Below, piece after piece: positions 1 to 64,000 of a DNA stretch of 64,000 nt. The notes beneath the pieces are model-generated. The model searched no databases, was not told the DNA's origin, and saw only the letters and a program-made list of their open reading frames with translations. Location: assembly GCA_021927905.1 (NCBI GenBank), contig BLLK01000027.1:682001-746000 (forward strand), given 5' to 3'. The stretch is from Chaetoceros tenuissimus. Lineage: Eukaryota > Bacillariophyta > Thalassiosirophyceae > Chaetocerotales > Chaetocerotaceae. The translations under genes and the position numbers were made by a program. Within the stretch, counting starts at the first letter, position 1; each line of letters starts with the position of its first letter.

Positions 1-29
1 CAAGGGAATTTGAAAGATAACTCTAGTGT

Positions 30-1424
30 TCATCTTGTTGATATTTGCCACAAATCTTGGATGGAAAGATTTTGTTCAAAGGATCCACCCAAAATGTTTA
101 AATAAAATGGAAAGCGATTCTTTGATGATGCATTCTCGATTGCTTTGTTTGCCTCAAGTAAATCTTGCATATCTTTATCAAGCTTTGACTTGATTTTTAA
201 CAAATCTCTGTTGGCATTTCGTCGTCTTTTGTTCACCTTTCCTTCAGATGTTGAGAATTCATCCTCCAAGAACATCTTATCTACAGCTTCATTGGTGATG
301 CAGCTGCGTTCCAAGATACGAAGGCAAATTTGAGCAGTGATTTCTTCTTGAAGTTCGTCGATATCCACGTGAGTGTTTTCTTCCATGTATTCCTCTAAAA
401 TTTGAGATTCATACTTGTCCCAAACCTGTTCCCACGACATTCCCGATGCACTCCATTGTCCCCATTGCCTCCAGGAACGGAATCCATCGTAGACCATAGC
501 TGCTACTCTACCTGGTAAAATGCATCGTTCCCTTGCATATTTCTTGGCTGCGACTCTAGCTTCGAAAGCAAGAGGAGCGAGGTCTTTTGGACTCCAAAGG
601 CCTACTTCATATAAGCCAAGAAGAGCCCGAGGTAACAAAGTGTGATAGAGTTTTCGAGTAGTCTTTACATCGAAATCACCCCATAGCTTGTTTCTATTGC
701 GCCCAAAGTTCTGACGAAGAGTATGAATGGAGGTATACTTAGCTGCCCATTCAAGTTTGGCCTCATCGTGCTGCTTTTGAGTTAACTTTTGCTTGCGTTT
801 GGAAAAGGTCACAATTTCTAATTTCGGTATAGCTTTCCCTATAGGTTCAGAGATTGGAGAAGAAGTAGTAGCAGTAGCTGATAAAGTAGATGTTGGAGGC
901 GGTACTGACGGTCTGTTGGTAAGAATTTCTTTGTAAAGATTTTCCTGCTCGTCCCGATAGTCTTTATCTGTTCTATGATTCCTTTGAATTCCAAGAGTTG
1001 CAGCAGCTCTTTTGGTCCGCTTGCGCCATAGTGGGCATTGACTTGTTCGGCCTGAAATAATGCGGTTCAGTAGAGCCTCGTTGTAGTGTTCCCTTTTCTG
1101 GAAAATATTTCTAGATTTCATGAATCTTGCAGTAGAGGGACGAAACCTTGGTAGACCTCCATCTTCACAATTATCAGTAGGTTGTACAAGTGCAGTCTTG
1201 TGTGGTGAAGAGTTGTTGCTTGCACTATGTGATGGATGCGCTTGAACGGAGATACTTGAGAAAGCGCTAACAAACACATAGCTGAAACTAGGGTTCTCCG
1301 TTACAGGTCCAAAGCAAAAGAGAAACAAGACAGATAAAACATGAGCCTTGATTAAAGTGTTGGAAGGTTTTGTTTTTGATCTTCTATGATGACCTTTTAT
1401 TTCTTTTTCTCGCCTATGCATCAT
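30..1424 (-). CDS. Unknown protein with signal/plastid-type leader
   Basis: Single-exon frame of 464 residues from the first ATG (1424). The frame stays open upstream only with a GTG start, so the ATG was preferred. Residues ~24-53 are hydrophobic (A-H-V-L-S-V-L-F-L-F-C-F) and end in V-S-A-F-S-S, which resembles the diatom plastid-import signature in which the signal peptide is cut before a Phe. A Ser/Thr/Pro-rich linker follows. The C-terminal half is a compact, probably helical region beginning K-L-W-G-D-F-D-V-K and containing R-A-L-L-G-L-Y-E-V-G-L-W-S-P-K-D and a W-R-Q-W-G-Q-W stretch. I do not recognise the family. The aromatic-rich region looks like a conserved globular domain, but no catalytic motif is visible. 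Plastid location is inferred from the leader only. Confidence 0.6.
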   Translation of the reverse strand: MMHRREKEIKGHHRRSKTKPSNTLIKAHVLSVLFLFCFGPVTENPSFSYVFVSAFSSISVQAHPSHSASNNSSPHKTALVQPTDNCEDGGLPRFRPSTARFMKSRNIFQKREHYNEALLNRIISGRTSQCPLWRKRTKRAAATLGIQRNHRTDKDYRDEQENLYKEILTNRPSVPPPTSTLSATATTSSPISEPIGKAIPKLEIVTFSKRKQKLTQKQHDEAKLEWAAKYTSIHTLRQNFGRNRNKLWGDFDVKTTRKLYHTLLPRALLGLYEVGLWSPKDLAPLAFEARVAAKKYARERCILPGRVAAMVYDGFRSWRQWGQWSASGMSWEQVWDKYESQILEEYMEENTHVDIDELQEEITAQICLRILERSCITNEAVDKMFLEDEFSTSEGKVNKRRRNANRDLLKIKSKLDKDMQDLLEANKAIENASSKNRFPFYLNILGGSFEQNLSIQDLWQISTR

Positions 1425-2283
1425 AAATAATATGGTGTGACCTAGTTCAAGTACGTTTGTGACCTTTCTCACTTTTTCTAGTAGCGTGACAGTGAATACA
1501 CAGGACTGCTAGCTGTCCTTTTGAATTATAAATAAATCGTAAACCTAGCAGCTGAAATGGATGCGGCAATTTTAAATTCTATGCGCGCAACCTTTCTCTT
1601 TGAATCTGATGTAAGTAGAGAGAGAATCAATGGCAATCAATAGTGTCGATGCTGATCAAGGAGTGCAGAAAGGTTGTTGTCAAAACAACGGGAAAACTGA
1701 GAGATTCTTCATGATGAAGAACCCCTTTTGGTTCTGCGTGTCTGGTGGTGTCACTAAAGAGCTGGTGAATTACGTTCCCCTGTTGGGTAGGTGTTTGTGA
1801 TAAAAACAGGCCATTTCAGGGAAAGTCATCATGGAGGTCAAAACTTCCCTCCAACAAGAATCCAATGCAAATACGAGTAGACATGGGGTACTTTCAAAAA
1901 TGATTTCATTTGGATGGTAAAAAGTAGAAATATCTGACATAGAATTAGATTAATTGGTGAAACTAATAATTACTGTCATATCTCGTCATAGTTTTTCCAA
2001 ACTGCGAAAGTGTTGGCAATCAACTGTTTTCTAAACGATAGTGATGGATTTCTTGACTTGCTTTTCTCATTCGACGGAAAGCAATCCAATTTTTCCTTTT
2101 CTTCAATTGCTTCTACAGTGTATTCGCTTCGCCTAGACTACAACTTCAAGCAAAAAAGTTACTCATTTTATTTCCTTCTACAGTCATCATGCATATGTAC
2201 CCAAAGAAGTGAAAAGACCAATTTTTACTTCTATTTTTCTTTCTTCTGTTACTTTATAATCTATACATTATAGCTGTACATGC
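1425..2283. other. Intergenic, no gene seen
   Basis: About 0.86 kb between the start of the unknown plastid-type gene and the end of the coproporphyrinogen oxidase gene. It contains only short frames without family resemblance, including an 87-codon plus-strand frame at 2010-2273 with Phe/Ser-rich low-complexity translation. It presumably holds the promoter of the upstream minus-strand gene and the 3' untranslated region of the oxidase. I see no repeat or RNA gene. Confidence 0.5.
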
Positions 2284-3770
2284 TTAAACCCAGTCTCTTG
2301 GATTTCTGCATACATCAATAAACTCAGCCTCTGGAGTACCTGGTTCTGGTACGTGATCATATTCCCATCTAGCTGTCTCTGGAAGACTCATAAGGATACT
2401 CTCGATACGTCCTCCTGTCTTAAGCCCGAAAACAGTTCCACGGTCGTAAACCAAGTTGAACTCAACGTAACGTCCTCTTCTCATAAGTTGCCACTCCTTT
2501 TGCTTCTGGGTGTATTCATCGTCCTTGTGCTTTTCTACAATTGGCCCATAAGCCTTGATTACAGAATTAAGACATTCCTTGCTGAATGCAAAATGCTCTT
2601 CTGGATCTTTGTTGTTCTGATCATCGAAGAAAATTCCTCCAAATCCACGAGTTTCATTACGGTGCTGAATTACAAAGTATTTATCTGCCCATTCCTTGAA
2701 CTCCTTGTAATAGGAAGGATCATGCTTGTCACAAATCTCCTTGTATGTTCCATGGAAGTGCTTCATATCATCCTCGTTGATGTAGGATGGAGTGATATCA
2801 GTTCCTCCTCCGAACCACCATACTCCTCCATCAGTCTCGAAGTAACGGTAGTTGAAATGCATAGTTGGTGCAAATGGATTCTTTGGGTGCATTACACTAC
2901 TCAATCCACATGCGAAGAAAGGAACACGCTCACCAGGTGCCATTCCCTTTGCACGATCTACACCTCTCTCAGTTGCAGCCTGAAGAGCTTCTTGTGGCAT
3001 AGTTCCATAAACAACACTAAGATTTACACCTGCCTTCTCGAAAACTTTTCCTCCGGAGAGAACACGTGACATTCCTCCTCCTCCGGTTGGACGTACCCAT
3101 GCATCTTCTTGGAAAGTTCCTTCTCCATCAATTTCTTCGATAGCTTTGGTGATATCAATCTGAGCCTCACGGCACATCTTTTCGAATCTAGAGCGCATTG
3201 GGTAGTTTCCGTCTGGACCGTCTCCTTCCTTTACAAGAGAGTCTGGTACTTTATCCTAATTTGGAGAAGAAATGAAAGAAAACATAAGAGGACATTCAAA
3301 AAATAATAGTGAAATATAGATTTGATAAACATAACTTCCAGACAGTATTATCACACGCTCTCACTTGAAATTAGAGTGAAGATCGAATAAATTTTGACAC
3401 AAGTCTGTATATTGAAGCAAACAATTTCGCCAACAACTCGAACAAATAACTTACAACTGCCTTGTGAGAGTCCCATCCAATGTTTACTGGTGGAGCATCT
3501 TCTGAAGCCTTCTTTCCATCAACCTTTTTCTCTTCGGTTTCTGATTCAGCAGTTGAAGCAAGAGCACTATAAAGATGAAAAAAATCAATTAGGTTCAATT
3601 TATTTTTGTTCCAAATCTCAGGGTTCTGAAAACTGATGTTTAAACGTGGAACTTTGGAGGGTCCTCGAATTTTTCACATACCTTGGTGCTCTCACTCCAA
3701 ATTGCCTGCTTGGCATAGAAAATGCATCTGCCGCTGCAAATAAAGCAAGAATTGCTACTGCTACTCTCAT
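2284..3770 (-). CDS. CPOX: Coproporphyrinogen III oxidase (oxygen-dependent), plastid-targeted
   Basis: Three exons: 3770-3682, 3566-3455 and 3255-2284, giving 390 residues. The introns have gtatgtg...tatag and gtaagt...ttag borders. HemF-type enzyme: it oxidatively decarboxylates coproporphyrinogen III to protoporphyrinogen IX in haem and chlorophyll synthesis. Seen: the family block [14 protein letters not shown], the signature [13 protein letters not shown], and [10 protein letters not shown]. The C-terminus is complete and the length is normal. Exon 1 encodes a signal peptide ending A-A-D-A before F-S-M-P, the diatom plastid bipartite leader, so action in the stroma is likely. Splicing is needed to add this leader; the long third exon alone would start too late. 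The gene shares a 530-bp upstream region with the divergent TspO-like gene. Confidence 0.95.
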
Positions 3771-4300
3771 CTTGATGTAGATGAACCTATTGGTGTTTAT
3801 GTTGATGGCAGTGAAAAGGAAAGATGGAAGCCAAAGATTTTTTCCTCACACGTTTCTTGACCTCAACTTCAACTTAATAAATAATCGCCTCCCTTTCCGA
3901 TATGGATTGTTTATTATTCAAAAACTCCTCTTTTCTTCTCTTCTCTACTGCTTCCTCTTTGGGACATTTCAGTCACAGTTCTCTTTTAGCTTAGTAAGTA
4001 TGGTAGCAGACATCACATCATTTTTGCTTTTCGTTCTACTCGCAGTCATGTTTCATTCAAACATCTAAATTTTTCATGCTCACTATTGCAACAAAATAGA
4101 GATTACTTCTTTCGTTATACTACTTTCGACGAGATACTTAAGTCAGAGAGGATTGTAGAAGGAATATCGCTTTCAACGGAGCAGTATTAATCTTGTGAAA
4201 TAAACACAACACACTAGCACACACTTTATCAATCAGATATCAATATCAGATTGTAACTTCTTTAGATTTGAACTTGTAACATCGATAATCACCAATATCC
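3771..4300. promoter_or_regulatory. Shared upstream region of CPOX and TspO-like gene
   Basis: 530 bp between two divergent start codons. It must hold both promoters and 5' untranslated regions. Pyrimidine-rich stretches are present, but I see no clear TATA box or palindromic site. Frames within it, such as 3781-4068 plus, give hydrophobic nonsense without family resemblance. Confidence 0.4.
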
Positions 4301-5645
4301 ATGTCAACCTATGGAAAACCACCAACGATGACTGAATCTCTAAGGGTTCAGGTACAAGAAAACCAAAGTCAGCGTAGACATCAGCGCGAACAGATGAATC
4401 AAAGTAGAATGCATTTCCGAGATTCTGTTAGAACGTTCATGAATGATCAACAAATTGAAAAGGTACCGATGACTCGTGGTGATTTAAGAGAATTTACAAA
4501 TGTACAGTTCTATGCTTCCCATAGTTTTGCAAATTTTGCTTCCTTTTGCTGTATGATTGGAGTAGCTCTCTGCCTTGGATGGTTGGGATGGGGAAGAGAT
4601 ATTGTAGGTTCCTACAAAGACATTCATGATAGGTACCAGGTGAGTGATCGTGCATTATGACAACTGTATTTTCTTCGCGTTGAACTCGATTAAAGCTAAC
4701 ATTGATATACGTTTTTCTTTTTCTAGACCCTTATGACCAGTGTATTCTGGTCAAATACTGCTTGGATTGTGATATTTGCTCTTGAAGCAGTGTTTATCTT
4801 TTATCAGTTTTTACCAGCCTACACTGATTTAAATGTGGTGATTCAAGGAGTTGGATGGAATTTCTTCTTTGTCAATTGTTGCCAAATAGCGTGGATTGTT
4901 TCATATTGCTTTGATTATGTCTGGTTGGCTGCAATTTTCATGGCGTTAAATGTCGGAGTCCTATCCTTTTTGAATTCTAGTCTCTACAGAATAGAGTATA
5001 TTGATGAACCAGCAAAGGAATTTCTAAATGCTGAGGAAGAACTTGAAGTCAAGCCAGCGCCTGTGGTACCTGAAGCCTTGAAGAACATGAATTTTGTTGT
5101 TGAGTTTGTGGTGTTTCGGATGCCGTTTCAATTACATTTGGGCTGGGCACTTTTCATTTTTCTCTTGAATGTCAATGAAATATGGGCTTCAAGAGAACTT
5201 CCCGCTGCATCCATTGTTGCTCTAGCCAGTATTTGTCTCTTGTGGGTTTTTGGAATTATTGTTTTGTTTCTTCCAAAGTATCCACTTTTCGTTGCACCTT
5301 TGATGATAGCATGGGGGGCTGTAAGTATCTCTATATATACTTTCATGAGACAGAGTTAAAAATTCTACATATCTCACATGTTTTGACAAAATACAGATTG
5401 GAATCTGGATCGAAATTTCAAATCCAACAGATGTTATTCTTCTTTCAAAGGATGAAATGGATGGAGATGAAATTAGTGATGGGGCTGTAGGATTTGAGGA
5501 CAGTGAAATTAGCAGAATGAAGGGGGCTGCTATTGCTACTGCAGTAGAGCATATTTTACTTCCAATTGTGAAGTTTGCAATTCAGTTCGCAACAACTTAC
5601 AAATTAACTGAAAAGTTGGGTGAACAGAATATTCAAGGAGTTTAA
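4301..5645 (+). CDS. Multi-pass membrane protein, TspO/MBR-like
   Basis: Three exons, 4301-4639, 4727-5320 and 5397-5645, with gtgagt/ctag and gtaagt/acag borders, giving 393 residues. A ~85-residue polar N-terminus rich in Gln and Arg precedes about seven hydrophobic segments. The pattern of paired aromatic helices, with L-H-L-G-W-A-L-F-I-F-L-L-N-V-N in the middle and P-L-M-I-A-W-G-A-I-G-I near the end, resembles the long TspO/MBR-like (tryptophan-rich sensory protein) membrane proteins, which bind porphyrins and related ligands. The resemblance is by eye and the family call is tentative. An acidic loop and one more hydrophobic stretch (I-L-L-P-I-V-K-F-A) follow. It is divergent from CPOX; a tetrapyrrole link would fit a TspO relative but is only inference. 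Confidence 0.5.
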
Positions 5646-5753
5646 ACATCACACGAATAAGAGCTTCAATGCCAGTCTCGTTAACAATAATTTATAAATA
5701 ATTACAAGTCAGGTTGAAATCGGTTTGTTTGTTTTTTCTTATCGAAACTAAAA

Positions 5754-5762
5754 GTAAATGAT
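5754..5762. repeat. Target-site duplication, left copy
   Basis: GTAAATGAT, identical to 6261-6269, abutting the left terminal inverted repeat of the MITE. Confidence 0.7.
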
Positions 5763-6260
5763 CAATGAGGATCGTTTTATACACAAGATTATGGATCGTT
5801 CTATACACAAGGTTCTGTACCAAGCTTGTACGTACATGTAAGCCTAAATAGCCTGTTTTGACTCGACCACTCTTGTCATTGTCCTTATTTTTTATTATAA
5901 TTCAAATTCACTTCAAATTATATCAATCTTCCATCATATAGACTTTCTTAAGTAAGCCTTTTGAGTAATATACATATTATTAATTACCAGGACAGTCAAG
6001 TCAGCCTCGTTTGTTCATTAGATGCATATATATGAATTCGCTTAGCATACGTAATTTATGTGCATTATTTTTTATGCTGTTATTAATTAGAGGATGCATT
6101 TATAGTGAACCGAAGCTGTTATAAATGAATTATATACTCTCAATTTTCAAAGTGCGAGAGTGGAATAAGTAACATTATTTGTATATTTTTAAAAAACATA
6201 GAGAAAAGAAAGGGAAAAGGAAGGATCGTTCATACACATGTGTACAGAACGATCCTCATG
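5763..6260. mobile_element. MITE-like non-autonomous DNA transposon, 9-bp target duplication
   Basis: A 498-bp element without coding capacity. Its ends are inverted repeats: the left end (5763-5787) reads CAATGAGGATCGTT then TTATACACAAG, and the right end on the other strand (6260-6236) reads CCATGAGGATCGTT then CTGTACACATG, with four mismatches in 25. It is flanked by a perfect 9-bp direct repeat GTAAATGAT at 5754-5762 and 6261-6269, as expected for a target-site duplication. A 9-bp duplication fits Mutator-type (MULE) elements best. The core GGATCGTT plus TACACA motif recurs inside at 5792-5810 and 6222-6240, so each end carries two copies. The interior is AT-rich. The perfect duplication suggests recent insertion. 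Confidence 0.75.
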
Positions 6261-6269
6261 GTAAATGAT
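6261..6269. repeat. Target-site duplication, right copy
   Basis: GTAAATGAT, identical to 5754-5762, abutting the right terminal inverted repeat of the MITE. Confidence 0.7.
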
Positions 6270-6455
6270 AGTACATAGTAGGTTCACCCTATTTTGTAAG
6301 AAGTAAAACGGTACAGCAACTACAGCACTTACTCGTCACTGTGTTAGAATGTCTGTACAATAGAAGAATGGTCCTAGGTAGAGTGTCTACTTTACTTGCA
6401 GACAGTCTGACCTTCTATCCGTCAATCATGTCAAGTAGGTAGTTACTAATTGTGA

Positions 6456-6573
6456 GAATGAACGAATCATCTTCACCCATTTAGAGTCAACAGTTAGTAG
6501 TGCGACGCGAACAATAGAACGGAGCGAATCATTTCACCCCGTTGGGGTCATCTGTTTGTAGTGTGACGCGAAC
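6456..6573. repeat. Imperfect tandem duplication, ~61-bp unit
   Basis: Two degenerate copies follow each other. Each begins GAAYG.A.CGAATCAT, continues with a TTCACCC block and a TAGTAGTG or TGTAGTGTG block, and ends GACGCGAAC. The copies start near 6456 and 6517. The second leads into a short run of ACGC repeats. The rest of 6270-7091 holds no gene I can support. Confidence 0.5.
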
Positions 6574-7091
6574 GAACGCACGCACGCACGGAAAAATAAA
6601 CGGGGTAAGGAATCGGTTCCCTGACAAACCGATAAAAATAAAATATACACAAGTTTATTATGTTCTACCCTAATATATTGAGTACGAGTTATAGTTTCTT
6701 CTGTCGTCATTGTTCTATATTATCGATACTCATAGAGTATTTTTTATTTGGAAGGGAACTCCTGGCTCTACGTACGTACCGGTACGAGTAAGTACATACC
6801 TTTGGAAACCCTAATCGACATGGCAAAGGCGTTTGACACCATGCGAACTTCAAAATGCGGTCCAAAAGGATATGAAGAGGAATGAGAGGGTATCTTGTCT
6901 TGCATCAAGTCGCAAGCAACAACTACTTTCTCACAACTACTCACCATCAACTCACCTCTCATAAAATAGTGTTTGCTGATAGGCTCATTACACATTCGCA
7001 AAATCAAAGGAAAAGGTAAGTGAGATATAAATGTAAGATAATATTTTGATAGCGCACTTGCAACTCACATGCATCACTCTCATTTCGGAAG

Positions 7092-8354
7092 ATGAGGAAC
7101 GAGGAAAGTCCACTACTACCCCTTAGAGCTACAGATGAGCCAAGAAGGAGTGATGCAAGTCAAAGTCTAAAGAGAAAAAAGATTGCACTTGCGTGTTTCT
7201 TTCTCTTTGCCGCGCTCGCGTCACTTTCGATGATTCAAGATGGCAATCTTGAAGCTATGGAGGGTGATAGTTTCATTACTGCTTCAGATGAGCTGAAACA
7301 TAACTTCTTTCCTGTGTTGGGTAAGAGCCATCACAAAAAGAAGAAGAAGAAGAGTCATGACAAACACGGAAAGAAACACAAACATCATAAGAAGCATGAA
7401 CATCACAAGAAGCACGAGAAGTCTGAGAATACAAGTTCCAACTCTAGTGACTCAACAAATGTACAATCAGTAGATGATACTGGATCGGCTCCGGCTCCTT
7501 CAGATGATACTGGAGCAGTTCAGTCACCAGCATCCCAATCTGCCAATGCAGATGATGAGGATGGGAGTAAATCTTCAAGTAGTTCTTCAAGTAGTAGTGA
7601 TTCTAATGCTGATGCCGGTTCTGATAATGGCAATAGCGTGGGCGACGGCGTAGATGAGGGCTCAAACACTGGTAGTAACTCTGGAGATGCAAGTCCTACA
7701 TCTCAGGATAGTGCACCTTCCTCTACTTCTAGCAGTGGGGATTCACAAGAAAGTAATCCATCAAGTACTGCAGAAGAAGATACTTCTGCTTCGAGTGCAA
7801 GTAATAATGGGAGTGCTGATGGAGATGTAGAATCTGCAAATGCGCAGTCTTCATCTAATAATTCTGAAAGTACTAGTGCTGATGACTCTTCTGCCACAGA
7901 AGATGCAACAGCTTCGACAGATGGTAATGACTCTGATACTAGTAATGACAGCGACACACAAAGCTCTCAGCCAACATCAGCAACAGATAATCAAGCTTCG
8001 GTTCCTGCAGAAGATACAGCTTCTAGAAATGATTCGACATCTGCGCAAAACAGTAATGATTCCAATAGCAATACTGATGAAGCTGCAGATGTCCAATCTA
8101 ATTCTACAGATGAAGAGCAGGACACGCAGTCAGCCCCAGTGGATGATACCCCTGTTAGTGACAATGCAAGTGGAGATGTTGCGCCACCTGCTGAAGATGC
8201 ACCAGCGCCTGCAGAAGATACAACAGCACCTGAAAATGAGGATGAAACTGATACCACACCTGCAAATGCTACGCCTACAGATGCTACACCTGCAGTTGAT
8301 CCAAACACTGCCGGAACCCCAGCTGCAACCGACGAAAGTGTCAATCCTGTGTAA
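7092..8354 (+). CDS. Ser/Asp/Asn-rich type II membrane or secreted protein with His/Lys block
   Basis: Single exon, 420 residues, ATG at 7092. A ~28-residue basic cytosolic head is followed by one hydrophobic helix (residues ~30-47, I-A-L-A-C-F-F-L-F-A-A-L). Residues ~77-112 are a very basic Lys/His block with a K-K-K-K-K-K run and several K-H-H-K motifs. The remaining 300 residues are low complexity: Ser, Asp, Asn, Thr and Ala with many S-S-S and D-D-T, then a Pro/Ala/Thr-rich end. I recognise no enzymatic domain. The basic block beside an acidic, phosphorylatable Ser-rich tail recalls mineral-associated and cell-surface proteins of diatoms, but this is composition only. The frame is open throughout and other frames in the region are shadows. 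Confidence 0.7.
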   Translation: MRNEESPLLPLRATDEPRRSDASQSLKRKKIALACFFLFAALASLSMIQDGNLEAMEGDSFITASDELKHNFFPVLGKSHHKKKKKKSHDKHGKKHKHHKKHEHHKKHEKSENTSSNSSDSTNVQSVDDTGSAPAPSDDTGAVQSPASQSANADDEDGSKSSSSSSSSSDSNADAGSDNGNSVGDGVDEGSNTGSNSGDASPTSQDSAPSSTSSSGDSQESNPSSTAEEDTSASSASNNGSADGDVESANAQSSSNNSESTSADDSSATEDATASTDGNDSDTSNDSDTQSSQPTSATDNQASVPAEDTASRNDSTSAQNSNDSNSNTDEAADVQSNSTDEEQDTQSAPVDDTPVSDNASGDVAPPAEDAPAPAEDTTAPENEDETDTTPANATPTDATPAVDPNTAGTPAATDESVNPV

Positions 8355-8560
8355 ATATTACATAGTTGGAGTATAATGTTCATTGTATAAAATCAAAATT
8401 ATTTGAAAAGCGCAATTACCTCTCATTTTTTATTTTCGAATATTCATATGTAGATAAAACGTCTAAGATGAATAATAATGATACAGGTTATCTTAATCAA
8501 TCACTTAAGAGTGCAAATATCGAAATCGTATGCTTCTTTTCATTTTGAAGTCAGTAATCT

Positions 8561-9969
8561 CTACTCGAGCTGACATTGACATTCATAATCTTGGAAGTAT
8601 TGTTGGTAATACGCACAAACATCTTTCAAATTGTTGTCCGGTTCAACCTCAGTATACATGTATTTCACAGTTACAGCATACAAGACAACATTCAAAACGA
8701 TCCCAACTAAGAACCAAAATAAAGCATAAATTTTTGTTTTGATCATTGGTGCGAAACAGAGGAAAGCGCTACAAAAGCCAGCAATTAGTCCTCCAACATG
8801 AGCAGCCCAATCCACGTATGGTACAAAGCTGAATAGTAATACTACAATAACAGAACAAGAGACAGCTCCAAATTGCTCTTGTCGTACTTCAGCCGCAATT
8901 TTCGCTTGACGTGTTTTTCTACTTTCACATTGTCTGCAAAAAATCTCTCCAAGTTTTCCTCCAAATAATCCCATGACTGCTCCACTTGATCCGACGCTGA
9001 TATTATCTGGTTTCATGCAGCAACTAAATATGGAACTACCGATAGCCGATGTAATACTAAAAAAGTATGGCGATTAGAGACAAATTCCTCACTCTCATGC
9101 AACACTCATCAACATCAATCGAAATGACTACTTACTAGATGAATAACCAAATAAAGCTTCCCCATTCTCTTTCAAAGAATTCCAAGATATCAACTTGTAC
9201 ACTGACATTACAAAATAAATGAATTACTCCAGCGTGTAAAAAGATTGGTGTCAACAAACGCCAATCTTCATTATCCTTCAAAATCTTGAGTGCATTCTTG
9301 CCTCCCCAGTAATCAAGAACATCAGGGGCTATTTCAATTTTTGTAGATTATTTCAGTTCGTAGGAGAAACAAATGAGTAAGGTAAGTCATTCATCAATGA
9401 TAAATCAGAATATGAAGATAAATCAGATTGTTGAATAACGTACCAGGCCCAATCATTGGATTAATTTCTAACGGCGCGATCGAACATTGACACATCATGA
9501 TTATCAAAATAATGGTCTGAACTATTGAAAAAGCATATGCCAAGTAACCCCTTTTCTGCTTGACAATATAAATCTCCTCCTCCACAAGTTCATCTAAACT
9601 ATAATAGTCCCGATCAGTAGATTTCGATTTATATTCCTTGAGTAATTCTTCACGTTTTCCTTCATCTGATAGTGATTTTTTCCGTTCCTTCTTTTTCTGA
9701 GCTTGCTCTTCCAAGTCATGATAGTCGAGAGCAATACTTTTCGTTTCTGATTCTGTTTTCGATTTAGAACGTATATGTTTAAACGAAATAGTTTTTAGTA
9801 AATCTACTTTTGCTTTGACATCTGAATTACTAGAGTATGAGTTTGTTGATATACTTGGATTTACAACAAAGTCATCTTGACTGAAACTTCTAGCCTCGGT
9901 ATACCTGTCATCTATTGGCGATTGTTGCTGTTGTTGTTGTTGCATGGTATGAAATTGAATGAGATCCAC
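8561..9969 (-). CDS. Rhomboid-family intramembrane serine protease
   Basis: Three exons, 9969-9444, 9328-9136 and 9056-8561, with clean GT-AG joins, giving 404 residues. A ~140-residue cytosolic N-terminus includes a Gln run and Lys/Glu-rich stretches. The first membrane helix follows, then the rhomboid core: N-P-M-I-G-P-A-P-D, W-R-L-L-T-P-I-F-L-H-A-G, and H-L-F-C-N. The catalytic Ser lies in S-V-G-S-S-G-A-V-M-G (GxSG) and the catalytic His in W-A-A-H-V-G-G-L. Both members of the dyad are present, so it is probably active, unlike iRhoms. It would cleave membrane-anchored substrates within the bilayer. The start is ambiguous between the first Met and the Met before the Gln run nine residues later. 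The leader does not look plastid-type, so the secretory system is the likely location. Confidence 0.9.
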
Positions 9970-10364
9970 TCTCTTGCGCTTTTAGCTCTTGCCTAAGTAA
10001 GGTTTATTTGCTTCTAGTTTGTAAACAGGCAACTTGCTTTCTCTAGCACTTTGAATTCAACACGACCAGACTCAAAGCCATACACGTCTTAACACAAACA
10101 AATGACCGTTTATTGGCGAGTGGCGAGTAAGTTGGATTTAGATTTGTGAGCACAGTTTAACCAAACTGTCATTGTACTAAAATAGTAATAGAAAAAGAAG
10201 AGAAACAAAAGGAAAAAGAAGAGATTGGAAAAAGAAACGGCTCTTCAGCCCCTCTCTTTCCAGTATGTACCACACCTTCATTCACAAAATTCAAAATCAG
10301 ATTGAATAGAAATCTATTGTAGTTACAAATAGATCAAATACATAAACTTGCACATTGAATAAAT
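9970..10364. promoter_or_regulatory. Shared upstream region of rhomboid and CCT2 genes
   Basis: 395 bp between divergent starts. It contains a strongly purine-rich plus-strand tract at about 10187-10240 (A/G with few pyrimidines). I see no classical TATA box. The minus-strand 75-codon frame at 10323-10550 overlaps CCT2 exon 1 and its first intron and is not supported as a gene. Confidence 0.4.
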
Positions 10365-12276
10365 ATGGAAGGAGCATTTCTGAATCAGGGAGCATCGGTG
10401 GATAAGGTGCGTCTTGCTGAAACTTGAATGAGATCTAAAATTTAAAATGTTCATTCTTTTCAAATATTTGGTGGTACTTTCAATCTTTGCCTTGTTTCCA
10501 TCATAATTCTTCTCACAGTTTAGCTCTAATTTCCTATTGCTTCTATTCATAAATTTGATTTTTTACATCTCTGTTTCGCCGCAATTTCTCTTTGGTATTT
10601 TTATATTTCAAAATTCATTACAACGCTCATCATTGCTGTGGTGTTCAATCTATAGGGAGAGAATGCACGTCTCTCCTCCTTCATCGGAGCAATTGCAGTA
10701 GCAGACATGGTCAAAACAACTCTAGGACCAAAAGGAATGGACAAAATTCTACAAAAAGTATCAGAGGGAGATCAATCCGTATCCGTGACAAACGATGGAG
10801 CAACCATTCTCCGATCCGTAATGCTTGATAACGCGGCTGCAAAGGTACTCGTTGACATTGCCAGAGTACAAGATGATGAAGTGGGAGATGGTACTACATC
10901 TGTTGCTGTTTTCTGCGGAGAATTGTTGCGTGAAGCAGAAAAACTCGTCAATGAAAGAATTCATCCACAAACTATCGCAGCGGGATGGAGAATGGCGCAG
11001 AAAATTGCAAGAAAGGCTTTGGAGGAGTCTGCTGTGGACAATAGTGATGATGATGCTGCTTTTCGTGCTGATTTAGTGAGAATTGCAAAGACTACTCTTT
11101 CTTCCAAATTGTTGACTCATGATAAAGATTACTTTGCAAACCTTGCTGTGGATGCAGTAATGAGACTCAAGGGTTCTAATAATCTTGACCATATCCAAGT
11201 TTTGAAAAAGGCAGGTGGACAATTGAAAGATTCTTACCTTGAAGATGGATTCTTGATGGATAAGCAGATTGGAGTGGGACAGCCGAAGCGTGTTGAAAAT
11301 GCAAAGATTCTCATTGCAAATACATCCATGGACACAGATAAGATCAAGATTTATGGAAGTCGTGTCAAGGTTGATAGTATGACTAAGGTGGCTGAGATTG
11401 AAGAAGCAGAAAAGGACAAGATGCGTCAAAAGTGTGAAAAGATTATTGCTCATGGAGCAAATGTTTTCATCAATCGTCAGCTCATTTACAACCTTCCAGA
11501 AAGTATCTTTGCTGAGCGCGGAATCATGGCAATTGAACATGCTGATTTTGATGGAGTTGAACGTCTTGCGGCAGTTACTGGAGGAGAAGTAGCAAGTACT
11601 TTTGATCATCCAGAATTGGTCAGTCTTGGAGAGTGTGACGTTGTTGAGGAAATTATGATTGGTGAAGACAAGGTGATTCGCCTTGGGGGTTGCAAGTCTG
11701 GAGCAGCATGTACTATTGTGTTGAGAGGAGCATCTTCTCATCTTTTGGACGAAGCAGAGAGATCATTACATGATGCTTTGTGTGTCCTTCAAGCTACTGT
11801 CAAGGAGCCTCGTAGAATCTGTGGAGGAGGGTGCTCTGAAATTCTCATGGCACAGGTAAGTCGATAGCATGTTGAATCTGCTCTTGCAAATTATCTTTGG
11901 AAATGATAACTCACAATCTCAACTTTGTCACTAGGCTATCGACCGCGAGGTTGTAAACACACCTGGTAAGAAAGCAATTGCAATGGCAGCATTCGCTACT
12001 GCACTTCGTCAGATGCCAGCAATCATTGCAGACAATGGTGGATATGATTCAGCTGAACTTGTCACACAACTTCGCGCAAAGCATGCAGCAGGAGGAAGCA
12101 ATTGGGGTCTCGATATGTACCAAGGAAAGATTGCAGATATGATTGAGCTTGGAGTAATGGAAAGTTTCAAGTCAAAGTATCAAGTACTAATGAGTGCATC
12201 TGAAGCAGCTGAAATGATTTTGAGAGTTGATGACATCATCAAGTGTGCACCTCGTCAAAGAAATGAAGGATATTAA
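10365..12276 (+). CDS. CCT2: T-complex protein 1 subunit beta (CCT2 chaperonin)
   Basis: Three exons: 10365-10406 (14 codons), 10656-11855 and 11935-12276, giving 527 residues, the normal length for CCT beta. The short first exon starts [10 protein letters not shown] and joins to [14 protein letters not shown], restoring the canonical N-terminus. Chaperonin ATPase motifs are present: [16 protein letters not shown] and G-D-G-T-T-S-V. Subunit-specific stretches such as [24 protein letters not shown] and [10 protein letters not shown] match CCT2 rather than other CCT subunits. It is one of eight paralogous subunits of the cytosolic TRiC ring that folds actin, tubulin and WD40 proteins. The 249-bp first intron is among the longest in the window. 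Confidence 0.97.
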
Positions 12277-12491
12277 AAAGTTTGCATGTAATTTTCGTGG
12301 ATATACATTGTACGAAAAATTATATCTAAGTTTACACAAATAATATCAAAAATGTTTCTGTCCTTCTATTTGTCACTTGCACTAGTATGGATGTAATGCT
12401 CGTTAATTGTAAGATGATCTGTAGACAAAAGAGGTAGTACGTAGCTGCGTAGCTGTATTCCTCTTGTATTGGAAAACAAAGTTTTGAGTCA

Positions 12492-12947
12492 TTACAACTC
12501 GTCCGATGAAGAGTTTCCTACTGTTCCCACGCTGTCTTCACTTGCAAGCATGCAAACTATGACGCCACATGTAACAAGTAGACACCCAATAAAAGCTTGA
12601 AATGGTTTATCTAATCTTTCCCCGAGGAAGTGACCAGCCAGAAATGAAAAGACCATTGCTAGCGCATTACACATGGGTATCGTGTTGGAAAGATCTGATG
12701 TGGCAAGCAGTTTGTAATATACAATAGACCCTGACTGGTTCAGCAAATATGGTACAAGTACAGATGGCTTCTTGAATTTGGATAGAGAATTGAGAATAGA
12801 TTGCAACAATGAAATCTTCGTTTCAGTTGCATCTTTTTCTTCTCTGTCATTGTTCTCTGCTTCCGTGGCACCAGATCGTAAAAGGGGATTTGTGCAGCCC
12901 CAGAGAAGGCTTACAATTGCAATTGATACAAAGTCCTTCGCAACCAT
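12492..12947 (-). CDS. TMEM234: TMEM234-family small membrane protein
   Basis: Single exon, 151 residues. It begins with a hydrophobic helix containing the family hallmark L-L-W-G-C-T-N-P-L-L, then a polar Glu/Asp/Lys loop, then P-Y-L-L-N-Q-S-G-S-I-V-Y-Y and I-P-M-C-N-A-L-A-M-V-F-S-F-L-A-G, and a last helix (F-I-G-C-L-L-V-T-C-G-V-I-V-C-M-L). Four membrane helices and length match TMEM234 proteins, relatives of the EamA/DMT transporters of about half their size. The biochemical role in diatoms is unknown. It is convergent with CCT2 (216 bp apart) and divergent from the PhyH-like gene. Confidence 0.88.
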   Translation of the reverse strand: MVAKDFVSIAIVSLLWGCTNPLLRSGATEAENNDREEKDATETKISLLQSILNSLSKFKKPSVLVPYLLNQSGSIVYYKLLATSDLSNTIPMCNALAMVFSFLAGHFLGERLDKPFQAFIGCLLVTCGVIVCMLASEDSVGTVGNSSSDEL

Positions 12948-13247
12948 AGTTTGGAATCGGTTTTATGATGAATGTACTCATCTATTCACCAAGAGAGGGT
13001 AGAGAGTACGTACATAGAATAGAAAGATGAAAGGTTTTTTAGTTACCCCCATCTGCGTCATTGTATAAAGGGTTGACATTGTTTCCACTAGAGAAAGAAA
13101 GAAACACTTTGTGGTCGCGACGTCTCGCGACACCACTCATTTTTACAATAATTTTCAAAGTAAAATACAAATATAACATTGTTGTTTGTGGACACTCATC
13201 GTAAACACATCAACTCATTGGACAAAGTACCAAGGAAAAGTCTGAAA
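12948..13247. promoter_or_regulatory. Shared upstream region of TMEM234 and PhyH-like genes
   Basis: 300 bp between divergent start codons. It includes a GC-rich GTCGCGACGTCTCGCGAC palindrome-like stretch near 13114-13131 (nested CGCGA and GTCGCGAC motifs) that could bind a dimeric factor. No TATA box is evident. Confidence 0.4.
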
Positions 13248-14342
13248 ATGAACTACAATAGCGATGAAGAAAGTGAAGACAGTGATTTGTGCTTAGCTGA
13301 TATGTTGGGGCTGCCAATGAATGAGATGGATGGATCATTATTTCAGGAGGAAGAAAAGACAATTTCAATCTCGGAAGAAGAAGAAGGGACCGATGCAAAC
13401 TTTCTCAGATCAGAGATCTTAGACTCCTTGGACTCTAATGCATTAGAATTTCCAAGTGAACTCATGAACAGACTCGTTGAAGAGAGTATGGATACTGATG
13501 AAGCACAATCCATTTACGCCAACGAGTCCATTTATATGTTTCCAAAAGAGTTATCCATTCCAAAGAATCTCATGCGGAGAATAACAAATGAACTTGTACA
13601 TGGAGGCTCAAAGTATCCATCTGATAAGTCATATGAAACAATAAAGTTCTTCAGAAAAGGAGATGAAACTATTTCAGAACGAAGAGAATTGACTAGATTT
13701 GAAAACTTTGTAAATACACATGAAACTTGGAAGAGACTATGTAATGATTACATTGCTCCCTGTATTTCTACTTTGTGTGGTGAAGAGATGGTCTTATTTA
13801 AAGAAAAACTGAATCTTAAACCAAGCGGAGGAAGTGGATTTGCACCTCATTTGGATGGACCTTCCTTGGAAGTTGCATTAGGAGAAGATGGACCATCCTA
13901 CTTTGTGACTGTCATGGTTGCCATAGATGATATGACTGAAAAAAATGGATGTCTGAAAGTTTGCAAAGGAAATTTTACCAAAGACAATCATGTGGAAGTT
14001 ATTATACCCGAGCAAGGAGCAGATCCTGATGCTGCAGGGCGGGCAGGTGCCATAGAAGCAGAGATTGCTGAAAAATTAATGTTTGATTCAATCATATGCA
14101 AGGGGGGAGATATCGCTGCATTCAATGCATGGGCTCCGCATAGGTCATCTCAAAATAATTCATTATTTGACCGTAGAGCCGTGTTTTTGACTTATACACC
14201 TCTAAAGGACGGTGACTATCATGATATGTATTACAACTCGATGAAGAAGAAGAGAGACGATTTCAAGAACAAAATGGTTGAGCAAAGAAGATGCGATCAT
14301 CAATCTGAGTTAGATGCTTTGAAATCTATTCCAAAGATATAA
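13248..14342 (+). CDS. Phytanoyl-CoA dioxygenase (PhyH)-family Fe(II)/2-oxoglutarate oxygenase
   Basis: Single exon, 364 residues from the first ATG (13248). The frame extends upstream only through a TTG. The first ~100 residues are acidic and probably disordered. The C-terminal 250 residues are a PhyH double-stranded beta-helix. The iron-binding H-x-D is His201/Asp203 in A-P-H-L-D-G-P, and the distal His is His298 in W-A-P-H-R-S-S. The 2-oxoglutarate-binding Arg is probably Arg309 or Arg310 in the following R-R-A-V-F-L-T-Y. The spacing fits the family, so catalysis is likely. The substrate cannot be told; relatives hydroxylate fatty acyl-CoAs, other lipids and small natural products. No organelle leader is seen. 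Confidence 0.85.
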   Translation: MNYNSDEESEDSDLCLADMLGLPMNEMDGSLFQEEEKTISISEEEEGTDANFLRSEILDSLDSNALEFPSELMNRLVEESMDTDEAQSIYANESIYMFPKELSIPKNLMRRITNELVHGGSKYPSDKSYETIKFFRKGDETISERRELTRFENFVNTHETWKRLCNDYIAPCISTLCGEEMVLFKEKLNLKPSGGSGFAPHLDGPSLEVALGEDGPSYFVTVMVAIDDMTEKNGCLKVCKGNFTKDNHVEVIIPEQGADPDAAGRAGAIEAEIAEKLMFDSIICKGGDIAAFNAWAPHRSSQNNSLFDRRAVFLTYTPLKDGDYHDMYYNSMKKKRDDFKNKMVEQRRCDHQSELDALKSIPKI

Positions 14343-14485
14343 CGGTTAAAAATATCAATGCAATTATTATTATGTATAAAGTAAAGGTGAATTCATCTTC
14401 CAAGATAACTACTTTTGAAGTAACACTTCTTGAGGAAGGAAAAGGCCAGAGAACCCATCGAGCTTGGACGCAGCAAATGGTATGA

Positions 14486-16400
14486 TTAAGCCTCACAATC
14501 GGCAAGTCTACCAAGTTTAATTTTATCCATGACTTCAATCAAATGATGAACATACTCGATAAATTCACTTTGGTGATGATATGCATTTGTGACAAGATTC
14601 AAACCTCCAAGAATATGAAAAATGGATCCGATCTGGATTAAAAACAAAATGAAAGCAAATATGAGCAAAAGGAATGGTGCGTATCCTATCCGACGATAAT
14701 ACAAACAATTCACTAACCTGATCTGTTACACTGATTGTTTGCTCTTCTTTTGCGTAGTAACTGATTACATAAAATATACTGCCTATGAAAAGACTAGAAC
14801 TCGCATAAAAAGCAAAACTCTTGAAGCATAATTTTGCAATGTCCATTTTTGGTCTCACAGGTATGTCTAAGTATGCCTGTATTTCTTCCTTGGAAATGAC
14901 ACCATCATGATCTTCATCAATTTCGTGGTAAACATGATCGAATAAGTGGGCTGGGAGAAAGATCGAAGACTCTTCGAACAAATTTCGCAAGTTGGTCTTT
15001 GTGAGACTACCATCTTCAATGAAATGCTTGAACAGAGGAGAGTCATTCTTGTAAATATCATTCAATTCAGCCGTTTGTAAAAAGTGTGATAGTACTGCCT
15101 TTGCCCTTCTCAGTTCGTCATATTCTGATTGGATATCATTTACGGAGAGTGTAACAAACTCCATAGTTCCAACAATCTTTAGCCAGACAAAGTAAGCACT
15201 AGCATCAACTCCAAAAATATACACTGTTTTAACACCGCAAAAGTAAAAGATTGTTTTGAGACTTTTAATCAAGTATGCGGCGAAAAAACAGATACTCATT
15301 AGCCAGGCAACTTCGCTAAGCATAGAGAAAATTGCACCGAAGGCATGCTCTAAACAAGAATGCTTTTTACGTTGTTGCAATGATAAGGATGTAACAAAGG
15401 AATGAGCCTCTTCCAACGAAATGACATGATCATTGACTACATCAAGGGAAACAAATGCCTTCTTGATAAATTTCGATGACGCGGACCCTTTAATCTCACG
15501 TAAAATCCATAGCTCTACATCACGTTCAGTAAGAATGTATTTTTCGCCAAAAACTTCTTCTGCAATGTACTCTACAAGTTTGCAACTGAGAGCTTTCTTC
15601 GCATTTGGCTTGGAAGATACTCTATCGCCGCGCTGTGCGTAGAGAGAGCGAGAGGAACCTCCTCGGATACTTCTATATTTGAAGATGGTCTTCTCTTTGA
15701 AATTAGTGAGTCTTTCTGTAAGCTCTTTCTCAATTAAGTCGTTGTCAATAATATGTCCACTTTCTCTTGATTGTAGCAGTGTCAATACATATTCAACAAT
15801 ATTATCTTCCTCCAAGTCATCACTAGAAACTAAACTTTTGCAGGAGTTTTGTTTCTTTGAAGGATTGTCGCAAAATTGTATCGCATGTTGAATGATGGCG
15901 TCGTGCAACTCATCTAGCTTCTCCTCGTAAGATCTTTCTTCCTTGAATTTGTGAAGTGGAAAGGTGAATACAAAGTAGCAACTAATGAGTGCATAGATTA
16001 AACTAGAGGTCAATGAAATGCTCTTGTCTTCCATTTTAGTCAGATCTCCGTGGAAAGATCCAGTACATAGCAATGCACCAGCAATAGTGTATCCAACTCC
16101 CTTCCAAAAGTGGGAATCTCTGATCAAGTTATGCATTATCTCTTGCAACCAATAGCTGGAAGCAACTTTGTTCAGATAAACATCTAGTTCATCATGGGTG
16201 AGTGATCCAGAATTGTCAACATCTGCTTTTTCAAAGTGTGATAACACAACGTCAAGCGGTATGGTATGTCCTTCGTTGAGAATGGCAATCTGCAATTCAT
16301 GCGCAGATACCTCTACTTGTGGATGACTTCCACTTGATTGTTCTTGTGTATTAGATCCATTAGATGTTTGTTTTATAAGTGTACAAGCCTGCTCGTTCAT
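14486..16400 (-). CDS. EF-hand calcium-binding multi-pass membrane protein
   Basis: Two exons, 16400-14718 and 14632-14486, separated by an 85-bp intron (gttagtg...atccag), giving 609 residues. A canonical EF-hand loop lies at residues 60-71 (D-V-D-N-S-G-S-L-T-H-D-E). A second canonical loop lies at ~495-506 (D-E-D-H-D-G-V-I-S-K-E-E). A degenerate one (D-V-V-N-D-H-V-I-S-L-E-E) sits near the middle. Hydrophobic segments occur around 100-150, in the centre (L-M-S-I-C-F-F-A-A-Y-L-I) and around 535-585. The overall plan is calcium sensor, membrane segments, calcium sensor, membrane segments. No pore or transporter signature is recognisable. The second exon continues the last hydrophobic stretch and ends in a polar tail. 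It is convergent with the PhyH-like gene, 143 bp away. Function unknown beyond calcium-responsive membrane protein. Confidence 0.8.
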
Positions 16401-16901
16401 TTTTGCATTTTCAATAGCTTCTCAAGAGACTGCTACGTTGATAGAGTTCGCCCTTTTTATAGAAATGACGAAAAGGTGAGGATTTAGAAGATTGGAATAC
16501 ATACCATATCTTCCAAACCAAACCACTAAAATTTGAAAATGACTTCTACGCGCTCCGAAACTACAAAACTAATGTCTTTTTACATCACGACTCCCTCCCT
16601 TTTAGGCCTTTTGACTTCAACTCCACTGACGCACTTATTGTGTTACAGTACCACAGCCGGCCGAGGACGGACGGAGAAGTCGAGGTATTTATATGTCTAT
16701 CCACCTTGCTACTTTCTGAAACGTCTTTTACTGGTAAGATACCTTTCTTGGGGCACAATGACGACAAGCTGCAAGCAGAGATTACAGACGTGAAAAACAG
16801 CACAAAACAAACAACCCTTTTTCTAAAAAGAGATAATTTCTTTTTTGAGATTGAGACAGCAATTTATTGAATTACCAGTTACTGTCTATCTCAATACTCA
16901 A
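16401..16901. promoter_or_regulatory. Shared upstream region of EF-hand and TPT-family genes
   Basis: 501 bp between divergent starts. It contains a GC-rich patch (GCCGGCCGAGGACGGACGG) around 16657-16675 in otherwise AT-rich sequence. The short frames here (16533-16793 plus, 16585-16803 minus) show no family resemblance. Confidence 0.35.
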
Positions 16902-18395
16902 ATGGACAGTTCCCAGAATGTGCTTCATCGCTCGCACAAAAAAAGTGATCAGAAACCAACAAGCAGCAGAACATCATCATACTCGTACTCACATTCAAAT
17001 TCATACTCGTCGTATACTTCTTCGTACAACACACATAGCTTTTACAATACATCATCTCAACCGTCAATAAATAACAATTCTATTGAAAACAAAGAGCAAG
17101 TTGAAAATGTGAACCCATCCACAAATATTCAACAACAAGCACCTACACGAAGGAGAGCAACAATGCCGACATCTTCGTCTCAACCCGTCCAATCGCATCA
17201 TGTACCTGTCAAACAGGATGAAACAAAAGATGTGAAACCTGAAACATACTCGGAAAACGAGGTAAAAAGAGATGCAAAGGGAAAAGTTGTGAAGAAGAAG
17301 AATGGATCATATAATCTATTCTGGGTTGAGATAATCATTGCAGTTGCACTTTGGTATCTATTGGGAGTGTTGTCAATCAGTACGACAAAAATGTTATTGA
17401 GTGAATATGATTACATAGGAATAACACCATTGTCATTGACTGCTATACAGATATTTCTTGGGTTCATATTCTTAAGAATATGGATTTTGACACAAAAGTC
17501 TCGTTCGCCACATCCCATCAAATTTGGTTTATTCTTTAAACGTTCTTCAAAGACCAATGCCAACGGGGGTTATCACTATCTATCCCTTACATCGATATTC
17601 TTCTTGTTAGGGTTTTGGTTTACTAATTTGTCATTCTCTGGTGCAGATGCAAGCTTTGTTGAGACAATAAAAGCATCTGAGCCGATTTCGAGTGCATTTC
17701 TCGCAGTGTGGTGGGGCATTGAAACCATAAGTATGAAAGAAGTCATTAGTTTGTTGGGGATATGTGTAGGTGCTGTCATGTCTACACTAGGAAATGGTAA
17801 AGAATCAGAACTGCCAGATGAAATCATGGAAAATGATGGAAATAACTCCATATTGATGCAGTCAATTATATCCAGCGGGATAGTCCTATGTGCGAACTTA
17901 TGCTTCTCCTTTCGAGGACTATATCAAAAATTGTTGAGAGCAACTCCTAATGGAAGCAAGTCTGTCGTCAATGATTTGAACCTACAATATAGAGTACATC
18001 AAATTGGACTCATGGTAATACTGATTCCAGTTCTTGTTTTAGATCTACCAACGTTGCTCGAAATATGGCATCCAAAGCGTGCAGTTGGCGCATTGGATGA
18101 ATTAGAACTGGACAGATTCCTTATTCTTCTATTGGCAAACAGCTTCGCGTTTACACACTACAACCTCGCGTCGAGCTATATATTGACAAGAATTTCGGTT
18201 GTATATCATGCAGTGCTCAATTGTATTAGACGACTCTTTGCAATCGTTGTCACATCTATTGTATTTTCTGTTTCGATAAAATCATGGCACGGTATTTTAG
18301 TTTCAATTTCTGGATTCTTATTCTATACGAAATTCAAAATGAGTCGCACCAAAAGTTATCTTCCGAGTAAACATGCGTCGTTACTTCCATCTTAA
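16902..18395 (+). CDS. Triose-phosphate translocator-like (TPT/DMT) membrane transporter
   Basis: Single exon, 497 residues from ATG 16902. The first ~145 residues are a Ser/Tyr/Asn/Gln-rich disordered region. About ten membrane helices follow in TPT/nucleotide-sugar-transporter arrangement: W-Y-L-L-G-V-L-S-I-S-T-T-K, then T-A-I-Q-I-F-L-G-F-I-F-L. The TPT-typical F-V-E-T-I-K-A-S-E-P-I-S-S motif and the late S-Y-I-L-T-R-I-S-V-V-Y-H-A-V-L-N-C-I-R-R block match plastid/Golgi antiporters that exchange phosphorylated C3-C6 compounds or nucleotide sugars. The leader lacks a plastid signature, so a Golgi/ER or outer plastid-membrane location is possible. Helix-end Lys residues that contact phosphate in TPTs are partly present. 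The exact substrate cannot be given. Confidence 0.85.
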   Translation: MDSSQNVLHRSHKKSDQKPTSSRTSSYSYSHSNSYSSYTSSYNTHSFYNTSSQPSINNNSIENKEQVENVNPSTNIQQQAPTRRRATMPTSSSQPVQSHHVPVKQDETKDVKPETYSENEVKRDAKGKVVKKKNGSYNLFWVEIIIAVALWYLLGVLSISTTKMLLSEYDYIGITPLSLTAIQIFLGFIFLRIWILTQKSRSPHPIKFGLFFKRSSKTNANGGYHYLSLTSIFFLLGFWFTNLSFSGADASFVETIKASEPISSAFLAVWWGIETISMKEVISLLGICVGAVMSTLGNGKESELPDEIMENDGNNSILMQSIISSGIVLCANLCFSFRGLYQKLLRATPNGSKSVVNDLNLQYRVHQIGLMVILIPVLVLDLPTLLEIWHPKRAVGALDELELDRFLILLLANSFAFTHYNLASSYILTRISVVYHAVLNCIRRLFAIVVTSIVFSVSIKSWHGILVSISGFLFYTKFKMSRTKSYLPSKHASLLPS

Positions 18396-18614
18396 GCTTA
18401 AGAAAATGCTAATATACATTCATCGAAGTTCATATTATTTCCTTTTTATATTTAAGATAAAACATAGTTACACACTGATATTTTCACAGAGATAGTGTAA
18501 CTTATCAAAAAATTGTGCACCTTGAAGCAACAGCACAACTTGAAAGTAGAGGTAACAGCCAAATGGCCCTCTTCATTTTTGTCACTAGCGTGATGCTATT
18601 TTCTAACAAATCCC

Positions 18615-19759
18615 TTAACGAGAGTATTTCTTGCCTTTACTAGGAGAAGATGCGGAATAACCCTTGGTTGGAGACGATCCAGAGTATCCTCCTCCCTTAG
18701 ATCCAGAAGATCCCTTACTTGGAGATGATCCAGAATATCTCTTGGATCCAGAGCTTGATCCCTTAGAAGAACTAGATCCCTTGGATCCGGAGCTGGATCC
18801 CTTAGAAGAACTAGATCCCTTGGATCCGGAGCTGGATCCCTTAGAGGAACTAGATCCCTTGGATCCGGAGCTGGATTTTCCTGACTTGCTTCCCTTGGAG
18901 CTAGATCCGGAGCTGGATCCCTTAGAGGAACTAGATCCCTTGGATCCGGAGCTGGATCCCTTAGAAGAACTAGATCCCTTGGATCCGGAGCTGGATCCCT
19001 TAGAAGAACTAGATCCCTTGGATCCGGAGCTGGATTTTCCTGACTTGCTTCCCTTGGAGCTAGATCCGGAGCTTGATCCCTTAGAGGAACTAGATCCAGA
19101 ATATCCCTTTGATCCCTTGCTTACGGAGCTTGATCCGGAATATCCTCCCTTGGATCCCTTAGAGGAACCTGATCCGGAATATCCCTTGGATCCCTTGATG
19201 AACTAGATCCGGAATATCCCTTTGATCCCTTGCTTGAAGAAGATGAAGAATCGGAACTCTTTCCTGATTTTCCAGATTTCGAACTCTTTCCGCCCTTTCC
19301 TTTACCAGATTTTCCAGACTTTCCAGATTTAGAACCCTTTCCTGATTTTCCTCCCTTGCTAGAAGAAGAGTCACTGCTAGATCCCTTTCCTTTGCTTCCA
19401 CTAGAGGATCCAGATGAGCTTCCCTTTGAAGATGAGCTTCCCTTGGAAGATGAACTTCCTTTGGAGGAAGATGAGTCCAAGTCATAACTGTACCCTCCCT
19501 TTCCGCTGGATGATCCATCAAATTCGTATGCATATCCCTTGGAAACGTACTTGGTGCTATCTGTGCTCTTTGAGGTCTTTGATCTCAAGTATCTCTTTTG
19601 ACTCTGTACTTGTTCATCAATAGCTGCTGCAACGACGCTTTCTACATTGGTGTTAGTTTCCTCATCATAGAGTGAAACGGTCTGTGTTACAGTCTCCTTC
19701 GCTGCTACTGCAGACAAAGCTGCAGCGAGGCAAACAAATTTAAGATTGCCAAACTTCAT
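18615..19759 (-). CDS. Silaffin-like Ser/Gly/Lys-rich secreted protein, reading frame interrupted once
   Basis: The ATG at 19759 opens a frame of ~186 residues. A signal peptide (residues 1-20, ending A-V-A-A) is followed by an acidic propeptide with a K-R-Y-L-R-S site at 55-60, like the R-x-L processing sites of silaffins and other silica proteins. A long S-S-S-S-K-G / S-G-K-S-G-K low-complexity region comes next, rich in Lys that could carry polyamines and Ser that could be phosphorylated. Near 19196-19206 a copy reading TCATCAAGGG replaces the usual TCCTCTAAGGG, so the frame shifts by one base. The same Ser/Gly/Lys repeats then continue open for another ~194 codons to a stop at 18615, ending S-P-S-K-G-K-K-Y-S-R. 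A real frameshift, an assembly error or an unrecognised small intron could explain this. Role in silica wall formation is inferred. Confidence 0.65.
18725..19110. repeat. Nested tandem repeats within the silaffin-like gene
   Basis: The basic unit is 39 bp, encoding G-S-S-S-G-S-K-G-S-S-S-S-K on the minus strand. A variant block with K-G-S-K-S-G-K-S occurs twice, 159 bp apart (around 18882 and 19041), so a higher-order 159-bp unit (53 codons) has also duplicated. Copies differ mostly by silent changes such as TCC/TCT. The opposite strand therefore shows a long open frame of P-E-L-D-P-L-E-E type that is only the complement of the repeat. Confidence 0.85.
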
Positions 19760-22700
19760 GATTATGAATGCACTTGAAAAGTGTAGTGCAGGTAAAGTAG
19801 TGAGGTGGCTTTATGCAGTAACAATGGGGATAGGAATGTTTGTTTGATGGTTGAGAGGCTGTTGGAGCGGGCAAAAACTTCGTTTAAATGGCGGGGGAGA
19901 CAAAATAAATTTGAATTTTTCCGTTCAGGGTCGGATTCCCGCATGAATATGTCTGACAGAAGGCTTTACACGAATAAAAGAATGGAATAGATGATCTAGC
20001 TAGACTAGCCAGATGATACTTAACGGAATGTTTTGGCTTGGAATTTATTTCTGCTATACATTATTCGTATGAATGAATTTTTTACTATGGTTGTGAACAT
20101 TAGGCATGATTTATCTTTTTGTGTTTTATGGTGGTGATGAAGACTGATACAGATAGTGGTGTTGTGTGGTTGAGCAAAAATGAGGGTGGATTTTGAGGTG
20201 CGCGCGCTGGCACTCTTGTAGCCAAGCGTAGTTGTGTCATTTTTTCAACGAGTTCGTTGTGACGCCGAGATGAATTTCATATTATCGGCGCTATAGTTTA
20301 ATCTCGATCACATTTGCTATCTTTTCCATTTGCTCATTTTGATTACTTGTTTCAAGGTTCAATTGTCAATTTTCAACATCTGAAATACTCATAGTAAACA
20401 GATGACAAGTTTTCATGATGCGTCGTGAAATGTAGACTTGGTAATCTAGATGTGTAATGGTCATAGTAGTGCTTTCTGAAATCAAGGTTTGAATAGATCA
20501 ACCCCGTAGTAAATAGAATTATCCTCTGGATTTACTTTTGAAAATGATTTTGTTCCGAACATATTTCGAACATTAGTCTGATGATTTGGGGATCATATAA
20601 TTTAGTATTGAGTGTGGAAACTCTTGAATATATGAAAAACTTTTTGTACGCATATATAAAAAGACCTCGGGTTACATTATCCACTTATTTAAAGTTCGCT
20701 AACGTATGTTACCTCTTCAATCAAACAAATTCTTATCACAATGAAGCCTTTTCCAAAGGACATACAAATAAAAAGATAACAAACCTTCGTGCGGTGGTTT
20801 CCTTTGCAAAGTTATGGTCTCTAAAACTATGTATGCAATAGTTCCATAATCTTTACCTCAGCTCCTCTCAAGTAATGTTTTCTTCAAGGTAATGTTTACT
20901 TAGTTGAAGTGAAAACCTCTTGCTTTAATTTAATTTTCTCTTGAATAAAGTTTCAATCTAATGCTGATATGGTAACTCCTTGTCCAATGCATTTTAATGA
21001 CATGCATGGTATGTTTGCTTTGGCCCCTTGAGTTACGCCTATTAATTGATAAGAGTAAATTTCGATTATGGATTGATGTTTCGTCGAACTATCTTGTACA
21101 TTGAAGATGTACTCATACGAAAGTATAGACATGCCTTTTTTGGATCACTGAAAACTTTCTCTCCTCAAACTTGTCTGGACTGAACAGCAATCAAGTCCCT
21201 GAAAACTATGGTAGGTGTTTTATATGAGTTGCGTCCAAGCAAAATCTCTTTCTTGTACCATACAAGATGTAATTTACCCAAGAAGTAAGTAGTGGTCAAC
21301 AGTTGAAATAGGATAGAGCTCATCTTGAAATAGGATAGAGCTCGTCTTGTTTATCCTGTATCCAGGTCCAACTTTTGTTGCATAAACAGCTTTTGACTAC
21401 GTTTAAGCTATGATGATATGTAGATTGGAAAACTTTGGTTTTTTTGCTATTGCTACTCAAGAACTCTATATGACGGTGCTTCGTGAGTTATGCCTCGGAA
21501 GAAATACGTACATTGTCTCAACAATATGCCACTTGCTTTCCCTTCGCAGTTGTCAATTTGTTCCGGAAGATTATACATAATGTACCTTCGACAATGATTG
21601 TATCTGATTCTTCGGTCATTTTGGATTAACCCGGTTCTTGGAGACTACGTTGATTGGACTTACTCCAAGACCTTACTCCTCCTCTTAAACTGAACATACC
21701 CATATTCATATAGAATAGATTTAGCTGAGCGTCCCTGTGGATATCACAGTCTTTGCCCTTCTACAAGCTTTATATTTCTACACTTCCTTTATCGCATTTG
21801 CAGCACACTGGTGGGCATAGCGTTACTTATCCATTGAAAACCGAAGGAAGAGAATCCGTTCGAAAGAAGATGGGGAGGTCATCAAGCTCCTGCATGTTTT
21901 GGTCATAGTACTATGCTGGAGGTAAAAGAGTCATTTATAGATGCATTCTATATGCAAAGTAAATATATATATATACCTGATATTAACACAACCATTACCA
22001 ATCTCCATATGAAAAATCACTTCTAACAAAGAAGTCGACTTGTGATGGAAGAGAAACAAAATCTTTCCTCTCTCTTCTTTTTCATGAAGCTAATCGCTCC
22101 TTGTCGACTTGGTCATACCAATGGCATACACCAGGAGGCTCGTCTTCGAGAAAAGATTTCGAACCACAATAGGCTCTATTCAAAATGAAAGAGGATATGT
22201 ACCCGTGACTAGAAGGAGGTCTACCTAGGAAAATTTCCATTACAAATCTAATTAACATACCTCAGTTCACATGAATCCATCCATCGCATGCTTGTTACGA
22301 CAATCTAATGTTACTGTATTATGTTAATCTTTGGAAACTTTAATAGTGGCATCCAGCCACCCTTTCATTACTTTGCAACTTGCTCTGAATGCTTTGCATT
22401 CAATTTCTTTCGAAGCAAGAAGTGCAACTTGGCAAACTTATGGGAAAGGCAATACCTACAGCATCAACTATCAACTTGTTCATCATGGAAGAAACATTGC
22501 AAATCTAAGATCCTATTTGTAAAGATTACTGAAATACAAGGGGGAATTCGCGATACAACATTTTTGGAAACCACATTTACAAATCAAAATCCACACATTG
22601 CTCGTCATAACTTGTGCTATTCATGTTGATTTCATTCGGAATTGGAAGTAGAACAGGCCCTTCTATCTACATTCCTAACAGTAGAGCATTAATCTTCTTC

Positions 22701-24409
22701 TAAAGGTTCCATAATTCGTTCATCTTCGATGAGGTTATCATTTTACCTCATCCTCTTCTATTGTTGGTGTTTTTACAGTAACATCGTCCCTGAAGGAAAG
22801 AACAGAGCAAATAAAGTATGCATAATTGATAACAAATAGAATTAGATATATAATTATGTAAAGCATGTAACACACTAAAAGCCAGAGACTTGTTTTTGCA
22901 TTCGTCAAAGGGATACCACTTCTTTATTCGGTGGATGGATAACACATTCCCCAACCCTCCAGCAAAGGTTATAAAGTTTTGCCTCACCTGTTCCCATACC
23001 GGTAATACTATCATGGAAAAGGATCAGAAGAGGTGGCGTAACATTTTTGTCCGCGATCTTTCATTGTCGATGATATTCACAAATTTATTCGATGGATCTT
23101 CTTTCCGGTTTCAATAGAAGTGTAGAGATTACGTCACGAGGTAGTATATATCTGAGTATGAGTCGACCACCTCGAAATATTGTCGTTTGTTCGGAGAGAG
23201 AAAGAGACACTGAAATGATCATAGCACTTACGCCATCGCAAACTGTAGGATATTGATGTGGGATGCTCTTTTCTTAAGTAATGATGATTTCAGTATCTTT
23301 TGTATTCCAAAATGTCCATGAAGCAATTCTATGAACTTTCATTGTTAATGAAGTGACACTGTGTTATCAACTTCATGTACTGTATCGTTCTATCGAGGTT
23401 CGGGTGAAATTAATTGCGTATTTCATTGGATATTTCAAGTAACATATCTAGTCACACCAATCTCCCATTGCTTTTCGAGGTCTTCGGTAACGAGTTCAAG
23501 ACATCTATTTCTTTATCCCATGTTTGTGTCCATCGGCAAAATGCGAACCAATCAATACTTCATCAATCAGGACAGGTCTATGCTTCTATAGATGCATCAT
23601 TCTGTTATTTGAAGTGAAACATTGCTTTATGCCGAAGCATGCTCGAACTGAACCTCTACGAAGAAAGATAAAAGGAAGAAGAAAATTCTAAATAATACAG
23701 TTTGATTGTACTCTCTGGGAAACGTTTTCTCCTTACGATGACATGTTACATAATCATTAGAACCATGTTTCGGTAATGATGTCTCTATATCTTCGAACAC
23801 CTCGTAATATTTGGAACGTGAATCTTAAATATAATCTTGAAGTTTGTGGATCTACCAGAGATAATTTGCATCACAATAAAAAGCAGTGTCAAATACTCCT
23901 CTTCGAACAAATAAGTAGAAATGTGTACAATGCAGCTTCTAAATGTTCTTTGTTCATCACACAAAGTTCAACACTCTCCCGCGACTTTTTTAGAAACATC
24001 GTTGCAGGTATCGTACCTGGTGTTCATATATTCTAAAAATGAAGTCCCAGCACTTAGTCCAAAGCCATATTGCATACTAGTTGTAGGAACTAGTAAAGAG
24101 CGTTCCATGGCCAAGGATTTCTACTCCAAAAAGGAAAGATTCTTTTTACGAAATGTACGAGTAGAGCGCTTTCTCAAATGGGCTTCTCCCTTTTCCTTCA
24201 TTGTGACCTACTAATTTTATGGACCTAATTGAACATTGAGAATGCGGATTGAAGAGCAATTCAACCTTTGTTCAACCAAAGCACTCTTTGTATCTCAACT
24301 GAACCAGAAAAACTTGAAATCATCACTAAAGCATTTGCTACTTTTTTATTCATAAACTGTTTCCCATTATAAATTTATGCTTACAAATACTACATACTGG
24401 TGTTGGACT
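19760..24409. other. Gene-poor 4.6-kb region
   Basis: No gene that I can support. Frames are short (60-102 codons), scattered on both strands, interrupted and without family resemblance. I see a 22-bp near-perfect tandem duplication (TTGAAATAGGATAGAGCTC unit) at about 21303-21347 and an (AT)n microsatellite near 21962-21975. Some stretches (for example 21150-21300 and 23400-23700) have a codon-like texture that could be remains of an old mobile element, but no diagnostic motif, terminal repeat or target duplication is visible, so no family is named. The 19760-20000 end would include the silaffin-like promoter, and 24300-24409 the NCAPH2 3' untranslated region. Confidence 0.45.
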
Positions 24410-26915
24410 CTATGTTGCTGCTTGCGGACTGACAACTGAAGGAGCTAAATAGCTCTCCATTGGCGAATTTATCTCATTGTTCAAAACGGTCATGTACAAA
24501 TTTTCTGGTTTCGAAATAGCTGCAGCGTCATTAATATCATCACCAGCGCGTGGTTCTGCTTTCCCCTTACGAGTTTGTGCAAACTTAATATTTTCGCTGT
24601 TACAGAGCATGAGAGAAGCAAGGAACATGCGAGATACTTCATATGGATCCTTATCCTTGGTGATTGAGACGAACTCGATTGTGTCTGTGGGCTAGAAAAA
24701 TGAAATGTTATAATTACAGAGGGTAAGAAAGTGTCTGTACATCTTGCTCTTTTGAAAAGATTATGTATAGTATACGTACCAAATTCTCCTCTTCATCGTT
24801 ACCACCACTGGACATTCTTTGAAAGCCTCTCTTCTTTTGCTGCCTAATACAAGTTTCTGCATTTTGAATTATGCGACTACCATAAGTTTGGATATTAAAT
24901 TCTGGTCTATCTTCTTCTTCAGCCAAGACCTTCTCGAGGTTGTTTTGCCAATTTGAAACACGTTTGGAAAGCTGCGTCTCAACAGCAAATTGCTCAGCCC
25001 CCTTGGCAAATTCTTTGAGGTGCAATCTACACAACTCTTCAAAAGTTTTCCCATCACTGTTTTGAATTTGATCATCATTTTGAAAAACGTTCTCAAATAC
25101 ATCTCTTTCTCTATCAACCGAGTCATTATCATCATCACCTGCAAAGTCGAAACCAACCCCTTCATCGTTGTCCTCATCGTAGTCATCATTGTACATGTTA
25201 TCAAATTCCTCACTGGCTTTGATGGCTTGTGTCGAAGATGCATATTCATCATTTTTAGTTCTTGCCTCCTGTTCAAGTTTACGTAGTCTCCTTTTCTCAG
25301 CATTGACTCGTTGAATCTGAGCCTTCTTCACATATAAGAATTCTTCACCATAGGCAAGTTGATCCAATGGCATTGGAACCATTTTTCCATCTTCAATTTC
25401 AACCGACTGGTCTTCGTCGACCGAGAGTTGTCGCTTCCTTTCTCTTGGGAACTTTTTTGTTTTCGTTCCAAGAACAGCTGATGAAGGAGGCTTGTCAACA
25501 CCTTCTGGTAGACGACAAGTAATGGAAGCTTTGAGGGGTCTTGATTTCGAAAAAGAAGTATCATGAGGATCCAATAAATTCCATGGATCATACTTTGGCT
25601 TTTCATGAATGACATTTGGCTTTTCATGAATGACATTTGCCTTTTCATTGTTGACATTATTTCCAGCAGCATGAAGTACATTTTCTTGTACATTGTCAGT
25701 AGACATGTTGGCAGCAGGTGAATGTAGTTCAAAGCCTCCACCACCTTCATTGTCATGACTGTAATCATCATCATTCACACCATCGTCCATTCCCTGATCA
25801 AATGAGATTGCACGATTTTCAATACTTTCCTCAACAGTATGATCTTGCTGAAAGGTAAGACCCAAGTCAGCATGACGACCATCGTCTCTTCCATTATGAT
25901 CGTCGTATTGAATACCAGTACCTGGAATCAAGAGTGCACCAGATGATTCATTTACATCGCAAACACCAGACATCAATCTCAAAACAGCCTGTCCTTCCAT
26001 TGGTGCATTGTCCATCCCCATAGAAGAAGCCACCCCTTGACTTCCTTCCATGATTGATCGAATCAGCTGTTGTCCTAAATGAGACTGAATACTTTTACGA
26101 TCCTTTACAACAGACTGCAAAGTATCATTCATGTTGGTAGTATCCAGTCCCCCGAGTGAAAGTCTCGTTTGATTTGGAGATTTATAAAGTGGAGAATGAA
26201 TTCCTCCCTGTGCATGCTGTGAATATCCCACCAAGTGATTATCTTCTTCCTCGACCGTTTCAGCCATGTGAGATGGTAAGTCAATGGTATTCCCTTGTAA
26301 ATCTACAGGAAGGGTATCTTCTTCAAACACCAAAAAGTTCCAATCAGGATCAAATCCTTGAAATTCATAAACGTCAGGATCAACATTTTTCTTTTTTTCT
26401 TGTGCCTTTTGATGATTGGTGGAAAGGCGTTCAAGCGCCTGATAGACTAGTGTATGCAGATACTCCACTTTACGAGAATATACCGAGGAAGAGTTTTGCA
26501 ATAGAATGGCTGCATTTGTAAAATTCGTAGCTGTACTTTTGGAATCTTGAATGAGTTGCATAGCATTTGGATCAATGTTGCTTGGGTTTACATTGGCCAT
26601 TGTCAATTCTGTCAAATATTCTTCAAGACTAAGAGAAGGAATGAGAAGAAGAAGAAGATATTAGCAACCATTGATTTACTATCCATGAGAAAAGAAAGCT
26701 TTAACATGAAGCAGCATGACTTACCAGGAAGCCAAATCAATGTCAAAGTTTTTATCAAGTTCTCTTAGAGGTTTCATATTAAGGTATGCAGCTTCTGAAG
26801 AAGATTCTTTATCAACTTCCATTGTAACTGTTGGCTGAACTCGATGCTGAAGGACTCTGCTAGAAAGCCTTCGCTTCGACGACTTGGTCACAGCTGGTGA
26901 GTCCATGTCGTCCAT
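24410..26915 (-). CDS. NCAPH2: Condensin II subunit H2 (CAP-H2, kleisin)
   Basis: Three exons, 26915-26725, 26628-24780 and 24691-24410, giving 773 residues. Seen at the N-terminus after splicing: P-L-R-E-L-D-K-N-F-D-I-D-L-A-S then L-E-E-Y-L-T-E-L, followed by F-T-N-A-A-I-L-L-Q-N-S and S-R-K-V-E-Y-L-H-T-L-V-Y-Q-A-L, the conserved CAP-H2 N-domain. The middle is acidic and disordered with a 21-bp triplicated N-V-I-H-E-K-P repeat. The C-terminal domain has R-V-S-N-W-Q-N-N-L-E and, across the last intron, S-R-M-F-L-A-S-L-M-L-C-N-S, matching the winged-helix kleisin end. Kleisin H2 bridges the SMC2/SMC4 heads in condensin II, which compacts mitotic chromosomes in the nucleus. All three conserved regions are present, so the gene looks complete. 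Confidence 0.92.
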
Positions 26916-27286
26916 GGTGTATAGTTTGAGGTTTGAGTTAGTGCAATGATGGATAAGGTTCCGGCGAGATTCTTAGTAGGTGATCAACTGCTTCAGTCGT
27001 TGGGTTCAATAGAGATGCTGTTGTTTGTTCTTTCGTTTCAAGAAAAACGATCAACGTTACCTATTTTGAAATAAGGATTCAGTCCCATTAAATTTCTCAA
27101 AAATATATCTAGCCATGGATGAGATTCTATTGGCTAGCCAAATATGAATGTCTGACAGCAGCTAGCAGCATGCAGCAGAGCACAAGAGAGCGAAAGAAAT
27201 TCTTAATTCAATCACAACCTTTCCCTAATTTCTCTGTCCATTCTCTCCAAGCAGAGAAACTAAACTACAACTCTACACTACACATC
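26916..27286. promoter_or_regulatory. Shared upstream region of NCAPH2 and the Met/His-rich protein gene
   Basis: 371 bp between the divergent starts used here. If the plus-strand gene instead began at the upstream in-frame ATG at 27119, this region would shrink to ~200 bp. A GCTAGCAGCAGCTAGCAGC-like stretch occurs near 27158-27176. No clear core promoter element. Confidence 0.35.
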
Positions 27287-28237
27287 ATGCAAGTGTACAC
27301 CGCCATCCCGCTGGGGGCGATGGAGAATTCCAACAATAGCTCCAGTGACGAGGGGTTCATGTCTAGAGTCAGATCTAGAAACGGGAAACTCAAGGTCTTG
27401 ATTGGTCTCTTGTTGGTGATTGTCACCCTTGTCATTATTGTTGTTTCTACTCAACCACATCATCATAGTCATCATCATCATAAGCAACACAAGAACCTTG
27501 TTCAATATCATACTCAATATCCATATTCAGCTCATGAAGAATCTCGGATGCAAAAGATGATGCAACAACGGGAAAACATTGTACAGTCACCAGGTCCTCG
27601 CTACTTGCGTTCTTCACCAGTAGTTGTAGTGGTGACAAAATCTACTCCTTCTTCACCAAGAATGTTGGATATGATGTCTCCATCACAGCAACTCATGAAT
27701 TCACACAATATGAACATGTCTTTTGAATCTCTTTTTGAACATGACATGAATTCATCCATTCAGTCCATGATGAACATGATGAATGTTATGGAACAGGAAA
27801 TGATGAGAGATTTTAATCACATGAATCGTGTCTTGGATGCTGTGATTGGTGAAAGTCCTTCTGTAGAAGATCATTTTATGCGTCCATGTTCCATGAGAAT
27901 GCCACAGTTGGTACAAGTTCTGAATGAGCCAAAGGTAGATGCGGATGCTGTACCAGTAACTGCTGTGACATCCAACGAGGAGAAACAAAAGAATACCGAC
28001 CAAGATTTCATCAAGACAAAAGCAGAGACTGTAGATGTTGTGGAGAAAGAGGATACCATCACTACAACTACAGACAATAACTCTGAAAACATTGAATTTC
28101 CAGACGAGGATTCTTTGCCAGATTTCAATGCAGAATTTCCAGACGAGGATTCTTTGCCTGATTTTGATGGTGCTGAAGAACATATGGCTGTACCTGAACT
28201 TGTGTCTGATTTGTCTGCCGTGGAGGACCTTCGTTAG
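27287..28237 (+). CDS. Met/His-rich signal-anchored protein with RYLR site
   Basis: Single exon. I start it at ATG 27287, giving 316 residues; an in-frame ATG at 27119 would add 56 residues before the membrane helix and is less likely. After ~35 polar residues there is one hydrophobic helix (L-I-G-L-L-L-V-I-V-T-L-V-I-I-V-V), then H-H-H-S-H-H-H-H and a G-P-R-Y-L-R-S-S site. A Met-rich stretch follows (M-M-N-M-M-N-V-M-E-Q-E-M-M), then an acidic C-terminal region. The His and Met clusters could bind copper or other metals, but no known metal protein is matched. The architecture parallels the gene at 7092-8354, and the RYLR site parallels the silaffin-like protein. The 39-bp tandem duplication at 28094 repeats E-F-P-D-E-D-S-L-P-D-F. 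Confidence 0.65.
   Translation: MQVYTAIPLGAMENSNNSSSDEGFMSRVRSRNGKLKVLIGLLLVIVTLVIIVVSTQPHHHSHHHHKQHKNLVQYHTQYPYSAHEESRMQKMMQQRENIVQSPGPRYLRSSPVVVVVTKSTPSSPRMLDMMSPSQQLMNSHNMNMSFESLFEHDMNSSIQSMMNMMNVMEQEMMRDFNHMNRVLDAVIGESPSVEDHFMRPCSMRMPQLVQVLNEPKVDADAVPVTAVTSNEEKQKNTDQDFIKTKAETVDVVEKEDTITTTTDNNSENIEFPDEDSLPDFNAEFPDEDSLPDFDGAEEHMAVPELVSDLSAVEDLR
28094..28171 (+). repeat. 39-bp tandem duplication inside the Met/His-rich gene
   Basis: Two adjacent copies (28094-28132 and 28133-28171) encode E-F-P-D-E-D-S-L-P-D-F-N-A and E-F-P-D-E-D-S-L-P-D-F-D-G. The few base differences indicate a fairly recent in-frame duplication. Confidence 0.85.
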
Positions 28238-28424
28238 ATAGAATTTGAGAAACTGTAGGATGAAATGATTTGAGTGTAGTATAACGTTAGAAATATTTTG
28301 AAAGAATGGGTATGCCTTATTTTTATTATCTATGCATGTTTTAATATTTATCATATATATGTATATACTCGAGTAATAATATAGATACCAGAGGATGTGA
28401 ATTGTCTACTACGTATTTCCTAGT

Positions 28425-29627
28425 TTATTGGACCAAGTCAAGACCTTCCAAGAGACTTTCTTGCCTCAAGCCAATATTTCTGCCTTCATTGATTCCAAAA
28501 GGTTTTTTGCTGTCAGATATCTTGTGAATGTTTGAGGAACTAAATCTTCTTGGGATAGTTGGAGGTAAAGGAAGGTAGTTTTTGGAAGTCAAGATGCGTT
28601 TTTGTCTCTCCTCTCTCTTGGCATCGTAGTGAAAAATAACGTCATTTAGTTCATACACCCAATCATCCCTTTGCTCCGAGGTCTTTACAGCGAACGTTCT
28701 TACATCACTACTGCCAGAGGAATCATCTTCATCTACCTTTTCATTAAATGCAATATCAAATCTGTATTGATATGTAGGATCACTGTCGTTGCATTGACCT
28801 AGAATCTGCCCATTTACCAAGGGTGCCGCATTCACAGCACTTGCATTCTTTTGTTCAAGGACTAGGATTGTTGAAGGTTTGGATACAGAGCTGTGCCAAC
28901 TCACAAGAAGAAGAGGTACAGGGATGTCTTGGTATTCTTCATGTTCGACATTAGCAAGCACTAATCGACACCATCTTGCTTTCCAAGACTTTGATCGAAA
29001 CATATCTTTACCAGACCCTAGTTTATACAACCAATCTTCCATCAAACATTTTTCAATTGTAAATTGAATATTTCCTTTCTGAAGTTCGTCCTGAAGCTTA
29101 ATCTTTTCTACCTTTGCTTCAGAATGAAGATTTGTCGCGGCTTTGGTGTTGGTACTGTCTTTATCTGGGGCTGCAGTAGTTGACCATAGAGAAGAAGTAA
29201 AGGTTTGTAGAAGCGAAGATGACTTTTCTGAGGAAGCAGTCTCAGGACTGAAATTGGCTTCATCCTCAATTGTTGATAGAGGTGGATTCTTAGGTGGAGT
29301 TCGGCTTGGAGTAATTGGACGTTTGAAGCTTATGTAAGCATCGTTTTCACTAGAAGTTGACGGACTTTCAAATTCATCAATAATGAGTTTCCTTTGTGGA
29401 GAAAGAGGAAGAACTGGAGCTCTACCTGAAGTTGCTTTAGGAGATGTTTTGATATCATCTTCAGCCACAGATAAGGAAGAATTGGAAATAAAAGTTGCTT
29501 CATCATCGTTCTCGTCATCGCTGTATTCATATTCCAGAGGCAAATCAGCGTTTGTGATAGGAACCTCAGCCCTGGTACCATCTGCTCTCAATAGCGCTGG
29601 GTCAAAATATACTACGAAATCTTCCAT
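28425..29627 (-). CDS. PH-domain protein
   Basis: Single exon, 400 residues. The first ~190 residues are disordered, acidic then Ser/Pro/Thr-rich with several S/T-P sites. Residues ~196-345 form a pleckstrin-homology domain: M-E-D-W-L-Y-K-L-G, W-K-A-R-W-C-R-L-V-L, and the closing helix S-E-Q-R-D-D-W-V-Y-E-L-N-D-V-I. The central W-K-x-R-W pattern is typical of the second PH strand. It probably binds phosphoinositides or proteins at membranes. No catalytic domain accompanies it, so an adaptor role is inferred. It is convergent with the Met/His-rich gene, 187 bp apart. Confidence 0.85.
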   Translation of the reverse strand: MEDFVVYFDPALLRADGTRAEVPITNADLPLEYEYSDDENDDEATFISNSSLSVAEDDIKTSPKATSGRAPVLPLSPQRKLIIDEFESPSTSSENDAYISFKRPITPSRTPPKNPPLSTIEDEANFSPETASSEKSSSLLQTFTSSLWSTTAAPDKDSTNTKAATNLHSEAKVEKIKLQDELQKGNIQFTIEKCLMEDWLYKLGSGKDMFRSKSWKARWCRLVLANVEHEEYQDIPVPLLLVSWHSSVSKPSTILVLEQKNASAVNAAPLVNGQILGQCNDSDPTYQYRFDIAFNEKVDEDDSSGSSDVRTFAVKTSEQRDDWVYELNDVIFHYDAKREERQKRILTSKNYLPLPPTIPRRFSSSNIHKISDSKKPFGINEGRNIGLRQESLLEGLDLVQ

Positions 29628-30127
29628 GTTGCTTTCTATGTTTTTTCTGCAATTAAGTAATTTGGAATGTTCGTTATCAACTACGCTTGGGATGGATTTT
29701 CAAACTATGTGAGCTGCGATGAACTTATTTATTGGATCAAAGTCGGTATCATAAAGAAAGAATTCTTTCACGACTCAAAAAGGGCTTAAATCTCTTTCAT
29801 TCGTGTATAAAGGCACGAATGAGTTTCAATTTTTGAGCTTCAATTTCAAGCTTTCCCAACTTCAGGAAACCTGGCAATTATATAAACATCCAGTCAAACA
29901 TAAAAGCAGAGAAACTCACACGAGCTCTTGTCTACTTATTGTAAGGGATTTAAAATTAGGTACCCTAACTTTTAGTATGGGCAGGTTTAAATAAAACAAT
30001 ATACTTGCACAAGCCAAGTAGGGAATGCAGAGAACATACAGATATACTTGGTCAGTTTTCAATGAATCAATTACTTTATTAATTACTATCTTTCAATCAC
30101 ATGTATTTTTTAAATGTTATCATGGGA
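29628..30127. other. Intergenic, no gene seen
   Basis: 500 bp between the start of the PH-domain gene and the end of the first PLAC8-family gene, both minus-strand. It should hold the PH gene promoter and the PLAC8 3' end. Short plus-strand frames (29803-29994) have no resemblance to known proteins. Confidence 0.4.
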
Positions 30128-32401
30128 CTAAATACTCATGATCGAAACACCATCATTTCTACTCTCCCTATCATGAGAACTTTCATGTTGGGCTATTTGA
30201 TTGCTAATTATTTGTCTAGGGACTAGATTTTCGGCTTGTGGGGACAATCCAGTGCTCGAGAACCATCTCTCTCTATAAGTTTCATAGTCTGCAGTATGTC
30301 TGTAAAAGGATTACAATGTTAAACAGATCTAGCTACCATGCAAGTGAATGCAGACACAATCTTATTATATATAACATGCTTACCTTCCCATTTGACTAAT
30401 GCTGCAACAAGAGCAGAAGATAGCTTTACAAGAATCTGCAAACTTTTGCTTCAGAGATGGATTTGTGTCTTGGTTCATTCTTTCATCCGAGATAATTTCA
30501 TCATTTTGGTAAGGAATGTCAAAATGCTCCATTATTTCTTTCCGTGCTCTTATAGCATGGGATACATACGAAAAGATCAAAAATAGATCCAAGAGACCAA
30601 GAGGAATGGTGCAGATAAGGTTGAGCATTAAGTTTGGCTGTTTTACGATGAAGAGTAATGCGACGATTGTCCAAGCATTGACACTCAAAACAGCGAGTGA
30701 AAAAAAGAACAAAAATCTAGCTCCGTTCGGAGATAAAACCCTTCCTGTCTTGAAAAAGAATATTCTAGATCGTACTTGAGATAGAGCAACTTGTTGATGG
30801 CGTGAGGTCATTATTCGTTTGTGAGTTGTTATGTATCATCTATGGATTCAAAAGTTATTATAGATCAACTTGATTAACTTACCTTGCGGACAAAAGAAAG
30901 CCATGGCACATAGAGGATCATGAAAACATTTGAAAAAACCATCTCTCCATCGACCTCTTGGAATTCCTTTCTCCATATCGTCTAGCATGGATTCATACAA
31001 TACAATTTGTGGAGTTGCTCCACTTGGATTTAAAACGGGCGTCTTGAACTTTTCTCCCTTCCTCACCCCACCTTTGGGACATTTAGCAAGGAATCTTTTT
31101 CGTCGATATTGTGCATCAAATACATAACCCTCAGGCATATCAAATGGTGCCACAATTTTGATAAATTGAACTTTATCACTTTCATGATTCACTGAACTTT
31201 CCACTTGCACATCTTCCACTTCATTTTCAATCCTTGATTCTTCCTCACTCCAAGTCTTGTCATCGACATCTTCCATACTGCTTTTTGCACGACTATTTGA
31301 TTGAACAACATCACTTGGTATATCTTTATATTTCAGTAGAGAGACATCCGTATGTACTCTGTCTTGAGAATGCAAAAGTTGCACATTATCCGTGTACTCA
31401 TATGAGCGACTTTCTAATTGACGAGCAGATTCTGCATCAGAAGCGACTTCCTGGCTTTTATAAGCCTCGACATTTTTGTTGAATCTTCTTCGAAGATTAT
31501 CCAAATGTTTCGTGTAAATTGACCTTTGAATTTCATCTGACTCTCTGCGAATAAGATCCGTAACTTGTAGAATTTCTTTCAAAAGCTCTTGCCGCAATTT
31601 TGATCGGGAGGCTTGCTTCGTTGTTGACCCAGATAAATTACTATCATTTGCTGTCAAGGTAGACATATCTTGAGTTACTTCATGATTCTCTTCATCTTTT
31701 GTAGCGTCATTTTCTTTACTTGAAGGAACGCGACTGTTGCCATTGTCTTCTTGCTTTATATCATTGCTGTCGTGCTTTTCATCAAGGAAAGGAGTTTCAT
31801 CTTTAGATACATTTGATACACAAGGTGTTTCAGCTACACCATTTCTTTCATTGCCACTATCAGTTTGATCACGCATCGCCTCTTCTTCTACTTCTGTATA
31901 ATGTTTTTGGTTCAATTTATTCAGAGAGCGAATTTGAGTATCAAGTAGAGAGCCGTCAATCGAGGCATAGTATTCTAACAAAACCATACCGAATTCCACG
32001 TCAATTTCTCTGATCAATGATGTAATGGGAGCTTCATGAATATGAGGAATTTCTGTGACATTTTTCATCCTTTCCATATGAGCATCAGCAAAGAATTTTC
32101 TTTGAGTCGGTGTCAAGTTATTCATGAGCACTTGATGTGCTTGATATGTGTTTTTGCAATACTCTAGTTCCCGAAGCAATTGCTTTGCTAATGCTAGATA
32201 AGCCTCGTCATTACTACGATAGATATTCTTCACAATTTCATCTCTTTCATAGCGATAGGGAGGAAAGTATGCTGGTTTGGCTTTGATAATTTCAGCAAGA
32301 TCTTCATCAAACGCTGGATCATTGCGTTCAGGCGAACCAAGAGGCGCACTGAAGAGAGGCTCCCGAAGAGATTTTGATTTTCTATTTCTTATTCTTTCCA
32401 T
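30128..32401 (-). CDS. PLAC8-family membrane protein A with N-terminal module
   Basis: Three exons, 32401-30883, 30789-30384 and 30299-30128, giving 698 residues. Residues ~65-145 are a helical module (D-E-A-Y-L-A-L-A-K-Q-L-L-R-E-L then N-L-T-P-T-Q-R-K-F-F) shared with the neighbouring genes. A variable acidic stretch follows, then one helix-hairpin unit (S-K-L-R-Q-E-L-L-K-E-I-L-Q-V-T-D-L) resembling the repeats of the gene at 35013. Next come P-F-D-M-P-E-G-Y-V-F-D-A and C-P-K-G-G-V-R-K-G-E, typical of stramenopile PLAC8 proteins. The PLAC8 region is W-R-D-G-F-F-K-C-F-H-D-P-L-C and F-F-C-P-Q-V-A-L-S-Q-V, followed by two membrane helices and the terminal Q-M-G-R-H-T-A-D-Y-E. PLAC8 proteins of plants and animals act in metal transport, cell-number control or calcium influx. 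No role is established for this form. Confidence 0.85.
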
Positions 32402-32836
32402 CTCCAGAATAAATTAGTTGTAAAAGAGTTCTATTGGAAGAAATGTATTACTTGTTGACTTCTTTTGATTTCATTGAAGTGAGTACGGTAATGCGAACTA
32501 AAATTTTGGCGATGCATAATATTTTCTTCTGTCTGCAGGGGCACAGGATTAATCACGGGATACGACATATTTTCGAGAAAAGGGCTTAAGTATCAAACTT
32601 CTATGACACTAGACACGGCAAGAGTTGTTCATGAACCGAATATACAAGGTAATTTGTCGATACAAGAGCCCCTCTGGTCAATGGCACAGATTTTTCACGT
32701 TCAACGTCCGCATAAGACGAGCAACGTTCAAAACAAATTTGTTCTTTGCACAACTATTATCTTTGTTTCTTGTATTCTTGAAAGTAATTGGTTCTGCACA
32801 AGCCGATACCACTGCTGAAACTCAATCACAAGAAAG
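32402..32836. promoter_or_regulatory. Shared upstream region of PLAC8 genes A and B
   Basis: 435 bp between the divergent starts of two paralogues, so a common promoter region is likely. Two overlapping short plus-strand frames (32603-32858) lack any resemblance and are not called. No palindromic operator is obvious. Confidence 0.4.
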
Positions 32837-34635
32837 ATGCGCGTCCACCGTAATTTGAGCGTCGACACAAACGACAGATACAATCTATTCAATGATCCAA
32901 GTTCTTCGCAGTCTGTTTATGGTAGAAATGGAAAAGATGTACAGCATCAAAATGTTGGATATCAACCTCCACAGTCCCCAATCGTAAATGAAAAGCAAAG
33001 GGATGAACCCTCGGAAATGTTTCCAGATTATATTACAAATGACCGTGAGTTCTTAATCCTAGCTTCCAAAATCTTGGCTCAAGTTGGCGATGAGGACTCC
33101 AACTTAAACGAGCGCCAAAGATCGATTGCTACCACCTTAGCTCTTCCCAAACTGTTGACCCCTGCACAGATGCAGCAATTTTACGAATCTTTAGATCTTC
33201 GTATGAAATGTATACCAAAGCAAGCCATAGCAGGAGAGAGTCACCTTTGTGGTGTTATCAGAAGATGCTATGATGTTTTTGGAAGTGAAATGGAAGCTCT
33301 TTTAGAAATGAATAATGGTGCTGAGTTTCGTGGGGATGATGAGAGCAGCAGGCCTATGGATGTCAACGAATCAGTGTTTAGAACAAAAGAAAATGATACG
33401 CATCAGCAAGATCTTACTGATCATATTGTATGGGATTCAAATAATCTGAAGAAGAATTCAACGAGCATGACTAGCATGACGGATCCACTTCCCAGCCCCT
33501 ACGGAAGCGAGGGCGGGAGTGATGTGTATGATATGATCATTGATGCAATGGAGAAATCTCCAAAGAAAAGTGAGACAGTAATTCTGGGTGAAAAAGTTAC
33601 TGAAGATGAAAACGATGTAGATGACAAAAGTGTTGCTTCTGCATACGGATTGTTCCGAGAAAAGTCATTGTTGCGTCCTGAACTTCACAACCGAAAACTT
33701 GTGAGTGTACAGGCACCTGCTACACTTCCAGAGAACTTTATGTTTGAAGCTAGAATGGGTGATGAAGTATTCATGGTTCATGTTGTAAGTCAAGTGCATG
33801 TACAATCTTTATATCATTTTGCTACTACTGTATTTGCTAAACTATTTTTCTATTTTGAATAGCCAAAAGGGGGAGTCCGAAAGGGAGAAATTTTCAAGAG
33901 TCCAGTACTGTCCTTGGAATCTATGTCAGTTCTTGATCCTGCTGGGCGTACAAAGCGTCTAGTGGATATGAACTCGCCATCTCAACAATGGAGAGACAAT
34001 CTCTTCAACATTTTTGCCAACGGAATCTTGCATCCAATGGCACTTATGAGTATTTTTGCACCTCATAGTAAGTTCTTTTATTTGTATGTCCTCAAAATCT
34101 TTGTTGAAGAAAACATCTAACACTTTATTTTCTTGTAGTGGCTCTCGCGCAAATCATGACTAGAATGCACCTAGATGAAAGAGCTACTAGAACGACATCT
34201 ATGCGATCAAGAGTGAACTTTAATTTTGTCAGAGCAGTACCAGTAGCTCTGACTCTCTTGAATGGTATATTTTTCTTTCTAGTTTATAGAGCTTACACTC
34301 TTGATATTGAAAGCCAATTTCTTATCTTTCTGTACAGCTCAATTCCTGTCATGGTTGCAGATTTATGTTTCTATGCATATTTTATCATGATCACAAGCAG
34401 AACCCGTCGTATCTTGAGAGAGGAATATAACATCAATGAGTATTTCTGCCTAGGTTTCAATGATGAAATAATTTCATTTTTCTTTACTCCTTTTGTGATT
34501 GCCCAAATGGGAAGGCATACCGCAGATTATGAAACATACATTGGGACCTTCTGTACAAAAACTGGTTTATCTGATCACATAGAGGTGAAGCTACCTACAG
34601 ATGAGATGGCAGTTTTACCAGGATCCATGGCTTGA
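32837..34635 (+). CDS. PLAC8-family membrane protein B with N-terminal module
   Basis: Three exons, 32837-33784, 33863-34067 and 34139-34635, giving 549 residues. The N-terminal module is at ~68-155 (D-R-E-F-L-I-L-A-S-K-I-L-A-Q-V, L-L-T-P-A-Q-M-Q-Q-F-Y). Then come A-T-L-P-E-N-F-M-F-E-A and, across intron 1, V-P-K-G-G-V-R-K-G-E-I-F-K-S-P. The PLAC8 core is W-R-D-N-L-F-N-I-F-A-N-G-I-L-H-P and I-F-A-P-H-M-A-L-A-Q-I-M-T-R, without the usual Cys residues. Two membrane helices follow, then Q-M-G-R-H-T-A-D-Y-E-T-Y and C-T-K-T-G-L. Intron 2 falls between A-P-H and A-L-A-Q in phase 1, the same place as in genes A and C. Loss of the PLAC8 cysteines argues against metal binding by them in this copy. Confidence 0.87.
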
Positions 34636-35012
34636 GAAAAAGCTTTTACTGCAATTACGTAAACTATGTTCTACCTCTAAAGTAATCTTATTGTCTCCAT
34701 GTTTCATAAAAGTTGGGAGTAAATATTTTTGCCATAACTTTTATAACTCAAATTTAGAATTGTGGGGCTTATGTAAAATTGTTCGAACTGGAGTAAGTAC
34801 GTACATATTGTATTGCTCAGTCGTATATATTAGCGAGTCTTGCAGAATGGAAAATGTCAACAATCTAATTTTTTCAAAGAATCGGCGATAGACTTTCTTC
34901 GTCCTTCAACCTTTCAAACTTCCTATCTTATTACGCATTTGATCTGAATGAAATCCCTTTGATATGACATATGAAAACATTATTATTAGATCATCTCCTC
35001 CAGCAACAAAAA
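34636..35012. other. Intergenic, no gene seen
   Basis: 377 bp between PLAC8 gene B and the module-only gene on the same strand. AT-rich, with no recognisable site. The ATG at 34971 is in frame with the downstream gene and would add 14 residues. Confidence 0.4.
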
Positions 35013-36083
35013 ATGAATAGGAACAATATCTACAATGGTGGATATGGAAATCAGCGAATTTCATTCGCACAGAGAGTTCCATCTCCATCGTCTATCTATG
35101 CAAAATCTGATTTTCGGACTGCACCTTCAAGTTCACCAGAAGGCCATAATGGTAAAAGAGTTGCTTTTCGAGAAAGAAATAATGTCTATATATACGGCAC
35201 AGACCTCAAACATGATGACGAAGCCTTCATGAGGGCTGCGAGAAGATTCATGGACTCACTCACCTGCTCCAAAGAAAACAGAAACGAAGGATGGTTCTCT
35301 TCATTGTTCCCAAAGGGCAAAGATTCATACGAAGATGAAGGAATGAATCCACAAGAAGTAAAAGGTTTTAGAGATGCTTTTGAGTATAGATTGAGGAACC
35401 TACCGGAGGTACGGGCTGGTAAACAATATGAAAAGACAGATGCTGTTGTAAGAGAGCTTGTATCAGTGTTGCAAGAAGTGAATTTGCCAAGCTATAACCA
35501 AAGTGTAAGGATGAATGTGGATTACGATCAACCCGCATATGACCAGAACAGAAGGCACGATTTATTGTCTCATTCTTTGCACCACACATATACACGCAAT
35601 GATGTAAGACATCTAGTACGTGAGATGAGGAATAGACTTTCAGAAAACGACTCGATAGATTCCATCATGAGAGAAATTAAATGGTTGGAGAACTTAGCTT
35701 TAAATAGCAACAATAGAGATGACAAAATCTTATGCGAAAGAGAAATCAACTCACTTGAAACCTTATTAGAATCTCTAGGTGTATTAAGGACTACGAAGCA
35801 TAGCATTCCAATCGCATCTCAAACCTCTGATGAAATTGGTAATGTAAGGGACCTATCTTATCACATGAAGAAACGATTGGCAGAAGACAACTCCATAGAA
35901 TCAATCATGAGAGAATTGGAATATCTTCAAGAGGTAGAAAGTAGTACTACACGCAGAGATATCCAAGCCTTTTGCATCAGTGAGGCTAAGAATCTAGAAT
36001 CAGCATTAGAATCCTACGGAATTGTGAAAGGAAATCAAATTAACAGTCACTTTCAGGGGGGTATGAATATATTCAAAAGATAG
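35013..36083 (+). CDS. PLAC8-cluster relative: N-terminal module plus two 80-residue-period helical repeats, no membrane part
   Basis: Single exon, 356 residues from ATG 35013; ATG 34971 is possible, but 35013 has the better A at -3. Residues ~68-160 match the module of the PLAC8 neighbours: D-E-A-F-M-R-A-A-R-R-F-M-D-S-L, then M-N-P-Q-E-V-K-G-F-R-D-A-F and V-V-R-E-L-V-S-V-L-Q-E-V. Two copies of a helical unit follow at ~197-256 and ~277-336 with S-I-D-S-I-M-R-E-I-K-W-L-E and S-I-E-S-I-M-R-E-L-E-Y-L-Q as landmarks, each ending L-E-S-L-G or L-E-S-Y-G. There is no membrane helix and no PLAC8 region. A soluble partner or regulator of the PLAC8 proteins is a reasonable inference. Not recognised as any known family. 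Confidence 0.75.
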   Translation: MNRNNIYNGGYGNQRISFAQRVPSPSSIYAKSDFRTAPSSSPEGHNGKRVAFRERNNVYIYGTDLKHDDEAFMRAARRFMDSLTCSKENRNEGWFSSLFPKGKDSYEDEGMNPQEVKGFRDAFEYRLRNLPEVRAGKQYEKTDAVVRELVSVLQEVNLPSYNQSVRMNVDYDQPAYDQNRRHDLLSHSLHHTYTRNDVRHLVREMRNRLSENDSIDSIMREIKWLENLALNSNNRDDKILCEREINSLETLLESLGVLRTTKHSIPIASQTSDEIGNVRDLSYHMKKRLAEDNSIESIMRELEYLQEVESSTTRRDIQAFCISEAKNLESALESYGIVKGNQINSHFQGGMNIFKR

Positions 36084-36416
36084 TTAGAGAATCTTTGAAG
36101 GGGTATTGATAATCTTAAGTAAATAATAGTAGGTATTTTGAACTTGCTAGGTATGTATTTTTCATTGAAAATCACAGGCAATTCAAAATTCGAACATTTT
36201 TCATGATTGGTATGACCACCAAAATCGGACGACGGACAGATGGAGGAGGATCGAGAGACGACAAGAATCGACACTCATCACTCATTTCTCGTCTGCACTG
36301 CTGCTAGCTGCTAGCTGCAAAATAAATGTGAACAACATGTGTTTTAATACCAGACCTATTAGAAAATTAAGAGACCTATTAGAAAGTTAAGAACAATCAT
36401 TTGGAAAAATCAGAAA
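36084..36416. other. Intergenic, no gene seen
   Basis: 333 bp before ATP23. It contains a direct repeat of AGACCTATTAGAAA (36352-36365 and 36371-36384) just upstream of the ATP23 start and a GCTGCTAGCTGCTAGCTGC stretch near 36300-36318. Confidence 0.4.
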
Positions 36417-37229
36417 ATGGACGAATCAAAGGCATTCCCTTTCTTTCTTTCATCCCCTTCTGATGGCAATACTCAAACCGAGCAAGAGAGGAAAGAGGAG
36501 CAGAAGAAATACAAAGAATCATGCGACAAGTATATTTTATCAGGTCTCAATAGAAATGTTACAATTGAATTTCTCATGGAGAAGCTTATTGGGATGGGTT
36601 GCGAACCTCCCAAAGGATTCATGAAATGCATAGACTGTGGAGACAAAAAGGCCGGAGCAGGCTTTGGTGTAGTGGAGGAGACAGTCTTACCACCATCTAC
36701 TTCTGTCGATAAAGACAGTATTAGTATGGAGAAATTCAAGAGGGAAGCAAAAGATAGAAAGAAAAGACAGTGTCAAAATGAAGCAACACTACAAGATCTT
36801 CAAAAACAAATCAAAGCACAAAATGAAGGTAAAGTAAATCTCCGGCTTCTACCAGAAATTTTCCTTTGTCAACAGCACCTGGTGAATGAAGACCATGCCC
36901 ACCAATCAATTGTTCATGAATTAATTCACGCAATTGATCTTTGTCGTAGTAAAATGGATCCAATCAACAATTGTATACATATGGCTTGCACTGAGATTAG
37001 AGCAGAAAATTTGAGTGGAGAATGCGGCGCTGTTCGAGAAATGATTAACGGGAGGACATCACTTCAAGGCTTTCGTGGACATGGTGCTGAATGTGTAAAG
37101 CGGAGAGCAGTATTATCTGTTGAAGCTAACCCTAATTGTACAGAAAAGGCAAAGGACTATGTTGATGCAGCCTTTGAAAGATGCTTTAAAGATACTTTTC
37201 CATTTGACAGACATCCCAACTTGAGATGA
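36417..37229 (+). CDS. ATP23: ATP23-type mitochondrial inner-membrane metalloprotease
   Basis: Single exon, 270 residues. The zinc-protease motif H-E-L-I-H is at residues 167-171 within I-V-H-E-L-I-H-A-I-D. The surrounding family blocks are M-K-C-I-D-C-G, I-F-L-C-Q-Q-H-L, H-M-A-C-T-E-I-R-A-E-N-L-S-G-E-C and C-V-K-R-R-A-V-L-S-V. Conserved Cys pairs match Atp23, which is imported through the twin-Cys MIA route into the intermembrane space. In yeast it processes the Atp6 precursor and helps assemble the ATP synthase Fo. The active-site residues are present and length is normal (yeast 227, human 246). A Lys/Glu-rich insertion at ~98-140 is longer than in relatives. Confidence 0.93.
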   Translation: MDESKAFPFFLSSPSDGNTQTEQERKEEQKKYKESCDKYILSGLNRNVTIEFLMEKLIGMGCEPPKGFMKCIDCGDKKAGAGFGVVEETVLPPSTSVDKDSISMEKFKREAKDRKKRQCQNEATLQDLQKQIKAQNEGKVNLRLLPEIFLCQQHLVNEDHAHQSIVHELIHAIDLCRSKMDPINNCIHMACTEIRAENLSGECGAVREMINGRTSLQGFRGHGAECVKRRAVLSVEANPNCTEKAKDYVDAAFERCFKDTFPFDRHPNLR

Positions 37230-37590
37230 AAATAATTCTTTGTGAAACTAAATGGACTTTTTTTGATGAATTTTTCTTTTATTTTCATTTCTATCAAAGG
37301 ATTTGTTGTTGTTGTAAATAATTATCTGAAAAGGCCATCATTTTAAAAGGCATGATAATAATATAACAAGACGCAAATACAATGACGTCCGGAGGAGTAG
37401 ATCGAACAGGATTAAAACCTATTTTGAGAGATGAATGAAAAGTGGTGTACAAAAAACATGAACGAGAGACGAGAGATGGGAGATGTGGAAGGAAAGTAAA
37501 TGGTATTCAAATCGTTAGTTACTATACATATATCAGATACTTTTAGTGGTTATTGAGAGACTAGATCATCGACAGTATATTGCTAAGAAA
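37230..37590. other. Intergenic, no gene seen
   Basis: 361 bp between ATP23 and a secreted-protein gene on the same strand. It carries a GAACGAGAGACGAGAGATGG purine-rich repeat near 37460 and a TGACGTCC half-CRE at 37383. No gene. Confidence 0.35.
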
Positions 37591-38682
37591 ATGAATGCAC
37601 GTTCTGCTTTTTTGGTATTTATGCTTTTGTATTTGAATCAATCGACAAAGGCTGTCACAAATGCACCATATCATATAAGTAACTTCGTCAAAAGACCCAT
37701 CGCTTTTCAAATAAAGAAATTATCATGTCTCAAACAATCTCTCCGAGACAAATGCGGCAGCGAGAGCAAAAGCAAATACCTATGTTCTTTCTTGATGAAT
37801 CCTCTCCACAAGTTTGAACGGGAAGAAGAGGCATGTTTAGGAACATGGACCGAAGTAGATGAAATTGAATTCACAAATGAAGATGAAATTGAAGAAGAAG
37901 TTGCTGATGATAAATATGACAACGGTCAAGACGAATTCATTTATGAGATAGATTATGAAAACTACGTAAGCGAAAAAAAGAAAACGCACACGTCAAAGGC
38001 ACTCCACAAAATAAAAGAACATCCATTACGGACTGATGAATGGTTAGTCCAAGTCAAATTTAGAAAGGAATCAGAATTATTTCCATCGCTACCAAGAAAG
38101 TTTTTTAGAAAGGACAACAATAGGGATGATAAAACTCGGACTATACAACAAATATTCAAGTTTTCGGACAATGGTTACGTGATCCTAGTTGAAGATCCTA
38201 ATGATGGTAGTGAACGCGATGCTCAAATTGAAAACTATAAAGAGAAGAGAAGCATTTTTAATTGCAATCCTAGATATCTATTCAAAAACTACAACGACAG
38301 CAGGAGTGAAGAAATAAAAGAAAAAAAGAGCAAGAGGGTGACAAAAGTAGGAACATGGAAAATGAATACAAACGGTGTTTCGTTTTCAATACCAGTGCGA
38401 GTGCAAATGTTGGAAGACTCCTTTACTCCAAAATTGCAAACGAAAACGCAAACAGTGTATCTTCATTACCATGCGGATGTTCATCTTTCAAAGTTCCAAG
38501 ATCAACCACGGATGTTCAGAGGGGTTATTACAAGGGATAGATTACATGGACACTCTTCTCTACATCGGAAGGATCTTTTTAGACCCGTCGTTGGTCAATT
38601 TTGTGCAAAAGGAATAGGTATGGATAGTTTAGATACATCTTACAAATCTAGAGGGGTTGGCCTAAAACCAGGTAATGCGTAA
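37591..38682 (+). CDS. Unknown protein with signal peptide
   Basis: Single exon, 363 residues from ATG 37591; an upstream GTG frame start was rejected. Residues 1-21 form a signal peptide (S-A-F-L-V-F-M-L-L-Y-L-N ... T-K-A). An acidic Glu/Asp stretch lies at ~90-125. The C-terminal 180 residues look globular, with L-R-T-D-E-W-L-V-Q-V-K-F-R, I-F-K-F-S-D-N-G-Y-V-I-L-V-E-D, V-G-T-W-K-M-N-T-N-G-V-S-F-S-I and F-R-G-V-I-T-R-D-R, ending V-V-G-Q-F-C-A-K-G-I-G. The pattern of alternating strands ending in G-T-W and G-x-F suggests a beta-barrel of lipocalin-like kind, but this is a guess. No plastid Phe is at the cleavage site, so it may be ER/secreted or plastid. Not recognised. Confidence 0.65.
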   Translation: MNARSAFLVFMLLYLNQSTKAVTNAPYHISNFVKRPIAFQIKKLSCLKQSLRDKCGSESKSKYLCSFLMNPLHKFEREEEACLGTWTEVDEIEFTNEDEIEEEVADDKYDNGQDEFIYEIDYENYVSEKKKTHTSKALHKIKEHPLRTDEWLVQVKFRKESELFPSLPRKFFRKDNNRDDKTRTIQQIFKFSDNGYVILVEDPNDGSERDAQIENYKEKRSIFNCNPRYLFKNYNDSRSEEIKEKKSKRVTKVGTWKMNTNGVSFSIPVRVQMLEDSFTPKLQTKTQTVYLHYHADVHLSKFQDQPRMFRGVITRDRLHGHSSLHRKDLFRPVVGQFCAKGIGMDSLDTSYKSRGVGLKPGNA

Positions 38683-39018
38683 ATAAATAAACAATGAGCG
38701 TCGTCAAGTCGAGTAAGTCACTCCGTCCATTGATAGAGGAACTAGCCCCCCCCCAAGAAAGGGGGAATTTCCAATTCTTTCCGCGATAAGAGAAAAGTCA
38801 AATAGCTTATTTTCTTAAGAATTTAGTAAGATATCTTCATTACTTAGCTAAATAAATCATGAACAAGATCTAAACGGAAGTTAAAATGACAAATTCCATC
38901 CGTTGAAGCTAACCTCACATTTTATCTCTTTGCTTCTTCATAATATTACTGTTCATCCTCATAAAGAACTCATTGTACGAGTATTGAACTAGTGATATCA
39001 CTTGAAATATAAATAAGC
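38683..39018. other. Intergenic with poly-C hairpin
   Basis: 336 bp. A run of nine C (38746-38754) is followed seven bases later by GGGGG (38761-38765), which can pair into a hairpin. It could be a polymerase-slippage spot or part of the 3' untranslated region of the upstream gene. No gene. Confidence 0.4.
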
Positions 39019-41235
39019 ATGGATTACGGTTACTATGAGCAGGATCGAGGAGATGAAGTAGTAGTTCATCTTGACTACAACGATCCTGAACCTAGCCTGT
39101 TTCAACAGTCTCGTGTTCATGATCGTCCGATGCTTCCAAAAGAATACACTCCATCCGTGAGAACATCAAACAAGAGGTTTTCTCGTCGTCAACATATCGA
39201 GAGTGATATGTATAATAGAATGGATGAATATGATGATCGTAGAGATGATGATATGTACGGGAGAATGACTGAAGAGTACAACATTCAAGAAGATCTGAAT
39301 GGAGGAAACTCATCCAGAAGAAGTGTGAATAGCAGTGGAAGTTCAGGATACAGACACCAAGTCAATCTAGAGAATAGACAAGCTGGAAGTGAAAGAACTG
39401 TTGTCAGCCGCTTATCTACCTCTAGCGACAGACCGAAAAATAATAAATCAGCATCAAAGATGGATCTAACTAGACCAGATGCAGACTCATCCTTTGAGCT
39501 CTTTGGCACTCTCTTGGTGCAACACCTTGAACCAAAAGTTGAAGATGGTCAATATACTCTTGAGAAAGGAGACATTGCATACTTTGATGCAATCATTCCA
39601 GAATCACTTAGACTACCTTTTGTAGAGGCTGTGAGAATCCGAAACCAAAGATTACCGAAGGACCCAGTAGATGGGGAATCAGCACTGGATCAAATAACAA
39701 GACAATGTGCTGCTCTCGGACTGGGCCAGAAACGAGAAAACAACTTTCTTCTTCAGGGTGGCGAAAAGATTGACGACAAAACAATTATTAGAGTAAGTAG
39801 TCCAATCATTTCTCTCAATCTTGGAAGTCTTGACTTTTACTAATCAGATCTTTTTTTCAAATAGATTACTGGAAGTGTTTCTGATGAGGAAGTACAGGAG
39901 ATTGAGGATGAAAATGTACAATTCTCGAGAGGATCCAAGGATGAGAGACAGTCTGAAAAAATATTGACCGAGGAAGATGCATTGAAGAAAGTGGAAGAGG
40001 CTTACCAGGGAAGAGAAAACTCTATGAAGGAGTTTAGACAGGAATCAGTACAGATTGATGCTGCAACTATCGATAGCAAATCCGTTCACTCAAATAAAAA
40101 TGATGACAACGAAGTTCTTGACGAAAGCAAATGCTTAAAGAAAGAGGACATGGTGAATGATGTGATACAAGAAGATGCTTCGTTTCACGAGCCTGTTTTT
40201 GATCTATCTGCGAAGGAAAAGGCAGATAAAATGGCAAAAGAAGTCTCAAAGAGGAAACGCAACAAATCCATGAAAAACTTTACTTCAGCGATCTCAGTAA
40301 ACACATCACCATCTAATCTTGACATGACTGTTGCTGCTTTTGAACATGAGTGGAGAGATGGAATTACTAACATTTTTGCGCACGGAGTTTGCCATCCTAT
40401 GCTTTTCCTATCATTCGTTGCACCCATTTGTAAGTAAACTTTCTTGAGAAGCTGATTAGAGATTTCAACAAGTGCCTTATCCTAACCATTTTTTTCCGAA
40501 ACAGTTGCTCTTGGACAAGTTATGACAAGATTGAATCTTAATTGGGTAGGTGCCCCTTCGAATGAAGCTGGAACAAAGAGAATATTTAGAAATCTGGGAA
40601 CACTTGTCACATGTTGGGCATCCACAAACGTTGGAGCTGTAGTTGCATGGATTTACTTCAGAGACTTTGTTCTATTATATGACGAGGCTGTTGTGTTCTT
40701 CGTCATTCTGGTGAACATGCTCTTTTATGGTTTCTGTGCCTTTGCAACAGGAAACACACGAGCTTATTTACGAGACATTTACAATATCCGTGATTCATCT
40801 GGTTCAGATTACCTTCTATCTGCGATGTACATGCCATTTGTAATTGCTCAGATGGGCCGTCACACTGCAGACTACAATTCTCTTCAGGGTCGTCTATGCA
40901 GTGCTTCTGGATTAGCAGCTGGTACAGACTACTCTTTTATCACAAACATGCATAGTTTTGGAACCAACTACAGGTCCTTCAATGATGATGGTGACTCTTT
41001 TGCCATTAGTCGAAAAAGTAGAGGTACAAGGAAATCGACCAGATCAACAAAGTCAAAGAAGAGTATGAGATCAGTTCATTCTTCTGGAAAATCTAGAAGA
41101 TCAACCAGACCTCAAAGAAGTGTGGTCAGCAGAGACGCAAGCGCAAGTGTAGACGACGAGTCAACCATTTACTCAGATGGTGGAACATCTTACACTGGTT
41201 CCGAGTACTCTGAATCAGCAAGTTCGATGGTGTAA
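39019..41235 (+). CDS. PLAC8-family membrane protein C with N-terminal module and Ser/Arg/Lys tail
   Basis: Three exons, 39019-39792, 39865-40429 and 40505-41235, giving 689 residues. After a ~150-residue polar head (Asp/Arg/Ser) the shared module is at ~157-235 (S-S-F-E-L-F-G-T-L-L-V-Q-H-L, I-P-E-S-L-R-L-P-F-V-E-A). The P-K-G-G-V block of genes A and B is missing; instead an acidic, Lys-rich spacer follows. The PLAC8 core is W-R-D-G-I-T-N-I-F-A-H-G-V-C-H-P then F-V-A-P-I-F-A-L-G-Q-V-M-T-R-L, with two membrane helices and Q-M-G-R-H-T-A-D-Y-N. A C-terminal tail of ~95 residues repeats S-R-K-S and T-R-S-T-K-S-K-K motifs and would be cytosolic and phosphorylatable. Intron 2 is in the same phase-1 place as in A and B. 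Confidence 0.87.
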
Positions 41236-41580
41236 TTTTTTAATGTTAACAAAATATATGGTACTGCATTCCTTTTCCTTTTCTTCTATCCATACAAATA
41301 TTTTTCTAATCCAACACACTACAATGAGTGAATTAATCCACTGTAAAACTACGACGCATATGATGATTTGTCATTGTTTTAGAAGAAGATTTGAAACCAT
41401 TCCTTAGCTAGACAGAATAGCTACGTATATATTATAAATTTCGGACTTTTTAAGGTCATTGAGAGAGACACAGAGAGTCATTCTTTTGATTTCTTTATCT
41501 TTTATTTGCAGGTTGCTTCATTATTCTCCTAATTCATAAACTCAACAGTTTCTGGACTTATCACTTCTGTTTACTTTTCC
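41236..41580. other. Intergenic, no gene seen
   Basis: 345 bp between PLAC8 gene C and the sulfotransferase-like gene on the same strand. AT-rich, with GAGAGAGACACAGAGAG at 41461-41477. No gene. Confidence 0.35.
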
Positions 41581-43806
41581 ATGAAACAAGTACAATCCAG
41601 GGAAGAACTGCAAGAAGAAGAAAGTGTCAGTCTATTGATTCCATCTACTTCTCAAAAACAACTTCCAGATCAAAAACGCAGTCAGGCGAAACCATTGTAC
41701 GAGCAGGGAAATAAAACAAAAGGAAACAGTCTATCATACACTGCTATAATGGATGATGATGAGGATGTAATCAGCGAGCATTCTAGACGCTCGCTACGAT
41801 CAAGAGATTCTCGCCATAGAGATGAAGGAGGAATAACTCTTAAAAAAGGACACATTCCTTACTTTATCATTTTCATCTTGGCCATTTCTACCGCAGTGCA
41901 AACGCATCGTCTGAATCAAGCAAGCTCAAATGTTCACCAGGATGGTACTTTTAATCCAAACTACTCAGAATCATCTGCAAATCTTAGAGGTACAGCATCT
42001 ACCAATGTTACTGAAGCAAATGATGAGAAGAGTGATGTTTCTGGTTTCGGACGAAATTCTCCAAGTGACAGTATTATCACAGAAAGTATTTCAGGATTTG
42101 GTAATAGTCCTGGGAGTGGAGAAGTTGATGCGAATTCATTTGGTATCGCAGGAAGTGCGAATACTCAAGCGAATGTAGGAGGAAATTCCGCCTTTGGTGG
42201 CACTTCAGGGTTTACATCAGCTTCATCTGGCACTGGTGATTCTTCTGCCTTTGGTGGCACTTCAGGGTTTACATCAGCTTCAGCCATGACTGGTGGATTT
42301 GGAACTGCTGCATTAGGAGCACAGATGGGATCCACTCCTCAACAGCCGCAATTTGGCACTCAAGGATCAAGTATTGGATCGGCTTATGGACAATCTGCAT
42401 ATGGTCAAATGCAACCTGCATCACAGACCAATTCTTTGATGGGTGCTACTGAAACATATCCTTCGACAGCAAGTAGCACTTTCGGATCAACTCAATCTGG
42501 TTACGGTCAAACATCATCATCTTCTTTCGTAGGAGCTTCTTCGACGGATCCATCATTGGGTACATCAACTCAGACTGGATATGGAACGTCTCAACCAAAC
42601 ATGCTTTCACAACAAGGATTCAATCCTACTGGAACAACACCTGGTGTAAGTAGCACCGGTACTGCTTCATCAAGTGCCTTTGGAAGTGTGACAGGAGCAC
42701 AAATTGGCTCTTCTCTAGAAGCAAGTGCACAAGGTTACACTTCCACTGGTGCATCTACTCCATATGGTGCACAAAATTCATTGATGACTGGAAGTCAAAG
42801 CGTAGCAGTCCAACCAATAAATCCAGCTTTCTTGCAACCAGGAAAGTTACCATCAAAGGACTTGCTAGAACTTTCAAACTTTAAAGACACGTGGGATGAG
42901 AGAGAGGCTATGGATCTCCCAGTATTTTTTAGAACAGGCGCTGAGAGAGACTTTGAACATTTACTTCACTCTTGTCATCGTCTAATTACTGCTTCAGAAC
43001 AAGGAGTAACAAATGGTCACGAGTCAGATCAAAGCATTGGTATTTTCGACATTGTTACAGACAAAGCTAAGCAGCGATTTGTAAATATTGATACATCCAC
43101 TCAGGAAGGTATATCAAGAGCTATTCAATTAGGTTATGCAACATCTGGTTCTCTTGGTCAAATTGTAATCACACCTTATATATACGAAACAAATAGCCTT
43201 CTAGCGCCAAATCCAACTCTTTTGGGTAGATATTTTGCCCTTTTTGCACATCCAGTGGAACGAACTGTTCATATTTATAACAAACTGAAATTGACAGACC
43301 CTGAAGTGTCTATCATGACTTTTGAACAGTACGCAGCAAGTACAAAACTAGAAAATAACTATTTGACTCGAAAATTAGCAAACCTACAAGTTGGAGAATT
43401 AGGAGAAGAGCACATGGAAATCGCTATGGAAGTCATAAGAAGAAAGTTCCTTGTAGGTCTGACAAGGAATAGAGCAGATTCGCTTGTTCGATTCGAGCAG
43501 TTCTTCCAATGGACTTTTAGAATGAATCCAGAGGAGCAACAAAGTTGCATTTCTAGGATCTTAGAGAATATAGATACAGGTGTTGTGCTCCCTGTACAGG
43601 GATCAACAGAATACCAATTGATTGAATTCCAGAATCAATTCGATTTACAATTATATTCATACATTGAATCTCTATTCATTCAACAAGAGCAATTTGTATC
43701 GTTGATACCAAAAGATATTCGTAGCCAAGGTGCTACATGCTGCGAATGCTCACCTGCAACAATTCCACCAGAAGGCTTCCAATGCCCTACTATTGCAACT
43801 CAATAA
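41581..43806 (+). CDS. Type II membrane protein with sulfotransferase-like domain
   Basis: Single exon, 741 residues. A ~90-residue basic/acidic cytosolic head, one membrane helix (~93-107, I-P-Y-F-I-I-F-I-L-A-I-S-T-A), then a ~310-residue Gly/Ser/Thr/Gln-rich stem with S-A-F-G-G-T-S-G-F repeats. The lumenal C-terminal domain (~435-741) resembles Golgi sulfotransferases: a first strand L-P-V-F-F-R-T-G-A-E-R-D-F followed by a helix, and R-Y-F-A-L-F-A-H-P-V-E-R-T-V, which fits the 3'-phosphate-binding R-x-P-x-E-R region. The P-loop K-S-G/G-T of the first motif is replaced by R-T-G-A-E-R, so PAPS binding is doubtful and activity is uncertain. It ends in a Cys-rich tail (C-C-E-C). Families of this plan are abundant in diatoms and usually called sulfotransferase-like. 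Confidence 0.65.
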   Translation: MKQVQSREELQEEESVSLLIPSTSQKQLPDQKRSQAKPLYEQGNKTKGNSLSYTAIMDDDEDVISEHSRRSLRSRDSRHRDEGGITLKKGHIPYFIIFILAISTAVQTHRLNQASSNVHQDGTFNPNYSESSANLRGTASTNVTEANDEKSDVSGFGRNSPSDSIITESISGFGNSPGSGEVDANSFGIAGSANTQANVGGNSAFGGTSGFTSASSGTGDSSAFGGTSGFTSASAMTGGFGTAALGAQMGSTPQQPQFGTQGSSIGSAYGQSAYGQMQPASQTNSLMGATETYPSTASSTFGSTQSGYGQTSSSSFVGASSTDPSLGTSTQTGYGTSQPNMLSQQGFNPTGTTPGVSSTGTASSSAFGSVTGAQIGSSLEASAQGYTSTGASTPYGAQNSLMTGSQSVAVQPINPAFLQPGKLPSKDLLELSNFKDTWDEREAMDLPVFFRTGAERDFEHLLHSCHRLITASEQGVTNGHESDQSIGIFDIVTDKAKQRFVNIDTSTQEGISRAIQLGYATSGSLGQIVITPYIYETNSLLAPNPTLLGRYFALFAHPVERTVHIYNKLKLTDPEVSIMTFEQYAASTKLENNYLTRKLANLQVGELGEEHMEIAMEVIRRKFLVGLTRNRADSLVRFEQFFQWTFRMNPEEQQSCISRILENIDTGVVLPVQGSTEYQLIEFQNQFDLQLYSYIESLFIQQEQFVSLIPKDIRSQGATCCECSPATIPPEGFQCPTIATQ
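42190..42291 (+). repeat. 57-bp tandem duplication in the stem of the sulfotransferase-like gene
   Basis: Copies start at 42190 and 42247, each containing GCCTTTGGTGGCACTTCAGG and encoding A-F-G-G-T-S-G-F-T-S-A-S. The second copy is nearly identical over its first 45 bp. Confidence 0.75.
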
Positions 43807-44185
43807 AAGTAAACTTTACATAATTCACTGCTTTTTGATTTTCAGCTCAGCCTTTCTCTACTAGAAAGCAAAAACAGATAGGAATGGATTTCTGTAAAAA
43901 AGTTTGGATGGCAACATATGCGATGTAATGAATTAAAGAAGCTAATGAAATAAATGAGAAGTTTGTAATTATGAATGAGAAGGAGAGAGAGAAGTGCAAT
44001 GATGATAAGACACCACATAAAACAACAAGAGACACCAGTAGTGATGTCACTGTCTAACACGTAGAAACCCATATGTCAGTTTGTATTTCACCGCGACGGG
44101 ATTTCGACAAGGTATATTTTCACATTTTTCATTGGAAATGGCATGATACATGACGAAAAAGAAATGTCAACTCTCAGAAAATTAA

Positions 44186-44193
44186 TGACGTCA
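44186..44193. promoter_or_regulatory. CRE-type palindrome TGACGTCA
   Basis: Perfect 8-bp palindrome ~700 bp upstream of the HSF start, in the context ATTAATGACGTCATATTTTA. bZIP factors bind this core, and CRE-like TGACGT elements are known from diatom CO2/cAMP-responsive promoters. Another identical copy lies at 53550-53557, between two genes. Confidence 0.4.
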
Positions 44194-44223
44194 TATTTTA
44201 CTCGTTATAAAACATGACAGGTT

Positions 44224-44231
44224 TTCTGGAA
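44224..44231. promoter_or_regulatory. Possible minimal heat-shock element
   Basis: TTCTGGAA is a TTCnnGAA inverted pair of HSF half-sites, 30 bp beyond the TGACGTCA and ~670 bp before the HSF start. A third half-site is only poorly matched, so this may be chance. Confidence 0.25.
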
Positions 44232-44899
44232 ACATCATATTTTGTCGTAGTATTCTCTTTCTATGTTTGCTGACGCTGTTCCCCTAAATTGTTGACTCAG
44301 CGTTTGCATTACGTGAGCTTCATCAAAGGTCTGCCACCGCAGAGAGTCGAGAGAGAAAAGACACGCGAGCCATCTCAGTGTAATCTGACTCCTCTTTCAT
44401 TACTACACAACATCATTTCAATAACACCTATCATACTCTTCCTAAGTATAATATAAACAACATCTGATATCTTCATCATATATTCAGATAGCAGCTGTGA
44501 AAACGATTCACTTTTTTGAAGGCATCAACTTGGAAAGATACTCCGGTCAAAGTGAAACAGAAGAATAAAGAATTCCGATTCAATAAAAGAGTAAGTGTCG
44601 TCTGAGGAATGAATCAGTTTCATTCTCCAAAAATCAAATGTGATACTTTCTACAGCATCTCAATGAGATTATGGTAGCCATAAATATACAGTGAAGGTTG
44701 TGATAAGATAGATTTTTATTGCTTACTATACTTTGACTACGATTACCTTCATACGAAAACAAACTTCAGACCGGCCTTCTCTCTTTTCAGACCTTCTACA
44801 TGCTTCTTCATTTCGATACAAAATCTCACACATTATTTCTTTAACTCTTGAAGTATTATAATAGCATCTATTACAACAAGTCAACTAATTAGGAAAACT

Positions 44900-46634
44900 A
44901 TGTCTACACCAAGACAGTACAATTCACATTCCTCACTCGATACACAAACCACGCAAGCATCGAGCATCATTTACTCAAATATGAAGACAGACCCAAACGC
45001 AGTTAGTTCTTCAGATACTTTAAATACTCAGAATAGCAACAATGGAGCAACAGTTCATAGCGTATCCTCCTCAAGTGGTATGAATACGCCTGCAGTTGTA
45101 CCTTCATCAAATTTTTGTCATAGTTTGTCTACAGCATCTCTGCTGAGCTTGAGCGATCCTATGAATTCACTCATTGCCGATTTCCCTCTTGAAACTTCAC
45201 AAAGTGAGAATACACAACATTACTCAAACAGCAATCAAGCTCAGTATACACCACAACATTCATTTCTACCGAATACATTAATGGCACAACAGGATGACAA
45301 TGCAATTCCTACCACACAATATCAACAATTGAATACATCACTACATTTATCTGATAGTGTTAAACAGCAATTACTTCATTCCCAATTTGATCAAGCTCAA
45401 GCAGCATCAAGCCAAGGTCATCAGACACAAATCGGGCAAGGCAATAACTCAATATCAGAAGAAGCAGTTGCACAAATTGTAACCAATACATCAGTTCCAG
45501 AATTTTTATACCAACTGACTAAAATGCTTACAGACGAACATCGAGATATTATTGAATGGTCAAATGCTAAAATTGAAGTTCACAACCCACACAGACTAGA
45601 AAGTGAGGTTTTGAATAAATATTTTCGCCACAGCAAGTACGCATCATTCCAAAGACAATTGAATTACTTTGGATTTAGAAAGTTGGCAGGAAAAGGGAAA
45701 ATGGCACCATGCTCTTACATCAATGAGAATGCCACCACTGATTTGAGGTCTCTCTTGAGAATGAAGGTAAGCATTAGATATAATTTTTTACATATCTGGA
45801 ATGTTCTCATGTTATTTAACATCGAACTTTTTCTTTTTACAGAGAAAGACAAGTGCGACTACTGGAGGAGGAAAGGAAAAAAGTTGTGACAACACAACCT
45901 CCAAAAGCAAGAAGTCATCGAAGGCTAACGTTGCGAAGAGTTCTAGTAGTTTAGGAGCCAAGACATCGACAGGAATCAATGCAGGAAGAAATGTGTCGAA
46001 GGAATACATTTCGGTTGGACCGGTTGCTACAATAGCCTCAGGAAAAGGCGTGAAACACCAACTGAACGGATTTTTGAGACCACCTGTTACAGGTAGTAAT
46101 GTTTCTACTCAATATTCATCATCAGCCACTACCGTTGCTGAGTCTAAACCATATACTTCCCTCGATCCTTCAGCTTTAGCAAAAGCTGCAGTGGGGAAAG
46201 GAGTGGTACATCACTTCGCTATGAATCAGAATGCTTCTGCTCAAGACAGCACTGGGAGTTCTACCTCTACCAATCCTGGTGTAATGAAGAGGTCTATAAG
46301 CACAGCTTTAGACGGCTTCAAGAAAATCTCGAATGGGAATGGTTTCACATTTTTGGACCCCCAACAACTTGGTATGGACATTGATGACGATGACAATGAC
46401 GATCAAGAGTCCTTGATAAACTCGTATGGAAGTTCCACTAATAGTTCCTCAGGCCACACTGGTAAGAAGAAGAGAATACAAAGGGAGTCTTCTCTTGTTG
46501 CTTTGGCAATGATTCCATCACTTGGGAGCGTTGAGCCTACACCAATATCCGAGCTACAGACTAGCAGCGACAACACTGAAAAGAACAAAAAGCCATCACA
46601 GAGCGAGGTTATGTCATTCATCGATTTTCCTTGA
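44900..46634 (+). CDS. HSF: Heat shock factor (HSF) family transcription factor
   Basis: Two exons, 44900-45766 and 45843-46634, giving 552 residues. The first ~195 residues are Ser/Gln/Asn-rich and disordered. The HSF DNA-binding domain spans ~197-291: [36 protein letters not shown] and Y-F-G-F-R-K. The second and third parts are the helix-turn-helix recognition region and match the HSF consensus. The splice junction is at the end of the domain. No clear coiled-coil trimerisation region follows; the rest is Ser/Lys-rich with an acidic patch. Diatoms carry dozens of HSF genes, most of which do not respond to heat. A nuclear role is inferred. Confidence 0.93.
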
Positions 46635-46840
46635 GGCTAAAGAATGACATCCTTTCATACTTGTATTTTATTTTCTAAAGGGTTTGGAACATGATCATTT
46701 GTGCAGGATGGCTGTTTGGAATCTTTTTGCTTTTGCATTTACACCATATATATAAACTTCCAGAACAATGTTCTACTGTCTATTATTAAAAAGACTATTA
46801 ACTGAAAGTTTTGTTCAGCTATTTATTTTAACTTGTCACC

Positions 46841-48286
46841 TTACTGGAATGCATCGGGCTCATCTACTAATAGGGAGCCACTACTACCCTTAGGATCCTC
46901 GTCATTACCATCGGTATCATCAGTTTCGTCATCGTCGTCTTCGTCATCATCTGATGTATCATCATCAAATTCTACTTCAGTGACCATTCCAAACATGGAT
47001 TGCAATTGCTTCTTTGCATCTAATCGCTTCTTCTCTGCATCAATAAAATATGTCAATAAGTTACATCTTGCCTCATGATTCTCCATTTCCAAGATCTTTT
47101 GAATGGCCAAAGTATTTTCGAGAACAAGAGGCTGGAGCTCAACTGCCATACGCTTCTGTAACTCTTGCACTTCATCTTGAAGAGCAGGTGATAAATCGTT
47201 GAATCCAATGGCAGATGGAAGTTCATTTTCGTCTAATCCCTTTTCTTTCTTAAGAAAGTCTAGGAGTTTCTCCTGAAATTCCATTTGCATTTCATTTTGA
47301 CGTGCCACCAGTCTCTGTTCAATGAATGACTGCCATAAACGAATAGTCTGCCAAAGTCCATTTTCTCCGCTTCCTGAACGAACGGCTAATGAAGAAACTG
47401 AAGCTCTTGTAAATCTCACATCTTCTTCAAGGTCATGCTGCACATTGACAAGTTGTTCAAATGACTTTTTCAGTGACTCTTCAGTCGAAGAAAAAGGCTT
47501 GGACGAAGAGATGGATCCCACAAGTTGCTGATAGATATCACTATTTTCTATGCTTTCATCCATTTGAACGTCAGGAGTATCATCATCTTCCTCGTCGTCA
47601 TCGAGAATAGTACCTTCTACTTTCAAATATGTTTCTCTAGACTCCCAAGCTTCAGGATTCAAAATTTTATGAATTTTCACACGCCTTGTCACACGATGAT
47701 TGCAAATATATTTAATCTGATCCCCAGTCTCCTCACTAACCTCTTTCAAGTCATCAAGATAAAAGATGACACCGATTTCAGCAAAGGTGCCCGGTTTCTC
47801 AGGATGAGACATGGCGACAACAAATCTTTTCGATCCATTCATCAAGATATCCGTATACATTTGTCTATAACGTGGTTCGAAGATATTCAAAACGTGTTCA
47901 GAATTTGGTGTGTAAACGATTCCTCCAAGTGGAAAGAATGGAAGTACCTCCGCCCCATCGCGAACGCCAGAGATGGTATCACTCTTGGAGGACGAAATAC
48001 TTGGCAACCAAAAGATGCTATCTACACCATCTGCCAATGGATCATCTTGGTCATCTTCTTCCTCTTCATCGTCATCGATATCCATGTCCATAGCTTCATC
48101 TGCCATTCGTAGCTTTGAGCTGCTTTGAGAAATTTCATTTCTGCTGGATGATACTCCAATTGTATTCACAAAAGCCATGTGTGTATTGGAAGGAGTGTGG
48201 ATCGAGAAAGAAAATACATTTCCCACAAATGTTGCAAGAATAATACTTCCTAAAACACTAGCGACTGCACTTGTACGAAACTTCAT
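46841..48286 (-). CDS. LON substrate-binding-domain protein, probably plastid
   Basis: Single exon, 481 residues from the ATG at 48286 (a GTG precedes it in frame). Signal peptide residues 1-24 (V-L-G-S-I-I-L-A-T-F-V-G-N-V-F-S) are cut before F-S-I-H-T-P, a diatom plastid-type site. The LON N-terminal (PUA-like) domain follows an acidic stretch: L-P-F-F-P-L-G-G-I-V-Y-T-P, L-N-I-F-E-P-R-Y-R-Q-M-Y and A-E-I-G-V-I-F-Y-L-D-D. An alpha-helical region comes next and a very acidic tail (D-D-D-E-D-D-D-D) ends it. There is no ATPase or protease domain, so it is a stand-alone LON-domain protein like cyanobacterial/plant plastid proteins of unknown function. It is convergent with HSF (206 bp) and divergent from the ankyrin protein. 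Confidence 0.85.
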   Translation of the reverse strand: MKFRTSAVASVLGSIILATFVGNVFSFSIHTPSNTHMAFVNTIGVSSSRNEISQSSSKLRMADEAMDMDIDDDEEEEDDQDDPLADGVDSIFWLPSISSSKSDTISGVRDGAEVLPFFPLGGIVYTPNSEHVLNIFEPRYRQMYTDILMNGSKRFVVAMSHPEKPGTFAEIGVIFYLDDLKEVSEETGDQIKYICNHRVTRRVKIHKILNPEAWESRETYLKVEGTILDDDEEDDDTPDVQMDESIENSDIYQQLVGSISSSKPFSSTEESLKKSFEQLVNVQHDLEEDVRFTRASVSSLAVRSGSGENGLWQTIRLWQSFIEQRLVARQNEMQMEFQEKLLDFLKKEKGLDENELPSAIGFNDLSPALQDEVQELQKRMAVELQPLVLENTLAIQKILEMENHEARCNLLTYFIDAEKKRLDAKKQLQSMFGMVTEVEFDDDTSDDDEDDDDETDDTDGNDEDPKGSSGSLLVDEPDAFQ

Positions 48287-48676
48287 CACTGTTGAATATT
48301 ATTATAAGAATGAATGTGCTGTTTCTATTTTACTACTCCAATATCTTATGCAGAATGAAGAATGAAGAATCTATCTAATGATGCAAAAGATGTTGTGCTG
48401 CTTGATGTTGGATGTGTGGTTTCCTTCCTTATCGTCAGCCCAAAAGAAAAGAGAAACAAAAGGCTAGAAAAGGAAAAGAAGCGAAAATAGCAAGATGGGA
48501 CTAAACCCAGCCGCCCTATTATTATTTTGTGTCAAATTTCTTTTCTCAACGGAAGAGGTTTTGTTCTGCAGGAAAGAATGAGCAGCTATTATCCGAAGCT
48601 TCATCGTAAGCAAAGCAAAGGAGGAGAAACACATTGCCAATTATTTACATGTTCCTACTTCATATAAAATCTGAAA
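48287..48676. promoter_or_regulatory. Shared upstream region of LON-domain and ankyrin/coiled-coil genes
   Basis: 390 bp between divergent starts. It contains a purine-rich tract at 48440-48484 similar to the one upstream of CCT2 and short GAAGAAT repeats near 48352. No clear TATA box. Confidence 0.35.
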
Positions 48677-51460
48677 ATGTTGGAAGCTTTGTTTTCCTTT
48701 AAACCCAAAGAGCAACCAAAGGCAAACGAGGTTGATTACAAAAGTAATCCAACCAAGCTCTTCAAAAGGATTGAAAGCAGGGCCTGGCAAGCAGCAATAG
48801 AACAATTGAATGCAAATCCTATCGAAGCACAAATATGGAATTATAAAACATCACTTGATGGATCCATAAATTGGAAACGGTTGCCAATACACCAAGCATG
48901 CATGAGGAAACCTACAACGAAAATGATTCATTCTCTTTTGAAATTTCATGCAAGTGGTGTGTCTGAAAAAGATAATAAGGGAAGACTTCCTCTTCATTAT
49001 GCATGTGACTGCAGTGCTCCTTTAAAAGTAATTGAATTACTTCTTACATCATTTCCAGAAGCTATTGAGGTCAAAGATTATTTCAACCAAAATCCTTTTC
49101 AAATTGTCATGAGTCAATACTTTCCAGATCCACATGTCATTGCAGCATTGAAAAAGGGTGTAGCATTTTATGAAAATCAACCGGCTCTTGTTAGATCACC
49201 TTCTTCGTCATCAATACATAGGACAAACTCTGCAAGTTCAAATGCAGGTATGTCAGTGTCTGGTATGCAAAATAATAATAATAATTTTACCACGACGGAA
49301 CGATCCAAACCACGAGGGTTACCTCCTGCTCCTCCACCGCCACCAGCAGCACCCATACAATTCCCACTACCACCACCTATACAAACAAGTTATAGTGGGA
49401 TAACGCGACAAACAGCTGCGTCGTCATTAGAAGGAGAGATTGGAAGATTTAGTGAACAATTAGCTAGAAATGTCGACCGAGAAAAGGGAATGCAAAGTAT
49501 CATTCGATCACTAGAAAATGAAGTAAATAGGCTGCGCAATGTTGATGAGGCAAATTTTAGATTACAAGCCGAACTTCGAAAGCTTGAAAATGCACTGAGA
49601 GCCAGTAGTGAAGCAAATGAACGGGCAAGACAAGAGAATATGCATCAAACTAAAGCTTTGGCTGAACTTCGAGGCGCAGATATTGAACTGAAATCTAGGG
49701 GGTTAGAAGATACAATAAACAATTTGCAATTCCAATTACAAGACACTGAATCGCGATATGAGCGTGAGATTCAGACTCTCGAACATCAAAAGGAAATGAT
49801 GAAGCAAGATGCCGAAAAAGAGAAAATAAATGTTCGAAGATTAGAAGACGAAAAGAATAAAATGCAGCTTGAATTACAAAAGATTCAATTCGAAAAGAGT
49901 TCATCTGATGAAATTATCAAAACTATGAGAGAGAAAATAATTGAAATGGGTGAGATGAAGAGACAAATGTCAAGGATCGAGCATGATAAGAGGGATCAAG
50001 AAAAAGACCTTCGGATGGCAGATGAGGAAGTCAGAAGGTTGTCACAAAAGCTTGACAGTATGGATTTAGAAAACAAAAGGCTACGAGAAGAAAGACTCAA
50101 CATTACAAGGATACACGATGAAGCCCATGCTGCAACACAAGAGAAAATGTCAGAAATCTACGAATTAAGGAGACTAAGAGATAGAATGGAGCACGAACAA
50201 AAGATTCAAGAAAAAGCGTTTCTGGAGATATCTATTAAGCTGGATGAAGTAGAGTCAGAAAATAGAAGGCTGATGGAGGAAAGAGATAGTTCCTCCAGAT
50301 TGCACGATGAGATTGAAAATCAAGCTTGCTATATTCATGAACTGGAATCTAAGCTGAATCAGAGAAACGAAGAAATTGAAAAAATGCAAGAAGAAATTTC
50401 ACATATTTCACATCTTCGAAGTATCGACGAAGAGTCTCGTCTTATTGCGACGAAGGAAATGACGAGATTGAGCAAGGAAAATACAGCTTTGAAAGAGACA
50501 ATTGAAAGTGGAACCAAACTCATTTCGGATACTCAAGAATCTAATAAAAAGGAAAAAGAATTGCTGAAAGCAGAAATTGAAATAGAAAAGCAAAATACAG
50601 AAAAAATGTCAAAAATGTATAAGCACATTGAGGAAGAATTGAATGTGACAAAGCAAGCCCTTTCTTTTGGTTCTCAAACAAAGAGTGAAGATGTTCTCCG
50701 CTCAGATATCTGTGAACTGAAGCAAAGTCAGTTAGAAACAAAGAGACAGCTTCAAGTGGCAATTGCTGAGAAAGCAAAATTGGAATTAATAGTGGAGAAC
50801 CTAAAGAGCAACAAATCAAATTCAGACTCATTGGGAAACAATAGCACGAACGAAAATCTCGTGGATACACAAGAAAAACTACGTCACTTGCAAACTGAGA
50901 ATGAAATGCTGCGCGCAATGCTTGAAGACGAACATGGTGATGAATCCGTGGATTCCATCGACGAGCTGGAGCAACGCTTAGCTGCTTTGGAGATGACTAA
51001 AGACGCGGAGATTGCGGTTCTTGTAGAGGAACGAGAAGAACTCAATAATGAAATATCAAAGCTAAATGAAAAGATAGCTTCATTGGAGAAGGAAATTAAA
51101 CAATTAAGAGAAGACCATACGACTCGAAGTGCAGCCATTGAAACATTAAAGGCGAGGAGAGATAGAAAGAAAAAGACGATTGAAGAGAGACTTCGTAATT
51201 ATGAAAATAGGGCTCAAGCGGGATCAGTTCTTTCTACTGATCGTCTGATACCAAAGAATGGTCAAGACGACAATATCTCTATCATTTCAGAAGCTTCGTT
51301 TCGATCTTCTGCTACTTCATCATCTGTTTTGCATACTGCTGTTTCTGAGCTCTCCACAACGCGATCAAAACCAAGAGATCTATTTTTATCACCACAGAAT
51401 TCTGTATCAAGCTTTGGAAAAGGGATAGCGGAGGAGCATAGAGATGACTCTTCGTCCTGA
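48677..51460 (+). CDS. Ankyrin-repeat protein with long coiled coil
   Basis: Single exon, 927 residues. Three or four ankyrin repeats occupy ~66-165: L-P-I-H-Q-A-C-M-R-K-P and G-R-L-P-L-H-Y-A-C-D-C-S-A-P-L are clear, each followed by a helix. A Ser/Asn linker and a Pro-rich stretch (P-P-A-P-P-P-P-P-A-A) at ~215-245 follow. Residues ~255-850 form a nearly continuous Glu/Lys/Arg/Leu heptad region predicted as coiled coil, ~600 residues long. The Ser-rich tail is disordered. There is no motor or catalytic domain. It resembles cytoskeletal or Golgi scaffolds only in general form. The stretch P-L-H-Y-A-C is typical of the diatom ankyrin proteins that pair with HSF-like or kinase genes. Function: scaffold, by inference. 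Confidence 0.78.
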   Translation: MLEALFSFKPKEQPKANEVDYKSNPTKLFKRIESRAWQAAIEQLNANPIEAQIWNYKTSLDGSINWKRLPIHQACMRKPTTKMIHSLLKFHASGVSEKDNKGRLPLHYACDCSAPLKVIELLLTSFPEAIEVKDYFNQNPFQIVMSQYFPDPHVIAALKKGVAFYENQPALVRSPSSSSIHRTNSASSNAGMSVSGMQNNNNNFTTTERSKPRGLPPAPPPPPAAPIQFPLPPPIQTSYSGITRQTAASSLEGEIGRFSEQLARNVDREKGMQSIIRSLENEVNRLRNVDEANFRLQAELRKLENALRASSEANERARQENMHQTKALAELRGADIELKSRGLEDTINNLQFQLQDTESRYEREIQTLEHQKEMMKQDAEKEKINVRRLEDEKNKMQLELQKIQFEKSSSDEIIKTMREKIIEMGEMKRQMSRIEHDKRDQEKDLRMADEEVRRLSQKLDSMDLENKRLREERLNITRIHDEAHAATQEKMSEIYELRRLRDRMEHEQKIQEKAFLEISIKLDEVESENRRLMEERDSSSRLHDEIENQACYIHELESKLNQRNEEIEKMQEEISHISHLRSIDEESRLIATKEMTRLSKENTALKETIESGTKLISDTQESNKKEKELLKAEIEIEKQNTEKMSKMYKHIEEELNVTKQALSFGSQTKSEDVLRSDICELKQSQLETKRQLQVAIAEKAKLELIVENLKSNKSNSDSLGNNSTNENLVDTQEKLRHLQTENEMLRAMLEDEHGDESVDSIDELEQRLAALEMTKDAEIAVLVEEREELNNEISKLNEKIASLEKEIKQLREDHTTRSAAIETLKARRDRKKKTIEERLRNYENRAQAGSVLSTDRLIPKNGQDDNISIISEASFRSSATSSSVLHTAVSELSTTRSKPRDLFLSPQNSVSSFGKGIAEEHRDDSSS

Positions 51461-52168
51461 TTTTCTCGATATAAATACTAATCAGCAAACATAATATTGG
51501 GTATAATCAATTTTTGCTAATATTGGTTCAATAGCTGTAATCCATAAATACAAATCTCAAGGAGAATAGTATAGTTTGGGTTTAGGTTCGGGTGATGTCA
51601 TCAAGAACAATGCTGCGGAGTATAACGTAAACGTGTCCTTGACACGATTGATCTTTACGACCCGACTCAAAAGGAAAAGATACTTTCTGATTAGATACCA
51701 TGCCTTCTTGGCTTCATGTTTGTTCCTAAACTAAAACACTTCACCAATCTTTACAATGGAAACTATTATTTATATTATGCTGCTTGTTCATGTATGTTTT
51801 TGTATTGCCCAGATGATCAAAACAATCTTTATTCTGCACCGACTCGACTCCCAAATTATCTAAATGACTCTTACTCGTGATTTTTGACATCAATATACAT
51901 CGTCGTTGAAACTAACCCTTCTCATTCCAGCCTTGCATTTACCTTATCAAGAAGAGGCATGAAGACATCTTGACATAAACAAATCAAATCAAGATAGCCT
52001 TCTCCAAGCTAGCTGGTGGAACTAGACAGCAAATCTACTTCTACAGAAGATAAACAAATATATCAATCCCAACTAAGCAAATTGAATTGCATCGTTGATA
52101 TCGTTGATCTCATAATAACATTTTCAAAAATTACTTCGACACTCACCATCACAGCACGAAAGAAAAAG
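51461..52168. other. Intergenic, no gene seen
   Basis: 708 bp. An open frame reaches into it from the next gene (from a GTG at 52016), but an ATG appears only at 52169. No RNA gene or repeat noticed. Confidence 0.4.
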
Positions 52169-53035
52169 ATGTGCATTGCATTTGCAAAGAATCATACACC
52201 AACCTTGCCACCCGACCGGTGTGACAATGATCATAACAAAATCTCTAGAGCTAGCACACATTCCTTGTCCTCAGATGAAACATCTGAGTCCATACCTTCA
52301 ATCATTGGCAAACCAGTCATGAAAACCAAGAAGCAGATTCGGTTCCGAAACGCTGAGGAGCCAGACATTATTGATACAATGAAGCCATCGAGCACCATGA
52401 GTCCTGAGGAACTTGCACAGATACACTGGCAACTACCTGATTATGAGTATTTCCGTGGCACTGCTCGGATTATTGCTCATGAAGTACTTAAGCTATCAGC
52501 AAAAAGTCCTCCCAGCTCTCATCGCTATGATACTGTTCTGACGAGAGCACATCAACTTTGTTCTTGCCAACACGGAAAGGATGGAAAGCACACTGATGAA
52601 CTCAAAACTCTATCTGTAAAAGACATTGAAGAGGAACTGAAGGCTCATGGAGATGACAGTGTCTGTTTGCCTCCTAATCTATTTGCCGCTCTGACTCACT
52701 GGGCAAAAGCTGGCCATAGCAGGCGAGGTCTTGAGAAATTCTGTGTCCCTCATCACATGGAGAACAGACCGCTGGAAAGGCAAGCTGTTGTCCAGGCAGT
52801 CCTCATTGCCCAGAATCTCTTGAAAGAAAGACGTGCAGAAGCTGCCCAAAATCCATCAAATCTTAATGGGAAATTCCGTATCGGAACTTGGGAATTCTCA
52901 CTCGATCTTGCAGATGATGAGATTCTTCGAGTGATATCTCAAAGATTCACTCGAACTAGCCGCAAGTTTGCAACTACCATGGGACATGCAGACGCAGCAG
53001 CAGTAGGAAACTACGAGCACAATCAAGGAAAATGA
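52169..53035 (+). CDS. Diatom-type unknown protein (RGLE motif family)
   Basis: Single exon, 288 residues from ATG 52169. Key stretches: S-P-E-E-L-A-Q-I-H-W-Q-L-P-D-Y-E-Y-F-R (a Trp-rich region with acidic neighbours), a Cys/His stretch (C-S-C-Q-H-G-K-D), then R-R-G-L-E-K-F-C-V-P and Q-A-V-V-Q-A-V-L-I-A-Q-N. The tail is A-D-A-A-A-V. The R-G-L-E plus V-Q-A-V-L block is shared, from what I recall, by a family expanded in diatoms with no known function. No membrane helix, leader or catalytic motif. A signal that the protein is regulatory is only the polar, charged composition. Confidence is high that it is a gene, low for any role. Confidence 0.7.
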   Translation: MCIAFAKNHTPTLPPDRCDNDHNKISRASTHSLSSDETSESIPSIIGKPVMKTKKQIRFRNAEEPDIIDTMKPSSTMSPEELAQIHWQLPDYEYFRGTARIIAHEVLKLSAKSPPSSHRYDTVLTRAHQLCSCQHGKDGKHTDELKTLSVKDIEEELKAHGDDSVCLPPNLFAALTHWAKAGHSRRGLEKFCVPHHMENRPLERQAVVQAVLIAQNLLKERRAEAAQNPSNLNGKFRIGTWEFSLDLADDEILRVISQRFTRTSRKFATTMGHADAAAVGNYEHNQGK

Positions 53036-53799
53036 ATAGTTGAGACTTTCCAAGACGGAAAGGGTTCATTCTATATTCTTCAATCAGGTACAGGATCCTT
53101 GACGATCTTGTAGGCGTTTTGAAGAATTCACATGCCTGTATCTATATCTTTTATCCGCAAGGATTTCTTGCGTCCATATGTGAATACAAGGATTATCTAA
53201 TTCATGAAATCCCTTTCTTTGAAGGAACTCAACAATTCTGTCTACGCTACAATACATTGACGATTCATTGTAAATATACATACATCGATGACTAAACATC
53301 AATTTATTTTACAAAAGATCATTGTACAAAATATGTCCTGGCAGTAGTATGCTAGGATGTTTAAATGATAATTCTATAACTATATATAAATGCTATTGAT
53401 TCAAAACATCATACGGATATCAAGTATAAATTCTTTTTCCTCGTCATAACTTAGTTCTTTTTCATTTCAAGAAGAGATTCATTTTCCAAAGTCAAAAGTG
53501 AACTCTTTCATTCCTAAAAAGAATAAGCAAGAATTCTTAGTGATGCCGCTGACGTCATCCAACCGTCTATGGTAGGGAAATGTCAAGCCGAATGCATGCA
53601 CAAATAATAATACCTACCACCAACAATGCCAAAATTGAAAAACAGTGTTTTGTTAGAATTTTGACCAAATAATATGATAAAATGATTGCATATTACACAT
53701 TAGGATTTTTTAACTTAATATTTTTTTATCGTAAATAGTGAAGAAATTATCAACTTGCGAATGACTATGAAATATTTCCATATAAAAGAAACTATTTCC
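53036..53799. other. Intergenic between convergent genes, contains TGACGTCA
   Basis: 764 bp between convergent ends. It contains a perfect TGACGTCA at 53550-53557 in the context GCCGCTGACGTCATCC, but no start codon of a called gene is close, so it may be chance. The 72-codon minus frame at 53084-53302 shows no resemblance. AT-rich 3' sequence. Confidence 0.4.
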
Positions 53800-54576
53800 T
53801 TACATGTCATTTGGGTCAGCACCTCTTGCCTTACTTTTCCACCAGTTTGGAATATTATCTTCAGTCGACCAGCTTCTACTAACTACGCCAGTCAAATTTA
53901 ACATACGCTGTTGAATTCTAAGGAATATGTCTCCAACAGATGCATATCCTTGGTTGAGACCAGCCCCAGACAGAAGCCCAAATACAGCACCGACACCTTT
54001 CGTTGTACCCTCAAATCGATCAAGAGGCGAACTCAAACAGATATATATGATTTTTTCTTCAGGGGTCCAATTCACACTCATAATATGTGTAGGGAGCTTG
54101 ACATTGTTATTTGTTGGAGGTAGATCCCCCAACTTCCCTAAACTTAAAGAATCTGAATTTGTTCCTTCCCATCTTTCAAAGTAGTAACATCTGTATCGAT
54201 TATCTGGATCTATAGTGAATCCAAATGGGCGCGTTTCTAAATTGGGATATGCATCTTGGATTCTGAAGCCTTGCTGGGCATTCTTCACATCTTGGAAACT
54301 TAGAGGACCAGTGACGGAACCTCGAAATAAATAGTCATCATCATAGTATTTTTCCGTTTCTTCAAAACTTTTGCAATTTGCAAATTCAATGGTCTTGCTC
54401 AATACATCAAAGTTGGGAGTACCTTCATATTTTAGCGTATCCAACCATGAAGTAGTGCACACTTTAGACGGTACGGGAGTGTATGCTCCTGTGTGTTTCT
54501 TGCTTTCGGCAGGGAATAAATTGAATGCAATACATGACTCAGTACAGCATAGAAGAAGTAAAATAGTCTGTCTCAT
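53800..54576 (-). CDS. Plastid-targeted NTF2/SnoaL-like protein of unknown function
   Basis: Single exon, 258 residues from ATG 54576; the frame extends 15 codons upstream, but the leader fits this start. Signal peptide 1-17 (M-R-Q-T-I-L-L-L-L-C-C-T) ends S-C-I-A before F-N-L-F-P, a plastid-type site. The body has W-L-D-T-L-K-Y-E-G-T-P, Y-Y-D-D-D-Y-L-F-R-G-S-V, Y-P-N-L-E-T-R-P-F-G-F-T, Y-F-E-R-W-E-G-T-N and I-M-S-V-N-W-T-P-E. It ends in N-W-W-K-S-K-A-R-G-A-D. The G-S-V-x-G-P and E-R-W pattern is like SnoaL/NTF2-type cone folds. Such proteins occur in several diatom genomes, as I remember. No catalytic triad is certain. It is divergent from NOC2 with 260 bp between. Confidence 0.75.
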   Translation of the reverse strand: MRQTILLLLCCTESCIAFNLFPAESKKHTGAYTPVPSKVCTTSWLDTLKYEGTPNFDVLSKTIEFANCKSFEETEKYYDDDYLFRGSVTGPLSFQDVKNAQQGFRIQDAYPNLETRPFGFTIDPDNRYRCYYFERWEGTNSDSLSLGKLGDLPPTNNNVKLPTHIMSVNWTPEEKIIYICLSSPLDRFEGTTKGVGAVFGLLSGAGLNQGYASVGDIFLRIQQRMLNLTGVVSRSWSTEDNIPNWWKSKARGADPNDM

Positions 54577-54836
54577 AATTTGCAGGGCATAGATACTTGC
54601 AATTATGAGAAATTCATTCAAAAAAGAAAAGAACCAAGAAGTAATTATGCATCATGTCTCATGTCAATGGAATGTCTAAACCTCGTCAGGTATGGGTTTG
54701 TGGTGGACCACTCAAAATGATCCATCAAAAGCCCTCACATTTCTTTCCTTTTTTCTTTGCTTCACTATAACAAAAGTAGTAAAGAGCAAACAGATCCAAG
54801 TAAACACTGCACTTGTAGTTAAAGTTATACCCCATC

Positions 54837-57340
54837 ATGGTCAAAACATCCAAAAGAGCGAAGAAGTTTGTTGCCAAAGGAGGTGCAAAGGGCATGCTCG
54901 AAAAGGGAACCATCACAAAAAAAGGAAAACTTAGGCTCAACAAAAGAAAGAAATCTGACCCTGCAGCAGTTGCTCAAGCACAAGCAGCTGAAAAGCGTAA
55001 ACTACAAAAACAGCGCGAAGAAAATGAGAAGCAGAGAAGAGAAGAAGACTTCACAAGCGAAAGTAACTTGGGAGAACTTGATATGGAGAGCTTTCTTCAA
55101 ACTGTAGTAGATGGAGACGAAGAAAATGTCGATGATCATGCTTCAAGTGAAGAAGATACTCCTATGGATGGAGATGACAGCGAGAGCAGTGATGAAGAAG
55201 TAGATATTGATTCCGACGACGAAGATATTGAAGCCGCAGAGGCTAGAATGAAGGCTGAAATGGCAAAGCTTGCAGAAAATGATCCTGATTTCCATGAGTA
55301 TCTTCAACAGAATGAATCTTCGTTACTTGACTTTCAGAATGAATTGGGTGAATTAGATGGTGGCGATGAGGATGACGAAGAAATGGAAGAAGGTTCCGAC
55401 GTTGAAGAAGATGAAGAATCTCCTGAAGAACAGAGTAATGAAGTTCTCGTGGATGCAAAGGTATTGAAAGCAATGGAGTATGGTGCATTTAAAAGCCACG
55501 GTGTGAAGCCATTGCGAAAACTAATTGCTGCATATGTTTCCGCTTGTCACATGGCTGATGCACAGCATCAAGACGAAGACGGAACTGGGCGTCTGAGAAT
55601 TAATAATTCGAAGAAATACCTGATTGAGTCCTCGACTGTTTTCGACAAACTTATGGTTACATGTCTATCAAAGATTCATGAAGAGTTGCATTATCATCTA
55701 CTTGGAGAAGGATCGTCTGTAGAAGGAGGAGACGATTCTGATAATGACGATGATATGGAAGAAGATGGTGGTGACTTTGACCCAAACAAGCCAATCAATC
55801 CAAGAAAGATCATGAACTCTTACCGTTGGACAGCATTGAAAATGTCATTTCAATCTTTCATCAAAGCAACATTACATATTATTGAAGAAGCGAAAGAAAC
55901 AAAACTATTGACGTTCATCGTGAAATCCCTTGTGAATTATATCCCATACCTTAGTGCATTTCCACGCCTAGGTAAAGCAGTATTGAAGACACTAACATCT
56001 GCTTGGGCTTCAACAAGTGATACTTCAGAAGGGTATCAAATTGTTAGAGTAAATACTTTTCTTCGCATTCGTCAGTTAGCTCTCACACAACCTTTTCCAT
56101 TTATCGAGTTATGCTTAAAAACAGCATATCTTGCTTATGCTAAGGCAGCGAAATTCGCAAGTTCGTCGACAGTCTCCTCTTTGCTTCCACAGTTGACTTT
56201 TATGGGAAATTGTGTAGTCGAGTTGTATTCTCTTGACTATGCCTCATCTTATCAGCATGCGTTCGTTTACATTCGCCAGCTTGCATTACATTTGAGAAGT
56301 GCGCTTCAGAAGAAAACTCCTGAGACCTTCAGAGTTGTATATTGTTGGCAGTACATGCATTGTCTGAAGCTTTGGACTGCAGTTCTTGCTGCTTGTAGCG
56401 GAAAAGCCGGAGATGGAGATGATGAAAGTGCTTTGATGAGATCTCTCATTTATCCTTTAGTTGAAGTTATTTTTGGTGTTGCTAGATTGATCCCATCTGC
56501 CCGTCACTTGCCACTTCGTCTCCATTGCGTCCGATTCCTTCAGCAATTGGCTGCCGCATCAGAAACTTTCATTCCAACTACCTCAATTCTACTCGAGGTT
56601 TTTGACTTGAAAGAGATCAATATGGCTCCAAAACGTGTCAAGAAGCGTAAAAGTGATGTTAGAGGAGTTCGACTACCTGTTATCTTGAAGCTTCCTAAGG
56701 AAGATCCTTTGCGCACTGCTGAACAGCTCGATGTATGCCTTGGTGAAACTTTTTTGCTTCTCAATCGCGAAGTAGACCTATATAAATACTCTGCTGGAAT
56801 CCCTGAATTTACGGTTCGTATCAACCAGCGTCTAAAGAAGGTGAGAAATTTCTTCATTTTTAATGTCAAATTATATAATGCAAAGCTAATGATTATTTGT
56901 TATCAATTAAGTTTGCCAAACAGACAAAAAATGGAAAATTCAGAGCTTATGCTCGTGGATGTATCGAACTCTGTGAAAAGTCCTCACGCTCAGCCATGCT
57001 CGCACGGTCAAAACTCGCCGAGGCACCAAAAGACATTAAGGTTCTAGAGATACTTCGACCACCTAATGCTCCAACTATGGGAGAGCGTTATGAAATGGCT
57101 ATTGCAAAGGAGCGTAGACTTGAGGTAGCATCTCAACCAGACATGAGTAAAAAGAGTGCCGCTAAAAAGGAAACAAAGGCTTCTGAAAATAAGGCTACTC
57201 CTAGTAAGAAGACAAAGAACGCTCCCAAAAAGAAGAACCAAGTGGATGAAGAAGCACTTAAGAACACTGGAGCATTGGAGGAACAGGATGAGGTGCAAGA
57301 GGGTATTGAGTGGTCTGACTCAGAATCAGAAGAGGATTAG
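54837..57340 (+). CDS. NOC2: Nucleolar complex protein 2 (NOC2), ribosome biogenesis
   Basis: Two exons, 54837-56840 and 56912-57340, giving 810 residues. A basic nucleolar-type head (K-R-A-K-K-F-V-A-K-G-G) is followed by an acidic region with many D-D-E-D and E-E-D runs (~75-200). The Noc2 domain includes Y-R-W-T-A-L-K-M-S-F-Q-S-F, Y-I-P-Y-L-S-A-F-P-R-L, L-R-I-R-Q-L-A, P-L-V-E-V-I-F-G-V-A-R-L-I-P and F-A-K-Q-T-K-N-G. Basic tail with K-K-T-K-N-A-P-K-K-K. Noc2 pairs with Noc1 and Noc3 to escort pre-60S particles from nucleolus to nucleoplasm. Length and motif order fit yeast/human Noc2 (710/749). It is convergent with the riboflavin gene (115 bp). Confidence 0.93.
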
Positions 57341-57454
57341 AGTACTTCAAGTAAACATATGCAATTGGTTTCTTAATTCTATTCAGTTTCGTAGAAGTTT
57401 ATGATTTTGTAGAATTTATTTCGAAATTTTAGCTTTTATAAATGTGTAGCTTTT

Positions 57455-59428
57455 CTATTGTTCGGTATCTTTTCTATATTGTTTCATATCAGCGATACTT
57501 GTGAGTACAAAACCATGTTTTTTGCAAAAGCGTTTGATTTCTGGCAATCTCATCATTTCTGTTGGATTCTCTTCAGAATTTATTTCACATAATACTCCAC
57601 TTGGATGACATCCAGCTAGTCGCGATAGATCAACAGCCGCCTCAGTATGCCCATCTCTTGTCAGAACTCCATTTTCTTTTGCTCTTAATGGAAAAACATG
57701 TCCTGGTCTTACAAAATCTGTTGGCCCAGAGGATGGATCTGCAAGTAATTGCATTGTCTTTGCTCTCTCCTTTGGACTAATACCGGTGGTAATACCTGTA
57801 TTCAAGTGTTAGACTAGAAATCAAGGACAAATAATTGACAATATGTTGGAATGAACGCACCATGCTTTCTTGCAGCATCTACAGTTACGCTAAAAGCGGT
57901 TCCTTTCGGATCTTCACTATTGACTACCATCGCAGGAAGTTTCAATTCGTCCATTCTAGCTCCCTCCATTCCAATACAGATGACTCCACTTGAATATCTA
58001 TTGATTATGGCCATCGTTTCTGGAGTACACTTATCTGCCGCCATGATGAAATCACCCTCATTTTCACGATCCATATCATCAACAACAACAACGATTTCTC
58101 CGCGAGCAACAGCCTCAATTGCTTTTTCGACAGATTCCCTTCCAAAACAATAACCATCTTCATTTGCGACAACTCCTTCCTGATCATCATCAATGAGTGC
58201 AGATGCAATAGCAGCTGCAGCCATTTCTTCGCCTTCATTAATAAATTCCTCGGCTACTGAATGCGGGTGTGCAGCTCCTTGCTTTTGCAAAGCATTGACA
58301 GCATCATCAACTATTCCTGCCGCACCTCTACTATCTAAGTCGATCGAAAGCATTTCGCCAAAATTTGTATGATTCATTCTATCTTGCTTTGTCTGCAAAT
58401 ACTTGCGATTAAATTCAGTTGGCTTCTTTACAACCATTGGAATGGTATCCTTTACATCAATTCCCAGACTAGTCAATCTCTCAATCTTTCTTGGGTTATT
58501 CGTAATGAGACGGATGCTATCAATACCCATGTCTTCGAGAATGGAAGGAACAACTCCATATTGGCGGCAGTCCTCTGGAAATCCAAGATGAGTGTTTGCA
58601 TCAACAGTATCCATACCTACATCCTGAAGCGCATAAGCGGCTACTTTATTTGCCAAACCAATTCCTCTTCCCTCCTGTTGAAGATAAATGATTGCGCCAC
58701 CGTGCTTTTGGATATATTCTAAAGACATCTTCAACTGTTCTTTACAGTCACATCTACAAGTAGTGATGAAAAGAAAATGAGAGAGGATAATCGAAATTTC
58801 TCAATCTTGCAACTCAATTTCTAGATACTCACCTTTGACTGCGAAAAACCTCACTTGTAAAACACTGATCATGAATTCGAACAGGTACATCCTTCTTTCC
58901 AAAAGGAGGCTTATGTGTTGAATAGATGACACAAGGTTCAGTACCTACATGCTCATTCTGTAAGAGTTCTCTCATCTTTTCTTCTACACGATATGCACGA
59001 AGACGAAAGTGACCAATGTCTGTTGGTAAGTTTGTTTCGGCAATATGTTTAGTTTTTATTTCCTGGTCCGAATTTCCTAGCTTATCAGTGAATTTCTCAA
59101 TTGAAATACTTGCTTTAGTTCTTCCATTTACTCCCTTTGATGACTTTATTTCAATCTCATCCTCAGTCCCTTCTTTAGCAGAAAAGAGGGAACTAGAACC
59201 TCCTCGAGATGAAAGTGCATTATTACTTTGGATGTGTGTGTTTCTGTTGCTCACGCTAGACCTTGTCACACCAAAAGTGGTTGCTAGAGCTTCTGAATAT
59301 GATCGGCATGAATCATTTGATGTAGATCTAGAAAATCCTCCTCCTGATAATACGAGTAGTACAGATGCTAGGAACACAGAACGAGATGAACAAGTCGTAT
59401 TGCAGGGCCTCTTTTGGGTTTTCTTCAT
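57455..59428 (-). CDS. RIBA: Bifunctional GTP cyclohydrolase II / DHBP synthase, domains in reversed order
   Basis: Three exons, 59428-58833, 58753-57861 and 57795-57455, giving 609 residues. N-terminal leader ([12 protein letters not shown]) then a linker. GTP cyclohydrolase [11 protein letters not shown], zinc Cys in [11 protein letters not shown] and [23 protein letters not shown] synthase follows: [37 protein letters not shown] and [11 protein letters not shown]. Both active sites are complete. Most RibBA proteins have the synthase first, so the order here is reversed. The pair supplies the two entry precursors of riboflavin, from GTP and ribulose 5-phosphate. The leader suggests plastid import. 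Confidence 0.93.
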
Positions 59429-59914
59429 TTTTCTGTTGTTTCTGTACTGCTGCTTTATTTACTATGATATACACTCAGACTAGACTAACGCGTATATGTA
59501 TCTATCTGTATATGTTTGCAAGAAAATTAGATGCTCGAATTTGAATATACATTAGATTCAGACTCGCTTTCTTTGTAGTTGAAGTTTGAGCAAGCCTCCA
59601 ATTTGGAAAACCTTCTGGAAAAAACCTGTGGAAATCCATGTGCGTCTCTCATGGTCCATGACGTTTATCTTCTTCCTGAACATCTACCTCCTCTCCACTT
59701 GGAAGCGCGCGCTATGAAATCAGTGGCTGTGAGGTGCGTTAGAACACATATTTTGTCAAAATATAGGCTATTATATCAGAGTCAATTAGTCTCATTTTTC
59801 TTGGGAAATTTTTCTTTTTTTAATTTCAAAGAAGAATCATCGTGCATCACTATTTTCCAGTAGGCTCTTTCAAAAAGCCTAAATATATAAAGGCACATTA
59901 TTTAAAATCGTCAT
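59429..59914. other. Intergenic, no gene seen
   Basis: 486 bp between two minus-strand genes, holding the riboflavin gene promoter and the 3' end of the Nudix fusion gene. A short AGGCTCTTTCAAAAAGCCT inverted repeat near 59862-59880 could form a hairpin. The plus frame at 59579-59863 shows no resemblance. Confidence 0.4.
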
Positions 59915-61468
59915 TTATTCTAGGCTTTTATAATTATGCAGCCAGTTATCAATAAGCGTTCTTGCAATGACTCTTTTTGGAGGGATCAAAAGGTTCAAAT
60001 CTGGATTCTTTTCCAAAATTGCCATGGCAACATCATGTTGCATCACAGGTCCCTCTTGCTCTGAAGCTAACATGACATCCTCACGGTCAAACCATTTGGC
60101 GTCCACCAATTCATTCTCATCAATGTTGAGTGGTTGTTCATCATCTGCTGTGGCGGTGAATGCAATCATGGAACTCTGAGGGAATGGCCAAGGTTGGCTA
60201 CCAATATACTTTACTGAACCTTCATCAATTCTGATTCCTGTTTCTTCAAAAGTTTCTCTTGCAACAGCATCCTCAAATGTTTCTCCAGCCTCTACGAACC
60301 CTGCAAGTACTGTATGGACCTTTGGTGGATGACGCTTTGATCGTGCCAATAGAATGCGCTTGCCGCATCTTGAAGTGATGGATGCAATCATTGACGGGTC
60401 TTGACGTGGCCATGATAGAGTATTACATGATGTACATTTTTGGGTTGTCCCTGCATGAATGATTGATTGAGGTGCCCCACATAATGGACAGAAACAACTT
60501 CTTCTTTGCCAATTTGCATAAGCCATCATGTGCAAAGCCAAACCATTTTCCAAGGATGATAAGAAAGGAGCATTAGTTCTGGTATCTGCGAAGTAATAGT
60601 TTTCTTCTAGAGATATATCACTGTCATCTTCATCTTTGATATCGATACCAAATATTGGAGTCTTTGCCTCATCCGATAGTAAGCCGAGGAATGTAAGCTG
60701 ATTCTTTTCACAATTTCTGAATGCTGATACCTCGTCATAAGATAGTAACCCCAATTCTTCTGATGATCGAAATAGAATCTCATTCTTCTTTACCAAAACA
60801 AACTTTGCCTCTTTTTCTAACTTTGAAAGTTCGGTTGAATTACTACGCAAATGTGTCGCTCTATCAAGCACAACCTTTTCGTTTGGTACAACATGATCAA
60901 TTGAAGTTTCTTTTTGTCCACCTTCTTCCATGACTTCCAGCAACAAGTCTGCCGCTGACTTGGCAAAGTATGACATGTTTCCTTGTCTACAGTTCGTATC
61001 TGTCTCCACTATCTTTTGTTTCAGCACTTTTACTGTATTATCGTCGTCTCTTCCCGCAACTGTTAATACTGCAAAACCATTATGTAGGTCTTTCGGTCCA
61101 AATGTTGGTCCTGCCGCACCTCCTTCAGCTATTGCAAAATCTGTACCAAGAGATTCACAAAATGCAACCGACGTTATTGCTGTCCATTCCAATTTACTTT
61201 GGATGTATTCATCTTTTGTATCTTTCTTTGTTGCTGAAGGAGAAGTAAGAGATGCATGCAACGCATCATCATTCAAAAGAAGAGGCTTCCCCTTCTTCGT
61301 ATTATATGCTATTGATCCTCCATAGTAAATCGATGAGCTTCCAGGTTGCTGCATGATTGAGGAAGATATCTTACCTCCACAACATTGTTCTACAACTGTG
61401 CAAGTTTTCTTGGAAGATTTCAATGCCTTGACCAAGCGTTTGAACGATGCGGATGTCATTGCGGACAT
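59915..61468 (-). CDS. CinA/PncC-like domain fused to NADH pyrophosphatase (Nudix)
   Basis: Single exon, 517 residues. Residues ~10-182 match the CinA C-terminal (PncC, NMN deamidase) domain: V-E-Q-C-C-G-G-K-I-S-S-S, P-G-S-S-S-I-Y-Y-G-G-S-I-A-Y-N and A-I-A-E-G-G-A-A-G-P-T. Residues ~225-517 are NudC/NUDT12-like: zinc-ribbon Cys at 327, 330, 345 and 348, Nudix box 390-412 (G-F-V-E-A-G-E-T-F-E-D ... R-E-T-F-E-E-T-G), and S-Q-P-W-P-F-P-Q-S at 424-432, the diagnostic NADH pyrophosphatase motif. The Nudix half would cut NAD(H) to NMN(H) plus AMP; the other half may turn NMN into NaMN. The usual E-S-C-T-G-G of PncC reads E-Q-C-C-G-G, so deamidase activity needs proof. No leader is obvious, so cytosolic. 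Confidence 0.88.
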   Translation of the reverse strand: MSAMTSASFKRLVKALKSSKKTCTVVEQCCGGKISSSIMQQPGSSSIYYGGSIAYNTKKGKPLLLNDDALHASLTSPSATKKDTKDEYIQSKLEWTAITSVAFCESLGTDFAIAEGGAAGPTFGPKDLHNGFAVLTVAGRDDDNTVKVLKQKIVETDTNCRQGNMSYFAKSAADLLLEVMEEGGQKETSIDHVVPNEKVVLDRATHLRSNSTELSKLEKEAKFVLVKKNEILFRSSEELGLLSYDEVSAFRNCEKNQLTFLGLLSDEAKTPIFGIDIKDEDDSDISLEENYYFADTRTNAPFLSSLENGLALHMMAYANWQRRSCFCPLCGAPQSIIHAGTTQKCTSCNTLSWPRQDPSMIASITSRCGKRILLARSKRHPPKVHTVLAGFVEAGETFEDAVARETFEETGIRIDEGSVKYIGSQPWPFPQSSMIAFTATADDEQPLNIDENELVDAKWFDREDVMLASEQEGPVMQHDVAMAILEKNPDLNLLIPPKRVIARTLIDNWLHNYKSLE

Positions 61469-62022
61469 TGTGTTACCTTTTGCGGAGAGTAGTGTTCATG
61501 AACCCTCTACTCAGTAAATGAATCAATGAGATACCCTTATCAGTGTCGTGGTAGCTGAAAGGTGAAAGGTGAAAGGCTGAAGGTTTTGAAACTGATTTTT
61601 CCATAGATTGAAACATGGAAACTAGCTATTTAGCTACTATCAAAAGTCTTCAAAACTTATTTGTCACAAATCTAAATGGATAAAAACCAAGTAAATACAG
61701 GTAACCTGAACTTCGTACTCTTTTTAAATACAAGTCATGACCAGAGGTCTCAGGCAAACATAGTCATATATACATGTTGACGGTACAATTTCATTCTGCT
61801 GTTATCTATTCCAGAATCTGTTTTCAAAAGAGTAGGATTATTCCGCTAAAATCTTCATCTTCGAAAGCAGAATTACCCCAGAAAAAATAGAATCCATCTT
61901 TTTAGAGATTGAATCACTTAACAGATTGAAAAACACTTAGCTAGCTTAAAACTTTTTTGAAACAAAATTGAAGATCATTATTCCACTTTCTCCCCTATGA
62001 GCATATCGTCGTCTACGAAAAT
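61469..62022. other. Intergenic, no gene seen
   Basis: 554 bp between minus-strand genes. It contains a short GGTGAAAGGTGAAAGG tandem repeat at 61561-61576 directly upstream of the Nudix fusion gene. No gene. Confidence 0.4.
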
Positions 62023-63749
62023 TTATACATCAACAGAAGTGCCTTCAGTCAAAGGTTGCTTTTCTGCATCCTCACTGTCATCAACATGCTCATCATCAAT
62101 CTCAATTTGAGGATCGTCGATGGTAGCGAACATTGCAGTATGAATGTCTTCTCTTGGCTGTTGTGGTCCGATAAATGGCATGTAAGTAGTTGCAAACAAA
62201 GAAACGAGAGATGCAGCCAAAACTCCAGACATTGCATTTTGCTCTCCAGCGAGGAAGCAAAGAATAATTGGTGTTGCAAGTGCAGTTCTGGTGATTCCAA
62301 CATTGATTGCGGCGGCAAAAGAAAGGCATGCAAGAGGAATTGGAATAGAAGGAATGACCCAACAAAGTGCTCTACCAAGCGCAGCTCCGGATGCAAAGAA
62401 TGGGAAAATGAAACCTCCTCTGTAGCCTCCTGCTACAGTGAAAGAGATTGCAATAAGCTTTGCAAATGCCACAATTAGTGCATGAGTACCGTTTTCCATT
62501 TCAAACCCAAAAAGACCAGTAGTTGGCCAGATATGAGTCAAAGTGGATGCTGGAGACATTGTTGAAAGAGTCTGGAACTCATATTCTCCCCAAAACATTG
62601 TCTGTGGAATTACCATACCAAGAATTACCACGACAACAGCACCGTAGAGTGCCCTATTTGGTGCATTTTCATCGCTGAGCAAATTCTTTGACTTGAACCA
62701 TGCCATCACCTTGCCGTGGAACATTGCAAAGAGTGCTGCAATTCCACCACCAACAAGTCCAATCACAGCTCCAGTCAAAACATTACCAGCAGTAGCACCA
62801 TCGAGTTTCACTTTTTGGATTTCCCAGATAGGAGCAATAGGCAATCCAGCAAGAGATCTAAACACAGCTAGAGTAACTTCACCACAGAAAATTGCCTCGA
62901 TCATGTGCTCAAAGTACTCAACTCCAAAGCGACTGTTGACCTCAAGAGCAAACTGGATAATATTTGTTAGAAATAATCATTTTTCCATAGTAAATGATGT
63001 ACAAGACAATCTTATACTCACCATAGATCCTCCCAATGGTGAACCGAAGAAAGCTGCAAGAGCTCCAGCCATTCCCATCAAAGTATGCTTTCTAACAATA
63101 TTCTTGTTGGTTCTCTTGAAAACTGTTCTTGAAACAAATCCTCCAAGTGCAGCACAAATTGCTACCAAAGGTGCTTCAGGTCCAAGGGATCCACCACCAA
63201 GAATTCCGAATTGACTTGCACAAACCATAGGCATTACGTGATCCATTCCAATAAAAGCCTTCTTGTGTACACATTTGATAGTATAAGCAAGATCACCTGG
63301 TTCACCGAGATACTTCACAGTCAAACCAGAACAATATGCCATACTAAAACCAATGATTGGGATCCACATTACATATAACCATTGTGGCCAAACATCAACA
63401 ATATATTTATTTGGGAAATCGTGCCAAATAAATTCCAAAAGAGTCCACAAAATTTTATAGTATACATTTGCTGCAACTCCGCATACAACACCTATAACGA
63501 TTCAAAATGATTTGGATGAGCAATATAAATTAAATAAGTCAGGAAGAATGCATCTCAAAATCTCTCTAGGAACGTACCAATTACTCCAGCTACAATAATA
63601 CTTTGTGGCACTGTTCCTTCTGCAAATGTTTTGAGATCTTCTGCAAAGGATGATCTGGTTTTCACCATTCCATTTGGAGGAGAAGAGATTGGAGGATGTG
63701 CTGCATCCTCTTTCACATCATTTGTTCCGTAGTCAGCTTGAGGAGGCAT
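62023..63749 (-). CDS. CLC-type chloride channel/transporter
   Basis: Three exons, 63749-63578, 63491-63022 and 62952-62023, giving 523 residues; the ATG at 63749 is the first in the frame. CLC landmarks: G-G-G-S-L-G-P-E-A-P-L-V-A (the G-x-E-x-P region, with the gating Glu), A-F-F-G-S-P-L-G-G-S-M joined to F-A-L-E-V, G-G-Y-R-G-G-F-I-F-P (G-x-F-x-P), and the late helix L-S-F-A-A-A-I-N-V-G-I-T-R-T-A. About ten or more membrane helices. The glutamate after the G-x-E-x-P region is kept, which suits either channel or exchanger mode. No CBS domains follow; the C-terminus is a short acidic tail, as in bacterial-type CLCs and some algal ones. It is in the membrane of an unknown compartment. Confidence 0.9.
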
Positions 63750-64000
63750 GTTTTTCTCGATCTTTATAAATTGTGATGTATTGATGGCCAACACCCTTGA
63801 ACTTTTATCACTGGTCAGTAATGAGTTTTGAAAACGTGGCTGTGCCTTTTTGTAGGAACTTCGAGAACATTTCTTCGTTTGAGTCCCAATTACACAATGC
63901 GGGTCGTAATTCTTCTTTCAAAAATGTAGAAGAATGAGAGAAAGCGTTCCTGATCGGCATGGATGGCCTCACAATCTTCCGGTAGATTCTGATTAGGGTG

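What the first reader, a model, noticed from the sequence alone, without database searches (positions are those of the whole stretch)
59915..61468. CinA/PncC-like NMN deamidase domain fused to a NudC-type NADH pyrophosphatase
One uninterrupted exon encodes both a PncC/CinA-C-like domain and a full NADH pyrophosphatase with zinc ribbon, Nudix box and S-Q-P-W-P-F-P. These are consecutive steps in NAD recycling: NAD(H) to NMN(H), then NMN to NaMN. Substrate channelling is inferred. The deamidase motif is altered (E-Q-C-C-G-G instead of E-S-C-T-G-G), so the first half may instead be regulatory. I know of no standard description of this fusion in eukaryotes.
Basis: partly seen in the sequence, partly recalled or inferred. 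Interest (0 to 1): 0.75.

Follow-up and report, generated by a model that had tools for sequence, protein, structure and literature searches.

The report
Diatom NAD-cutter with disabled CinA domain
A diatom gene encodes an intact-looking enzyme that cuts NAD(H), joined to a relative of a bacterial enzyme whose chemical residues are gone while its residues for gripping the same small molecule remain, which suggests a built-in product sensor rather than a second enzyme.

Summary
The fusion is real at the DNA level. One 517-aa frame (59915-61468, minus strand) carries a CinA/PncC fold (residues 10-182), an 18-residue linker and a NudC/NUDT12-type NADH pyrophosphatase (201-517). No Met lies between M180 and M314, so the NudC half has no good start of its own. 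The NudC half keeps the catalytic and NAD-pocket residues that I mapped, with one conservative change. The CinA half has lost the catalytic side chains of NMN deamidase (S31, K63, T105 are Q28, G60, G116) but keeps the phosphate-binding set (G46/S48, Y58, R145 are G43/S45, Y55, R161). In E. coli PncC, published mutants of the Ser and Lys are dead but still bind NMN; mutants of the Tyr and Arg do not bind. Two-step channelling is therefore unlikely. Binding is inferred, not shown. No eukaryote collection could be searched, so conservation of the fusion is untested. The nearest bacterial relatives are probably a CinA subfamily that lacks K63; the tree test is not decisive. New variant of a known kind.

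The parts
59915..61468 (-). whole fused open frame, 517 aa plus stop (MSAMTS...YKSLE)
   Evidence: single frame, no internal stop; stop-to-stop frame 526 aa, so an in-frame stop lies within about 9 codons upstream
60923..61441 (-). CinA/PncC-fold domain, residues 10-182
   Evidence: Pfam CinA 62 bits over 10-179; last helix 161-182; Foldseek ranks 1-21 all CinA
61373..61390 (-). block P-I, E27-Q-C-C-G-G32; catalytic S31 position is Q28, T33 position is C30
   Evidence: alignment of 55 rows
61334..61342 (-). block P-II, G43-S-S45 (G46 and S48 positions kept)
61286..61306 (-). block P-III, Y55-N-T-K-K-G60-K61; Y58 kept as Y55, general base K63 replaced by G60 (in a low-confidence loop of the model, residues 56-81)
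61106..61129 (-). block P-VI, A114-E-G116-G117-A-A-G-P121; T105 replaced by G116, G106 kept as G117
60986..60988 (-). R161, equivalent of the phosphate-binding R145 (TtCinA Arg-377)
   Evidence: Arg-377 counted on the 4uux alignment, role from PMC4246079 section 17
60869..60922 (-). linker, residues 183-200, no methionine; low confidence in the full-length model (184-208)
59918..60868 (-). NudC/NUDT12-type NAD(H) pyrophosphatase, residues 201-517; homology to M. abscessus NudC starts at residue 201
   Evidence: NF001299 210.3 bits; alignments; Foldseek ranks 1-28
60569..60808 (-). rudimentary NUDIX-like N-terminal domain, residues 221-300
   Evidence: Pfam PF09296 E 0.017, below cut-off; strands in the model
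60419..60505 (-). zinc ribbon, residues 322-350, C327 C330 C345 C348
   Evidence: Pfam 22.1 bits, cut-off 24.8; four Cys invariant in 7 rows
60236..60301 (-). Nudix box, residues 390-411, with E405 E408 E409
60173..60199 (-). NADH specificity motif SQPWPFPQS, residues 424-432
   Evidence: motif meaning from PMC5389931 passages

Best explanation
The gene makes a NudC-type pyrophosphatase that splits NAD(H), and possibly NAD caps of RNA, into NMN(H) and AMP. Its N-terminal CinA-fold domain no longer deamidates NMN but keeps the pocket that holds a 5'-mononucleotide phosphate. The domain most likely serves as a non-catalytic NMN(H)-binding module, in cis to the enzyme that makes that ligand, giving product feedback or regulated dimerisation. 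Shown: fusion in the DNA, both folds, intact pyrophosphatase residues, loss of three catalytic side chains, retention of the phosphate-binding set. Inferred: pyrophosphatase activity, loss of deamidase activity, NMN(H) binding, regulation, cytosolic location.
For: Residue table over 55 rows. Canonical CinA rows: S31 36 of 36, K63 36 of 36, T/S105 35 of 36. The diatom has Q, G and G. G46 is kept in 35 of 36 canonical rows; S48, Y58, G106 and R145 in 36 of 36; the diatom keeps all five. E. coli PncC mutants S29A and K61Q are inactive but bind NMN (Kd about 37-125 uM); Y56A and R142A lose binding (PMC8231969, passages and section 5). So the diatom domain lost the two residues dispensable for binding and kept the two needed for it. 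NudC half: NF001299 above cut-off, Nudix box with E405, E408, E409, SQPWPFPQS, four Cys, and NAD-pocket residues I361, F391, Q425, W427, S432, M434 present (residue roles from PMC6856373 section 5; correspondence from the alignment). It is the only CinA-family match in the genome, while a second, unfused NudC-like gene exists. Precedent: plant FAD synthetase fused to an inactivated pyrophosphatase, proposed to bind FAD without catalysis (PMC9678776 passages).
Against: No binding or activity data exist. The loop holding the K63 position is poorly modelled (pLDDT < 50, residues 56-81), so K59 or K61 could lie near the pocket. C29 or C30 could act as a nucleophile. Retention of Y and R is general to the fold (54 of 54 other rows) and may reflect folding, since R145A lowers stability in AtCinA (Tm 54 against 85 C). 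Replacement of T105 could weaken binding (T105A raises Km 6.5-fold and leaves about 6% efficiency). S29A and K61Q were single mutants; loss of all three together was not tested in the passages I read. K61Q itself was less stable. The fusion is known here from one genome only.
Confidence: 0.42

Rival explanations
1. The CinA domain is a non-binding scaffold: a dimerisation or protein-contact module, or a decaying passenger, attached to an ordinary NudC.
For: PncC and NudC are both dimers (PMC8231969; PMC6856373), so the fusion is geometrically plausible. The diatom CinA branch is very long (2.87, 5.54) and an insert of about 13 residues lies near block P-IV, as expected under relaxed constraint.
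Against: The domain keeps G43/S45, Y55, G117 and R161 although its best identity to any row is only 29-33%; the frame is intact with no stop.
Confidence: 0.3
2. The CinA half is catalytic on another substrate, for example NMNH or a damaged nucleotide, as the K63-less bacterial subfamily may be.
For: 47 of 47 rows of the nearest subfamily (46 from bacterial genomes, 1 from a viral contig) lack K63 yet keep Y58, G106 and R145, and 40 of 47 keep S31, which suggests a working site with different chemistry. K63 to G and T33 to C occur together in L098 and L103, as in the diatom, and the wider tree joins the diatom to these two.
Against: The diatom also lost S31 and T105, which that subfamily mostly keeps (S31 40 of 47, T/S105 46 of 47). 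Subfamily membership of the diatom is likely but not secured (AU test).
Confidence: 0.14
3. One reading: an active NMN deamidase with alternative residues (C29/C30 as nucleophile, K59/K61 as base), channelling NMN from the NudC site.
For: The two reactions are consecutive in NAD recycling. The genome shows no NAMPT/NAPRT-family match (0 matches) but NAD synthase matches (3), so a mononucleotide salvage step would be useful.
Against: Loss of S31, K63 and T105 together; S31A and K63A alone abolish AtCinA activity; TIGR00199 PncC_domain 33.8 bits against a cut-off of 68.9. Fungal CinA proteins lacking S31 and K63 were also described as altered (PMC3855486).
Confidence: 0.1
4. The fusion is an artefact: two genes, mis-assembly, or an in-frame intron.
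For: No transcript evidence; genes of this organism can carry short introns (my reading of the second NudC copy).
Against: Continuous open frame over the junction, linker of 18 residues, no Met between M180 and M314, position inside an 884-kb contig.
Confidence: 0.04

Closest known systems
E. coli NudC / human and mouse NUDT12 (NAD(H) pyrophosphatase, NAD-cap remover)
   Same: NUDIX-like, zinc ribbon, Nudix box, SQPWPFPxS; ranks 1-28 in Foldseek; 44-50% identity over the Nudix core with Salmonella-record and Haemophilus enzymes
   Different: CinA-fold domain at the N-terminus where NUDT12 has ankyrin repeats (PMC6856373); EcNudC Y124 is W353; two extra residues before the SQPW motif; no C-terminal peroxisome signal that I recognise (ends YKSLE)
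PncC / CinA C-terminal NMN deamidase (AtCinA 2A9S, TtCinA 4UOC)
   Same: fold and phosphate-binding residues
   Different: S31, K63, T105 all replaced; insert of about 13 residues; fused to NudC instead of COG1058
TtCinA / SoPncC bifunctional COG1058-PncC
   Same: a CinA domain fused to a nucleotide pyrophosphatase in NAD metabolism
   Different: there the pyrophosphatase is COG1058 (ADP-ribose), N-terminal, and the deamidase is active (PMC4246079, PMC3680494 passages); here it is Nudix, C-terminal, and the deamidase site is dismantled
Fungal CinA lineage 2.2.3.4 of Sanchez-Carron 2013
   Same: eukaryotic; S31 and K63 lost, Tyr kept, Cys in place of T33 (SEAACGG there, VEQCCGG here)
Other NADH diphosphatase fusions in the 21-architecture survey, for example Isochorismatase_NUDIX-like_NUDIX
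   Same: an extra domain N-terminal to a NADH diphosphatase, in rare single cases (PMC6856373 section 6)
   Different: none of the 21 listed has CinA; the survey pattern would not have found this protein
Plant FAD synthetase AtFADS1 with inactivated FAD pyrophosphatase domain
   Same: an enzyme of coenzyme metabolism fused to a dead domain that may bind the ligand (PMC9678776 passages)
   Different: other reaction, other fold

Membership tests
NADH pyrophosphatase (NudC/NADD) | NCBIfam NF001299 NAD(+) diphosphatase above curated cut-off | tested here: met
   210.3 bits against 158
NADH pyrophosphatase (NudC/NADD) | Nudix box G-x5-E-x7-R-E-x2-E-E and SQPWPFPxS | tested here: met
   residues 390-409 and 424-432
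NADH pyrophosphatase (NudC/NADD) | four-Cys zinc ribbon | tested here: met
   C327, C330, C345, C348; Pfam score slightly below cut-off
NADH pyrophosphatase (NudC/NADD) | published NADD Prosite pattern (PMC6856373) | tested here: not met
   no match, also after relaxing two points. Read by eye it departs at W353 for Y/F, spacing 15 for 13-14, and S433 for Q/L/I/M/A. It is a search pattern, not a catalytic requirement
NADH pyrophosphatase (NudC/NADD) | NAD(H) hydrolysis | not testable with these tools
   needs enzyme assay
NMN deamidase (PncC) | CinA fold / PF02464 | tested here: met
   62 bits against 23.5; Foldseek 21 of 21 chains at E <= 0.001 are CinA
NMN deamidase (PncC) | catalytic Ser31 | tested here: not met
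   Q28
NMN deamidase (PncC) | catalytic Lys63 | tested here: not met
   G60; neighbours K59 and K61 in a low-confidence loop
NMN deamidase (PncC) | Thr/Ser105 | tested here: not met
   G116
NMN deamidase (PncC) | phosphate-binding G46, S48, Y58, R145 | tested here: met
   G43, S45, Y55, R161
NMN deamidase (PncC) | TIGR00199 PncC_domain cut-off | tested here: not met
   33.8 bits against 68.9
COG1058-PncC bifunctional CinA | PF00994 MoCF/COG1058 domain | tested here: not met
   not among the Pfam matches at E <= 1
K63-less CinA subfamily ('NM' type, my label) | tree grouping against canonical CinA | tested here: inconclusive
   canonical rows split from subfamily plus diatom at 99/98 and 100/100, but the diatom lies outside the subfamily proper (94/84), the AU test does not reject grouping with canonical rows (p 0.461), the bootstrap had not settled, and the branch is very long
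Fungal CinA lineage 2.2.3.4 | P-I SEAACGG, P-III YS[ML]K[TQ]R | tested here: inconclusive
   VEQCCGG and YNTKKG here; similar losses, different letters; consensus read from PMC3855486 only

The most novel reading that the evidence does not exclude
A NAD(H)-cutting, possibly RNA-deNADding, enzyme that carries its own NMN(H) sensor in cis, made from a dismantled NMN deamidase. NMN(H) released by the Nudix domain or by other NAD consumers binds the CinA pocket and sets pyrophosphatase activity, so that the diatom tunes NAD turnover to its NMN pool. This would be a dedicated NMN sensor in a photosynthetic eukaryote.
Probability: 0.28. Interest if true: 0.75.

Novelty: new variant of a known kind. 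Interest (0 to 1): 0.48.

Why it matters
If right, the protein links NAD breakdown to the level of the product in one polypeptide and shows how a lost enzyme becomes a sensor. It gives a direct, cheap test of pseudo-enzyme regulation in NAD metabolism of diatoms; my paper searches listed no study of NAD salvage in diatoms. It also warns that CinA or 'NMN deamidase' labels should not be transferred to eukaryotic proteins, or to the K63-less bacterial subfamily, without checking the catalytic residues.

Tried and rejected
Relatives of the whole protein: viral contigs gave none. Genome contigs gave 12 loci, all 12 matching only inside residues 223-517, the NudC half. Phage and plasmid records: 0 of 13 and 0 of 67 matching records cover 80% of the query in one place. 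So no prokaryotic or mobile source of the fusion was found.

Fusion or neighbourhood of CinA and NudC in bacteria: no NudC match in 47 loci of the K63-less subfamily (E <= 1, flanks about 1.5 kb in most) nor in 39 other CinA loci (E <= 1e-3); positive control 6 of 6 NudC loci. Among 42 matches in 38 of 299 genomes of the phylum of G006 (the Microvirga genome) the longest open frame is 438 aa. In the phylum of G003 (an Ignavibacteria MAG) 124 of 198 genomes matched and listed frames reach 562 aa; only 15 loci were fetched and tested, so longer frames such as that of G484 were not read. In one search, 158 of 289 genomes have a NudC match and some frames exceed 450 aa; those loci were not fetched, so a fusion there is not excluded.

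Conserved neighbours of the K63-less subfamily: none consistent. Of the neighbour frames scanned, Amidohydro_2 occurred in one clade (L029, L030, L036) and ligA upstream in L028 and L044 only, 2 of 47 loci.

Combined alignments of CinA and NudC relatives with the full-length protein were misaligned and not used (A5, A7). The full-length model was built on NudC relatives only, so its CinA half is poor (pLDDT < 50 for residues 1-132) and says nothing on domain packing.

Organism name: Chaetoceros was a guess from genome size, looked up but not tested and not claimed.

Rows left out: L055, L057, L061 (duplicates); L085 (same gene as L028) and L043 (canonical) in the 47-row set; L091, L100 (near copies) and the long canonical rows L058, L060, L062, L081. 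Rows were chosen as best matches (25 loci, 15, 30), so they are not a random sample of the family, and I drew the K63-less group from the alignment before the tree was built.

Full report
What is there. The minus strand at 59915-61468 holds one frame of 517 codons from ATG to TAA without a stop. The stop-to-stop frame is 526 aa, so an in-frame stop lies just upstream of the ATG. Pfam finds CinA at residues 10-179 (62 bits, cut-off 23.5) and NUDIX at 368-468 (71.9 bits, cut-off 21.1); the zinc ribbon and NUDIX-like domain lie in the right places but score below cut-off. NCBIfam assigns NAD(+) diphosphatase at 210.3 bits against 158. The genome (41.0 Mb, 68 contigs) is a diatom's by 11 silicon-transporter matches, up to 705.6 bits.

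Is the fusion real? The CinA domain ends at about 182 (last helix 161-182). Homology to M. abscessus NudC begins at residue 201 (alignment to 8zb3; protein named). Between them lie 18 residues. M180 is the last Met before M314, so the NudC half has no plausible start of its own. Over residues 171-225 the coding frame is open, while each of the other two forward frames has at least one stop. I take the fusion as real at the DNA level; transcripts would prove the product.

The NudC half. An alignment with five relatives from genome contigs (L009-L013) and one from a viral contig (L063) keeps the four Cys, the Nudix-box residues G395, E396, R404, E405, E408, E409, and S424, Q425, W427, P430, M434 in 7 of 7 rows. 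Against the residue roles given for E. coli NudC in PMC6856373 (section 5 read), the window has I361, F391, E405, E408, E409, Q425, W427, S432 and M434 in place of I132, F160, E174, E177, E178, Q192, W194, S199 and M201, and W353 for Y124 (correspondence from the alignment). A502 may match A241, which I did not verify, and E111, called non-conserved in that paper, was not mapped. Foldseek on the full-length model gives NudC/NUDT12 chains in ranks 1-28. The half looks like a working NAD(H) pyrophosphatase. A second NudC-like gene lies at C46:37943-38900 (132.5 and 23.1 bits for its two pieces, below the 158-bit cut-off), with an apparent intron and a presequence-like N-terminus in my reading. 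The window copy shows neither a presequence nor a C-terminal SKL-type signal to my eye; I infer cytosol.

The CinA half: fold. A model from eight aligned sequences has pLDDT 75.1 and pTM 0.77. All 21 PDB chains at E <= 0.001 are CinA proteins; the next match has E 0.021. By sequence alone the domain is barely recognisable in the PDB (best CinA chains E 0.059, below a phage protein at 0.0099).

The CinA half: active site. I aligned it with 54 other CinA domains and counted two groups, 36 canonical and 18 of a K63-less type. The window has Q28 for S31, C30 for T33, G60 for K63 and G116 for T105. It keeps G43, S45, Y55, G117 and R161 for G46, S48, Y58, G106 and R145. R145 corresponds to TtCinA Arg-377, the phosphate ligand (PMC4246079 section 17; position counted on the 4uux alignment). 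In AtCinA, S31A and K63A have no detectable activity, and T105A keeps about 6% of the efficiency (PMC5384747 passages). The TtCinA authors instead propose water attack with Lys-301 as base, helped by Thr-340 (passages), equivalent to K63 and T105; both are missing here too. So under either published mechanism the deamidase is dismantled.

What the retained residues mean. In E. coli PncC, S29A and K61Q are dead but bind NMN (Kd about 37-125 uM), while Y56A and R142A no longer bind (PMC8231969 passages and section 5). The window has lost the first pair and kept the second. This is the main ground for a ligand-binding pseudo-deamidase next to an NMN(H)-producing enzyme. Limits: Y58 and R145 are kept in all 54 other rows and may be needed for folding (R145A melts at 54 against 85 C); the K63 loop is poorly modelled and flanked by K59 and K61; C29/C30 could act as a nucleophile; T105 loss may weaken binding; loss of all three together was not tested in what I read.

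Relatives. In 299 genomes of the phylum of G006, 38 matched; the ten best matches are 30-35% identical with open frames of 161-288 aa. These and further loci form a type with Y58 and R145 in 47 of 47 rows, K63 in 0 of 47, S31 in 40 of 47 (4 Gly, 3 Thr in the rest) and a Met four residues after R145 in 47 of 47. The 30 best were fetched and all have the type's residues (L085 repeats L028). Among window residues that split the groups, nine agree with this type and six with canonical CinA. The tree splits canonical rows from this type plus the diatom at 99/98, with the diatom outside the type proper (94/84). A wider tree does so at 100/100 and joins the diatom to L098 and L103, which share C at T33 and G at K63. 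But the branch is very long, the bootstrap had not settled, and the AU test does not reject the alternative (p 0.461). I call the kinship probable. Two members, L028 and L044, both without S31 and K63, lie downstream of ligA, whose product is also NMN (recalled; also in PMC4246079 passages; genes). 2 of 47 is thin, but the parallel is notable.

Context in the genome. No match to the NAMPT/NAPRT family (PF04095; the same search rings in 6 of 14 control genomes), against NAD synthase (3 matches), isochorismatase family (11) and CTP_transf_like (6). Introns can hide genes, so this is a hint only. Diatoms are reported to appear to make NAD from aspartate (PMC4217691 passages).

Novelty. A survey of 7,479 NADH diphosphatases lists 21 architectures, none with CinA (PMC6856373 section 6). 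That survey used a pattern which this protein fails, so it could not have seen it, and its silence is weak evidence. PMC3855486 mentions CinA 'occasionally fused with other domains' in a figure I could not see, and describes three fungal CinA sequences with S31 and K63 lost. Nine paper searches gave no listing that describes this fusion; I read listings and the named passages and sections, not every paper. No eukaryotic sequence collection was available, so whether other diatoms have it is unknown.

Verdict. Real fusion, intact pyrophosphatase, dismantled deamidase with a retained mononucleotide-phosphate pocket. Channelling is unlikely (0.1). A product-binding regulatory module is the best single account (0.42), with a plain scaffold next (0.3).

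Noticed in passing
L028:2-1965 and L044:1492-3449: CinA-like genes without S31 and K63 lie downstream of ligA (NAD-dependent DNA ligase, an NMN-releasing enzyme): directly in L028, about 0.6 kb away in L044.
   Followed up: partly
L028-L042, L044, L045, L053, L086-L114: A CinA subfamily that lacks the general base K63 in 47 of 47 rows; several of its genomes also hold a second CinA match. Two of three members tested pass the PncC_domain cut-off (L034, L032; not L028), so automatic annotation may call them NMN deamidases.
   Followed up: partly
G000 (whole genome): No match to the NAMPT/NAPRT family PF04095 in this diatom assembly, although NAD synthase and isochorismatase-family matches are present.
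   Followed up: partly
L003:1147-2461: Second, unfused NudC-like gene with a presequence-like N-terminus and an apparent short intron; its NADH motif reads SQPWLFPRS.
   Followed up: partly
window 57814-59428, minus strand: Next gene downstream is RibBA-like (GTP cyclohydrolase II plus DHBP synthase matches in two frames); both genes serve nucleotide coenzymes, probably by chance.
   Followed up: partly
window 62023-62904, minus strand: Next gene upstream matches a CLC-type chloride channel.
   Followed up: no
NCBIfam NF002972: A CinA-fold family is titled '2-oxo-tetronate isomerase', an odd name that may be a labelling error.
   Followed up: no
G000:C17:442278-446357: Three silicon-transporter matches in a row are each given a 1459-aa frame on the minus strand, which looks like a tandem fused transporter; the third match is reported with two stops inside.
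   Followed up: no
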